Assembly: GCF_015552075.1 (NCBI RefSeq)
Contig: NZ_JADNDZ010000057.1
Location: forward strand, 1-40,466
Direction of reading: 5' to 3'
Origin: Collinsella aerofaciens
GTDB lineage: Bacteria > Actinomycetota > Coriobacteriia > Coriobacteriales > Coriobacteriaceae
Length of the DNA: 40,466 nucleotides
Shown here: positions 1-40,466 of the stretch, piece by piece
How the letters are laid out: every line of letters begins with the position of its first letter
Position numbering within the stretch: the stretch's first letter is position 1
Made by a program: the position numbers and the translations under genes
The notes under the pieces: generated by a model
What the model saw: only the letters and a program-made list of their open reading frames with translations
Databases searched by the model: none
What the model was told of the DNA's origin: nothing

Positions 1-59
1 GGTCATGCCCGACGATTGAACGTCAGATTGCCGCTTAGGGGCGTTTGCAGCGTCGAGCC

Positions 60-87
60 GTTACGCGGTTTGGTAAAACCGCGTAAC
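60..87 (-). terminator. hairpin after dapH, possible terminator
   Basis: A perfect 12-bp inverted repeat (60-71 with 76-87, loop of 4) lies just past the dapH stop codon, where an operon terminator is expected. There is no clear T-tract on the minus strand, so it may be a weak terminator or an RNA 3'-end stabiliser. Positions 1-59 hold nothing I can identify. Confidence 0.5.
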
Positions 88-89
88 TT

Positions 90-809
90 CTACAGCTGGC
101 GCAGGCCCTCTTCCAGGCCGGTCTTGCTGTCGGTCTTCTCGTCGCGCATCTTGATGACGCGGGCGGGGACACCGGCCACGACGGCACCGGCGGGGACGTC
201 CTCGACGCACACGGCGCCGGCGGCAACAACAGCGCCCCTGCCCACGCGCACGCCCTCCAGGACCACGGCGTTGGCGCCAATCATAACGTCGTCCTCGATG
301 ATGACGGGCGTGGCGCTGGCGGGCTCCACGACGCCTGCCAGCACGGTGCCGGCGCCGATGTGGCAGTTCTTGCCCACGGTGGCGCGGCCGCCCAGCACGG
401 CGCCCATATCGATCATGGAACCCTCACCAATGACGGAGCCGATGTTGATGATGGCGCCCATCATGATGACGGCGCGATCGCCGATCTCGACGCGGTCGCG
501 GATGATCGCGCCCGGCTCGATGCGAGCGTTGATGCCCTTAAGGTCGAGCATGGGCACGGCGGAGTTGCGGCAGTCATTCTCGACATCGTAGTAGTCGATG
601 GAGTCGGCATTGGCATCGAGGATGGCCTTGAGCTCATCCCAGTCGCCAAAGACGGTCTTGCCGCGACGGCCGCCGTAGACATGTGCGTCGCCCCAGGCAA
701 CCTTCATGCCGGGCTTCTCGCGCACGTACAGCTTGACAGGTGTCTTTTTGGGCGCGGTGGCGATGTAGTTGATAATCTCCTGGGCATCCATCTCGGCTGC
801 GTTACTCAT
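90..809 (-). CDS. dapH: 2,3,4,5-tetrahydropyridine-2,6-dicarboxylate N-acetyltransferase
   Basis: This 239-residue cytosolic enzyme transfers acetyl from acetyl-CoA to tetrahydrodipicolinate, the committing step of the acetylase branch of the diaminopimelate/lysine pathway. The N-terminal ~80 residues match the DapH cap domain ([14 protein letters not shown] region). From about residue 95 there is a left-handed beta-helix of hexapeptide repeats ([43 protein letters not shown]), and length agrees with the Bacillus-type enzyme (about 236). The ATG at 809 follows AAAAGGAG at good spacing. It is the last gene of the lysA-dapA-dapB-dapH operon, 39 bp after dapB, and should share control by the lysine riboswitch. 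The succinylase enzyme DapD is the main alternative, but the N-terminal region and length favour DapH. Confidence 0.93.
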
Positions 810-848
810 ATGCTGTTTCTCCTTTTCGTGAATACGGTTGATACCTGG

Positions 849-1589
849 TTAGGCAAACATGACCTGGTCGAAGGTGTAGAAGCCGGGGTCGCGGGTGACG
901 AGCTTCTGCGCGGCTGCCAGGGCGCCGTTGACAAAGATCTGACGGCTCGTGGCGCGGTGGGTGAGCGTGACCTCCTCGTCCTGGCCAAAGAAACCCACCT
1001 CGTGCACGCCGGCGACGGTGCCGCCGCGCAGCGAGTGCATGCCGATCTCCTTGGGATCGCGCGCGCCGCACATGCCCTCGCGGCCATAGACGGGGTGGTA
1101 GCCTGCCTCGGGTTCAGCTTCGACGACGGCGTCGAGCAGTAGCTTGGCAGTGCCGCTCGGGGCGTCGACCTTTTGGTTGTGGTGCGTCTCGACGATTTCG
1201 CAGTCAAAGCCGGGCAGCTCGCGTGTAGCCTGCGCTACCAGATGGCGCAGGGCTGCGATACCGATGGAGTAATTGCCCGAGTGCATAACGCGGGTGTTCT
1301 GGCCCAGCTCACGCAGGCGGTCCATCTGCTCGGGCGTATAGCCCGTGGTGCCCGAGACCAACGCGGCGCCCGTGCGCTCGACATAGGCGACGACGGCATC
1401 GAAGGTCACGACGTTCGAGAAGTCGATGATAACGTCGGCCGCCGGGGCGCTCTCGAGCTCGGACAGATCAAAACCGATCTGGGCGACGATATCAAAAACG
1501 GGCTGACCGGCGGCATCAACGGTGCCCTCGGCGGTGGTGCGGATGAGCGAGCCCATGCGGCCCGTTCCCATAATGACGGTCTTAATCAA
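849..1589 (-). CDS. dapB: 4-hydroxy-tetrahydrodipicolinate reductase
   Basis: DapB reduces the DapA product with NAD(P)H to tetrahydrodipicolinate, the substrate of the DapH encoded just downstream. At 246 residues it has the usual length. The Rossmann nucleotide-binding loop is right at the N-terminus (IMGTGRMGS, about residues 6-14). The family signature HHNQKVDAPSGTA, with the catalytic His-Lys region, is near residues 137-149, and VSGTTGYT carries another conserved loop. The start codon is TTG at 1587-1589, overlapping the dapA stop by 8 nt. This points to translational coupling; the only nearby ATG (residue 7) would cut into the Rossmann strand, so the TTG is preferred. Confidence 0.93.
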   Translation of the reverse strand: MIKTVIMGTGRMGSLIRTTAEGTVDAAGQPVFDIVAQIGFDLSELESAPAADVIIDFSNVVTFDAVVAYVERTGAALVSGTTGYTPEQMDRLRELGQNTRVMHSGNYSIGIAALRHLVAQATRELPGFDCEIVETHHNQKVDAPSGTAKLLLDAVVEAEPEAGYHPVYGREGMCGARDPKEIGMHSLRGGTVAGVHEVGFFGQDEEVTLTHRATSRQIFVNGALAAAQKLVTRDPGFYTFDQVMFA

Positions 1590-2472
1590 GCAGACCAGCT
1601 CCCTTCAGAGCATCGGTAAGTGCGGCTCGCGTGTCGTCTGCCATGGGGCACAGCGGCATACGGTAGTTTGCCTCGATCATGCCCATCTGGGCGAGCGCTT
1701 CCTTGACGGGGATGGGGTTGACCTCGCTAAAGAGGGCATTGATGAGCGGCTGGCCGGCAATCTGGATATCGCGGGCGCGCTCCACGTCACCGTCCAGATA
1801 GGCGCGGCACATGTCGTGCACGAGCTGCGGCTGAACATCGGCCCACACGCTGATGGTGCCCGAGGCGCCCAGGCTCATGAGCGGTACGGTAAGCGCGTCC
1901 TCGCCCGAGTACATGCGGAAGTCGTCTGACAGCAGGTGGGCGATCTTGGCCGCGTAGGCGACGTTGCCCGAGGCCTCCTTAATACCCATGATGTTGGGGT
2001 GCGCGGCCAGGCGTTCTACGTTGCGCTCGCTGATGCCGCAGCCACAGCGGCCGGGGATGTTGTACAGGATGCAGGGGATGTCCACGGCGTCGGCGACGGT
2101 CTTAAAATGCTGATAGATACCCTCTTCATTGGACTTGTTGTAGTAGGGGGTGATGAGCAGCAGACCGTCGGCGCCCAGGCCCTGATAGGTGAGCGACTTG
2201 GTGAGCATGGTCTGTGTGGAGTTGGAGCCCGAGCCGGCAATAACGGGGACGCGTCCTGCAACATGCTTGACCACAGCGGCGACGACGGAGTTGTCCTCGT
2301 CATCGGTCATCGTGGCACTCTCACCGGTGGTGCCCAGGGTGAGGATGGCGTCAGTGCCATTTTGCAGGTGGAAATCGATAAGGTGCTCAAGCGCGTCAAA
2401 GTCGACACTGCCGTCCTTTTTAAACGGCGTGACAAGGGCGACGATTGAGCCCTCGAGATTGCGGATATCCAT
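1582..2472 (-). CDS. dapA: internal start for a separate DapA (alternative translation)
   Basis: This is the same frame as the second half of the lysA-dapA open frame. Translation from the ATG at 2470-2472 gives 296 residues beginning MDIRNLEGSIVALVTPF, exactly where free-standing DapA proteins begin and with their usual length. GAAGGAG lies about 5 nt before this ATG, a better Shine-Dalgarno match than that of lysA itself. This suggests a formerly separate dapA whose upstream lysA stop was lost, with independent initiation still possible. The sequence cannot show which product is made. Confidence 0.5.
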   Translation of the reverse strand: MDIRNLEGSIVALVTPFKKDGSVDFDALEHLIDFHLQNGTDAILTLGTTGESATMTDDEDNSVVAAVVKHVAGRVPVIAGSGSNSTQTMLTKSLTYQGLGADGLLLITPYYNKSNEEGIYQHFKTVADAVDIPCILYNIPGRCGCGISERNVERLAAHPNIMGIKEASGNVAYAAKIAHLLSDDFRMYSGEDALTVPLMSLGASGTISVWADVQPQLVHDMCRAYLDGDVERARDIQIAGQPLINALFSEVNPIPVKEALAQMGMIEANYRMPLCPMADDTRAALTDALKGAGLLD

Positions 2473-3891
2473 GTTCTTCTCCTTCGCTTCCGCGATCTGG
2501 ACGCGTTTGTTCCATTGGGCGGCGACTACTAGGCGCTCGTCCTGAGCGCGACGGCGGGCGCTTTCGGCGCGCGATTTGGCCAGCAGCTCGCGGCCGCACG
2601 GCAGCACGTCGAGCGTGGCAAAGTAATCGCCCGGGCGCTCGGCGCGGCGGATGAGGTCGGCCGCGCCATCGGGGCGCAGCAGGACCTCGGCGGAGCGCAG
2701 ACGTCCGTTGTAGTTGTAGCCCATGGAGTAGCCATGCGCACCGGTATCGTGGATTACAAGCAGGTCACCCATGTCGATATGCGGCAGCTTGCGATCGATA
2801 GCGAACTTGTCGTTGTTCTCGCATAGGTTGCCCGTGATGTCATAGGTGTTCGTGACGGGCGCTGTGGCCTTGTCGGCGCCGCCCGGCTGACCCATCACCG
2901 TAATGTGGTGGTAGGCGCCATACATGGCAGGGCGAATCAAATCGACGGCGCTTGCATCGACACCGATATAGTCCTTGTAGATCTGCTTCTCGTGGATGGC
3001 CTTGGTGACCAGGCAGCCGTAGGGGCCCAACATAAAGCGGCCCATCTCGGTGCAGATGGCCACATCGCCCATGCCGGCGGGAACCAGGATCTCGTCGTAT
3101 GCCGCGTGTACTCCCTCGCCGATGGCGCGAATGTCGTTGGCCTGCTGCTCGGGCAGGTAGGGGATGCCGACGCCGCCGGACAGATTGATGAAGGCGACGT
3201 GTGCGCCGGTCTCGCGCTCCAGGCGTACGGCAAGCTCAAAGAGGATGCGCGCGAGCTTGGGGTAGTAGTCGTTGGTGACAGTGTTGCTGGCAAGGAATGC
3301 GTGGATGCCAAAGTCCTCGGCGCCCTTGGCCTTGAGCATGCGGAAGGCCTCGAAGAGCTGCTCGGTGGTCATGCCATATTTGGAGTCGCCCGGGTTGTCC
3401 ATGATGCCGTTGGAGAGCTGGAACAGGCCGCCTGGATTAAAGCGGCAGCTGACCGTCTTGGGGATGGGCCCCGCAACGCGCTCAAAGAACTCGATGTGGC
3501 TGATGTCGTCAAAGTTGACGATGGCACCCAGCTTGTCGGCGAGCTCAAAGTCGGCAGCCGGCGTGTCGTTGGACGAGAACATGATGTCGTGTCCCGTGAT
3601 ACCCAGCGAACGGGCGATCATGAGCTCGGTATAGCTCGAGCAATCGCAGCCGCAGCCGTATTCGTTGAGAATGGAGATGAGCGCCGGGTTGGGGTTGGCC
3701 TTGACGGCAAAGTATTCCTTAAAGCCCGGGTTCCATGCAAAGGCGTCGCGCACTTCTTGCATGTTGCGGCGGATGCCCGCCTCGTCGTATAGATGAAACG
3801 GCGTGGGGAACTGCTCGACGATATGCTCGAGTGTCTCTTTGTCCACAAACGGCTGCTTGGCCGCATATGCCTCGTTGGGGGTCAATGCCAT
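1582..3891 (-). CDS. lysA-dapA: diaminopimelate decarboxylase and dihydrodipicolinate synthase in one open frame
   Basis: One uninterrupted frame of 769 codons carries two enzymes. Residues 1 to about 445 are a PLP-dependent fold-III diaminopimelate decarboxylase (final step to L-lysine): PLP lysine in FAVKANPNP, the GGG-type loop LSGGVGIPY, and HDTGAHGYSMGYNYNG near the C-terminus. Residues 474-769 are a complete class I aldolase-type 4-hydroxy-tetrahydrodipicolinate synthase: GTTGESATMTDDE, YYNKSNEEGIYQHF, CILYNIPGRCG, Schiff-base lysine in MGIKEASGN. The joining segment (about 446-473) is charged and contains no stop codon. The DapA portion begins at an ATG (2472) preceded by GAAGGAG, so the protein may be a real fusion, two proteins from two starts, or both. 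The lysA start at 3891 has GAGG 10 nt upstream. A lysine riboswitch precedes it. Confidence 0.9.
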   Translation of the reverse strand: MALTPNEAYAAKQPFVDKETLEHIVEQFPTPFHLYDEAGIRRNMQEVRDAFAWNPGFKEYFAVKANPNPALISILNEYGCGCDCSSYTELMIARSLGITGHDIMFSSNDTPAADFELADKLGAIVNFDDISHIEFFERVAGPIPKTVSCRFNPGGLFQLSNGIMDNPGDSKYGMTTEQLFEAFRMLKAKGAEDFGIHAFLASNTVTNDYYPKLARILFELAVRLERETGAHVAFINLSGGVGIPYLPEQQANDIRAIGEGVHAAYDEILVPAGMGDVAICTEMGRFMLGPYGCLVTKAIHEKQIYKDYIGVDASAVDLIRPAMYGAYHHITVMGQPGGADKATAPVTNTYDITGNLCENNDKFAIDRKLPHIDMGDLLVIHDTGAHGYSMGYNYNGRLRSAEVLLRPDGAADLIRRAERPGDYFATLDVLPCGRELLAKSRAESARRRAQDERLVVAAQWNKRVQIAEAKEKNMDIRNLEGSIVALVTPFKKDGSVDFDALEHLIDFHLQNGTDAILTLGTTGESATMTDDEDNSVVAAVVKHVAGRVPVIAGSGSNSTQTMLTKSLTYQGLGADGLLLITPYYNKSNEEGIYQHFKTVADAVDIPCILYNIPGRCGCGISERNVERLAAHPNIMGIKEASGNVAYAAKIAHLLSDDFRMYSGEDALTVPLMSLGASGTISVWADVQPQLVHDMCRAYLDGDVERARDIQIAGQPLINALFSEVNPIPVKEALAQMGMIEANYRMPLCPMADDTRAALTDALKGAGLLD

Positions 3892-3901
3892 GTCCCGTAA
3901 A

Positions 3902-3959
3902 CCTCGCTATCCAGACGGCGCCATCTGCGCATCGAATCCGCATAACGTGGACCCAATGT
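3902..3959 (-). promoter_or_regulatory. putative expression platform of the lysine riboswitch
   Basis: The 3' strand of P1 and following bases (CGCTATCCGGA, 3969-3959) can pair with TCTGGATAGCG (3915-3905) as an 11-bp helix with one G-U pair. That segment abuts the GAGG Shine-Dalgarno (3905-3902). It also overlaps a competing hairpin CAGATG/CGTCTG around GCGC, so P1 formation and the downstream helix are mutually exclusive. No T-tract terminator is visible, which suggests translational control. The simple reading (free aptamer pairs next to the SD) does not by itself give the expected OFF-with-lysine logic, so the mechanism remains open. Confidence 0.4.
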
Positions 3960-3962
3960 CCG

Positions 3963-4120
3963 GATAGCGCTCCCGCATTGCTGCAGACAGTCCTGTGGGT
4001 GTTTCCCACAGGCCCACCAGGTTGTTCGTGCCCGTAAAACCCAGTTCGGCGGGTTTCGCCTCCCCACGGGGTCAAAGCCTGCCGGCTCGCCCGCGGCTCT
4101 TCGTGCCCGCGCCTCTATCA
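3963..4120 (-). promoter_or_regulatory. lysine riboswitch (L-box) aptamer
   Basis: Read on the minus strand, the leader of lysA matches the L-box aptamer in order. P1 is GATAG (from 4119) pairing with CTATC (to 3963). It is followed by the conserved AGAGGCGCG and AAGAGCC, then GGGGAGGCG and CGCCGAA, as in Bacillus lysC leaders. A P4-like hairpin has perfect 8-bp arms (CCTGTGGG with CCCACAGG). CTGTC introduces a short P5 (CTGCA/TGCGG) capped by a GCAA tetraloop, and GGAGCGCTATC closes P1. The size (about 158 nt) fits the class. Known L-boxes reduce expression of lysine synthesis or uptake genes when lysine binds, which suits the downstream lysA-dapA-dapB-dapH operon. Confidence 0.88.
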
Positions 4121-4147
4121 AGTGGTAAAGACCCTATCACGTTGCAC

Positions 4148-4176
4148 TTTACCAAACAAGAGTATTCGTATATAAC
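4148..4176 (+). promoter_or_regulatory. candidate promoter of the M20 amidohydrolase
   Basis: TTTACC (4148-4153) and TATAAC (4171-4176) are separated by 17 bp, in an AT-rich patch about 90 bp before the start codon. The -10 is one mismatch from consensus. The same patch lies upstream of the lysine riboswitch on the other strand and may hold its promoter too. Confidence 0.4.
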
Positions 4177-4269
4177 GTTTAAAAAATGCAGGGATATGCT
4201 GGAAACATGTGCGCCACAATCCTGTATCACAATAAGTTGCAACAGATGTGCCTCACGAAGGGATCCTCT

Positions 4270-5457
4270 ATGACCGAGCTCCAAGAACTCCGTCGCTATC
4301 GCCGCGATCTCCATCGCATTCCGGAGCTCGATTTCGATCTTCCGCAAACCATTGCCTATATCGAGGGCGTGTTGGCACCGCTCACCTGCGAAGTGACCCA
4401 TCCGTGCCCCAACTGCGTCTGTGCTTTCTTCGACGCCGGCGTTGATGCCGCGCATGCCACGGCGATTCGCGCCGATATGGATGCGCTGCCCATCGCGGAG
4501 GCGACGGGAGCGGCCTTTGCCTCGACCCATCCCGGCAAGATGCACGCTTGCGGACATGACGGACATATGGCCATGGCGCTTGCCGCCGCGACGTATGTCG
4601 ACCGTACGATTCGCGAACAGCCGGGCGCCATTAGGCGCAACGTTCTCTTTGTGTTCCAGCCGGCCGAGGAAACGACCGGTGGTGCCAAGACGGTATGCGA
4701 GAGTGGTGTGTTCGAGCGCTATGGGGCCGACCGCATTTTTGGCTTCCATGTGTGGCCCGATCTGCCTGCCGGCACGTTGGCGAGTTGTTCCGGTCCGCTG
4801 CTGGCGCGTTCGAGCGAGACGCATATCCATATTCACGGTACGAGCATCCACATCGCTAAGACCTATGGTGTGCCGGTTGGGGAGTCGCACGATGCCGCGT
4901 TGGCGGCAGCGAAGTTTTTGGTTGCCGAGCGCGAGCTGATGGACGAGCTGGGCACCGACGAGCCCTGTATCGGTAAGTTTGGTCTGCTGCAGGCCGGTGC
5001 CGTCTGCAACGCGGTGGCGGGGGAGGCCCATGTTGCCGGCAGCCTACGTGTGTTTACGGACGACATGTTCGACCGTGCGCGCGAAGGCGTACGCCGTGTG
5101 CTCGACGAGGCGTGCACCGCAACGGGCTGCACGTATGATCTTGACTTTGCCGAGGGCTATCCACCGGTCGATAACGACCCTGAGTTGTTTGCCCGAATCG
5201 CGCCCGCTCTGCCCGAATTGCAGCTCGTGGACGAGCCGCTGCTAATCGCCGAGGATTTCGCGTTCTATCAGCGCCATCTGCCGGGCGTGTTTTTCCTGCT
5301 GGGCACGGGTATGCCAGAGGACCAAGACAACCCGAGTGATTCGGATGGCTGCCCCGCCTATGCCACAAGCGCTCTGCATACCGATAGCATGCTCTTTGAC
5401 GAGGAAATTCTACTCAAGGGCCTCGATGTCTACAAACGATTGCTTTTGCTTGACTAA
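4270..5457 (+). CDS. M20-family amidohydrolase, possibly N-acetyl-diaminopimelate deacetylase
   Basis: This 395-residue cytosolic metallohydrolase of the M20D group (HipO/AmhX/YkuR relatives) probably removes an acyl group from an amino acid. Metal-binding motifs are visible: MHACGHDGHM (about residues 93-102), FQPAEET (134-140), GFHVWPD, and a late EDFAFYQ. Its position, divergent from a diaminopimelate operon that uses DapH, makes N-acetyl-diaminopimelate deacetylase a good guess; that branch needs such an enzyme and none is in the operon. A general N-acyl-amino-acid or hippurate hydrolase is the alternative. The ATG at 4270 follows GAAGGGA; an upstream in-frame ATG at 4246 lacks a better site. 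The lid region contains HIHGTSIHIAK where many relatives have a GxxxHAAxP-type motif. Confidence 0.75.
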   Translation: MTELQELRRYRRDLHRIPELDFDLPQTIAYIEGVLAPLTCEVTHPCPNCVCAFFDAGVDAAHATAIRADMDALPIAEATGAAFASTHPGKMHACGHDGHMAMALAAATYVDRTIREQPGAIRRNVLFVFQPAEETTGGAKTVCESGVFERYGADRIFGFHVWPDLPAGTLASCSGPLLARSSETHIHIHGTSIHIAKTYGVPVGESHDAALAAAKFLVAERELMDELGTDEPCIGKFGLLQAGAVCNAVAGEAHVAGSLRVFTDDMFDRAREGVRRVLDEACTATGCTYDLDFAEGYPPVDNDPELFARIAPALPELQLVDEPLLIAEDFAFYQRHLPGVFFLLGTGMPEDQDNPSDSDGCPAYATSALHTDSMLFDEEILLKGLDVYKRLLLLD

Positions 5458-5471
5458 GGTGTGAAGGACTA

Positions 5472-5548
5472 TTTGTTCTAGAAAACACGAACAAACGTAC
5501 GATATAATAGAGATGTAAGTCTATAGAAACGTTTGACGTTACTAACGT
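5472..5548 (+). promoter_or_regulatory. higBA promoter with two palindromic operator candidates
   Basis: A consensus -10 TATAAT lies at 5503-5508, with no convincing -35. Just upstream, TTTGTTC (5472-5478) and GAACAAA (5489-5495) form a perfect 7-bp inverted repeat. Just downstream, ACGTTACTAACGT (5536-5548) is a perfect odd palindrome 11 bp before the toxin start. HigA antitoxins generally repress their own promoter at such palindromes. CGAACAAACGTACG (5488-5501) also resembles an actinobacterial SOS box with two departures from consensus. Confidence 0.5.
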
Positions 5549-5559
5549 AAGGCGATACG

Positions 5560-5841
5560 ATGATTGCATCGTATGAAGATGAGGATACCGAACGCTTTGC
5601 CATGGGTGTGCGGGTCAGGAGGTTCGTGCCCTTTGAGCGTGTTGCGTTGAGGAAGATTCGCCAACTGCAGGTTTGTGCTTCGCTTGATGATCTTCGCGTT
5701 CCGCCGGGCAATCGCCTGGAAGCTTTGAAGGGCGATCGTGCCGGTCAATATAGCTTCCGTGTTAACGAGCGCTATCGGGTCTGTTTTGAGTGGAGACAGG
5801 AGATGGCTTGGAATGTCGAAATCGTCGATTATCACAAGTGA
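5560..5841 (+). CDS. higB: HigB-type toxin (RelE superfamily)
   Basis: This 93-residue protein is the mRNA-cleaving toxin of a type II toxin-antitoxin pair, probably acting on ribosome-bound transcripts as characterised HigB toxins do. The family hallmarks are in order: a basic N-terminal strand (FAMGVRVRRF), ALRKIRQL, then LDDLRVPPGNRLEALKGDRAGQYSFRVNERYRVCFEW, and a C-terminal VEIVDYH. This closely follows the HigB/GraT consensus, and length is normal. The toxin precedes its antitoxin, the usual higBA order, and their frames overlap by 29 nt. The ATG at 5560 is the only sensible start. Confidence 0.92.
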   Translation: MIASYEDEDTERFAMGVRVRRFVPFERVALRKIRQLQVCASLDDLRVPPGNRLEALKGDRAGQYSFRVNERYRVCFEWRQEMAWNVEIVDYHK

Positions 5842-6154
5842 TGAGACCTCGTCCGATTTGCTGTCGCCAGTGACTCCTGGTGAGCTTCTCAAAGAGGAGT
5901 TTCTTGTTCCCATGGGCATTTCTCAATATCGCCTTGCGAAAGAGACCGGGATTCCGGCTCAGCGTATCGGGCAGATTGTCTTGGGAAAACGTCGCGTGAC
6001 GGCCGACACCGACCTCCGTCTTTGCCGTTATTTTGGCCTGACGGATGGTTATTGGCTGCGCGCTCAGGTGGCGTTTGACCTTGAGGCCGAGAAAAGGCGG
6101 ATCGAACCGGAACTCGACAAGATCGTTCCTGTTCAGCAGGCTATCGCACTGTAG
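5813..6154 (+). CDS. higA: HigA-type antitoxin, XRE family
   Basis: This 113-residue protein neutralises HigB and probably represses the pair. Residues 18-80 form the XRE helix-turn-helix in the HigA/VapI style: TPGELLKEEFLVPMGISQYRLAKETGIPAQRIGQIVLGKRRVTADTDLRL. It is followed by the typical YFGLTDGYWLRAQVAFDLE segment. The ATG at 5813 lies inside higB with a GGAG 10 nt upstream; the frame runs further back to 5738, but that part lies in toxin code and does not look like HigA. The overlap implies translational coupling. Confidence 0.9.
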   Translation: MSKSSIITSDETSSDLLSPVTPGELLKEEFLVPMGISQYRLAKETGIPAQRIGQIVLGKRRVTADTDLRLCRYFGLTDGYWLRAQVAFDLEAEKRRIEPELDKIVPVQQAIAL

Positions 6155-6183
6155 TGCTCAAAGATGATGGGGGTGGCGCGGCG

Positions 6184-6507
6184 ATGAGGCGACGCCGACA
6201 GTCTGCCGTATATAGTCCGGGTGGATGCGGGTGCGGTTTGCTGCTGCTTCCGGTTATTGCCGTGAGCATTGGCGTGATGTTTGCGCTTGCCGGGCTTGCC
6301 GCGGCGGCGCTCGTGCTGTTTATCACTGCCATCGGCGTGACGATTTGGCTCTGCCGCAATCGCGAGCAACGCCGTGTCGACGGTAAAACCAATGTCGGCT
6401 GGGTCGTCTTTCTGATCATTGCGTACCTGCTGAGTGCCAGCTACCTTGTTTTCTTTGTCCTGTTGATGATCAGTGCCTTTACCGGGGAATCCGTCACGGT
6501 GGGTTGA
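6184..6507 (+). CDS. small two-to-three-helix membrane protein, function unknown
   Basis: I do not recognise a family. The 107-residue product begins with a basic segment (MRRRRQ) followed by CGCGLLLLPVIAVSIGVMFALAGLAAAALVLF-type hydrophobic sequence spanning about residues 20-55. After a basic loop (CRNREQRR) comes a second hydrophobic stretch (about 70-95). Topology resembles small integral inner-membrane proteins. I chose the ATG at 6184, 30 bp after the higA stop, because GGGGGTGG precedes it; the frame also opens at a GTG at 6154 that overlaps the antitoxin stop. It could be cotranscribed with higBA, but nothing shows a role in toxin function. Confidence 0.6.
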   Translation: MRRRRQSAVYSPGGCGCGLLLLPVIAVSIGVMFALAGLAAAALVLFITAIGVTIWLCRNREQRRVDGKTNVGWVVFLIIAYLLSASYLVFFVLLMISAFTGESVTVG

Positions 6508-6612
6508 TGCACTGCCAGCAGACGGTCGCGCGCAGTGCGTTTGCTCGGCGTTTGGATAACTGCATTGGTCGTTTACCGCAGCCTTAGCTCTCAGCTAATG
6601 AATTCAAGTTCA

Positions 6613-6666
6613 ATCCTTCCTACGATGTGCTGTGTACCGGCACGGTAGCCGGATCGTAGGAAGGAT
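6613..6666 (+). promoter_or_regulatory. hairpin burying the ribosome-binding site of the FxLYD gene
   Basis: Arms at 6613-6626 and 6653-6666 form a perfect 14-bp inverted repeat around a 26-nt loop. The 3' arm contains AGGAAGGA, the Shine-Dalgarno of the gene starting at 6672. If transcription begins upstream, the ribosome site would be sealed in this hairpin. Positions 6508-6612 show no gene. Confidence 0.5.
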
Positions 6667-6671
6667 GAATA

Positions 6672-7115
6672 ATGGCAAAAGAGGGAAAGAAGCCAATCGG
6701 CAAGATTGTCCTAGGCATCATCGTGGTGCTGGTTATTGTCGGTGCCGTGGGCTCTATGGGCGGCAACTCAACCGATTCGTCTGCGAGCGATTCGGCAAAA
6801 CCTGCCGAGACGACACGGCAGGCTGAGGAGCAAAAAGAACCGCAAGAACCGTATACCATTGCTGACGAGGCTGAAGACACTTCCAATCAGTTTACCTATA
6901 AGATCACGGGCACCCTGACCAATAACACGGACAAGGAAAAGAGCTACATTCAGATTGAATATGTTCTGTATGATGCCGATGGCAACCAGGTTGGAACGGC
7001 TCTTGCAAACACCAATCATCTGAAGGCGGGCGGCTCCTGGAAGTTCGAGGCGCTGGGTACGGTGTCTCCCGACCAGGTTGCTAGCTGGGAGCGTTCGGAC
7101 GTAAGCGGTTTCTAG
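6672..7115 (+). CDS. membrane-anchored FxLYD-domain protein
   Basis: The 147-residue protein has a short cytoplasmic basic start (MAKEGKKPIGK) and one hydrophobic helix (about residues 11-30). A low-complexity Ser/Thr/Glu/Gln/Pro linker follows (31-65). The extracellular domain (about 70-147) carries the FxLYD-type signature: FTYKITGTLTNN, then YIQIEYVLYDADGNQV and the GGSWKFEA strand. Such domains are small beta-sandwiches on Gram-positive surfaces whose ligands are mostly unknown. There is no lipobox cysteine, so the N-terminal helix is the anchor. The start has an embedded SD (see 6613-6666). Its neighbours are an HTH protein and a membrane kinase on the same strand. Confidence 0.75.
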   Translation: MAKEGKKPIGKIVLGIIVVLVIVGAVGSMGGNSTDSSASDSAKPAETTRQAEEQKEPQEPYTIADEAEDTSNQFTYKITGTLTNNTDKEKSYIQIEYVLYDADGNQVGTALANTNHLKAGGSWKFEALGTVSPDQVASWERSDVSGF

Positions 7116-7147
7116 CATGTTGCATGCACTGGGGGAGGTGAAGTCGT

Positions 7148-7570
7148 ATGTCCGATAAAAAGCTGACCGAGGAGTTGCTCAATGAGCTTCTCGATGCGCC
7201 GAACATCGATGGCTATATCAGGGAGCACGACTTTGCCGCCCCGTCGCTTTCGGACTACCTGAAGCAGCTACTGCAGGAAAAGGGCTTGGAGCGCTCGCGC
7301 GTGGTCCGTATGGCTGATCTCAATGAGACCTTTGGCTATCAGATCTTTACCGGTGCGCGTCATCCGAGTCGCAATAAGGTGCTGCAGATTGCCTTTGCGA
7401 TGGCGCTGACGCTCAAAGAGACCAACCGTGCGCTGACGGCTGCCGGGGTAAGCGTCCTTAACTGCAAGGACCGCCGCGATGCGATTATCATCTTTTGCAT
7501 CGATCGCGGGTGCAGTCTCCAAAAGGTCAACGAGGAACTGTATCGCTTTGGCGAGGAGACGGTGAGTTAG
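7148..7570 (+). CDS. HTH-type DNA-binding protein paired with a kinase gene
   Basis: This 140-residue predicted cytosolic protein has an XRE-like helix-turn-helix in its middle. The region SLSDYLKQLLQEKGLERSRVVRMADLNETFGYQIFTGARHPSRNKVLQIAFAMALTLKETNRAL (about 33-98) has the spacing of a lambda-repressor-type domain. Family members often regulate neighbouring genes, but the target here is unknown. The C-terminal ~40 residues (CKDRRDAIIIFCIDRG onward) are conserved-looking but unrecognised. The ATG at 7148 has GGGGGAGG 9 nt upstream, a strong site. It sits between the FxLYD gene and the Ser/Thr kinase, and phosphorylation by that kinase is a reasonable but untested idea. Confidence 0.7.
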   Translation: MSDKKLTEELLNELLDAPNIDGYIREHDFAAPSLSDYLKQLLQEKGLERSRVVRMADLNETFGYQIFTGARHPSRNKVLQIAFAMALTLKETNRALTAAGVSVLNCKDRRDAIIIFCIDRGCSLQKVNEELYRFGEETVS

Positions 7571-7656
7571 CGGCTGATATCTGAGCCGGTAGAGCTGTCG
7601 AACAACGATGCAAACGAACGGGGCGCGGATGCCATGGGGTGTCTGCGCCCTGCGCT

Positions 7657-9042
7657 ATGATGGAGGCTATGGATACTCAGAGCCCAACATATTCCGATGA
7701 CGAGCTGACCGCAGCGCTTGCCGAGCACCTGGCGTCGCTCGATCGCGACGACAGCTATCGCGTGGAGCGTGTACTTAAGCGCTCGTCCGTTGAAGCAACC
7801 GAGCTCGTGTACTTTGAAGGAACCGGCGGTGGTTCGCTCGGCCCCTTTGTCCGTAAACGCATCGATGCTTCGGCTCAAATCGGCGGGGCATACGAGCGTC
7901 TGTTTGCCGCTCAGCGGGCAGGCAGGCGTTTTGAGCACCTGCCCAGAATCGTCGATTGTCGTCGTGTGGGCGACGAGCTCAACGTGGTTATGGAATACAT
8001 CGAAGGGGAGACGCTCGGGGCGCTGGTGGACCGTCTGGGAGCCACCCCCGATTATGCGCGTGAATTGTATCCTGCCCTATGCGATGCCGTGGGCGAGCTC
8101 CACGCCGGTTTTGCAATAGCGGGGGAGACGTCGGCGCCGGTGATCCATCGTGACCTCAAGCCGTCGAATATCATCGTGACAGGTGCCAACTATACGCCTG
8201 ATGACGGCCTGACATTTTCATCGCTGGTGATTATCGACTTGGGGATCGCTCGCGTATGGCGCGACGGCGCCGATGCCGATACCGTCAAGTTTGGGACGCG
8301 ACCCTATGCGCCGCCCGAGCAGTATGGGTTTGGGCAGACGAGTGTGCGCAGCGACGTCTACGCGCTTGGCGCCCTGTTGTTCTTCTGCTTGACGGGAGTC
8401 GACCCTAAACCAGGGCTCGACATGCGCGAGCAATGCGAGGCGCGCGGCATTCCCACTCCACTTGCTGATGTCGTCTGCATGTCGATGGCGCTCGACCCGG
8501 TCAAGCGTTTTGCGAGTGCGGAAGCGTTGGGACGGGCGACGCGCGCGGCATACGATCTGAGTCGCCCCGTGCGGCCTCCTGCGCCTGTCCGTACTCCGGC
8601 CTCGGAGACGGTGTTGACGCCCCAAGGGCCCCGAAACCCCGCAGGGCTTCCTAGGCCCGCCGCCTCCGCTGCATGTGGTCTGCTCTCTCGCGTTCCGGAG
8701 TCTCTGGGGCGCATTTGGAATACGCTCGTCTGCTTCTCGCTGCTTGTGTTCTTTGTCGGAAGTCACTTTGCCGTCTTTCACCCCACCGGAGCAAACCAAA
8801 GCTACCCGACGTGGTTTCTCATAATCGAGTATTATTTCTTTGTCGATGGCCTTATGGTGCTTATGCATTTTGCGCTGCTCGATAAGCGCCGTCTTCGTCG
8901 GCGATTCGCACTGCTCGACAGCTATCGCGGCAAGAAACTCGCGAAACTCTGGCTCAAGGCATTGGGTGTGCTGCTCCTATGCATGATCGTCATAGTCGCG
9001 GTTGCCAATGCGACCGGCGTCGTCGATACCTCCGCTACCTAA
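7657..9042 (+). CDS. membrane-anchored Hanks-type Ser/Thr protein kinase
   Basis: The protein has about 461 residues. The N-terminal ~290 form a protein kinase: ATP-lysine candidate in FVRKRID, catalytic loop VIHRDLKPSN, metal loop with DLG instead of DFG (IIDLGIARV), and the APE equivalent GTRPYAPPEQYG. SDVYALGALLFFCLTGVDP covers the F helix. A Pro-rich linker (about 290-345) leads to three hydrophobic segments in the C-terminal 120 residues, so the kinase is inside and tethered. No extracellular PASTA or sensor domain is present, unlike PknB/PrkC. The glycine-rich loop is unclear. Starts at 7639 (GTG), 7657 or 7669 (ATG) are all possible; none has an ideal SD, and 7657 is a compromise. It is followed by a strong terminator. 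Confidence 0.82.
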   Translation: MMEAMDTQSPTYSDDELTAALAEHLASLDRDDSYRVERVLKRSSVEATELVYFEGTGGGSLGPFVRKRIDASAQIGGAYERLFAAQRAGRRFEHLPRIVDCRRVGDELNVVMEYIEGETLGALVDRLGATPDYARELYPALCDAVGELHAGFAIAGETSAPVIHRDLKPSNIIVTGANYTPDDGLTFSSLVIIDLGIARVWRDGADADTVKFGTRPYAPPEQYGFGQTSVRSDVYALGALLFFCLTGVDPKPGLDMREQCEARGIPTPLADVVCMSMALDPVKRFASAEALGRATRAAYDLSRPVRPPAPVRTPASETVLTPQGPRNPAGLPRPAASAACGLLSRVPESLGRIWNTLVCFSLLVFFVGSHFAVFHPTGANQSYPTWFLIIEYYFFVDGLMVLMHFALLDKRRLRRRFALLDSYRGKKLAKLWLKALGVLLLCMIVIVAVANATGVVDTSAT

Positions 9043-9046
9043 AAGA

Positions 9047-9069
9047 AAAGGGCCCCGTTGGGGCCCTTT
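9047..9069. terminator. bidirectional intrinsic terminator
   Basis: A perfect 10-bp stem (9047-9056 with 9060-9069, loop GTT) is GC-rich inside and has A and T runs at its outer ends. It lies between the convergent kinase gene and the secreted-protein gene and can end transcripts from both sides. Confidence 0.9.
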
Positions 9070-9079
9070 GCAGTTGCAC

Positions 9080-10213
9080 TTAGATGCGGTTCATCTGAGC
9101 GGCGACTTTGTTGTACCAGTCCTGCCACGTGGGCGGGCAGTACTTTTTGGCCGCAGCCGGGGTAAGGGTGGAGCCGTAGTTGGCGCCCAGATAGGCAACG
9201 TGAGCAGAGATGCCCTCGCTCCAGCTGCCAAAGCTGCGCCAACCGCCGCCACGTGCACTCCAGCCCCAGGCGTTATAAGAATTGGCGCAATAAGCACCCT
9301 TTGTGCTCTCGATGCAGGCGATGGCGGGGGACCAACGGGGGTCGACACCGGTATTCCAAGCGGCGACGGCAAAGTTGTAGCCCTGGCCTGCCATGGGGGA
9401 GCCGGCGAGATAATTGTCGATGCGGCTCGTCCACTCATTAATGAACGAATCGTAATCGGAGCTACCGGTATTGGCGTTGTTCACCGTGGTGTCGATGGTG
9501 GTGTTGGTGTTGGTGGCCTGGCTGCTGGAATTGCTGCCGCTTACGCCCTCGCCCGAGAGCTTCTCGGCGGCAGCGGCCTTATCGGCCTCAAGCTTGGCAA
9601 GCTCGGCGGCATTTTCCTGCTCTGCTTTTGCCTGTGCCTCGCTGCGGAGCTGCTGGGCCTGCGCCAGCGCATCCTCGGCGTTTTTCTGCTCTGCCTCAAG
9701 CTGAGACTTGGCTTGCTGGAGCTCGGCCTTGTTCTGCTCGAGTTCGGTTTGCATGTTATTGAGCTCTTCGATCTCGTCGACGCTCGAGCTCGTGATCTGG
9801 TTGGTGTATTTGCAGGTCGTGATGAACTCACCCAGGCTCTGCGCGTTGACCAGGAAGCTCACGATGGGATTGGTGCCCTTCTGATACTTGTACAGATCGC
9901 GCATGGCGGAGCTTGCCTTGGCCTGCTGCTCGGGAAGCTTGGCCTCGATTTCCTCGATGCTTGCCTCATTGGAGTCAATCTGCTTTTGCAGGTCATCGAG
10001 TTTGGTGCGGGCGTCGTTGTAGGCGCTCGTGGCGGCTTCGATCTTCTGCTGGGCTGCGGAAAGCTGGTCCTGCGTTGCCTGCGAGGCGGCATACGCCGCA
10101 ACGGGGGAGAGCATCGGCGTGGCCGTCAGCGCAACGGCGAGCACGGCGCTCGTGATGATACGAGCCGGCTTCGACGCAATGAACGCTGCGGTGCGATGAT
10201 TCGAATGCTGCAT
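9080..10213 (-). CDS. secreted coiled-coil cell-wall protein with lysozyme-like C-terminal domain
   Basis: This exported protein of 377 residues has a basic N-region and a hydrophobic signal sequence ending near VAAYAAS (about residue 43). A long coiled coil (about 45-215), rich in Ala, Glu, Gln and Lys, resembles the regulatory coil of PcsB/CwlO-type cell-separation proteins. A Ser/Asn/Thr-rich linker follows. The C-terminal domain (about 255-377) contains DPRWSPAIACIESTKGAYC and NSYNAWGWSARGGGWRSFGSW, which look like a lysozyme/transglycosylase fold with Glu in IESTKG as candidate acid. A role in peptidoglycan remodelling is inferred. The ATG at 10213 follows AGAGGGA; the frame also opens at a TTG (10228) that contains no better site. 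Palindromic DNA lies upstream (10278-10320). Confidence 0.75.
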   Translation of the reverse strand: MQHSNHRTAAFIASKPARIITSAVLAVALTATPMLSPVAAYAASQATQDQLSAAQQKIEAATSAYNDARTKLDDLQKQIDSNEASIEEIEAKLPEQQAKASSAMRDLYKYQKGTNPIVSFLVNAQSLGEFITTCKYTNQITSSSVDEIEELNNMQTELEQNKAELQQAKSQLEAEQKNAEDALAQAQQLRSEAQAKAEQENAAELAKLEADKAAAAEKLSGEGVSGSNSSSQATNTNTTIDTTVNNANTGSSDYDSFINEWTSRIDNYLAGSPMAGQGYNFAVAAWNTGVDPRWSPAIACIESTKGAYCANSYNAWGWSARGGGWRSFGSWSEGISAHVAYLGANYGSTLTPAAAKKYCPPTWQDWYNKVAAQMNRI

Positions 10214-10277
10214 CCAGTCCCTCTGCAATCAATCGTAGGTTATGGTTCGAACGGTATTCTACTACTGCTTTCGACCT

Positions 10278-10320
10278 CAACTTGAACCTTAAAGGTTCCA
10301 AAGGGTCAAGTTGAACTTGA
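10278..10320 (-). promoter_or_regulatory. cluster of nested palindromes before the secreted hydrolase gene
   Basis: Three inverted repeats overlap: AACCTTAAAGGTT (10285-10297), CAACTTGA (10278-10285) with TCAAGTTG (10306-10313), and TCAAGTTGAACTTGA (10306-10320). A related half-site, TTCAACTTTAAC, occurs near 10371. On the minus strand a -10-like TAGAAT follows closely, so these are plausible operator sites for a dimeric regulator of the gene starting at 10213. Confidence 0.4.
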
Positions 10321-10447
10321 GGCTTTGGCTTTGACCTGCAGTTATGATGAATTGTTGAGAAACCATAGAGTTCAACTTTAACGTTACAGAGCTCTGTTTG
10401 AGAGGAGTTTTGGGCTGTAAAAGCCATCTCAACGTGGGGTTTTATAA

Positions 10448-11080
10448 CTACAGCGTGCCCTTCTGGCGAGCCTGCTCAATCTCTTCGAGGGCCTCGGCGG
10501 GGGTGAACGAACAGGTGCCGTCGCCGAGCTTGACTACCTGGATTTCGTCACCGGCGTTGACCTCTCCGCCCTTTAGTACCACGCCGAAAACGCCCTCGTG
10601 GGGAAAGATGCAGTCGCCGGCGAGATAGTAGATGGCGCAACGGGTGTGGCAGACCTTGCCGATTTGGCTGATTTCGACGAGCACGTCGCTTCCAAGCTTG
10701 AGCTGTGTGCCCAAAGGGAGCGAGAGCAGGTTGATGCCCCGGGTTGTGAAGTTCTCCCCAAAGTCACCCTCGTGTACGTCGAGCCCGCGTGCCTGCGCCG
10801 TCTGGATGGACTCCGCGGCTAAAAAGGAAACCTGACGGTGCCAATGTCCGGCGTGCGCATCGGTGGCGAGGCCAAATTGCTCTATAACGGTGTCGCGTCC
10901 ATCGGCGACGGGCGACTTGCGAGTGCCCTTGTGTACCAACGTGTTGATCGAGACGATGTGGGCGGGTCCGTTGTAGGCGTCGTTTGCCGTGCACAGGGGA
11001 GCGGTCGCTTTCGCACGTTTCGCCAGCTCGCGCCTCGCGGCATTGAGGATGGGATTATCGGTCGGATGGTCTTGGGGCAC
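10448..11080 (-). CDS. MOSC-domain protein
   Basis: The 210-residue cytosolic protein carries a MOSC (molybdenum cofactor sulfurase C-terminal) fold over most of its length. Visible are VSINTLVHKGTRK, the DAHAGHWHRQVSFLA segment, the strand-loop EGDFGENFTTRGINL, and the conserved cysteine in IGKVCHTRCAIYY. GDCIFPHEGVFGVVLKGG completes the fold. MOSC proteins bind molybdenum cofactor or handle sulfur and N-hydroxylated substrates; the substrate here cannot be told. The start is GTG (11078-11080) with AAAGG upstream. No molybdenum cofactor genes are nearby. Confidence 0.85.
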   Translation of the reverse strand: MPQDHPTDNPILNAARRELAKRAKATAPLCTANDAYNGPAHIVSINTLVHKGTRKSPVADGRDTVIEQFGLATDAHAGHWHRQVSFLAAESIQTAQARGLDVHEGDFGENFTTRGINLLSLPLGTQLKLGSDVLVEISQIGKVCHTRCAIYYLAGDCIFPHEGVFGVVLKGGEVNAGDEIQVVKLGDGTCSFTPAEALEEIEQARQKGTL

Positions 11081-11228
11081 GTGCGCGCCTTTCGCTCGAG
11101 GATGTCAATACACTGAATCCTACAACAATGGTAGGTTCATTGCCCGTTGTCATACAACGGTGAGCGCCGTCTTCGTGCTGGCCTTCGTGCTGGACGATTA
11201 CGTCGATTGCCATAGATACGGTGGAGCT

Positions 11229-11258
11229 TTGGGCGCCGGCGGCTTGGCACGCTAAAAT
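11229..11258 (+). promoter_or_regulatory. candidate promoter of the ligase-racemase pair
   Basis: TTGGGC (11229-11234) and TAAAAT (11253-11258) are 18 bp apart and 56 bp before the ATP-grasp start. Each box is one or two bases from consensus. The rest of 11081-11314 shows no gene. Confidence 0.35.
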
Positions 11259-11314
11259 AAATCAGTTGCGCAAAGACCGCCCGTTGTGTGGGCAGTTCAT
11301 GATAGGAAGTTTCC

Positions 11315-12571
11315 ATGGCATTGCAATTTACAGAGCGCGAGTTCATTCCCGTGCTGCTTGGTGGCGACATCAACGCCTATTCGGTGGCGCGCGCCTTCTA
11401 CGAGGAGTACCAGGTCAAGAGTCTGGTCTTTGGCAAGTATCAGACGGGTCCCGCGTACCGCAGCCAGATTATCGACTACACGCCCAACGTGGATATCGAC
11501 ACCATGCCCGTGATGCTCAAAACCGTCAACGGCATTGCCCAAGCGCATGCCGACAAGACTATTGTCCTTGTGGGCTGCGGCGACAACTATGCCGCTCTCG
11601 TGGCTCAAGCCAAGGATGCTCATGAGCTGGCGGATAACATCGTCGCTCCCTACGCGCCCTACAGCATGCTCGAGCAGTGCCAGAAGAAGGAGATCTTCTA
11701 CGAGCTGTGCGAGAAGCATGGCGTGCCCTATCCACACACGTTTACCTTTACCAAGGCGATGCTCAATGCTCAGGGTGAGGCGCCTGCCGAAGTGCTCGAC
11801 CAGATCGATTTTCCTTACCCGATGATTCTGAAGCCTTCTGACGGCATCATGTGGTGGCAGCATGAGTTCGAGGGCCAGAAGAAGGCCTATGAGATTGCCG
11901 ACCGCGCCGAGCTGGAACAGGTCATTCGCGATTCGTATGCCAGCGGCTACACCGACGATCTGATCTTGCAGGATCGCGTGCCCGGCAACGACGAGTACAT
12001 GCGCGTGCTCACCAGCTATTCCGACCGCAACGGTAAGGTCCGCATGATGTGCCTGGGCCATGTGCTGCTCGAGGAGCATCAGCCCCACGGTGTCGGCAAC
12101 CATGCCTGTATCATTACCGAGCCTAACGACGAACTCATGGGCGGCGTGCGCAAGTTGCTCGAGGACCTTCACTTTGTGGGCTATTCCAACTTTGACGTTA
12201 AGTACGACGAGCGCGACGGCTCGTTTAAGTTCTTCGATTTCAACACGCGCCAGGGCCGCAGCAACTACTACGTCACTAACAGTGGCTTTAACGTTGCCAA
12301 GTATGTGGTGGACGAGTATGTGTTCAACCGCCCGTTTGAGCCGGAGTTTGTGACGGCGCAGGACGAGGCCCTGTGGATGGTCGTCCCCATGGGCGTCGTC
12401 GACAAGTACGTCAAGGATCCCGAGCTGCGCGCTAAGGTGCATCGCCTGGACAAGGAAGGTAAGGGCGCCGACCCTTCGTTTATGAAGGGCGACTTTGTCT
12501 TTAACCGCTGGCTGCGCATGTGGCACACCAAGCTGCGCCACTTTAAGCTGTTCAAGACGTATTACAAGTAG
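11315..12571 (+). CDS. ATP-grasp carboxylate-amine ligase, probable D-aspartate ligase
   Basis: The 418-residue cytosolic enzyme has the ATP-grasp fold. The pre-grasp domain begins FIPVLLGGDINAYSVARAFYEEY, very like the D-aspartate ligase that attaches D-Asp to the third residue of peptidoglycan precursors in Enterococcus and Lactococcus. ATP-binding strands include YPMILKPSDGIMWW, and the metal site is FKFFDFNTRQGRSNYY. The next gene is an aspartate-racemase relative, which would supply D-Asp, so a cross-bridge role is well supported by context though the amino donor is inferred. SD AGGAAG precedes the ATG. The C-terminal ~70 residues are basic and may contact a membrane-bound lipid precursor. 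Confidence 0.75.
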   Translation: MALQFTEREFIPVLLGGDINAYSVARAFYEEYQVKSLVFGKYQTGPAYRSQIIDYTPNVDIDTMPVMLKTVNGIAQAHADKTIVLVGCGDNYAALVAQAKDAHELADNIVAPYAPYSMLEQCQKKEIFYELCEKHGVPYPHTFTFTKAMLNAQGEAPAEVLDQIDFPYPMILKPSDGIMWWQHEFEGQKKAYEIADRAELEQVIRDSYASGYTDDLILQDRVPGNDEYMRVLTSYSDRNGKVRMMCLGHVLLEEHQPHGVGNHACIITEPNDELMGGVRKLLEDLHFVGYSNFDVKYDERDGSFKFFDFNTRQGRSNYYVTNSGFNVAKYVVDEYVFNRPFEPEFVTAQDEALWMVVPMGVVDKYVKDPELRAKVHRLDKEGKGADPSFMKGDFVFNRWLRMWHTKLRHFKLFKTYYK

Positions 12572-12655
12572 ATGAGTGCGGCGCCCGTCCGGTTTGCATC
12601 GGGCGGGCGCGGGTATGATACGCGCAATTGCGCAAGCGTTACCAAGGAGGCGGCG

Positions 12656-13402
12656 ATGGAAAAGCTGGGAGTTATCGGCGGCATGGGCGCCGAGGCCACG
12701 TCGTATTACTACGACCAGGTGGTGCGTCATACGGCTGCTGCCTGCGATCAGGAACATATCGACATGGTGGTGCTCTCCAAGTCGACCATGCCCGACCGCA
12801 CGTTGGCCATTAAGACCGGCGAGCATGCCAAGCTGCTGGCGACCATGAAAGAGTGCGCCCAGGCACTCGAGTCGCTGGGCTGTGCGCACATTGCCATTCC
12901 CTGCAACACGTCGCACTACTTCTACGACCAGATCCAGTCGTTTACGAAGGTGCCGATTATCCACATGCCGCGTGAGTCGGTGCGCTATGCTCTGGCCGGT
13001 GCGGTGATGGGGGAGTGCGAGTTCGATCCCAACCTGAGTATGCCGGCCGAGCCGGTGCACAAGATTGGCATTATGGGAACCGATGGCACCGTGGGCGCGG
13101 GCGTCTACGGCCGCGAATGTAAGGCTGCGGGTGTTGAGGTTGTCTATCCCAGCGAGAAACGTCAGAACGATGTGATGTCGCTTATCTACGATGATGTGAA
13201 GGCCGGGCGTGAGCCCGATATGGATAAGTTCGACCGTGTGATGTGGGAGTTTGCCCGTAGCGGCTGCGACCGCGTCATTCTGGCCTGCACCGAGCTCTCG
13301 GTGCTGCAAAAGTACCGAGAGATGCCCGAGATCACCCTCGACGCCATGGATGTCCTGGTGCGCGAATCCATCATCCGCAGCGGCGCTCCCTACCGCCTCT
13401 AG
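12656..13402 (+). CDS. aspartate/glutamate racemase-family amino-acid racemase
   Basis: This cofactor-independent racemase has 248 residues in two homologous halves. The N-terminal loop is GVIGGMGAEATSYYYDQVV. The catalytic cysteine pair is visible as IPCNTSHYFYD (first half) and ILACTELSVL (second half), the arrangement needed for two-base racemisation. The family includes aspartate, glutamate and broad-spectrum enzymes. The neighbouring D-Asp-ligase-like gene makes L-Asp to D-Asp conversion the best guess. The ATG at 12656 follows AAGGAGG; the open frame extends upstream to 12572 but that part looks non-coding. The two genes are 84 bp apart and likely cotranscribed. Confidence 0.85.
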   Translation: MEKLGVIGGMGAEATSYYYDQVVRHTAAACDQEHIDMVVLSKSTMPDRTLAIKTGEHAKLLATMKECAQALESLGCAHIAIPCNTSHYFYDQIQSFTKVPIIHMPRESVRYALAGAVMGECEFDPNLSMPAEPVHKIGIMGTDGTVGAGVYGRECKAAGVEVVYPSEKRQNDVMSLIYDDVKAGREPDMDKFDRVMWEFARSGCDRVILACTELSVLQKYREMPEITLDAMDVLVRESIIRSGAPYRL

Positions 13403-13408
13403 CTTCCG

Positions 13409-13436
13409 ACCTGTCAAAAAGGGACAGGTTAATTTT
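13409..13436 (+). terminator. short hairpin with T-rich tail after the racemase
   Basis: ACCTGTC (13409-13415) pairs with GACAGGT (13423-13429), followed by TTAATTTT. It could be a weak terminator. The GGGACAGGT half also resembles the repeats at 16040-16105, so it may be an extragenic repeat instead. Confidence 0.45.
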
Positions 13437-13461
13437 GGTAGGTTTTATCTGGTGAAACAGT

Positions 13462-13498
13462 AAAGGCCTCGGCTCGTTTGGTGCGAGCCGAGGCCTTT
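13462..13498. terminator. strong bidirectional terminator
   Basis: A perfect 15-bp stem (13462-13476 with 13484-13498, 7-nt loop) is flanked by A and T runs. It separates the convergent racemase and EcfT genes. Confidence 0.93.
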
Positions 13499-13527
13499 TG
13501 CGTTGGGCGGTTGCTGTCGGTGGTGAA

Positions 13528-14274
13528 CTAGAACAGGAAGCCGATGGCGATGAGGGCGATGCTGACGATGAGTACGGCGATGTCCAGGCCCTTGATGGGG
13601 TAGCGCTTGTACGAGCTGGCGCGCGTACGCAGATAGAAGCCGCGCTGTTCTGCCGCCAAGGCTGTGGCATCGGTCTTGCCCACGCTCGAGATGAGCAGTG
13701 GCACACACAGTGGCAGCATGAGCTTAAGCTTCTTGATGGGGTTCTTGGTGTCGTACTCGACGCCGCGTGCGGTCTGCGCCTCCATGATGGCGTTCATCTC
13801 CTGACCAAACACCGGCACAAAGCGCAGCGCCGTGGTAAAGGTGAAGGCATAGCGATACGGCACGTGCAGCACCTCGACGCAGGCGTTGGCAAGGTCGTTG
13901 AGCTTGGTCACCATGAGCATGAGGATGAGTGGTAACGCCACGCCCAGCAGGCGCAGGCAGGCCTTCGATCCTGTGATGAGACCCGTGTCGGTGATAAAGT
14001 TCCACACCACGTTGCCATCGCGCATAAAGGCCAGCTGGAGCACCAGCATGATAAGCGCGAGCGGAATCAGCAACTTGAGCAGCGAGAGCAGACGGTCGAT
14101 GACACCGGCATAGGCACCCAGCGCAAGGGTGAGTGCCAAAAAGCCCAACAGCGCCACGTAGGTGTCGGACAAGAAGATGCCGACGATGATGGCGGCGGCG
14201 AGGCCCAGTTTGACGACGGGGTTCAGGCGATGCAGTAGCGTATCGCCCGGCATGTAGTCGATGACGTTAACCAC
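13528..14274 (-). CDS. ecfT: energy-coupling factor transporter membrane protein EcfT
   Basis: EcfT is the membrane scaffold linking the substrate-binding S component to the ATPases. The 248-residue product has about five or six hydrophobic helices (KLGLAAAIIVGIFL; YVALLGFLALTLAL; LIPLALIMLVLQLAF; LGVALPLILMLMV; C-terminal IAVLIVSIALIAIGFLF). Two Ala/Arg/Gly coupling motifs occur in the long cytoplasmic region (QTARGVE and AEQRGFY), the EcfT signature. I prefer the GTG start at 14274: AAGGAG lies 10 nt upstream and it overlaps the ATPase stop by 8 nt. An in-frame ATG at 14307 would extend it into ATPase code. It is the last gene of the operon begun by the Trp leader. Confidence 0.9.
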   Translation of the reverse strand: MVNVIDYMPGDTLLHRLNPVVKLGLAAAIIVGIFLSDTYVALLGFLALTLALGAYAGVIDRLLSLLKLLIPLALIMLVLQLAFMRDGNVVWNFITDTGLITGSKACLRLLGVALPLILMLMVTKLNDLANACVEVLHVPYRYAFTFTTALRFVPVFGQEMNAIMEAQTARGVEYDTKNPIKKLKLMLPLCVPLLISSVGKTDATALAAEQRGFYLRTRASSYKRYPIKGLDIAVLIVSIALIAIGFLF

Positions 14275-16018
14275 GGTGGACCATCTCCTTGGTAATTCGA
14301 ACGACATCGGTGACCTCGCTCACCTGCGCAAAAGCGGGCGAGACGGAAGATGCCAGACGGCGCGAGAGTTCAATAACCTGGGGAGGCTCCACGTAGGCAC
14401 GCCGCATGAGATCGATGTTCGAGAATAGCTCGTGCGTGCGGCCGCGGTCGAGGATGCGACCGTCGGCCATTACCACAATGCGCTCGGCAAAATCCGAGAC
14501 GACTTCCATATCGTGGCAAACCATGATAACGGCGCAACCGCGCTCGGCCATGGTGCGCACCGTTTCCATGACGGTCATGCACTCGCGGTAATCAAGGCCG
14601 CTCGTGGGCTCGTCGAGCACGACGATCTTGGGCTCAACCACTACGACGGAGGCAAGCGCCACCATTTGTCGCTGACCGCGCGAGAGCGAGAAGGGCGCCT
14701 CGTCGGCCGGCAAGCCGAAGCGGTCGATGACGAGTTGGGCACGACGCAGAGCCTCGGCACGGTCCATGCCGCCAAGCTCCAAGCCAAAGGCGACCTCGTC
14801 GAGCACGGTGTCCTTGCAGATCTGGCGGTCGGGGTTTTGGAAGAGGGTCGCGACCTCGCGAGCGATGCGGCTCGTGGGAACGGCTGCGGTATCCAGTCCC
14901 GTGACGCGCACGCTGCCCGAGGCGGGCTTAAGCAGGCCTGTGAGCAGTTTGGTGAGCGTGGTCTTGCCGGCGCCGTTTTGGCCGACGATGCCCACGAGCT
15001 CGCCAGGATAGAGCGTCAGGCTAAGGTCGTGTACGGCGGCTCCGCCATTGGGATAGGCAAACTCAACATGGTCGAAGGTGAGTACGGGTTCGGCGTCCTT
15101 GGCATGAGGACGCAACGACGGTGCATGCGGGGAACCGGCGGGCGCCTGGGCTTCGATAGCCGCGTGTGCGGGGTCGACGATGCCCGAAATCAGGCGCTCG
15201 GCCTCATCGACATCCAAGCAGGGGGTGCCGCTTACCAGGCCATCGGTTTCGAGGCTATTGAAGATACGCGTGACGCGAGGGCAGTCGACGCCGATGGCAC
15301 GGAGCTCGTCGGTATGCGCGAAGACCTCGTGTGGCTCGCCCTGCAGCGCGATTTCGCCATGATTGAGCACGAGCACGCGGTTGCAGTACTCCGAAAGCAG
15401 GGCGACCTTTTGCTCAACGACGACGATGGTGATGCCGAGTGCACGGTTGGCCTCACGCAGGGTCTCGAAAACCAGCGTGGAGCTGGCGGGGTCGAGTGCC
15501 GCGGTGGGCTCGTCGAGAACCAAGACGCGCGGACGCATGGCGAGGATGGCGGCGATGGCCACTTTTTGCTTCTGTCCGCCCGAGAGAGTGGCGATCTCGC
15601 GGTCGCGCAGGTCGCTGATGCCGACGGTCTCGAGCGTTTCGCTCACGCGCTGCTCGATCTGGTCGTGGGGAACGCCAAAGTTCTCGAGGCCAAAGAGCAT
15701 CTCGTCCTCGACGACCGAAGCGACCATCTGCGTGTCGATATCCTGCAGCACACTGCCGACGATTTGCGAGACGTCGGTGAGCGAGACTTCGCAGGTGTCG
15801 TGGCCGTCGACCATGACGGACCCAAAGAACGTGCCGGTGTAGTGGTGGGGCACGGCACCCGACAGGCAGGCGGCAAGCGTGGACTTGCCGGCGCCCGAGG
15901 GCCCGATGATGCCGATGAAATCTCCCTTGTTCACGCTGAGCGAGATGTGGCTGAGCGCCTGCTCGGTCTGCGTGCCATAGGAGAACGAGACATCGTCGAC
16001 GTTGATGATCGTTTCCAT
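14267..16018 (-). CDS. ecfA: ECF transporter double ATPase (EcfA-EcfA' fused)
   Basis: This 583-residue cytosolic protein fuses two ABC ATPase domains. The first (about 1-265) has Walker A GPSGAGKST (39-47), signature LSGGQKQ (145-151) and Walker B VLVLDEPT (165-172). The second (about 310-560) has GQNGAGKTT, LSRGQRQ and IVVLDEPTSGLD. A linker rich in Ala, Pro and His (about 270-305) joins them. It powers the ECF transporter together with the EcfT and S component encoded on either side. In many organisms the two ATPases are separate, so the fusion is a genuine but known variant. The ATG at 16018 follows GAAAGG at good spacing. Confidence 0.93.
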   Translation of the reverse strand: METIINVDDVSFSYGTQTEQALSHISLSVNKGDFIGIIGPSGAGKSTLAACLSGAVPHHYTGTFFGSVMVDGHDTCEVSLTDVSQIVGSVLQDIDTQMVASVVEDEMLFGLENFGVPHDQIEQRVSETLETVGISDLRDREIATLSGGQKQKVAIAAILAMRPRVLVLDEPTAALDPASSTLVFETLREANRALGITIVVVEQKVALLSEYCNRVLVLNHGEIALQGEPHEVFAHTDELRAIGVDCPRVTRIFNSLETDGLVSGTPCLDVDEAERLISGIVDPAHAAIEAQAPAGSPHAPSLRPHAKDAEPVLTFDHVEFAYPNGGAAVHDLSLTLYPGELVGIVGQNGAGKTTLTKLLTGLLKPASGSVRVTGLDTAAVPTSRIAREVATLFQNPDRQICKDTVLDEVAFGLELGGMDRAEALRRAQLVIDRFGLPADEAPFSLSRGQRQMVALASVVVVEPKIVVLDEPTSGLDYRECMTVMETVRTMAERGCAVIMVCHDMEVVSDFAERIVVMADGRILDRGRTHELFSNIDLMRRAYVEPPQVIELSRRLASSVSPAFAQVSEVTDVVRITKEMVHRG

Positions 16019-16039
16019 GGATACCTTTCATAGTCATTG

Positions 16040-16105
16040 GGGACAGTCTTAAATGACCAGTTGTTTAAGACCGTCCCAAAAAAGTTCGTTGTTTGGGACG
16101 GTCTT
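16040..16105. repeat. overlapping GGGAC palindromes
   Basis: Four related 14-nt units occur in a row. Those at 16040-16053 and 16064-16077 pair with one mismatch; those at 16067-16080 and 16092-16105 pair perfectly. Because the middle units overlap, the two hairpins exclude each other. The units share the pattern GGGACnGTCTT. This looks like a REP-type extragenic repeat inserted just upstream of the ATPase gene, inside the operon. Confidence 0.7.
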
Positions 16106-16124
16106 TGGTGGTGAAGCACGGAGA

Positions 16125-16225
16125 CGGCTTTACGAGGGGGCCCAGGTTGGCGCGAAAGAGGAGCGAAGCGTACTTGGGTACGCGAGCGACGAATGAACGC
16201 CAAGATGGGGTGGCTCGTAAAGCCG
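16125..16225. repeat. nested long palindromic element inside the ECF operon
   Basis: Outer arms CGGCTTTACGAG (16125-16136) and CTCGTAAAGCCG (16214-16225) are perfectly complementary. Inside are TTGGCG/CGCCAA (16147-16152, 16198-16203) and a central GCGTAC-TTGG-GTACGC hairpin (16168-16183). The structure occupies nearly the whole gap between the S-component and ATPase genes. It may be a mobile palindromic repeat, or an RNA structure that adjusts the ratio of S component to ATPase. Confidence 0.7.
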
Positions 16226-16231
16226 AGCGGG

Positions 16232-16801
16232 TTAGTTGAGCCTAAGGGCCTTCTGGATGGGCAGGTAGAGGGCGCCGACCAGAATGGCGTTAAAGACGGC
16301 GGTCATGGCGACGACGGGCAACATGGCGGCGGCGAGCTCGCCTACCACGCCGAGCATGGCCATCTTGATGACCATGAAGATGACGCCGGAGACAAAGGTG
16401 GTCAGGAAGGTTGCGACAATGGCGATGGCGGGCTTGACCTGACCGTCCTTGCCGGTGGCGTTGACGATGCCGGCCATGAGCATGGCGGCGATGCCCTCGG
16501 CGGCAAAATCGACGAACGGCGAAGTGGTGGTGATCTGGATCACGGCAGCCGAGATGAGGCCAATGACGAGCGCCTGACCGATGTTGGGGCGAACAACCAG
16601 GATGGTGAGGCAGAAGGCCGAGATGATGAACTCGGGGCTGATCATGCCGCCCGAGATGCCCGAGATTGCCTTGCCGACGGTGAAGTTGAGGATGAAGCCG
16701 GCGGCGAGCAGGATGGCGAGCAGGACGAGGGCGCGGACATCGAGTTTGCCGCGGTCGGCGGTCTGGACGGTGCGGGGCTGGGCGGCGGTGTTCTGAGACA
16801 T
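16232..16801 (-). CDS. ECF transporter S component, predicted tryptophan-specific
   Basis: The 189-residue membrane protein has about five or six hydrophobic helices: VRALVLLAILLAAGFILNF, ISPEFIISAFCLTILV, GQALVIGLISAAVI, GIAAMLMAGIVN, AIVATFLTTFVSGVIFMVI and a final one. This is the size and shape of the substrate-capturing subunits that pair with EcfT and ATPases, and those two genes follow directly. Specificity is not readable from the protein, but the transcript begins with a Trp-Trp-Trp leader peptide and attenuator, so tryptophan (or a precursor) is the likely cargo, as for TrpP-type proteins. The ATG at 16801 follows AAAGGAT; a TTG further upstream (16831) is unlikely. Confidence 0.82.
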   Translation of the reverse strand: MSQNTAAQPRTVQTADRGKLDVRALVLLAILLAAGFILNFTVGKAISGISGGMISPEFIISAFCLTILVVRPNIGQALVIGLISAAVIQITTTSPFVDFAAEGIAAMLMAGIVNATGKDGQVKPAIAIVATFLTTFVSGVIFMVIKMAMLGVVGELAAAMLPVVAMTAVFNAILVGALYLPIQKALRLN

Positions 16802-16876
16802 GGTGAAAATCCTTTCGGAATGGGAGTGCAAGAGAAAAGCGGAGGCGCGTGATGCGAATGCGATCGGGCTCGAGAT

Positions 16877-16909
16877 AGAAAAAGGCCCCCGGTCGAAACC
16901 GGAGGCCTT
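16877..16909 (-). terminator. attenuator terminator of the Trp leader
   Basis: On the minus strand a stem of about 11 pairs (AAGGCC and CCGGT against ACCGG and GGCCTT) with a TTCG loop is followed by a run of T. It lies between the leader peptide stop and the S-component gene. The sequence TCGACCG in its 3' half can instead pair with CGGTCGA inside the leader frame (16952-16958), giving an antiterminator. Confidence 0.88.
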
Positions 16910-16945
16910 CCAATCACCTAGAGCTCAAAAACAGGCGTGAGGGAC

Positions 16946-17014
16946 TCACTGTCGACCGATCGTATTCGCATCACGCCACCACCAGTTGTTGAGAGAGTTC
17001 ATCGTGTTCTTCAT
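16946..17014 (-). CDS. tryptophan leader peptide (WWW)
   Basis: A 22-codon frame, MKNTMNSLNNWWWRDANTIG then RQ and TGA, follows a strong AAAGGAG Shine-Dalgarno. Three consecutive TGG codons (16976-16984) are the hallmark of a ribosome-mediated tryptophan attenuator: with little charged tRNA-Trp the ribosome stalls there and the following RNA refolds. GGCGTGA overlapping the last Trp codon can pair with TCACGCC just past the stop (16934-16940), a candidate 1:2 hairpin. The terminator and then the ECF S component follow. The peptide itself probably has no further function. Confidence 0.9.
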   Translation of the reverse strand: MKNTMNSLNNWWWRDANTIGRQ

Positions 17015-17072
17015 GTTGGTGGCTCCTTTCGTGATGCCGTGGCGCGGTCGCACCTAGTTGCTGTTTCGCTGC

Positions 17073-17081
17073 ACTATAGCA
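17073..17081 (-). promoter_or_regulatory. promoter of the Trp-leader/ECF operon
   Basis: On the minus strand TGCTATAGT forms an extended -10 element (TATAGT at 17078-17073). No convincing -35 is seen. Transcription would begin near 17066, about 50 nt before the leader ATG, a normal distance for an attenuator leader. Confidence 0.55.
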
Positions 17082-17100
17082 CAGCGAAGTGTGTGCGGGG

Positions 17101-17121
17101 AAATCTTTTTTAAAAAGATTT
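17101..17121. promoter_or_regulatory. AT-rich perfect palindrome upstream of the Trp operon promoter
   Basis: Two 10-bp arms around one central base (AAATCTTTTT and AAAAAGATTT) lie about 23 bp upstream of the extended -10. It could be a repressor or activator site, or an UP-like element. A smaller GGCGGG/CCCGCC repeat sits immediately beyond it (about 17125-17138). Confidence 0.4.
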
Positions 17122-17144
17122 CGGGCGGGTTTCCCGCCGGTCAA

Positions 17145-17194
17145 AAGAGCGGGCTGAGCGGGCGAGGCTGACATTGCTGCCTCGCCCGCTCAGC
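17145..17194 (-). terminator. terminator of the C69 dipeptidase gene
   Basis: A perfect 16-bp GC-rich stem (17153-17168 with 17179-17194, 10-nt loop) begins 8 bp past the stop codon and is followed on the minus strand by CTCTTTT. Confidence 0.88.
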
Positions 17195-17201
17195 TAAGAC
17201 G

Positions 17202-19130
17202 TTACTCCTTATTGCGACGGTAGAGGAAGTAACCGCCCGCGGAGATGACGGCAACGCCAGCGATGGCGAATGCAGCCACCACGCGGCCATCAAAACGATC
17301 ACCGGTGGTGGGCAGGCCGCCCTTGGTGTTCGTTTTGTTGGTGGTTACTGTGGTCGTGGTGTCCGACTTGCCAGGCTTCTCGGGCTTGGTGGTGGGCTGC
17401 TCGGGCTTAGCGGGCTGCTCGGGGGTGCCGGGCTGCTCGGGGGTGCCGGGCTGATCCGGGGTGACCGGATCGGTGGCAAGAGCATCCTTGGCGTAAGTGA
17501 TGGACACCTTGAGGCCGTTGGTCTCGGTGTTCAGGTCGCTCGGGGTGAAGGGCTTGCTGAAGTCCTCAGCCTTCAGATAAGCGCGCATCTCCTGAAGCAG
17601 GGCCTTGCACTTGACATAGGTGTTCTTGGTGGCAGCGTTGCCGGCCTTGTTGGCCAGGGCGGTGCGGCCCTCAGTGGTGGTCTCGGCGAGCATGGCCTTG
17701 TCGACCTCGAGGTTCTGCTCGATGAGCTCGTTCTGGAGAGCGTCGAGGTAGGCGCGAACGCCGGTGCCGAGCTGCTCACGGTGCTCGAAGCACAGGGAGC
17801 TGATGTCCATGAGGACATAGTTGATGGAGTTCTCGGGCTCCTCGTTGTTCACGATGTCCTCCTCTTCGCAGTGATCGAAGGAGACGGTCTGGTCGCTGTA
17901 GTACGGGCTAACCTCGGTGAGCAGTGCGGAGTAGTAGGGGATGGCGACGGAGTAGGCGGCGCGGGAGAGCATCTCCCACTGGATGGTCGCGATCTCGGGG
18001 TCCATGCCCTGACGGATCTGGAAGAGATTGACCTCGGTGTTGGTCTCGGTACCAATGGCGTAGGCGCCGTCGGTGTTGGCGTTGAGGCCCGGGACCTTCT
18101 CGCCGCGGTTGCCAAACGCGCGGATCATCTCAAAGGTGTTCCAGTCGGACTTGCCGGGCTGGAAGAACAGCGGCTGCGCCTTGCTAACCAGGGCGCCGGT
18201 CGTGGCACGAGCATCTTCGCGCTCGTCCTTGACGATCTCGTAGTCGGTGCCCTCGGTGAGCGGCACACCGAAGTAGGCGCGACCCTGGACATAACGGGCC
18301 CAATAATGCATGGCCTTTTCGCTAATTGCCTCGCCGTAGGTCTGGGCAACGTCAAATTGACCGTCATCGAAGTACTTGGCGAAGCCATTCTCCTTAGGCA
18401 TGGACTCGATGGTCGCAGAGTGGAGACAGTTCGCGGTGTCGGTGAGGTCAACCTTGTAGTTGAGGTTGCCGATGTTGGGGTTGAGCGAGGCGATATCGTC
18501 AGTGAGCCTCATGGCGATCCACTGGTGGCCGGAAAGTGCGGCAAACAGCCAAGTCTCGTTGCTGTCGGCGATGATAATCTGATCGTTGCCGCAGGCGCCC
18601 TGCTCGTCGATGATCTTGCCGAGGAGCTCGACGCCCTCACGTGCATTGGCGCTTTCACCTAAGATAACGCTGCCGTAGCTGTACTCGCCAATACCGGTTT
18701 TGATCAGGGGGTCTGCTGCCTCAGCATCAGCATTCATGCCGGTGGTCAGCGTTGCGGAGCAGGACACGCCCTTCTCATTGATGCCTGCCTCAGAGTAGGC
18801 ATCATAGCGCCCGTGCCACTGGGAGGGATGGTCGCGTACATAGGTGTAGCGATACGTGGTCTTGGTCGAGGTATACATGAATGCGGACTCGTCCGAGCCG
18901 TACGTATGCCCCGGGCCGTGAGAAGGCTCAATGCCAAAGTGCTTGAGGTAGCGCTTATCGAAGTCCTCGGCGCGGCCATAGTACGTGTCACCGTCGGCCG
19001 TCAGCTTGTTGCCCATGTACATCTGCGTGCAGGCGAGCGCAGATGTCGGCATGGACATGATGGTTGCAGCTCCAAATGCAAGGCCTATGCCAAGCTTCTT
19101 GAGCGCGTTGACGGGATGAGTTTTACTCAT
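17202..19130 (-). CDS. secreted, sortase-anchored C69-family dipeptidase
   Basis: The 642-residue product starts with a signal peptide (KKLGIGLAFGAATIMSMPTSALA) ending directly before CTQMYMG; in C69 peptidases that cysteine becomes the N-terminal nucleophile after processing. The C69 body covers about residues 34-540 and includes YYGRAEDFDKRY, NEKGVSCSATLTTG, GACGNDQIIIADSNETWLF and NLFQIRQGM. A Pro/Glu/Gln/Lys-rich wall-spanning segment (about 550-600) has near-repeats of PGTPEQ. The C-terminus carries LPTTGD, a hydrophobic helix and RRNKE, a sortase signal, so the enzyme should be covalently wall-linked. It probably hydrolyses dipeptides or small peptides outside the cell. SD GGGAGGG precedes the ATG. 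Confidence 0.93.
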   Translation of the reverse strand: MSKTHPVNALKKLGIGLAFGAATIMSMPTSALACTQMYMGNKLTADGDTYYGRAEDFDKRYLKHFGIEPSHGPGHTYGSDESAFMYTSTKTTYRYTYVRDHPSQWHGRYDAYSEAGINEKGVSCSATLTTGMNADAEAADPLIKTGIGEYSYGSVILGESANAREGVELLGKIIDEQGACGNDQIIIADSNETWLFAALSGHQWIAMRLTDDIASLNPNIGNLNYKVDLTDTANCLHSATIESMPKENGFAKYFDDGQFDVAQTYGEAISEKAMHYWARYVQGRAYFGVPLTEGTDYEIVKDEREDARATTGALVSKAQPLFFQPGKSDWNTFEMIRAFGNRGEKVPGLNANTDGAYAIGTETNTEVNLFQIRQGMDPEIATIQWEMLSRAAYSVAIPYYSALLTEVSPYYSDQTVSFDHCEEEDIVNNEEPENSINYVLMDISSLCFEHREQLGTGVRAYLDALQNELIEQNLEVDKAMLAETTTEGRTALANKAGNAATKNTYVKCKALLQEMRAYLKAEDFSKPFTPSDLNTETNGLKVSITYAKDALATDPVTPDQPGTPEQPGTPEQPAKPEQPTTKPEKPGKSDTTTTVTTNKTNTKGGLPTTGDRFDGRVVAAFAIAGVAVISAGGYFLYRRNKE

Positions 19131-19149
19131 ATTCCCTCCCAGCGTGCGA

Positions 19150-19173
19150 AAGCCCTCTGTCTCCAGAGGGCTT
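19150..19173 (-). promoter_or_regulatory. hairpin in the C69 gene leader
   Basis: A perfect 10-bp stem (19150-19159 with 19164-19173, loop TCTC) lies 20 bp upstream of the C69 start. It does not cover the GGGAGGG ribosome site, so it may protect the mRNA 5' end. The AT-rich stretch 19174-19342 holds no gene and probably contains the promoter, though I cannot place it firmly. Confidence 0.4.
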
Positions 19174-19342
19174 CACCCAATAATTACACCCCCTTAGCGT
19201 AACGAATTCGAAACAATATACATTCATGAAAGTTATTTACTCGATAAGCGTAGCGAAATATGCGATTAACGGTAAATTGAACTCATTTAGTGGGAAATCA
19301 ATTTGTATAACGCCAGCGAAAAATGTAGCTAAATAAAGCGTC

Positions 19343-19395
19343 AAGAAAAAAGCGGACCCCTCGCCGGCATGTGGTTTCATGCCGGCGAGGGGTCC
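19343..19395 (-). terminator. strong intrinsic terminator after the 30-residue membrane peptide
   Basis: A perfect 18-bp stem (19354-19371 with 19378-19395, 6-nt loop) is followed on the minus strand by CGCTTTTTTCTTG. It ends the transcript of the diacylglycerol-kinase gene and the small membrane peptide. Confidence 0.93.
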
Positions 19396-19424
19396 GGGCT
19401 GCACGGGCCGTCTAAGAGTAATGG

Positions 19425-19517
19425 CTACTTCTTTCGACGGTGAATCACGTTAATGGCATAGCCGACGAGCATGGCCAAAACGATGACGATAAAGCCAAGG
19501 ATGGGGTTGTCGTTCAC
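19425..19517 (-). CDS. 30-residue single-helix membrane peptide
   Basis: From a GTG at 19517, 30 residues are encoded: a short polar start (MNDNPILG), one hydrophobic helix (FIVIVLAMLVGYAINVI) and a basic tail HRRKK, which predicts N-out/C-in topology by the positive-inside rule. AGGAGG sits 6 nt before the GTG, an excellent site, and a strong terminator follows. These two signals argue for real translation although the frame is very short. It begins 10 bp after the lipid-kinase gene stop, suggesting cotranscription. I recognise no family. Confidence 0.6.
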   Translation of the reverse strand: MNDNPILGFIVIVLAMLVGYAINVIHRRKK

Positions 19518-19527
19518 GGGGGTCCTC

Positions 19528-20445
19528 CTATTTTCCGAGCGGCGAGAATTCGTCGACGATGATATCAAGGCATTGCGGTAGCGCGCGGGCGCCAAAGACG
19601 CCGGAGTTGCTGGAGATGATCTCGCCATCAAACTGCATGCCGAGCGATGGCGTGCAGGTAATCTTGGCTTCTTTGGTCTGGATGATCTTAAACTGCGGGC
19701 GGCCGAGTACCTTGCCGGCGGGGTCGAGCGCGGCGGTGATTACCGTGGGGAGCAACTGCACCGTGCGCACGGGCTCAATAACGACGATGTCGACCATGCC
19801 GTCGTTCATACGGCAGTTGGGGAACAGGTTGATGTCGTTTTGGATGACAGACGTGTTGCCCGCCATGCAGCAGATGCCGTCGAGCTCCTCAACAATGCCA
19901 TCATGCTCAATGGTAAAGTGCGCCACCGTGGGGTTGGGCGTGGCGAGAGCGGAGAGGAAGTAGGCGATCTCGCCGATGTCGTTTTTGGTGGGGGCGGCCT
20001 TCATCATGATCTCGGCGTCAAAGCCCGAACCGGCGATGATGATAAAGCCATGGCGCTTTTCGTTGCCGTTCTCGTCGAGCCAAAAGAGCTCGCCCATGTC
20101 TACTTTGACCGTGCGGCCGGCGCGACATGCCTTGGCAAGCGCCGCTGCCTCGGGGGCATTGCCGATGTTGTTAAAGAACAGGCAGGCCGTGCCGGAGGGG
20201 AAAACGAGCGTGGGGACGCCGCAGCCGCGCATCTGGTCGAGCACGTTGGAGACGGTGCCGTCGCCGCCCGAGACGACCACGCGGTCGAACTCGCGAACGT
20301 CTGCCACGGCGTCCTCGGGCTCCATGCCATCGCCGATAAAGCGCATCACGACTTCGTCGCCGCCCTGTGCAAGGGCGTGCGTGAATGCGTAGATTTCATC
20401 TGAGCTGGGGCCCGATGCCGGGTTGTGGATGATAAGGCAGCGCAT
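19528..20445 (-). CDS. diacylglycerol/sphingosine kinase-family lipid kinase
   Basis: This 305-residue protein resembles DgkB/YegS-type soluble lipid kinases, which act at the inner membrane face and can return diacylglycerol to phosphatidic acid. Visible are the N-terminal strand RCLIIHNPASGPSS, the nucleotide-binding motif VVVSGGDGTVSNVLD (about 57-71) and FPSGTACLFFNNIGN in place of the usual PxGTGNDFA. The C-terminal beta domain includes GSGFDAEIM and MNDGMVDIVVIEPV. The altered GTACLFFN stretch is a departure from typical members and may affect substrate choice. The start is ATG at 20445, with no strong SD visible. Confidence 0.85.
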   Translation of the reverse strand: MRCLIIHNPASGPSSDEIYAFTHALAQGGDEVVMRFIGDGMEPEDAVADVREFDRVVVSGGDGTVSNVLDQMRGCGVPTLVFPSGTACLFFNNIGNAPEAAALAKACRAGRTVKVDMGELFWLDENGNEKRHGFIIIAGSGFDAEIMMKAAPTKNDIGEIAYFLSALATPNPTVAHFTIEHDGIVEELDGICCMAGNTSVIQNDINLFPNCRMNDGMVDIVVIEPVRTVQLLPTVITAALDPAGKVLGRPQFKIIQTKEAKITCTPSLGMQFDGEIISSNSGVFGARALPQCLDIIVDEFSPLGK

Positions 20446-20543
20446 ACTTACGTTCCCGTTCTGTGACTAACCGAGTATAGTTGTAAGGCAATGCCGATAT
20501 CCTACCCGTGTTTTTCGGGCCTAACCTTATTCGATGGGTTGAT

Positions 20544-21677
20544 ATGTACATTTCCACACATCAGGCTCTACTCGACTTTTGCCAGCGCGCCCGTGAGTTC
20601 GACGCGATTGCCGTCGATACCGAGTTTTTGCGCGAGCGCACGTTCCATCCGCGTCTGTGTTTGGTTCAGATTGCCACCCCTGCCGAGAGTGTAGCGGTCG
20701 ATCCCCTGGTAATCGACGACCTATCGCCGCTGGCCGAGCTTATGGCCGACGAGAGCGTGACCAAGGTCTTCCACGCCTGCTCGCAGGATATGGAGGTCAT
20801 GCTCCATACCGTAGGCGTGCTGCCGCGTCCGATTTTTGACACGCAGGTGGCCGCCGCCTTTTTGGGCGAGCGTCAGCAGATTTCCTACGGCGCGCTCGTG
20901 CAGACGTTTTGCGGCGTCTCATTGCCCAAGACCGAGTCACTGACCGACTGGTCGCGTCGCCCGCTGACCGATAAGCAGATTGAGTACGCGATCGATGACG
21001 TCAAGTATCTGATCGTCGCCTATACCGAGATGATGAGCCGCCTGCGCGAGCTGGGCCGCGTGGACTGGGTGCTCGACGAGCTGCGCCCGCTGGCTGACGA
21101 GTCGCACTATCGCGCCGATCGCCACGAGGCGTTCCGCAAGGTCAAACGCATCAACTCGTGCAGTCGTCACCAGCTGGGTATCGCGCGCGAGCTCGCCGCC
21201 TGGCGTGAGGACCGCGCCGAGCGCCGCAACATCCCGCGCAAATGGGTCATGTCCGACGACACGCTGCTTGCGCTCGTTAAACGCAATCCCGTGCGCGTTG
21301 AGGAGTTCCGCAGCATTCGCGGTACCGATCAGTTGGGGGAGCGCGACGTGGACGGTGCGCTCATGGCCATCAAGCGCGGCGCAAGCTGCCCGCACGATCG
21401 CCTGCCGCTCATGGTGCGCGGGCATCGCCAGATCTCTCCGGAGTTGGAGAGCGTGACGGATCTCATGTACGCGCTCATCCGCCTGGTTGCCGAACGCTCG
21501 GGAGTGGCGACCTCGGTCATTGCCTCGCGCGATGACCTGGCCGACTACATTGAGCATCCCGAGCAGAGCCCCTTGCGCGAAGGCTGGCGCTTTGAGCTTG
21601 TGGGCTCGCGCCTGGACGATCTGCTCTCGGGCAACATGGGGTTGACGGTCAAAGATGGCAAAATTGAATTGCTGTAA
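20544..21677 (+). CDS. rnd: ribonuclease D family 3'-5' exonuclease
   Basis: The 377-residue protein has a DEDD exonuclease domain: IAVDTEFLRE (metal Asp and Glu), VFHACSQDMEVM (second Asp), and YAIDDVKYL (DEDDy-type Tyr and last Asp). An HRDC domain follows at about 210-285 (LAAWREDRAERRNIPRKWVMSDDTLLALVKRNP). RNase D trims the 3' ends of tRNA and other stable RNAs. The ATG at 20544 is chosen because MYISTHQALLDFC aligns with family starts; a GTG at 20508 opens the frame further, but that extension (FFGPNLIRW) is unlike the family. Confidence 0.92.
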   Translation: MYISTHQALLDFCQRAREFDAIAVDTEFLRERTFHPRLCLVQIATPAESVAVDPLVIDDLSPLAELMADESVTKVFHACSQDMEVMLHTVGVLPRPIFDTQVAAAFLGERQQISYGALVQTFCGVSLPKTESLTDWSRRPLTDKQIEYAIDDVKYLIVAYTEMMSRLRELGRVDWVLDELRPLADESHYRADRHEAFRKVKRINSCSRHQLGIARELAAWREDRAERRNIPRKWVMSDDTLLALVKRNPVRVEEFRSIRGTDQLGERDVDGALMAIKRGASCPHDRLPLMVRGHRQISPELESVTDLMYALIRLVAERSGVATSVIASRDDLADYIEHPEQSPLREGWRFELVGSRLDDLLSGNMGLTVKDGKIELL

Positions 21678-21741
21678 GGAAGCCTAGCCGCTTGAGTGGG
21701 TAGAATGCCTCCAACGTGTAACTCGATTCGGAGGAATTCGC

Positions 21742-22446
21742 ATGCCTTATTACTATGGATACGGCTTTGGTATCGACCCGCTGTACCTGCTGGTTGTTCT
21801 TGTCTGCACGGTGCTTGGCCTTGCCGCACAGAACTATATCAACTCGACATATAAAACCTGGTCCAAGGTTCGCTCGGACGGCGACACGGGCGCCACGGTC
21901 GCTCGCCGCATGCTCGACGCCAGCGGCTGCAACGCCGTGGGTATCAAGGGTGTCGCTGGTGAGCTCACCGATCATTACAACCCGCAGGACAACAACCTGT
22001 ATCTGTCGGATGCCAACCGTTCAGGCGGGTCGGTCGCAAGCGTTGCCGTCGCCTGCCACGAGGCGGGCCATGCCGCCCAGCGTCAAAGTGGTTATGCCAT
22101 GATGAAGGTACGCACAGCCCTCGTGCCGGTCGTCAACTTTACCCAGAACACTTGGACCATCGTGTTGCTCATGGGTCTGTTTATGAACATCGCGGGACTC
22201 ACGACCCTCGCGCTGATCTTCTTCTCGTTTAGTGTGTTGTTCCAGTTGGTTACGCTGCCGGTCGAGATTGATGCCAGCCGCCGCGCCGTGGCGTATATCG
22301 AGCAGTCGGGTATGAGCTCCAAGCAGGTCAACGGTGCCAAGAAGGTCCTGACGGCAGCCGCGCTTACCTATGTTGCCGCAGCGCTCACTTCGATCATTCA
22401 GCTGCTCTATCTTATGGCTCGCTACAACAGAAACTCCAACCGATAA
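21742..22446 (+). CDS. YugP-type membrane zinc metallopeptidase
   Basis: The 234-residue membrane protein has an N-terminal helix (DPLYLLVVLVCTVLGLAAQ) and the zinc motif HEAGHAAQ (about residues 109-116). Two central helices follow (about 128-170), then the conserved EIDASRRAVAYIE that supplies the third metal ligand, and a last helix. It matches the neutral zinc metallopeptidase family 2, whose cellular substrates are unknown. GGAGG precedes the ATG. It lies 64 bp after rnd. Confidence 0.9.
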   Translation: MPYYYGYGFGIDPLYLLVVLVCTVLGLAAQNYINSTYKTWSKVRSDGDTGATVARRMLDASGCNAVGIKGVAGELTDHYNPQDNNLYLSDANRSGGSVASVAVACHEAGHAAQRQSGYAMMKVRTALVPVVNFTQNTWTIVLLMGLFMNIAGLTTLALIFFSFSVLFQLVTLPVEIDASRRAVAYIEQSGMSSKQVNGAKKVLTAAALTYVAAALTSIIQLLYLMARYNRNSNR

Positions 22447-22462
22447 CAAATTGGCTTGACAG

Positions 22463-22492
22463 GCGCCGCGGAGATTTGTGTCCCCGCGGCGC
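22463..22492 (+). terminator. GC-rich hairpin after the metallopeptidase gene
   Basis: A perfect 9-bp stem (22463-22471 with 22484-22492) lies between the metallopeptidase and xseA genes. It lacks a T-tract, so termination would be partial at best. Confidence 0.4.
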
Positions 22493-22561
22493 TGTACTAT
22501 GTGTTGGACTTGAATTTGCGCAGGGCCGGAGCCCTTGTGCACGATAACGAAAGGAGGCTGC

Positions 22562-24013
22562 GTGGCAGGCTGGAATCTGACCGGCAATGCCGTTTCCGCC
22601 GAGTTCGACGGTTCGGACGAGCAGGAGCGTAAGGAACTCAGCGTGAGCCAGGCGGTGGAGATCGCCGCCGGCGCGCTCGATGCCATTCCGCAGCTGAGCG
22701 TTTTGGGCGAGGTCACGGGCTTCCGTGGCCCCAATGCCCGAAGCGGCCACTGCTACTTTCAGATCAAGGACGACTCGGCGGCCGTCGACTGCATCATCTG
22801 GAAGGGTGCCTATCTCAAGCGCACGTTCGATCTGCGCGACGGCATGCAGGTGAGCTTTAAGGGCAGCTTCAATCTTTATAAGGCCACGGGCCGCATGAGC
22901 TTTGTCGCTCGCTCATTCTCGCTGGCGGGGGAGGGTCTGCTGCGTCAACAAGTGGCGCAACTGGCCGAAAAGCTGCGTCGCGAGGGCCTGATGGACGAAG
23001 CGCGCAAGCGCCGTATTCCGGTGTTCTGCTCCCGCGTGGCGGTCGTCACCTCGCTTTCGGGTGCCGTAATCGACGACGTCAAGCGCACATTGCGTCGTCG
23101 CAACCCGCTCGTCGAGCTCGTCTGCGTGGGCGCCAAGGTTCAAGGTGAGGGTGCGCCGGCTGAGCTCATTGAGGGCTTGCGCCGCGCCGCCGCCATCACG
23201 CCGGCGCCCGACTGTATTTTGCTGGTGCGCGGCGGCGGCTCCTTTGAGGACCTCATGACCTTTAACGACGAGGAGCTTGCTCGCGCGGTGGCGGCTTGTC
23301 CTGTGCCCGTGGTGACCGGCATTGGCCATGAGCCTGATACCTCGATTTGTGACATGGTGAGCGACCGCCGCGCCTCCACGCCCACGGCGGCGGCAGAATC
23401 GGTGGCGCCGGCTATGACGGAGTTGGCCGATGTGCTCGAGGCGCGCCATCAGCGTCTGGGTGCCGCGATGGCATCGATGATTGGGTCGAATCAGGTTGAT
23501 CTGGAGATGCTCGACCAGCGCGGTCGCCGCGCCTGGGATACCTATACGGCCCGCTTGGGCGATGCGCTCGATGCGGCTGCGTGCCGCCCGTGCCTCAACG
23601 ACCCAACGTTTATGGTCGAGCGTCGCGAGTCTGAGCTTGCCCTGACGGCCGATCGCCTGTCGGGCGCCATAGTACGCTCGGTCGGGACATTCCGCTCCAA
23701 CTTTGAGCGCCTGCCCGAGCGTCTGGTTGCAAGCACCTCGGGGCTCGATGGCAAGCGCCATGCGCTCGCGCTTGCGAGTTCCCGTCTGGAGCATCAGGGG
23801 CGCACGATGCTCAACAAGCCCGCGTCCGACCTGGGCCGTGCGGCAGCCTCGCTAGATGCCCTGTCGCCGCTCAAGGTGCTTGCCCGTGGTTATTCCATCG
23901 CGTACAGCGATGATGGGGTGGCCACGAGCGCCAAGACCTTTAAGGCCGGTGACGCCATCCGCGTGCGCATGGCAGACGGCAACGTGACGGCAACGGTCGA
24001 TACGGTCGAGTAG
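22562..24013 (+). CDS. xseA: exodeoxyribonuclease VII large subunit
   Basis: XseA is the catalytic subunit of exonuclease VII, which degrades single-stranded DNA during repair. The 483-residue protein has an N-terminal OB fold (about 25-120: LGEVTGFRGPNARSGHCYFQIKD) and the catalytic domain with VVTSLSGAVIDDV, LLVRGGGSFEDLMTF and GIGHEPDTSICDMVSDRRASTPTAAAE. A long alpha-helical part and the terminal LSPLKVLARGYSI strand complete it. The GTG at 22562 is preceded by AAAGGAGG (spacing 4); the frame also opens at 22535. xseB follows 42 bp later, the normal pairing. Confidence 0.95.
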   Translation: MAGWNLTGNAVSAEFDGSDEQERKELSVSQAVEIAAGALDAIPQLSVLGEVTGFRGPNARSGHCYFQIKDDSAAVDCIIWKGAYLKRTFDLRDGMQVSFKGSFNLYKATGRMSFVARSFSLAGEGLLRQQVAQLAEKLRREGLMDEARKRRIPVFCSRVAVVTSLSGAVIDDVKRTLRRRNPLVELVCVGAKVQGEGAPAELIEGLRRAAAITPAPDCILLVRGGGSFEDLMTFNDEELARAVAACPVPVVTGIGHEPDTSICDMVSDRRASTPTAAAESVAPAMTELADVLEARHQRLGAAMASMIGSNQVDLEMLDQRGRRAWDTYTARLGDALDAAACRPCLNDPTFMVERRESELALTADRLSGAIVRSVGTFRSNFERLPERLVASTSGLDGKRHALALASSRLEHQGRTMLNKPASDLGRAAASLDALSPLKVLARGYSIAYSDDGVATSAKTFKAGDAIRVRMADGNVTATVDTVE

Positions 24014-24055
24014 GCCGCGTTTCATAGCGATAAACCTTTAGGAAAGGAAACAGAT

Positions 24056-24322
24056 ATGGCAGAGAAAACCCCGGTCGAGCAGCTTACGTACAAGCAGGCT
24101 TCGCAGGAGTTGGAGCTCATCATCCGCAGCTTGGAGTCGGGCGATATGGAGCTCGAGGAGTCGCTCGAGAGCTATACCCGCGGCGTCGAGCTCCTCAAGA
24201 GCCTGCGCACCCGCCTGTCCGATGCCGAGCAGAAGGTCTCGGTGCTTCTTAAGGACGTCGACGGCAACGACGTGCTCGCCGACGGCGAAGCCGCCAACAC
24301 CGACGACAACCTCTCGTTCTAA
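24056..24322 (+). CDS. xseB: exodeoxyribonuclease VII small subunit
   Basis: XseB forms helical hairpins that bind XseA in the exonuclease VII complex. The 88-residue product contains the family pattern LTYKQASQELELIIRSLESGDMELEESLESYTRGVELLKSLRTRLSDAEQKV at about residues 9-62, then an acidic tail. AGGAAAGG precedes the ATG. It is cotranscribed with xseA. Confidence 0.95.
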   Translation: MAEKTPVEQLTYKQASQELELIIRSLESGDMELEESLESYTRGVELLKSLRTRLSDAEQKVSVLLKDVDGNDVLADGEAANTDDNLSF

Positions 24323-24371
24323 CCATCCCGACCAAATATAATTACCTTGGTCTGTGAGAAAGGAACCAACC

Positions 24372-24707
24372 ATGTGCGATTGCATCTTCTGCAAAATTGC
24401 CAACCACGAGATCCCCTCGACCGTTGTCTATGAGGACGACCAGGTCATCGCCTTCGACGACCTCAATCCCCAGGCGCCGGTCCATACGCTCGTGATCCCC
24501 AAAAAGCACTACAGCGATATCGCCGATAACGTGCCGGCCGAGACCATGGGCGCCATGGCTCACGCCATCCAGGAGGTCGCTAAGGCCAAGGGCTTGGCGG
24601 ACGGTTTCCGCGTCATCTCCAACAAGGGCGTCAACGCCGGCCAGACCGTCATGCACTTCCATATGCACGTCCTCGGCGGCAAGAACCTGGGCGAGAACCT
24701 CATCTGA
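24372..24707 (+). CDS. HIT-family nucleotide phosphohydrolase/hydrolase
   Basis: The 111-residue protein begins MCDCIFCKIANHEIPS, with the zinc-type cysteines of the Hint branch, and ends with the histidine triad HFHMHVLGGKNLG (about 96-108). Hint enzymes hydrolyse nucleoside phosphoramidates and AMP-lysine adducts. AAAGGA lies 8 nt before the ATG at 24372; the open frame begins 18 bp earlier but that GTG lacks a site. It follows xseB by 49 bp and may share its transcript. Confidence 0.93.
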   Translation: MCDCIFCKIANHEIPSTVVYEDDQVIAFDDLNPQAPVHTLVIPKKHYSDIADNVPAETMGAMAHAIQEVAKAKGLADGFRVISNKGVNAGQTVMHFHMHVLGGKNLGENLI

Positions 24708-24748
24708 GGACGCGTAGGCCGTCGACTTGGCTGCCTTTGGAGTAACCT

Positions 24749-25639
24749 ATGCAGCTTTCTCAACTCGAATACCTTCAAGCGGTAGCGAACTACGGCGGCG
24801 TGCGCAAAGCGGCTCGAGCCGTTCATGTGAGCCCACAGGCCGTTTCGTCGGCAATAAAAAAGTTGGAATCTGAGTATCAGATTGTTTTGCTCGACCGATC
24901 GGCGGGGGAGGCTATTTTGTCTCCTGCGGGCCGAGAGTTTGCGTGTCGTGCACGCGTGATCCTGGCGCAAGTCGACGATCTCAAAAAGTGCGCTCAATCG
25001 GGGAACGGCGGCGTTTCGCCCGACGGCCATTTCCGTCTTTACGCCCCCTGTCTTCACGGGCGGGGGCGCCTTTTTTTCGAAAATTGGTACGACTCGTTTG
25101 AAAGTTCGCACCCTCAGATTCACCTTGATGTGTGGCATCAGCCAACGGCTACATGTTTTGAATCACTTGTGCTTGGCATTTCGGATGCGGCCATCTCATT
25201 TGAGGAACCAAGGGACAGTGTCCTTTCTTCGAAATACTTGGGCGAAAAGGAGCTCAAGGTTCTTTCGTGCCCAGCGGGTCATCAATCTGTGGAAGCTATG
25301 ACTATTCGTGAGCTACTGGGCGGCAGGCTCGCTGTTCCAATTAATTTGTCACCCTGTCTCAATGCAATTAACCAATGTCCCGAAGCCCAGCTTGTTAATT
25401 TCCGTTTCCGTGATGTCGAATACGGAAGCAGGGCTCAGATTGAGTTTCTTCAAGCTGGGGGATTGATATTGAGTTTATCTGGCTCTTCTCTTGCATCGGA
25501 TGGATCAGAAGTGAGCGAGTGCTCCATTGAAGGATCGCGTGACGTAACCTTGCCTATCTACTTTTGCTATCGGCAAAATGCGTGGACTGATCGACACCAG
25601 GCGGTTTTCCTTCACCTATTGCGCCATCTCGCTTCGTGA
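24749..25639 (+). CDS. LysR-family transcriptional regulator
   Basis: The 296-residue protein has an N-terminal winged HTH (MQLSQLEYLQAVANYGGVRKAARAVHVSPQAVSSAIKKLE, about 1-40) and a periplasmic-binding-like effector domain after about residue 90. The effector domain shows little resemblance to well-known regulators; ligand unknown. Base composition is visibly less GC-rich than the flanking xse and ack genes. An MFS transporter follows on the same strand 119 bp downstream, so it may control that gene. SD TTTGGAG precedes the ATG. Confidence 0.88.
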   Translation: MQLSQLEYLQAVANYGGVRKAARAVHVSPQAVSSAIKKLESEYQIVLLDRSAGEAILSPAGREFACRARVILAQVDDLKKCAQSGNGGVSPDGHFRLYAPCLHGRGRLFFENWYDSFESSHPQIHLDVWHQPTATCFESLVLGISDAAISFEEPRDSVLSSKYLGEKELKVLSCPAGHQSVEAMTIRELLGGRLAVPINLSPCLNAINQCPEAQLVNFRFRDVEYGSRAQIEFLQAGGLILSLSGSSLASDGSEVSECSIEGSRDVTLPIYFCYRQNAWTDRHQAVFLHLLRHLAS

Positions 25640-25758
25640 GACCATTTGGCATCGCGTCGTCAAGTGAATAGTGACGCTTCGTAACGCATGGTTGACGGCT
25701 TTGCTCTCATACTTTTCCAAGATTTCGGTTTGGATTATTGACTCTTGGAGGGCGAGGT

Positions 25759-26919
25759 ATGAGAAACCGTATGGTTTTGCTCTATATGACGTTCGTTTTC
25801 CTGTCGAACTTCAGCACCATCTTGTATTTTCTGACGGTTTACCTTGAGTTTGTCGGCTTCTCGATGGTGGCGATATCCAGCATGATGATCGCCTACCAAG
25901 TGAGCAAGTTCATTCTGGAGGTTCCTACTGGCTATATTGCTGACAGGTTTGGGCGAAAGGTAAGCGGCCTCGTTGGCGTCGCGGGAATGCTCGGATATTA
26001 CACCGCTCTGCTCCTCGTCCGATCTCCTCTGCTCTTAATCGGTGCGTTTGCTCTCAAAGGTCTTGCCGTTGCATGTGTGAGCGGATCCATCGAAGCGATT
26101 TACATTGACAGTGTCTCTCAGGACCAACTCGTGAGACTTAATGTCGTTGAACGATTTGTCTTCTACGCGTCTTATGCCCTCTCCGCTTGTGTGGGCGGTT
26201 TCATTTCGTCCGCCGGCGCGTATCTCATTGGGCTTTCGGTCGATATCATCGCAATGGTGCTGACATTGGTTGTCGTTGTCTGTATTCCTGAGGGGCGAAG
26301 CGGAGGCACTGCTGCAATACCCGTGCGTAGAATTAGCCCGAAGATGATCAAGGCCGCTATTGCGGGCAATAGCATTCTTTGCTCGGCGTTCATCATGGAT
26401 TGTTCCCAAGCATTTGCTTTCGTCGCTCTGGAAGACTTTTTCTCACTGCTGCTTGCAGGTCGCGGAATGAATGCCGTCGCTTCTGGCGTGACCATTGCGG
26501 TCCAGCTCCTTGTCTCCGCCTCCATAGGGTTTTTTGTGCCCAGTGTGGTTGCTCATGTCGACAAGGGCCGTTTTGCGCGTATTTGCGGCATCGTTCGTCT
26601 TTTCTTGGCTGCTTTGTTTTTGAACCCCTTAACTCCAGCCTATTTATTGCCTGTGTTCTATGTGCTGCAGACGGTCGCTTACGCGTTGTTTGCTCCGATC
26701 AAATACTCAGTTTTTCAAAATGCTGCCGATTCATCGATGCGCTGTTCGCTGATTTCGGTTCAAAGCCAGATGGTGGCGGTGGGCGCCGTTCTTTTCTATC
26801 TGCTCAATGCTGTGTTGAGTAGCGTTGTGGGTATTCGGGTTGTGTTGCTTGCTGCGCTTGGGATTTCTTCGTTGGCGTATATTCCCGCGCTGTTTCGTCT
26901 TACAAGTCAAAGGCCATGA
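25759..26919 (+). CDS. major facilitator superfamily transporter
   Basis: The 386-residue protein has about twelve hydrophobic helices and the MFS loop 2-3 motif as YIADRFGRKVSGLVG (about residues 61-75). The loop between helices 6 and 7 is basic (RRISPKMIKA). It resembles drug-efflux or sugar-efflux MFS proteins, but the substrate is not readable. The ATG at 25759 is preceded by GGAGGGCGAGG; an upstream in-frame TTG (25738) is rejected. Base composition is lower in GC than neighbours, like the LysR gene before it, and the pair may have arrived together. Confidence 0.85.
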   Translation: MRNRMVLLYMTFVFLSNFSTILYFLTVYLEFVGFSMVAISSMMIAYQVSKFILEVPTGYIADRFGRKVSGLVGVAGMLGYYTALLLVRSPLLLIGAFALKGLAVACVSGSIEAIYIDSVSQDQLVRLNVVERFVFYASYALSACVGGFISSAGAYLIGLSVDIIAMVLTLVVVVCIPEGRSGGTAAIPVRRISPKMIKAAIAGNSILCSAFIMDCSQAFAFVALEDFFSLLLAGRGMNAVASGVTIAVQLLVSASIGFFVPSVVAHVDKGRFARICGIVRLFLAALFLNPLTPAYLLPVFYVLQTVAYALFAPIKYSVFQNAADSSMRCSLISVQSQMVAVGAVLFYLLNAVLSSVVGIRVVLLAALGISSLAYIPALFRLTSQRP

Positions 26920-26955
26920 GCATCCAGGCATCGATAACTTATATATCAACGCAAT

Positions 26956-26983
26956 AAACCCGAGCGCGAGGGCGTTTGGGTTT
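26956..26983 (+). terminator. hairpin between the MFS gene and the first acetate kinase gene
   Basis: AAACCCGAGCGC (26956-26967) pairs with GCGTTTGGGTTT (26972-26983) with two G-U pairs. It could end the MFS transcript, though no T-run follows. Confidence 0.4.
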
Positions 26984-27039
26984 ACTATTGAAGCGTATGT
27001 AACCTGGCGGCGCCACACCGCCTGTTAGTAGGGAGACAC

Positions 27040-28218
27040 ATGAACGTTCTGGTCGTCAACGCGGGATCTTCGACCCTTAAGTATCAGGTCATCGACACCA
27101 AGTCCCATAAGGTGTCCGCAAAGGGCTCCTGCGAGCGCGTCTGCTTTACCGGTGGTACCTTCACCCATGCTGCCAATGGCTCCAAGAAGGTGACCGAGAA
27201 CATCGAGTTCCCCGACCACAAGGTCGCCATCGAGGTCGTCCTGAAGGACCTTGAGGCCAACGGCGTCAAGATCGAGGGCATCGGCCACCGTATCGTTCAG
27301 GGCGGTTGGTACTTTGGTGATTCCTCCCTCGTCGACGAGGACGTCCTCGCCAAGATTCGCGAGGTCGCCCCGCTGGCGCCGCTGCACAACAACCCCGAGG
27401 CCAACGTTATCGAGTACTGCCTGGAGCAGTATCCCGATCTGCCCAACGTCACGGTCTACGACACCGCTTTCCACTTCAACATGCCCGAGGTCGCCAAGAC
27501 CTACGCTCTGCCCAAGGACGTTTGCGACAAGCTGCACATCCGTAAGTACGGCGCTCACGGCACCAGCTATCGCTACATCTCCAAGAAGGTTGCCGAGATG
27601 ACCAACGGCGAGGCCCGCAAGGTTGTCGTGTGCCATATCGGCTCTGGCGCTTCCTTGTGCGCCATCGAGGACGGCAAGTGCATGGACACCACCATGGGCT
27701 TGACGCCGCTCGACGGCGTCATGATGGGCACCCGCTGCGGTTCCATCGACCCGGCTACCGTGTGCTACCTGCAGCGCGAGGGCGGCTACACCTTCGACGA
27801 GGTCGACGAGATGATGAACAAGAAGTCCGGCCTTTTGGCTGTGACCGGCGGCAAGACCAACGACTGCCGCAACGTCGAGGAGCTCGCCGCTGCCGGTGAC
27901 CCTGAGGCTCAGCTCGCCTTCGATATGTTCGTCTACAAGATTGCCGCCAAGGCCGCCGAGATGGCAACCTCCATGTGCGGCATGGACACGCTTGTCTTTA
28001 CCGCCGGCATCGGCGAGCACGCTCCGGCTGTCCGCGCCGGTGTGGCCGACCGTCTGGCCTTTATGGGCGTCAAGATGGACCATGCCCGCAACGCCCTGCG
28101 TGGCGACGGCGCCTGGTGCCTGTCCGCCAAGGATTCCAAGGTCAAGATCTTCGTCATCCCCACGGACGAGGAGTTCATGATCGCTTCCGACGTCGAGCGC
28201 ATCGTCAACGGCAAGTAA
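27040..28218 (+). CDS. ackA: acetate kinase, first copy
   Basis: Acetate kinase converts acetyl phosphate and ADP to acetate and ATP, the substrate-level ATP step of fermentation. The 392-residue protein has all ASKHA-fold markers: VLVVNAGSSTLKYQ (1-15), GIGHRIVQGG, FDTAFH-type segment YDTAFHFNMP, KYGAHGTSYRY, CHIGSGASLCAIEDGK and FTAGIGEHAPAVR. AGTAGGGAG precedes the ATG. Codons are strongly biased to C-ending forms, suggesting high expression. A second copy follows 164 bp later, and pta is convergent nearby. Confidence 0.95.
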   Translation: MNVLVVNAGSSTLKYQVIDTKSHKVSAKGSCERVCFTGGTFTHAANGSKKVTENIEFPDHKVAIEVVLKDLEANGVKIEGIGHRIVQGGWYFGDSSLVDEDVLAKIREVAPLAPLHNNPEANVIEYCLEQYPDLPNVTVYDTAFHFNMPEVAKTYALPKDVCDKLHIRKYGAHGTSYRYISKKVAEMTNGEARKVVVCHIGSGASLCAIEDGKCMDTTMGLTPLDGVMMGTRCGSIDPATVCYLQREGGYTFDEVDEMMNKKSGLLAVTGGKTNDCRNVEELAAAGDPEAQLAFDMFVYKIAAKAAEMATSMCGMDTLVFTAGIGEHAPAVRAGVADRLAFMGVKMDHARNALRGDGAWCLSAKDSKVKIFVIPTDEEFMIASDVERIVNGK

Positions 28219-28232
28219 TTGATGCAAGGGGA

Positions 28233-28269
28233 GGGGACTGGATGGCCTTGTGCCGTTCAGCCCCCTTTT
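28233..28269 (+). terminator. terminator after the first acetate kinase gene
   Basis: The arm at 28233-28246 pairs with 28252-28265 at 13 of 14 positions, followed by TTTTA. It indicates that the two acetate kinase genes can be separate transcripts. Confidence 0.75.
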
Positions 28270-28285
28270 ATGCGCTTTGAGCGAA

Positions 28286-28311
28286 GAGTTTAATAGATAA
28301 TTATTGAACTC
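28286..28311 (+). promoter_or_regulatory. palindrome around a -10-like box before the second acetate kinase gene
   Basis: GAGTTTAATA (28286-28295) and TATTGAACTC (28302-28311) are inverted repeats with one mismatch, enclosing GATAAT. This resembles an operator over a promoter -10 and would give the second gene its own control. Confidence 0.4.
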
Positions 28312-28382
28312 TGATAACTTCTTATTAAGGATACGGCCGCCTTATAGGTTTGCCGACCGTACTGTAATCACGAAGGAGTCTC

Positions 28383-29561
28383 ATGAACGTACTTGTTGTC
28401 AACGCCGGCAGCTCGAGCCTTAAATATCAGCTTTTGGACACCGATACTCGCGAGGTCTTCGCCAAGGGCAACTGCGAGCGCATCGGCTCGGAGATGGGCA
28501 TCTTTGGCCACTCCGAGAACGGTGGTGCCAAGCAGACCGAGGAGATTCCCTTCCCCGATCATCGCTCTGCTATCGCTCGCGTGCTCGAGGAGCTCGAGAA
28601 GACCGACTTTACGATCGATGGCATTGGGCATCGCATCGTTCAGGGCGGTTGGCACTTCGATGATTCCGCGGTCGTCGACGATGAGGTCATGGCCAAGATC
28701 CTTGAGGTGGCGCCACTTGCCCCGCTGCACAACTACGGTGAGGCCGCAGCAATTGAGTATTGCCGCGAGAAATATCCGGAGCTGCCCAACGTGGCCGTCT
28801 TCGATACGTCGTTCCATATGACGATGCCCGAGGTCGCCTACACCTACGCCCTGCCCAAGGACGTCTGCGACAAGTACCACGTGCGCAAGTACGGCGCCCA
28901 CGGCACGAGTCACCGTTACGAGTGGATGATGGCCAAGGAGATCCTGGGCACGCGCTGCCACCGTCTGCTGTCGTGCCACCTGGGCAACGGCGCCTCGCTC
29001 GCCGCTATCGAGGACGGCGTATGCCGCGATACCACGATGGGCTTGACGCCGCTCGACGGTCTGATGATGGGCACTCGCTGTGGTTCCATTGACCCGGCCA
29101 CCGTGTGCTACCTCCAGCGCGAGGGAGGCTACAGCTATCAGGAAGTTGATGACATGATGAACAAGCAGTCTGGTCTGCTTGCCATCTCGGGCATCTCCAA
29201 CGACGCCCGCGACATCCGTACACGCGCCTCCGAGGGCGACGAGCGCTGCCTGCTCGCCTTCGATATGTTCGCCTACAAGGCCATGCAGCAGGCCGGCTCC
29301 ATGATCGCTTCCATGGCGGGCGTGGACACCATCACCTTTACCGCCGGCATCGGCGAGAACGACTGGTCGATCCGCAAGGCCTTCTGCGACTGCTTTGAGT
29401 GGCTGGGCGTACGCATCGACAACAACAAGAACCGCGAGGCCGTGGGCAACGGCCCGCAGGTCATCAGCGCCGCCGGTTCCGCCGTCACGGTCATGGTCAT
29501 CCCCACCGACGAGGAATACATGATCGCCCACGACGTCGAGCGTCTGACCAAGAACAACTAG
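28383..29561 (+). CDS. ackA: acetate kinase, second copy
   Basis: This 392-residue paralogue of the gene just upstream has the same length and all motifs intact: VLVVNAGSSSLKYQ, GIGHRIVQGGWHF, VFDTSFHMTMP, KYGAHGTSHRYEW, CHLGNGASLAAIEDG, FTAGIGENDWSIR. It diverges clearly in the first 70 residues and in the C-terminal third, so it is not a recent duplicate. The usual ackA-type HGTSHRY is kept here whereas the first copy has HGTSYRY. It may differ in kinetics, direction, acyl-chain preference or regulation. AAGGAG precedes the ATG. Confidence 0.94.
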   Translation: MNVLVVNAGSSSLKYQLLDTDTREVFAKGNCERIGSEMGIFGHSENGGAKQTEEIPFPDHRSAIARVLEELEKTDFTIDGIGHRIVQGGWHFDDSAVVDDEVMAKILEVAPLAPLHNYGEAAAIEYCREKYPELPNVAVFDTSFHMTMPEVAYTYALPKDVCDKYHVRKYGAHGTSHRYEWMMAKEILGTRCHRLLSCHLGNGASLAAIEDGVCRDTTMGLTPLDGLMMGTRCGSIDPATVCYLQREGGYSYQEVDDMMNKQSGLLAISGISNDARDIRTRASEGDERCLLAFDMFAYKAMQQAGSMIASMAGVDTITFTAGIGENDWSIRKAFCDCFEWLGVRIDNNKNREAVGNGPQVISAAGSAVTVMVIPTDEEYMIAHDVERLTKNN

Positions 29562-29583
29562 TGCGTTCGCTTGCGATTGAACG

Positions 29584-29617
29584 AAAGGCCTCCTGAGCAG
29601 CAGCTCAGGAGGCCTTT
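29584..29617 (+). terminator. strong terminator after the second acetate kinase gene
   Basis: A perfect 15-bp stem (29584-29598 with 29603-29617, loop AGCA) ends in TTTTT. Confidence 0.95.
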
Positions 29618-29770
29618 TTGCTAGCAGGCGGAAATTCCAGTCCCAAAGTGATCATCACCAGTAACGCCTGCGCTCCCAGCAACGACACCCATCCATTCAG
29701 ATCCTCAGCCCCAGCTCGTAGCCAAGCCGCCGTCCACTCCAGATGCCCTGATTGCTACGTGGCGGCAGGG

Positions 29771-29891
29771 GCCCTACAGGGTAAAGCTCTGAAAACTTTC
29801 CGCAGGACGCATGAAACCCCCGCCGCACGAAGTGCGCAGCGGGGGTTTCATGCATGTCCGAGGACGTTTTCAGAGCTTTACCCTGTAGGGT
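29771..29891. repeat. long nested palindrome between ackA and pta (element A)
   Basis: Outer arms of 25 bp (29772-29796 with 29866-29890) are perfectly complementary. Inside, 29809-29823 pairs perfectly with 29839-29853 (15 bp), and CGCAC/GTGCG closes a central GAA loop (29824-29836). It lies between convergent genes, where it can act as a bidirectional terminator or 3'-end stabiliser, but has no flanking T-run. The architecture resembles elements B (33381) and C (33584), with a core beginning TTTCCGCA in place of AGTTCCGCA. The stretch 29618-29770 shows no gene. Confidence 0.8.
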
Positions 29892-29909
29892 CCCGAGGGG
29901 ATATGTTCG

Positions 29910-30890
29910 CTACTCAGCCATCTGAGCCTGGACGGCGGTGATGGCCACGACACCCACGATGTCGTCGGCAGAGCAGCCGCGCGAAAGGTCGTTGACCGGC
30001 TTGGCGATGCCCTGCAGGATGGGGCCGTAGGCGTCAGCACCGGCGAAGCGCTGGACCAGCTTGTAGCCGATGTTGCCTGCCTCGAGGTCGGGGAACACGA
30101 GCACGTTGGCCTTACCAGCGACGGAGGAGCCGGGAGCCTTGAGCTGGGCGACGGTGGGGACGATGGCGGCATCGAGCTGCAGGTCGCCGTCGATGGCGAG
30201 CTCGGGAGCCTTCTCCTTGCAGAACTTCACGGCCTCCTGGACCTTCTTGGCGACCTCGCCGCCGGCGGAGCCCATGGTGGAGTAGGAGAGCATGGCCACG
30301 TGCGGCTCAACGTTGCCCATGAAGGTGGACCAGGAGTGAGCGGAGGCGATGGCGATCTCGGAGAGCTCGTCGGAGGACGGGTTGATGTTGAGGCCGCAGT
30401 CGGCGAAGATCAGCGTGCCGTCGGTGCCGAACTGCGGGGTATCGGTGCACATCACGAAGAAGGCCGAGACCAGCTTGGTGCCCGGGGCGGTCTTGAGGAT
30501 CTGAAGCGCGGGGCGCAGGGTGTCGGCGGTGGAGTGGCAGGCGCCGGAGACCAGGCCGTCGGCGTCGCCCATCTTGACCATCATGGTGCCAAAGTAGGTG
30601 GCGTCCATCACCTGGGCGCGAGCCTGCTCGATGGTAACGCCCTTCTTGGCGCGGAGCTCGGCAAACTTCTGCGCGTACTCCTCGTGCTTCTCGGCATTGC
30701 GCGGGTCGATGACGGTGGCGCCGGGAACGTTGATCTCGTCGGGGTTGCCCAGGATGACGATCTTTGCCAGGCCCTCCTCGATGATCTTGGTGGCCGCGAC
30801 GATGGTGCGCGGATCTTCGCCCTCGGGCAGGACGATCGTCTTAAGGTCGGCCTTGGCAGCAGACTTCATACGGTTAAGGAAATCGCTCAT
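29910..30890 (-). CDS. pta: phosphate acetyltransferase
   Basis: Pta interconverts acetyl-CoA and acetyl phosphate, feeding the two acetate kinases encoded next to it. The 326-residue single-domain form has the Pta signature LPEGEDPRTIVAATKIIEEG near the N-terminus. SGACHSTADTLRPALQILKT and a late FPDLEAGNIGYKLVQRFAGADAYGPILQGIAKPVNDLSRGC complete the family pattern. AAGGAG lies 6 nt before the ATG. It is convergent to the second ackA and so separately transcribed. Confidence 0.95.
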   Translation of the reverse strand: MSDFLNRMKSAAKADLKTIVLPEGEDPRTIVAATKIIEEGLAKIVILGNPDEINVPGATVIDPRNAEKHEEYAQKFAELRAKKGVTIEQARAQVMDATYFGTMMVKMGDADGLVSGACHSTADTLRPALQILKTAPGTKLVSAFFVMCTDTPQFGTDGTLIFADCGLNINPSSDELSEIAIASAHSWSTFMGNVEPHVAMLSYSTMGSAGGEVAKKVQEAVKFCKEKAPELAIDGDLQLDAAIVPTVAQLKAPGSSVAGKANVLVFPDLEAGNIGYKLVQRFAGADAYGPILQGIAKPVNDLSRGCSADDIVGVVAITAVQAQMAE

Positions 30891-30943
30891 GTTACTCCTT
30901 ACAAGCGTTTCGCTAAGCTCCAGGCGCCCGGCTGTTCACGAAT

Positions 30944-30964
30944 AAACCCGCTGCTAGCGGGTTT
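30944..30964. terminator. small hairpin between pta and glf promoters
   Basis: AAACCCGCT (30944-30952) pairs perfectly with AGCGGGTTT (30956-30964). It sits in the divergent pta-glf gap and may belong to the pta leader or act as a short terminator; its role is uncertain. Confidence 0.3.
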
Positions 30965-31037
30965 ACCTTTCAATTATGTACGCCGCGGTGCTTGAGCTTT
31001 CCTTGTGTGGCAAGCTCATTATAGGACGCATTAGCGC

Positions 31038-31043
31038 TATAAT
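31038..31043 (+). promoter_or_regulatory. -10 box upstream of glf
   Basis: A perfect TATAAT lies 79 bp before the glf start, with no good -35. Downstream TCTCGAA/TTCGAGA (31060-31066, 31072-31078) is a 7-bp inverted repeat. Upstream TGAGCTT/AAGCTCA (about 30993-31018) is another and may be a regulator site. Confidence 0.45.
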
Positions 31044-31121
31044 CGCTCTGATAAATATGTCTCGAAGAATGTTCGAGAAAAGCCCAGCTAACGAGCCCGT
31101 GGCTTTTGACAAGGAGTATCG

Positions 31122-32324
31122 ATGCAGATTACCTCAGGCCTGCCTGAAGGCTTTAACGCCGGCGCGTACGACATGATTGTCGTCGGTGCTGGATATGCCG
31201 GTGCCGTTTGCGCCCGCCGTCTTGCCGAGACCATCGGCTATCGTGTTGCCGTTTTGGAGCGCCGTAGCCACATAGCGGGCAATGCCTACGACTGCACTGA
31301 CGAGGCCGGAATCCTGATTCACGAGTACGGTCCGCATATCTATCACACCTTTAACGAGCGCGTGCACAATTTCCTGTCGCGCTTTACCAAGTGGACGGAT
31401 TATCAGCACAAGGTGCTCGCCAACATCAACGGTACCCTTATGCCCGTGCCCTTCAACCATGCGAGTCTCAAGCTCGCCTTTGGTGACGAGCGCGGCGAGG
31501 AGCTGTATCAGAAGCTCGTGGAGACCTTTGGCAAGGATGTCAAGGTGCCCATTATGGAGCTGCGTAAGAAGAACGACCCCGACTTGGCCGAGGTCGCCGA
31601 TTACGTCTACGAGAACGTCTTTTTGCATTACACCATGAAGCAGTGGGGCCAGACGCCCGATCAGATCGATCCCTCGATCACCGGTCGCGTTCCCGTCTTT
31701 GTGGGCGATGATGACCGCTACTTCCCGCAAGCCCCCTTCCAGGGCATGCCGCAGGAGGGCTACACGGCGCTCTTTGAGCACATGCTCGACCACGACCTGA
31801 TCGACGTGTTCTGCGACGTGGACGCCCACGATCTCTTTGAGATCGACGAGACCACCGTCAAGATCGACGGCAAGGTTTATGGTGGCGAGATCGTCTATAC
31901 CGGTCCGCTCGATGAGCTGTTCAACCTCGACTTGGGTGCGTTGCCGTACCGCACACTCGATATGAAGTTCGAGACGCTCGATATGGACCAGTTCCAGCCC
32001 GTGGGCACCGTCAACTACACCACGAGCGAGGACTACACGCGTATCACCGAGTTCAAGAACATGACCGGTCAGGTCCTGCCCGGCAAGACCACCATCATGA
32101 AGGAGTACTCTAAGGCCTATACGCCCGGCTCGGGCGAGACGCCGTACTACGCCATTCTTGAGCCCGAGAACCGTGAGCTCTATGAGCGCTATCTTGAGCG
32201 CGTCCAGAACCTGACGAACTTCCACCCGGTGGGTCGTCTGGCCGAGTATCGTTACTACGATATGGACGCTGTGACCAATTCCGCCCTCGATCTTTCGGAT
32301 GAGATTATCGCCTGCCATGCATAA
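31122..32324 (+). CDS. glf: UDP-galactopyranose mutase
   Basis: This flavoenzyme converts UDP-galactopyranose to UDP-galactofuranose, the donor for galactofuranose in surface polysaccharides. The 400-residue protein has the FAD dinucleotide motif MIVVGAGYAGAVCARRLAE (about 18-36), RRSHIAGNAYDC, HEYGPHIYHTFNE with the conserved His/Tyr region, and LPYRTLDMKFE. Length is near the usual 365-400. AAGGAG precedes the ATG. The stop overlaps the next gene start (ATGCATAA), so the glycosyltransferase is translationally coupled. Confidence 0.95.
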   Translation: MQITSGLPEGFNAGAYDMIVVGAGYAGAVCARRLAETIGYRVAVLERRSHIAGNAYDCTDEAGILIHEYGPHIYHTFNERVHNFLSRFTKWTDYQHKVLANINGTLMPVPFNHASLKLAFGDERGEELYQKLVETFGKDVKVPIMELRKKNDPDLAEVADYVYENVFLHYTMKQWGQTPDQIDPSITGRVPVFVGDDDRYFPQAPFQGMPQEGYTALFEHMLDHDLIDVFCDVDAHDLFEIDETTVKIDGKVYGGEIVYTGPLDELFNLDLGALPYRTLDMKFETLDMDQFQPVGTVNYTTSEDYTRITEFKNMTGQVLPGKTTIMKEYSKAYTPGSGETPYYAILEPENRELYERYLERVQNLTNFHPVGRLAEYRYYDMDAVTNSALDLSDEIIACHA

Positions 32325-33348
32325 AGTCATAACATTCGGTATTCCCTCGTATAACGCCGCCAAGGACATGGACCATTGCATTACCTCCATCTTGGAGGGG
32401 AGCAATTACGCCACCGATATCGAGATTATCGTGGTGGACGACGGCTCCAAGGACGAGACGGCCGCCAAGGCCGACGAGTGGGAGGCCCGTTATCCTGGAA
32501 TCATCCGCGCGGTGCACCAGGAGAACGGCGGTCACGGTATTGCCGTCCTTTCGGGTCTGCGCGAGGCGCAGGGCACCTACTACAAGGTTGTTGATTCGGA
32601 CGACTGGCTTGACGGCGCTGCCCTTTCGACCATGCTGTCGATTCTGCGTGGCTTTGAGGAGCGCGACCAGCGCGTTGACCTGTTTATCTCGAACTACGTG
32701 TACGAGAAGGTTTACGAGGGCACGCATACCGCTATTGGCTACAAATTTGCCCTGCCGCGCAAAAAGATCTTTTCTTGGGATCAGATCGGTCATTTCCGCC
32801 TGGACCAGAACCTACTCATGCACAGCCTGTGCTATCGCACGGATGTGCTGCGCGAGTCCAACCTTCCCATGCCGCCGCACACGTTCTATGTGGACAACAT
32901 CTACGCCTACGTGCCGCTGCCGCGTTGCAAGACCATGTACTACGCCGACATCGACCTCTATCGCTACTTTATCGGTCGCGAAGGCCAGAGCGTCAACGAG
33001 GCAACGATGGTCAAGCGTCTGGACCAGCAGTTCCGTGTTACGCGTATCATGATGGAGTCGTACCACTTGTACAGCGATGTTGAGTCGTCGCGTCTGCGTT
33101 CGTACATGATGGGCTACTTCACCATGATGATGGCGATCTGCTCGGTTCTCACCAAGCTTTCCGAGGAAGATTGCGCCGACGAGCGCCTAAAGATGCTGTG
33201 GAATGATTTGAAGGCCTACGACGAGCGCATGTATCGTCGTGCCCGCTACGGCGTGGTCGGGTTCTTCACCAATCTGCGCGGACGGGCCGGAGACAAAACC
33301 ACACTCGGCCTATACCGTCTTGCCTCAAAGATCTTCAAATTCAACTAG
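32317..33348 (+). CDS. family 2 glycosyltransferase
   Basis: This 343-residue enzyme has the GT-A fold in its N-terminal half: ITFGIPSYNAAKDMDHCITSIL, DIEIIVVDDGSKDETA (nucleotide-sugar Asp), and YYKVVDSDDWLDG with the DxD metal motif (about 92-98). No transmembrane helix is evident; a basic C-terminal tail (KIFKFN) may sit at the membrane. Coupling to glf suggests it uses UDP-galactofuranose or extends a galactofuranose-containing glycan, an inference from neighbourhood. The ATG at 32317 overlaps glf by 8 nt. Confidence 0.88.
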   Translation: MHKVITFGIPSYNAAKDMDHCITSILEGSNYATDIEIIVVDDGSKDETAAKADEWEARYPGIIRAVHQENGGHGIAVLSGLREAQGTYYKVVDSDDWLDGAALSTMLSILRGFEERDQRVDLFISNYVYEKVYEGTHTAIGYKFALPRKKIFSWDQIGHFRLDQNLLMHSLCYRTDVLRESNLPMPPHTFYVDNIYAYVPLPRCKTMYYADIDLYRYFIGREGQSVNEATMVKRLDQQFRVTRIMMESYHLYSDVESSRLRSYMMGYFTMMMAICSVLTKLSEEDCADERLKMLWNDLKAYDERMYRRARYGVVGFFTNLRGRAGDKTTLGLYRLASKIFKFN

Positions 33349-33380
33349 CTGCTGAGTAATCGCTGTTGATAGGTTGACTG

Positions 33381-33490
33381 GGCCCCTTGGCCTTTAGTTT
33401 GCTACTGCGAACAGTCCTGCTCGCACGGAAAGCACATTAAGTGCTTTCCGGCTCGTGCGGAACTTGTATCAAACTAAAGGCCAAGGGGCC
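33381..33490. repeat. cruciform element B: conserved core with private 21-bp arms
   Basis: Outer arms 33381-33401 and 33470-33490 are perfectly complementary over 21 bp. The 68-nt core contains ACAGTCCTG (33411-33419), an inner hairpin GGAAAGCAC/GTGCTTTCC around ATTAA, and GGCTCGTGCGGAACT (33450-33464). The same core occurs inverted in element C 200 bp away, but with wholly different outer arms. There is no T-run after either arm. Confidence 0.85.
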
Positions 33491-33515
33491 TCTGCTATAA
33501 GAATCGATTGTCAGT

Positions 33516-33584
33516 TTATTTGAATTTGAAGATCTTCGACGCGCGGTACACAGGGGCCTGGGCTGAAAAGAATCTGGTTGGTAG
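33516..33584 (-). pseudogene. 3' remnant of a second glycosyltransferase gene
   Basis: On the minus strand this stretch reads LPTRFFSAQAPVYRASKIFKFK then TAA. The end VYRASKIFKFK closely matches the last residues (LYRLASKIFKFN) of the family 2 glycosyltransferase ending at 33348, at the DNA level too (AAGATCTTCAAATTCAA in both). It appears to be the last few codons of a paralogue in the opposite orientation, cut off by element C immediately upstream. No start or body remains. Confidence 0.45.
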
Positions 33585-33708
33585 GTTGCCCGGTGGGGCT
33601 TGGTTATGTTTGTCGCGAGTTCCGCACGAGCCGAAGAGCACTTAATGTGCTCTTCGTGCGAGCCAGGACTGTAGAGCAGCAAACATAACCAAGCCCCACC
33701 GGGCAACC
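33584..33708. repeat. cruciform element C: conserved core with private 29-bp arms
   Basis: Outer arms 33584-33612 and 33680-33708 are perfectly complementary over 29 bp. The core carries AGTTCCGCACGAGCC (33618-33632), an inner hairpin GAAGAGCAC/GTGCTCTTC around TTAAT, and CAGGACTGT (33664-33672). It is the core of element B in reverse orientation. Inner-stem differences between B and C are matched on both sides, so pairing is preserved. Confidence 0.85.
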
Positions 33709-33720
33709 GGACGAGCTAGT

Positions 33721-34722
33721 TTACTTGGCGGCGCCGGGGATGCCGTGGGAGGTTTTGGCGGTTTTGGCTCCGTTTACGATGGCGGTTTGTAGGGCCCTTA
33801 CGGCAAGCATACCCAGCAGGTCTAGGGGTACGGCGGCGCTTGCCTGGGTGCCTAGTTTGCCGCTGGCGAGGGTGTAGATGGTGTCGCCGTCGTTGGTGGT
33901 GTGCGTGGGGCGGATGGCGTGTGCATAGGCGTCTGCGGCCATCTGGGAGACCTTGGTGGCCTGGGCCTTGGTGAGCTCCACGTTGGTGACGATGCAGCTG
34001 ATGGTGGTGTTGGTGCGGTCGAGCGGCATTTGCATGGAGCCGGCAGCGGTAAAGGCTGCGAGCTCCATGTCGACGATCTGGTCGCTATCGGCCGCAGTGC
34101 GCATGCCGGCGACCCACTCGCCGGTGAGGGGATCGACGACGTTGCCGCAGGCGTTGACCGAGACCACGGCGCCCACCTTGACGGGGCCGAGCGCCACGGC
34201 GGCGGCTCCAAGACCTGCCTTCATGCAGGTGGCAGGACCCATGAGCTTGCCTACCGTGGCACCGGTGCCGGCTCCAACGTTGCCCTGCTCAAGCGTGGTG
34301 GGGGTGTTATCGAGTGCCTCGCGAACGGCGGCGATGCCGGCATCAATGTCGGGACGCACGGTGGGGTCGCCATAGGCGAGATCGAAGATGCAACTGGAGC
34401 ATACGATGGGCACCTGCGTGGGGCCGACGGGCAGGCCGATACCGCGGCTCTCGAGCTCGCGGGCAACGCCGCTTGCTGCCTCGAGGCCAAAGGCCGATCC
34501 ACCCGAGAGGCAGACAGCGTGGACCTTATCGACGGTGTTCTCGGGATGCAGCAGGTCGGTCTCGCGCGATGCCGGGGCACCGCCGCGAACGTCAACGCCG
34601 CCGGTGGCGCCTTCTGCTGCCACGATTACGGTGCAACCGGTGCCGGCCTCCTCGTCCGTATAGTTGCCAAAGCAAAAGCCATCGACATCGCAAACGTCAA
34701 TGGCCTCAAGCAGTGTGTCCAT
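33721..34722 (-). CDS. P1/S58-family peptidase (DmpA-like)
   Basis: The 333-residue protein belongs to the self-processing Ntn-type S58 family, which includes DmpA aminopeptidase and beta-peptidyl aminopeptidases. Visible are the N-terminal FCFGNYTDEEAGTGCTVIVA, CLSGGSAFGLEAASGVARELE, and GNVGAGTGATVGKLMG around the autoproteolysis site (about 145-160). It is normally cleaved into two chains to become active on N-terminal residues of small peptides. No signal peptide is seen, so it is probably cytosolic. AGGAG precedes the ATG at 34722. Confidence 0.87.
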   Translation of the reverse strand: MDTLLEAIDVCDVDGFCFGNYTDEEAGTGCTVIVAAEGATGGVDVRGGAPASRETDLLHPENTVDKVHAVCLSGGSAFGLEAASGVARELESRGIGLPVGPTQVPIVCSSCIFDLAYGDPTVRPDIDAGIAAVREALDNTPTTLEQGNVGAGTGATVGKLMGPATCMKAGLGAAAVALGPVKVGAVVSVNACGNVVDPLTGEWVAGMRTAADSDQIVDMELAAFTAAGSMQMPLDRTNTTISCIVTNVELTKAQATKVSQMAADAYAHAIRPTHTTNDGDTIYTLASGKLGTQASAAVPLDLLGMLAVRALQTAIVNGAKTAKTSHGIPGAAK

Positions 34723-34823
34723 GTTTTACTCCTATCGGTTTTCCGCCGGGCCTTATGCCCGGTCGGGATCCGTACGGTACGGCAAAATTGTAGGCGCTGG
34801 GGGATACCCAGCGCCAGATGCAA

Positions 34824-35405
34824 TTACGAGAGTTTTTGAATCGCGCGTGCGACGCGTGCGATGGGCAGGCCCACCACGTTGTAGAAGTCGCCCGAAATAT
34901 CGTGCACGAGCATGCGTCCGCCGACACCCTGAATACCGTAGGCGCCGGCCTTATCCATGGGCTCGCCCGAGGCGACGTAGTGTTCGATCTGCTCGTCAGT
35001 GAGCTCATAGAACGTCACGTCGGTCACATCGACAAAGGATAGGCTCTCGGCGGCATGCGGGGCGGCTGTGTCGCCGGCCTTAACGATGCAGACACCGGTT
35101 GCGACCTGGTGCGTGCGCCCCGAAAGCTCGCTGAGCATGGTGCGGGCCTCGTCCTCGTTTGCCGGCTTGCCTAAAATCTTGCCATCGAAGGTAACGATCG
35201 TGTCGGCCGCGACGGTCAGCTCGGTGGGCTCGGCATGCTCGGCAGCGACAGCAGCGGCTTTGGCCCGTGCCAATCGCTCGACAAGCGTAAGTGGCGCCTC
35301 GCCATCAAAAGGGGTCTCGTCGATATCGGCAGGGATGACGCGGATGTCATAGCCGGCCTCGCACATCAACTCGATGCGGCGCGGCGATTGCGAAGCCAAA
35401 ATCAT
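34824..35405 (-). CDS. maf: Maf-family nucleoside triphosphate pyrophosphatase
   Basis: Maf proteins hydrolyse non-canonical or excess nucleoside triphosphates (dTTP/UTP or modified forms) to monophosphates. The 193-residue product has ILASQSPRRIELM (1-13), DIDETPFDG, VAADTIVTFDGKILGKPANEDEA and GAYGIQGVGG, all Maf markers. The start overlaps the stop of the upstream DJ-1-type gene by 4 nt, indicating coupling. Which nucleotide it prefers cannot be judged. Confidence 0.94.
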   Translation of the reverse strand: MILASQSPRRIELMCEAGYDIRVIPADIDETPFDGEAPLTLVERLARAKAAAVAAEHAEPTELTVAADTIVTFDGKILGKPANEDEARTMLSELSGRTHQVATGVCIVKAGDTAAPHAAESLSFVDVTDVTFYELTDEQIEHYVASGEPMDKAGAYGIQGVGGRMLVHDISGDFYNVVGLPIARVARAIQKLS

Positions 35406-35944
35406 AGCTGGATGCCCTCGGCAACCTTCTCGACGGCCTTGTCGCCGGCGAGCGTGCGCAGCAGCTCAAGCGCAAAGGGGAGCGACTGGGCCATGCCGCT
35501 GGCGGTGATGATATTGCCGTCCTGCGTGACCTTCTCGCCGGTATAGGCTCCCTCGGGGAAGCTCTTCTCAAAGCCGGGGAAGCACGTGGCATGGCGCCCC
35601 TCGAGCAGGTCGAGCTCGCCCAAGATAAACGGGGCGGCGCAGATGGCGGCAACGTGCTTGGTCGCGGCGAACTCGCAGACCACGTCGCAGACGCGCTGAT
35701 CGGCGCGCAGATTGGTAGCGCCGGGCAGACCGCCGGGCAGCACAACGCAGTCGTACTCGTCAAAGTTGATCTCATCAAAGAGCGCATCGCAGGTCACGGG
35801 GATCTGCAGCGAGCTGACGACCTCACGCGTGGGCATGATAGAGACGAGCGTGGCACGCACGCCGCCGCGACGCATGACATCGACCATGGTCAAGCATTCA
35901 ATAGTTTCAAAGCCATCGGCGGCGAGAACGGCAACGCTGGGCAT
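35402..35944 (-). CDS. DJ-1/PfpI-family protein (ThiJ-like)
   Basis: This 180-residue cytosolic protein has the flavodoxin-like DJ-1 fold: VAVLAADGFETIECLTMVDVMRRGG with the conserved Glu (GFETIE), VVLPGGLPGATNLRAD, and the nucleophile elbow AAICAAPFILGE with its cysteine (about 104). Family members act as glyoxalases/deglycases or redox-sensitive chaperones; the close YajL-type pattern suggests stress protection. GAAAGGA lies before the ATG at 35944. The open frame extends back to 36151 but the extension is not protein-like. Confidence 0.92.
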   Translation of the reverse strand: MPSVAVLAADGFETIECLTMVDVMRRGGVRATLVSIMPTREVVSSLQIPVTCDALFDEINFDEYDCVVLPGGLPGATNLRADQRVCDVVCEFAATKHVAAICAAPFILGELDLLEGRHATCFPGFEKSFPEGAYTGEKVTQDGNIITASGMAQSLPFALELLRTLAGDKAVEKVAEGIQL

Positions 35945-36050
35945 GAGGATTCCTTTCGTAAGGCGGCATACAATTAGCCGTCTTATACCCCGAAGGTGCC
36001 CGCTTGCCACGCTCAATCGCCGAATGATTTTTATGGGCAATGATAGGGCG

Positions 36051-37364
36051 CTAGTTGCGCTTGAGGTGGACGACGGTTTCGCAGTGGAAGGTTTGCGGGA
36101 ACAGGTCGACCGGCGTGATCTTGACGGGGGAGAAGGTGCCTTCCTCGACAAAGCGCTTGAGGTCGCGCGCCAGGGTGGCCGGGTCGCAGCTCACGTAGGC
36201 GACATCGCGGGCGCTTGTGCTGGCGATGAGGTCGATGGCCTCGGGTGCCAAGCCCGCGCGCGGCGGGTCGACCACTAAAACGTCGGCATCCTGATCGGGG
36301 AACTCGCGCACGGCGTCGCCGCCAATGACGTCGACATTATCGAGCTTATTGATCTCGAGGTTGCGGCGCAGGTCGCGCACGGCAGGGCCATAGGCCTCAA
36401 CGGCGGCGACAAAATCGCAGCGGCGGGCGAGCGGCAGGGTAAAGGTGCCGGCGCCGCAGTACAGGTCCACAGCCAGTTCATCTTCCTGAGGGTCGAGCGC
36501 GTCCATGACAAGTTCGATCAGAATCTCGGCACCCTTGGTGTTGACCTGGAAGAACGACGGGGCCGAAAGGCGCATTTGGCCCTCGGCGATATTCTCGGTC
36601 CACGAGCCCTCGCCGGCGAGCATCTCGACCTTGGAGACGCGGCGGGCCTTCTTCTCGCCCTTGCTCATCACGCGCACGATGCTCGTGGGATGAGCGGCGT
36701 CTGCCAGTACGCGCGAGACCTGCGAGCGTGGGAAAGAGCCCGTGGGCGTCCAGAGTGCGACCTCGAGCGCCTTGGTGCGGCGCGAGGCGCGAATGCCCAC
36801 GCGCTCAAGGCCCAAGTCGTGGCTACCGCTCAGATAATTGAGCGCGCCGACGACCGATTTGAGTGCTTTGGGGAAGCGTTTGTCGAACAACGGGCACGAA
36901 TCGACGGTCACGATCTTGCTGGGATCTACGCCGTGCATGCCAAGACGCACGCGACCGTTGACAACGGTCGGCTCGAGCTCGATTTTATTGCGGTAGCCCC
37001 AGTCGTCCTTGGTATGACGGATAGGCTGCACCAGCTCATCGACCTGATCGGGGCTGAACTTGCCGATGCGCTCGAGCGTGGAGCGCAGGTTTTGCTCCTT
37101 GGCGGCAAGCTGCGCGGTGCGCGAGAGATTGCCCCACGAGCAGCCGCCGCAAATACCCACGAAGGGGCAGGGAGGCTGGATGCGATCGGGGCTCGGCTCC
37201 AGAATCTCGGTGGTGCGGGCGCGCATAAACGACTTGCCGTCCTGCACGATCTCGGCCTCGACGGTGTCGCCCGCCACGGCGCCCTGCACAAAAACGGCCT
37301 TGCCGTTGTCGGCGTGCGCCAGCCCGTCTGCGCCGTAGGTCATCGATTCTATAGTGAGCTTCAT
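36051..37364 (-). CDS. rlmD: 23S rRNA (uracil-C5)-methyltransferase, RlmD/RumA type
   Basis: The 437-residue SAM-dependent enzyme has an N-terminal TRAM domain (about 1-58), then an iron-sulfur cysteine cluster (CPFVGICGGCSWG, with CPLF further on). The methyltransferase domain contains DLYCGAGTFTLPLARR (SAM site), VLVVDPPRAGL, and the catalytic cysteine in VSCDPATLARDLKRF near the C-terminus. It could be RlmD, RlmCD or a TrmA-like tRNA enzyme; the Fe-S cluster favours the rRNA type. I prefer the ATG at 37364 (MKLTIESMTYG), preceded by AGGCAGG; earlier in-frame ATGs (37379, 37400) add non-conserved residues. Confidence 0.9.
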   Translation of the reverse strand: MKLTIESMTYGADGLAHADNGKAVFVQGAVAGDTVEAEIVQDGKSFMRARTTEILEPSPDRIQPPCPFVGICGGCSWGNLSRTAQLAAKEQNLRSTLERIGKFSPDQVDELVQPIRHTKDDWGYRNKIELEPTVVNGRVRLGMHGVDPSKIVTVDSCPLFDKRFPKALKSVVGALNYLSGSHDLGLERVGIRASRRTKALEVALWTPTGSFPRSQVSRVLADAAHPTSIVRVMSKGEKKARRVSKVEMLAGEGSWTENIAEGQMRLSAPSFFQVNTKGAEILIELVMDALDPQEDELAVDLYCGAGTFTLPLARRCDFVAAVEAYGPAVRDLRRNLEINKLDNVDVIGGDAVREFPDQDADVLVVDPPRAGLAPEAIDLIASTSARDVAYVSCDPATLARDLKRFVEEGTFSPVKITPVDLFPQTFHCETVVHLKRN

Positions 37365-37412
37365 ATTCCTGCCTGTCATTCGTGTTGTTGTCCGCACCAT
37401 GGTAGCAGGGAA

Positions 37413-37454
37413 AAGCGCCCCGCATCCGAGGCTTTCCTCAAATGCGGGGCGCTT
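37413..37454 (-). terminator. terminator of the polyphosphate kinase gene
   Basis: The 13-bp arms (37413-37425 with 37442-37454) enclose a smaller GAGG/CCTC stem and are followed on the minus strand by TTTTCCC. Just before it (37454-37477) the 11-nt unit TTCTACAAACG is repeated in tandem. Confidence 0.88.
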
Positions 37455-37477
37455 CTACAAACGCCTTCTACAAACGT

Positions 37478-39886
37478 CTATTTGGTCTTGCCGGTAATGA
37501 GCGTCTTAAGGCCTAGGCCAATCAGGCCCAGACCCATACGCACGCGACCGGGGCGATGACGCTCGATGGCCTTGGTCTTGCCAGCGGGCTTCTCGCGACG
37601 GGTGCTCGTCTCGGACGAGGGCTTGGCGACCTGCGGCTCGGGCTGAGGCTCAGGTGCAGGCTCGGGCTCAATGACGGTCGCCTGGACCTGCTGGACTTCG
37701 GGCGCTGCCGGCTGCGGCTCGGGCTCGGGGGCGGGTTTCGCCTCAATGACGGGCTCGGGCGCGGCCTCGGCGTTGCGATAGGCACGCTCCAGTAGAGCTT
37801 CCTGCGAGTTGAAGGGTTTCTCACCCTCTGCACGCTCCACGGGGACCCAGGTGCCGTCGCTCGTGAGGCTGCGGGCCTTCACGTTGTCGCGCAGCTGCAT
37901 GCCCATGTACTCGTGTACCAGGGCGCGGCAGGTGGGGTCGAGCACGGGGAAGGCGATCTCCACGCGGTGCTCGGTGTTGCGCGTCATCATGTCTGCCGAG
38001 CTCAGGTAAATCATGTCCGAGTCCACGCCGAAAGCATAGACGCGCGCGTGCTCCAAAAAGCGTCCGACGATGGAGCGGACATGCACGTTTTCGGTCTTGC
38101 CCGGAACACCGGGCTTGAGGCACGAGATGCCGCGGATGATCATGTCCACGCGGACTCCTGCGCACGATGCCTCGGCGATCTTGTCGATGACCTCGCGGTC
38201 GGTGAGCGAGTTGAGTTTAAAGAACACACGGGCGGGCTCGCCAGCGAGAGCGCGCTGAATCTCGCGATCCAGACCGCGCATGATGAGCGGCTTGAGGCCT
38301 ACGGGCGCCACACCCAGGAAGCGGTAATCGCCGCGCAGATTGCCCAGCGACAGGTTGCGGAAGAACAGGTTGGCGTCCTCGCCGATGCCGGGGTGGGCGG
38401 TCATGAGCATAAAGTCGCTGTAGAGTTTGGCCGTCTTCTCGTTAAAGTTGCCGGTGCCCAGCAGCGTCAGACGCGTTAGCGCCATGCCTTCGCGATAGGT
38501 GAGCTGGCAGATCTTGGAGTGGCACTTAAAGCCCTCGGAGCCGTAGATGACGGTGCAGCCGGCCTCTTCCAGGCGCTCGGCCCACTCGATGTTGTTCTGC
38601 TCGTCAAAGCGCGCGCGGAGCTCCATGAGCACCGTGACCTCTTTGCCGTTCTCGGCGGCATCGATCAGTGACTCGCACAGGCGGCTCTGCTTGGCCACGC
38701 GGTAGAGCGTGATGCGCAGCGAGATGCACTCGGGGTCATAGGCGGCCTCGTGCACCAGGTCCAGGAACGGATTCATGGCCTCGTAAGGGTAAAAGAGCAG
38801 CTTGTCGTGCTGCAGCACCTGTTCGCGGATGGAGCGGGTCATATCGATGGTGGGGTTGGGCTGCGGCTTAAACGGCGTAAAGAGCAGCTCGTTGCGTAGA
38901 TGCTCGGGAATCTTGCCCTCAATGCCGAAGACGTAGCCCAGGTCGAGCGGGATATCGCAGGTAAAGACCGAGCGGCGAGAAAGCTCGAGCGCCTTGCGGA
39001 TGGTCTTGAGCGTCGCCTTCTCGAGCGACCCCGAGACCGCGAGCACTACCGGCTGCAGACGCAGGCGCTTCTTGAGGATGCGCTTCATGTGTTGGCGGTA
39101 GTCCTCTTCCTCTTCGACGCCCTCGCCGTCCGGATCGATGTCGGCGTTGCGGGTGACGCGGATCAGCGCACGATCCAGCGGCTTATAGGAGCCAAAGCAG
39201 CTGTCCAGGCAGGCGAGGATGACGTCCTCGAGCAAGATGTAGGAGTAGGTGCCGGTGGGCGAGGGGATCTCGACCACGCGGTTCATCGAGGCGGGAATCT
39301 CGATAAGGCCCAGCAGGCTCTCCTCGTCGGTGGCGCCGTCCAGACCACAGGCCAGATAGAGCGCGCCATTGCGTAGGTTGGGGAAGGGGTGGCGAGGATC
39401 GATGACCAGCGGCGAGATGACCGGCGACACGTAGGCCTGGAAGTAGCGGGTTACAAAGGTGCGCTCCTCGGGCGTAAGCGAATCGATGCGGGCGCGGTGA
39501 ACGCCCAGGGTGTCGAGCTTGCCCTCGATGCTCTTAAAGATGGACTCCCAACGGGTAAGGAGCCCGGGCATTTCGGCCATGACAGCATCGACCTGTTCGG
39601 AGGCGGTCATATTGCTCTTGTTGTCGACAGGTTGCTTTTTGAGCTCTGCCAGATCGGACAGGCCGCCCACGCGCACCATGAGAAACTCGTCGAGGTTAGA
39701 CTCGAAAATCGACACGAACTTTAGACGCTCGAACAGCGGAACGGTCTCATCGAAGGCTTCGTCAAGCACACGGTTGTCAAAGCGTAGCCAGCTGAGCTCT
39801 CGGTTCTGCGTGTACGAGAAGTCGCGAGGCGGTTTGCGCAGCTTTGCGGCGGCTTGCTTTTTTTCGATTTTGCTCGGCATATGCAT
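37478..39886 (-). CDS. ppk: polyphosphate kinase 1 with a Pro/Glu-rich C-terminal extension
   Basis: Ppk1 reversibly polymerises the gamma-phosphate of ATP into polyphosphate. The 802-residue protein has the N domain (YTQNRELSWLRFDNRVLDEA), the head domain, and two phospholipase-D-like catalytic domains. The autophosphorylated His is in FKCHSKICQLTYR and the second catalytic His in GRFLEHARVYAFG. The typical enzyme is about 690-720 residues. Here the last ~110 form a low-complexity tail of Pro, Glu, Ala and Gln (about 695-765), then a basic stretch and a Gly/Leu-rich end (RMGLGLIGLGLKTLITG). The tail is unusual. The ATG at 39886 is used; 39880 is also possible. Confidence 0.93.
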   Translation of the reverse strand: MHMPSKIEKKQAAAKLRKPPRDFSYTQNRELSWLRFDNRVLDEAFDETVPLFERLKFVSIFESNLDEFLMVRVGGLSDLAELKKQPVDNKSNMTASEQVDAVMAEMPGLLTRWESIFKSIEGKLDTLGVHRARIDSLTPEERTFVTRYFQAYVSPVISPLVIDPRHPFPNLRNGALYLACGLDGATDEESLLGLIEIPASMNRVVEIPSPTGTYSYILLEDVILACLDSCFGSYKPLDRALIRVTRNADIDPDGEGVEEEEDYRQHMKRILKKRLRLQPVVLAVSGSLEKATLKTIRKALELSRRSVFTCDIPLDLGYVFGIEGKIPEHLRNELLFTPFKPQPNPTIDMTRSIREQVLQHDKLLFYPYEAMNPFLDLVHEAAYDPECISLRITLYRVAKQSRLCESLIDAAENGKEVTVLMELRARFDEQNNIEWAERLEEAGCTVIYGSEGFKCHSKICQLTYREGMALTRLTLLGTGNFNEKTAKLYSDFMLMTAHPGIGEDANLFFRNLSLGNLRGDYRFLGVAPVGLKPLIMRGLDREIQRALAGEPARVFFKLNSLTDREVIDKIAEASCAGVRVDMIIRGISCLKPGVPGKTENVHVRSIVGRFLEHARVYAFGVDSDMIYLSSADMMTRNTEHRVEIAFPVLDPTCRALVHEYMGMQLRDNVKARSLTSDGTWVPVERAEGEKPFNSQEALLERAYRNAEAAPEPVIEAKPAPEPEPQPAAPEVQQVQATVIEPEPAPEPQPEPQVAKPSSETSTRREKPAGKTKAIERHRPGRVRMGLGLIGLGLKTLITGKTK

Positions 39887-40278
39887 CTGTCCGTTCAGTC
39901 CCCGCAGGGGACGGTAGCCTAACCCTATTCACTATTGTCTCAATTTAGTCGACTTGTGGCACGGACGTATTGTGCGAACGGTATCTTTACCTACTTCTTA
40001 CGCTGACAAGTCATAGGACTGACGCCCTGCTCGTCTGCAAGCGGTCTATATCCTCACTCAACTGGTACGTAAGTGTGAATAAGAATGATGGATAGCTGAA
40101 TATCATTGAATGCAGGCGGAAACGTAAACAAACATCATTTATATACATAAAACCGATTTAGCTATGCAATTCTGAATCAAAAGTTTAGAGATGCAATTGC
40201 AAATAGTTTTTAGGAAAAAAGAGCGTTTACCTTAGAAAAGTTACTTTAGAACGCCGAAGTACATTATGGGGGAATCTC
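39887..40278. other. AT-rich intergenic region
   Basis: No convincing gene is seen here, upstream of ppk (minus) and of the gene starting at 40436 (plus). From about 40080 to 40260 the DNA is markedly AT-rich compared with the rest of the window. It contains a TGCAATTGCA palindrome (40192-40201) and a second ATGCAATT (40164-40171). It probably carries divergent promoters, but no -35/-10 pair stands out. Confidence 0.5.
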
Positions 40279-40353
40279 ATGCGATATACCGTTCATCGCA
40301 CTTTGTTGACCGTTCGGGGGCGAGGTGGAATTGCGGGTGGAATTTGGATATAA
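40279..40353 (+). CDS. possible 24-residue leader peptide
   Basis: An ATG at 40279, 5 nt after GGGGGA, opens 24 codons: MRYTVHRTLLTVRGRGGIAG then GIWI and TAA at 40351. The good ribosome site and the position 82 bp before the next gene suggest a leader peptide, but no run of one amino acid or clear terminator is visible, so it may be chance. A GGTGGAATT direct repeat lies within it. Confidence 0.25.
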   Translation: MRYTVHRTLLTVRGRGGIAGGIWI

Positions 40354-40435
40354 CTAGAGCTGTCAGCAAGCAGCGTCCGCTATGGAAGGGCGCTGAGAGA
40401 TTCGGCCGAAAGGCCCGAAAGAAAGGTAGGAGGCC

Positions 40436-40466
40436 ATGACGAAAGGTCTGCACGTGCCTTCCGAGA
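40436..40466 (+). CDS. start of a gene cut by the window end
   Basis: An ATG preceded by GGTAGGAGG at 6-nt spacing begins MTKGLHVPSE and runs off the window. The strong Shine-Dalgarno makes it very likely a real start. Ten residues are too few to identify the product. A GGCCGAAAGGCC hairpin lies about 20 bp upstream. Confidence 0.6.
   Translation, partial: MTKGLHVPSE

Follow-up and report, generated by a model that had tools for sequence, protein, structure and literature searches.

In textbook attenuation the decision to terminate is taken only once, before RNA polymerase leaves the leader, and the Trp leader found in a 40,466-nucleotide stretch of Collinsella aerofaciens DNA (the window) raises the question of what could be done by a further RNA strand which is complementary to the leader codons, but which is made only when the polymerase is already beyond the terminator and so can have no part in that decision. 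A preliminary description had reported a near-perfect 21-nt inverted repeat at this site, and the repeat is real and far beyond chance: 16847-16867 can be paired with 16956-16976 at 20 of 21 positions (95%), the two being 88 nt apart, and by a simple calculation about 2e-4 such pairs would be expected (arms no more than 280 nt apart, 40 kb). It had also been placed correctly, since the 5' arm opens with the G that closes the third Trp codon and the 3' arm begins 12 nt beyond the terminator T-run, so that the helix can form only in read-through transcripts, as had been proposed. Folded to its minimum free energy, the read-through leader contains the helix (-88 kcal/mol, z -5.2), and complementarity extends on both sides of the 21 nt originally named: UCGA (16874-16871) matches GGUCGA in the antiterminator strand, and GCGCCUCC (16848-16841) matches the Trp codons if one bulged G and one U.U mismatch are allowed. 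In relatives, that strand beside the stop codon (GGTCGA in the DNA) is often also a partner of the arm's 5' part, and the conserved 3' flank of the arm, GCGCCTCC, is also complementary to the Trp codons; this pairing, by GCGCCUCC or GCACC, again uses a bulged G, with U.G and U-A alternating opposite an invariant U of the Trp codons.

The surroundings of the repeat (features listed in Table 1) are those of a ribosome-mediated attenuator. An ORF with a Shine-Dalgarno (SD) sequence and tandem Trp codons, predicted to be translated, is kept across the family; the pattern WWW + N18 + GGTC was found in 63 of 65 family genomes (and only once in the query genome, G000, where this pattern gave no further leader of the type), and the three Trp codons are invariant across the aligned leaders with the sole exception of L028, which has two. 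Between this leader and the structural gene lies an intrinsic terminator, a hairpin with its T-run (16909-16879), and the proposed antiterminator, GGUC:G(A/G)CC formed with the 3' half of the terminator, is kept in all 27 distinct combinations (pairs on its flanks in 20, 17 and 14 of them), this core being so nearly invariant that it offers little covariation. Element S is predicted to pair with the Trp codons in most relatives and might thus form a hairpin over the leader ribosome binding site (RBS). Directly upstream of the leader SD, at 17031-17038 on the minus strand, there is a repeat of the arm core, GCAUCACG, which is another possible partner for the codons after WWW, and which is present in C. 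aerofaciens-type loci and absent from more distant ones.

Table 1. Features of the Trp leader and its downstream genes, with window positions and the basis for each assignment.
Feature	Position	Strand	Basis
Leader peptide ORF, MKNTMNSLNNWWWRDANTIGRQ then stop, 22 aa	16946..17014 (17014-16946)	minus	predicted from sequence
SD of leader, AAAGGAG	17029-17023	minus	sequence
Three tandem Trp codons (WWW, stall site)	16976..16984	minus	sequence
Element S, GCCACC, leader SD-ATG spacer	17018..17023	minus	predicted pairing with Trp codons (GGUGGC)
5' arm: post-WWW codons and antiterminator strand	16952..16976	minus	repeat search, covariation, duplex scans
Element A, GGUCGAC, adjoining stop codon; proposed antiterminator strand	16951..16957	minus	pairing counts
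Region 2, UCACGCC, can pair with GGCGUGA 3' of Trp codons (1:2 helix)	16934..16940	minus	sequence, predicted pairing
Intrinsic terminator hairpin	16884..16909	minus	terminator scan, fold
Terminator T-run	16879..16883	minus	sequence, terminator scan
Post-terminator anti-leader arm (3' arm) including UCGA extension	16847..16874	minus	repeat search, fold, duplex scans, covariation, cognate-versus-swapped pairing
Conserved 3' flank of arm, CGCCUCC, complementary to Trp codons	16841..16847	minus	conserved across arm-bearing relatives
SD of transporter gene, AAAGGA	16810..16815	minus	sequence
TrpP-type transporter gene (189 aa, devoid of Trp)	16232..16801	minus	Pfam TrpP, Trp count
ECF-type double ATPase gene, 583 aa, no Trp residues	14267..16018	minus	TIGR04520/TIGR04521, Trp count

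The first gene downstream encodes a transporter matching Pfam TrpP (E 8.7e-6, 26.1 bits, slightly below the cut-off of 27.2) and the second an ECF double ATPase matching both TIGR04520 and TIGR04521 above cut-off, making Trp the putative substrate. TrpA, the only trp gene product searched for, was not found in the genome (estimated to be 99.97% complete), and as both proteins of the operon are without Trp, uptake is probably important. The genome also encodes an RNase III. Between the two genes, at 16067-16105, there is an inverted repeat (AAGACCGTCCC...), and the words GACCGTCCC and GACTGTCC near it, which are similar to it, suggest a repeated element. Several relatives have another TrpP-like gene beside the first, with some 42-50% identity to the query (for example G032:C1:654371-654901 and G025:C11:73007-73543).

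Covariation between the two arms in homologous leaders, which the preliminary description had named as the way to check the repeat, was clearly positive. With the helix taken as 18 pairs in 35 distinct leader-arm combinations, 90.5% of cells were paired and compensatory change was seen at 9 of the 18 pairs, in 33 cells compared to 9.5 +/- 2.8 in shuffles (0/500), a count that is favoured by the picking of rows partly for their complementarity. Sliding the register by 1-3 gave far worse pairing in every case, and 30 rows gave the same picture as 35. Compensatory pairs include CGCGATGCG with CGCATCGCG (L017), CATGACGCG with CGCGTCATG (L034), CGTGGTG with CACCACG (L069 and L092) and CGTGGTTCTCGTC with GACGAGGGCCACG (L115). 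In a test free of the selection bias, in which arms were found solely by the flank motif GCGCC[TCA]C and not by complementarity, arms matched their own leaders at 8.18 of 9 positions compared to 7.70 of 9 for swapped leaders (0/20000 permutations). Beyond the core, the distal stretch of the arm likewise preferred its own leader (-12.3 versus -10.6 kcal/mol, 0/20000), and kinship among rows is at best partly removed by each of these covariation and swap controls. The pairing of the post-terminator arm with the Trp-sensing codons is thus, on comparative sequence evidence, real and conserved, and the helix is very probably a cis RNA helix that has been under selection.

Relatives of TrpP and their upstream DNA were gathered by genome searches, direct retrieval and one scan of genome contigs; viral contigs were also searched and yielded no TrpP relative. 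When the post-terminator stretch was tested against the 24 nt following WWW in 81, then 88, distinct leaders, duplex energies were better than those of dinucleotide shuffles in most Coriobacteriaceae leaders, many of them far beyond the shuffles, and not in Atopobiaceae leaders. In a tree of 86 TrpP loci the arm is present in 51 and absent from 35, these being the 31 rows of the Atopobiaceae branch (0/31 with an arm) and four Coriobacteriaceae (L028, L029, L031 and L032), and the distribution requires 4 changes on the tree compared to 27 when the labels are shuffled. Among the TrpP loci sampled the arm is therefore restricted to one clade, with gain on one side and loss on the other being indistinguishable as the root of the tree is uncertain, and its lack in four relatives and an entire branch means that it is not essential to the attenuator. 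Where present, its core lies 25-146 nt upstream of the transporter ATG and 0-87 nt past the T-run, and it can be short (10-nt cores in L020 and L043, 9-nt in L023 and L034). A class-wide pattern search gave, among the matches listed, many chance coding hits beside Atopobiaceae leaders.

Several individual loci stood out in this sample. One arm-bearing locus (L072) is labelled Slackia isoflavoniconvertens, which may reflect transfer or misassignment. Another (L035, in G012) has a leader that hardly differs from the C. aerofaciens type, yet its TrpP is only 57% identical and sits on a very long branch, for which recombination at the leader-gene boundary is a possible explanation. L084 and L091, with Atopobiaceae-type leaders, have a possible second short ORF with an SD between the terminator and the transporter, that of L084 being MKFPNPFTLRWQS followed by a stop codon.

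Our preferred explanation, to which as a whole we give a probability of roughly 0.45, takes the locus for a Trp attenuator of the ribosome-mediated kind to which an anti-leader arm has been added past the terminator. A ribosome stalled at WWW would leave GGUCGAC free to pair with the 3' half of the terminator, giving antitermination, and a ribosome reaching the stop codon would cover GGUCGAC and allow the terminator to form. In read-through RNA the arm would then pair with the Trp codons, the codons that follow them and often GGUCGAC, in a helix of some 20-28 bp (shorter in some relatives) enclosing the terminator. A ribosome parked on WWW, which would cover the Trp codons together with part of those that follow, should exclude this helix, and on its departure the helix would displace both the 1:2 and the antiterminator pairings. 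Folding models agree with the earlier suggestion that ribosome and helix compete: in 26 of the 29 relatives modelled P(arm:R1) was predicted to reach 0.8 or more with no ribosome present, and masking of the stall footprint brought it to 0.2 or less, the helix not being favoured in the other three (L023, L034 and L100), and the arm displaced the 1:2 helix in the models (mean predicted R1:mid pairing of 0.28 without the arm and 0.01 with it). We consider it probable that the leader ribosome gates the helix.

What the helix does once formed is more speculative. A direct effect on the transporter RBS is disfavoured, for reasons given below, which leaves an effect on the mRNA as such or on later rounds of leader translation. 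Our guess, put forward tentatively, is that less read-through mRNA would be made or kept when there is no stalled ribosome, for example by RNase III-type cleavage of the long helix or by faster decay. The arm would then, on a reading we hold just as cautiously, make this a two-stage attenuator, in which the Trp codons are checked again on the finished mRNA and the RNA closes unless a ribosome is parked there, so that read-through occurring outside starvation is cancelled post-transcriptionally. The short arms of some relatives would be poor RNase III substrates and so count against cleavage.

On the main competing account, which we think rather unlikely, the helix silences the leader: after read-through it would bury the Trp codons and stop further translation of the WWW leader, sparing Trp and keeping the mRNA free of stalled ribosomes. 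The arm flank is complementary to the Trp codons themselves, the leader RBS spacer likewise pairs with them, and with neither TrpP nor the ATPase containing Trp the operon itself needs none, all of which would suit such a role, but the helix begins some 30-40 nt past the leader start and so need not block initiation. When the arm was modelled as a leader-RBS switch the effect was weak and inconsistent, with predicted leader SD accessibility shifting little (mean 0.53 to 0.41), and it was rejected as such. A second check by cleavage or decay is our best guess in preference to silencing of the leader.

It is improbable that the helix, or the C-rich stretch beyond it, acts in transcription as a second site of termination, whether intrinsic or Rho-dependent. 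In many relatives C is abundant and G scarce past the arm, and in C. aerofaciens-type loci a T-rich stretch follows, but no T-run is conserved after the arm, a terminator scan found no second terminator downstream of it, and with Rho the logic would run backwards as the arm would be free in starvation. Quite improbable too is that the arm is the target in trans of the short terminated leader RNA. That RNA bears the same complementary strand, and there is a precedent (PMC7298713, citing Melior et al. 2019) in the attenuator RNA rnTrpL of Sinorhizobium meliloti, whose target in trans is trpDC mRNA, but each mRNA that has read through has a leader strand of its own, and this cis partner should prevail; nor does the arm overlap the RBS. 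The locus may be like rnTrpL/peTrpL in that the leader RNA of a trp attenuator has a role beyond termination; it differs in that rnTrpL/peTrpL acts in trans on other mRNAs and the partner here is in cis, on the same read-through mRNA.

A checkpoint on translation of the transporter, raised in the preliminary description, fared poorly as a direct effect. An arm freed by a stalled ribosome might uncover or cover the transporter RBS, and in five of the 29 arm-bearing relatives modelled the SD did lose 0.17-0.64 of its accessibility with the leader strand masked (L020, L030, L090, L100 and L103), but there was little change in 21 (mean over relatives 0.49 to 0.41) and the remainder showed small or opposite shifts, so that modelling with and without the ribosome footprint gave no consistent effect and direct occlusion is disfavoured. 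Sequestration of the structural gene SD, as in a translational attenuator, was no consistent feature of the models of these 29 relatives, though in the five just named it may occur. Furthermore the arm lies 25-146 nt away from the ATG, and the change, where present, would reduce expression in starvation, making this reading very improbable. Inverted repeats beside strong hairpins are prone to template switching during replication, but it is equally far-fetched that the repeat has no function and is kept complementary in this way around the terminator hairpin, as its complementarity lasts across many species while the arm shifts by tens of nt and its flanks diverge, the flank complementary to the Trp codons is conserved and G-U intermediates are frequent.

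Like classical trp attenuators (E. coli trpL and the trp leaders of Corynebacterium and Streptomyces), the locus has a short leader peptide with tandem Trp codons, an intrinsic terminator, proposed alternative pairings around the stop codon and a putatively Trp-related gene downstream. Unlike them, its proposed antiterminator uses the 3' half of the terminator and, in the comparison made with E. coli, its covarying post-terminator arm complements leader codons. The preliminary description was right that this arm is no part of the textbook attenuator: the same arm test on the E. coli trp, thr, leu, his, phe and ilv attenuators (trpL from strain SK1144, the other five from MG1655) gave nothing above shuffles. 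The excerpted account of actinobacterial attenuators in PMC1262725 describes leader, antiterminator and terminator and, within that excerpt, no post-terminator partner. No report of such an arm was found in mainly open-access literature, which is weak evidence of novelty. An Rfam search of the leader gave no family at threshold, the best sub-threshold matches being unrelated, and identity with an Rfam Trp leader or any other Rfam family was rejected for want of a gathering-score match at the leader. We therefore file the element as a variant of the classical Trp attenuator, the post-terminator arm being the difference. It is a conserved, covarying element that would act only after the decision has been made and is aimed at the very codons the ribosome reads; if the proposed mechanism is true, the leader goes on responding to amino acid supply in the finished transcript. 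The arm is present in some close relatives and missing from others, which provides a clear comparative and experimental handle.

Elsewhere in the window, a lysine riboswitch aptamer (RF00168, 76.5 bits, E 2.1e-18) at 3957-4125 on the minus strand is the only Rfam match at threshold. A cluster of large nested inverted repeats at 33322-33708 (29 nt at 100%, 25 nt at 96% and 56 nt at 86%) forms two adjacent cruciform-like units.

Follow-up and report, generated by a model that had tools for sequence, protein, structure and literature searches.

A multicopy family of hairpin elements in Coriobacteriia with a conserved core and perfect or near-perfect arms private to each site

Hairpin elements in the window

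The window (the whole 40,466-nt stretch of DNA that was analysed, contig NZ_JADNDZ010000057.1 of Collinsella aerofaciens) contains two long hairpins, elements B and C, between a glycosyltransferase family 2 gene and a peptidase S58 gene, together with a divergent relative, element A. The features are as follows.

29716-29745, plus strand: probable inverted copy of the 3' end of the minus-strand gene at 29910-30890, on the far side of element A
29768-29894, minus strand: element A, divergent relative; arms about 29768-29796 and 29866-29894; internal loop GTCCTCGGAC / TGCGGAAAGT; long apical stem
32299-33348, plus strand: glycosyltransferase family 2 gene; stop codon 63 nt ahead of the B core
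33322-33347, plus strand: 3' coding end of the glycosyltransferase gene, the gene-side half of an inverted pair centred on B; GCCTCAAAGATCTTCAAATTCAACTA
33381-33490, plus strand: element B; arms 33381-33401 and 33470-33490, 21 bp perfect; core 33411-33464
33517-33542, minus strand: decayed inverted copy of the glycosyltransferase gene end, on the GGAACT side of B; 22/26 nt identical
33584-33708, minus strand: element C; arms 33584-33612 and 33680-33708, 29 bp perfect; core 33618-33672 on the minus strand
33721-34722, minus strand: peptidase S58 gene; stop codon 49 nt ahead of the C core (minus strand)

The core of element B (ACAGTCCT...TGCGGAACT) includes an apical stem, 33427-33435 paired with 33441-33449, and the loop ATTAA, and the arms of B can be extended to 25 nt at 96%. 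A sequence-only reading of this DNA had claimed that B and C have a core in common in opposite orientations but arms that are perfectly self-complementary within each element and unrelated between them. Coordinates and alignment bear this out: the 54-55-nt cores match on opposite strands, the 21-bp and 29-bp arms are perfect at the positions given above, and the likeness between the arms of B and those of C is limited to the innermost bases. Both elements fold with z-scores of -9 to -13 relative to dinucleotide shuffles, none of which folded equally well.

Element A is the third long hairpin of the window and has a divergent core, GTCCTCGG...TGCGGAAAGT. The gene side of its probable gene-edge pair lies at 29919-29950, and 2 of 2000 shuffles gave an equally good pair. 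The window also holds a lysine riboswitch (RF00168, 76.5 bits) at 3957-4125 on the minus strand.

A core family of the class Coriobacteriia

Searching for the core in this and related genomes, as the sequence-only reading had suggested, uncovered a class-wide family. BLAST returned 29 matches in this Collinsella genome, a few of them partial and many at contig ends, corresponding to about 28 copies. The complete relative G014 likewise has about 28, gut Collinsella and their relatives carry about 25-30 elements per genome, and among related genomes the number varies from 0 or 1 to 29 or more. These copies are extragenic and often paired in opposite orientation. The core has the structure 5'-TGCTCnGACAGTCCT - apical stem - TGCGGAACTCGCG-3', which is kept across the class at 1 to about 29 copies per genome; the hosts identified by pattern scan (Collinsella, Slackia, Adlercreutzia, Gordonibacter, Rubneribacter, Atopobium and others) all belong to Coriobacteriia. 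We built a covariance model from 59 copies, in which 10 of the 18 base pairs show compensatory changes, a pattern that template switching would also give. In that 59-copy alignment the core has invariant unpaired bases and is bordered by GCTC... and ...CGCG. The model detects the family in 72 of 149 genomes of the class, with 1 to 29 or more copies in many Coriobacteriales and 1-3 in the other orders. High copy numbers (up to 29 or more) are found in genomes that we take to be Coriobacteriaceae, Eggerthellaceae and some Atopobiaceae.

The family was not found in a phylum sample outside Coriobacteriia. Scanning IMG/VR with the core pattern gave no match, and phage carriage was rejected on this ground. 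No Rfam family matched B, C or 11 distant copies at the curated gathering threshold, and among open-licence PMC papers none was found that describes a conserved core whose arms are copied from the flank, in agreement with the earlier remark that no described family fits. The Rfam entry Collinsella-1 RNA (RF01700, PMC2864571) is likewise reported from Actinobacteria and the human gut; it too gives no match to the present elements. Elements B and C belong to a multicopy family that has not previously been described.

A reduced 'mini-core' subfamily, ACATTCTCG...GCGAAACT, occurs at two of the sites described below, def-fmt and nrdD-nrdG (L354-L376, L383-L407); it has no apical stem, yet its arms are equally perfect and private. 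Short model matches in Eggerthellaceae may represent the same subfamily. Many contigs of the draft genome analysed here, G000, end inside the core (L003, L008, L010-L023, L025-L027), which indicates that short-read assemblies break at the elements, and hybrid arms in draft genomes may in part reflect misassembly.

Private arms and inverted copies of gene edges

Across 260 copies the longest perfect arm run has a median of 21 nt, which falls to a median of 0 and a maximum of 11 when arms are swapped between sites. The long stem around each copy, perfect or nearly so, thus has a sequence private to its site in the other copies as well. Some of our site clusters are over-split. At most about 15-19 nt, adjoining the core, are ever common to the arms of different sites, and wholesale copying of arms between sites was rejected for this reason.

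At a given site, different strains can carry different perfect arms that have changed on both sides, within flanks that are 92-98% identical. Site C has two arm classes, GGTTGCCCGGTGGGG... and GTCGGTCGGAGGCGGGC..., with identical outer flanks; L244 is a hybrid there, and L232 carries a deletion allele. At def-fmt there are five arm types in addition to hybrids, and between L328 and L061 the whole 33-bp stem differs in flanks that are 93-98% identical. Even at a flank identity of at least 97%, arm identity is below 0.7 in 11% of pairs. Hybrid arms and deletions recur among the alleles, and inversion of the core between its arms also occurs, as seen for B in L246 and for def-fmt in L369. Stem changes between orthologous copies are two-sided in 103 cases and one-sided in 18, so that the compensation of inner-stem differences noted earlier for B and C extends to the family.

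Several features of the arms are recorded here as observations. Left arms are G/T-rich and right arms C/A-rich at all loci, 19-36 nt from the core, and the inner part is AT-rich; this composition is common to the sites although the sequence differs. An A.C mismatch (ATCATCC / GGACGAT) recurs at inner-arm positions 13-16 from the core (for example in L094, L109 and L143) and is kept across genera in otherwise perfect arms; in RNA from the opposite strand it would be a G.U wobble. At a serine dehydratase site (L203, L206, L216, L217), a remnant of one allele's left arm sits next to the complete arms of a second allele, and it looks as if a new unit was built beside a dead one.

Sites are stable within the C. 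aerofaciens complex, and for one of them both occupied and empty alleles exist. Between the genes that, from their sequences, we take to be nrdD and nrdG (def and fmt are named on the same basis), the gap measures 10-21 nt in the empty alleles of G022 and G015, which are fairly distant relatives, and about 430 nt in the C. aerofaciens complex, where it holds two back-to-back units. Unit 1 lies behind nrdD, and beyond it the last codons of that gene recur as an inverted copy (18/18 exact in G014). Unit 2 has a reduced core, lies ahead of nrdG and carries an inverted copy of the first codons of nrdG, including the ATG. The empty alleles hold neither arms nor gene-edge copies, so the arms were not already present in the empty site. 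Two other candidates for empty sites were discarded: L144, which is a hybrid of two neighbouring elements, and the deletion allele of C (L189/L232, with CCG microhomology), in which what is left of the right arm looks derived.

Inverted copies of gene edges are also found beyond nrdD-nrdG. For the copy beside element B, 0 of 2000 shuffles scored as well; at element C we looked for a gene-edge copy and detected none. With genes called by a home-made codon-usage caller, 59 sites have the nearest gene edge on the ACAGTCC side of the core and 5 have it on the GGAACT side. Inverted copies exceed the 99th percentile of controls at 11 of the 59 sites and the 99.9th percentile at 6 (binomial p=2e-11), the remaining 48 sites having no detectable copy; none of the 5 sites with the opposite arrangement shows one. 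The clearest pairs lie 4-14 nt off the exact mirror position. The 59 edges comprise 47 stop codons and 12 start codons of divergent genes, and because the polarity rule holds for both kinds, it follows the polarity of the core and not that of the gene. In a separate count of gene neighbours, a codirectional gene lies to the left at 39 of 59 sites, and at 24 of 59 the core is 29-64 nt behind a codirectional stop codon.

Origin and upkeep of the stems

We propose, with a probability of roughly one in two, that a conserved DNA hairpin primes one-directional fold-back copying of its flank and that later template switching rewrites the stem. A strand that terminates at the 3' end of the core would fold back on the core hairpin and prime copying of the DNA on the 5' side, such that the right half of each unit would be a copy of the left half. 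Template switching in the palindrome during replication or repair would then repeatedly rewrite and re-perfect both arms, and would also flip the core and erase the kinship of arms between sites, while the older, outer part of the copy would decay. This sequence of events would account for the perfection and privacy of the arms, the polarity, the gene-edge copies, the hybrids, the core inversions and the wide spacing found on the side of the copy.

Several observations weigh against this proposal. No insertion or fold-back event has been caught in progress, and the empty gap at nrdD-nrdG and at def-fmt is too short to supply the perfect arms, so that the arms, at least, must have another source or a later origin. 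Most sites (48 of 59), element C among them, have no detectable gene-edge copy. The common arm architecture (AT-rich inner part, then G/T-rich on the left and C/A-rich on the right) is not predicted by copying of random flanks. Conservation of the core across the class requires a selected function or a trans factor, and none was found. Exchange of whole cores between copies could also yield two-sided stem changes. The sequence-only reading had suggested either a mobile core that produces inverted flanks on insertion, for example through fold-back or template-switch synthesis, or strong selection for a long stem of any sequence. The generation of inverted flanks gains support from the near-mirror gene-edge copies, which lie on one side of the core and are missing from empty sites, and from arms that change en bloc. 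Simple copying of the existing flank does not account for the innermost perfect arms, given empty gaps of only 10-21 nt; mobility itself is suggested by copy number and distribution. Selection for a stem of any sequence is possible as an additional force.

The same stems could instead belong to a structured RNA in 3' untranslated regions, acting as a terminator, an RNA stabiliser or a protein-binding site, in which RNA-level selection would keep a long stem of any sequence through compensatory mutations. We consider this unlikely, although it would fit the covariation of the core, its position close behind codirectional stop codons (in the other orders, the core of most examined copies lies 14-41 nt downstream of housekeeping genes such as rho, eno, yebC and purA), its conservation across the class and the stability of sites in the C. 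aerofaciens complex. Selection on RNA should, however, tolerate G-U pairs over A-C pairs on one strand, and no such preference was found in the outer arms, where isolated mismatches outside the inner 16 nt number 22 G.T and 28 A.C. A first count had given an A.C excess of 50:23 (p=0.002) together with better folding of the bottom strand, but one-strand RNA selection was dropped because the excess fell entirely within the inner 16 nt (16:0), at one recurrent position. The apical stem has 953 Watson-Crick, 9 GU, 12 AC and 7 other cells, that is, 0.9% GU; a stem-filtered count of 1013 Watson-Crick to 2 GU was discarded because the filter was biased. Self-templated correction of DNA gives just such a pairing pattern; for the apical stem, exchange of whole cores is an alternative. 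Termination fares no better: by inspection no U-tract follows the stem, and U-tract terminators downstream of the elements are as common as at control genes (29/101 versus 86/294), so both an intrinsic terminator and terminator substitution were rejected. Nor do the upstream genes form a common regulon, none being common to sites or genera, and where the neighbour is a divergent start codon, at 12 sites, any such RNA would be antisense. Hybrid alleles whose arms are broken occur often, and an RNA function leaves the inverted gene-edge copies unexplained.

More improbable, in our view, is a REP-like or MITE-like element that a transposase would move as a single-stranded hairpin, its arms belonging to the element and appearing private through fast divergence. 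The multicopy, extragenic and often oppositely paired occurrence, as in BIMEs, and the uneven copy number among related genomes would suit such an element. However, Y1 transposases are absent from G090, with its 29 or more copies, and from G175, G120 and G005, no element lies near any of 18 Y1 loci, there is neither a conserved GTAG/CGTC foot nor an IMG/VR match, and inverted copies of the local gene are not expected in a conventional mobile element. We give little credence to mutational self-perfection alone, in which chance palindromes would be perfected by template switching around a passive core with no insertion; it would explain the template-switch signatures, but a class-wide core with invariant unpaired bases in up to 29 copies per genome needs copying or selection. 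Least credible of all is insertion of the core into the loops of pre-existing terminator stems that then became the arms. The position close behind stop codons would agree with this, but the empty nrdD-nrdG sites, the one clean case, contain no such stem, and the arms lack a U-tract, are AT-rich beside the core and, at 29-50 bp, exceed typical terminators.

REP, BIME and REPIN sequences are small multicopy extragenic palindromes that lie mainly downstream of genes, often as inverted pairs (PMC3733652), and in all these respects the present elements are like REPs and BIMEs. REP copies, however, have a palindrome of 20-40 bp in common, whereas here only the core is common and the arms are private; the present elements also have no conserved GTAG/CGTC tag and no RAYT/Y1 partner, and have inverted copies of local gene edges attached. 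Membership of the REP/RAYT system was rejected on palindrome sequence, tag and transposase, Y1_Tnp being absent from the copy-rich genomes named above.

Among mitochondrial hairpin elements we know of none that has a common core with target-copied arms. Mitochondrial repetitive hairpin-forming elements (PMC2800124) are likewise multicopy intergenic hairpins but are organellar. Inverted repeats are known to undergo template switching that homogenises their arms and flips the spacer (PMC8604942), and such switching can also form perfect stems and keep them perfect (PMC8794818). The present elements resemble such quasipalindromes in arm homogenisation, in multi-base two-sided changes, the arms changing together without wobble intermediates (103 versus 18), and in spacer inversion (L246, L369). 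Those cases are single mutational events, whereas here the behaviour recurs around one core at dozens of sites throughout a class and with one-sided polarity. In yeast, fold-back templated inverted duplications at DNA breaks (PMC11724301) likewise produce short inverted flank copies by hairpin fold-back priming; these centre on the break itself, and the present ones on a conserved inserted core.

Taken further, and tentatively, the family may represent a new class of bacterial mobile DNA, in which a hairpin core of about 54 nt would spread without a linked transposase and, wherever it settles, would make its own long stem through one-directional snap-back copying of the flanking gene edge, after which replication template switching would keep the stem perfect while its sequence turns over. 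The compensatory changes carry a warning, in that by themselves they are no proof of RNA function. If the fold-back and template-switching proposal is true, a common gut bacterium would harbour a natural, repeated template-switching experiment at dozens of sites per genome around one fixed core, and the origin and upkeep of perfect long stems would become testable from sequence data. It would also account for assembly breaks and for enlarged intergenic regions in Collinsella, such as those that split the def-fmt and nrdD-nrdG gene pairs.
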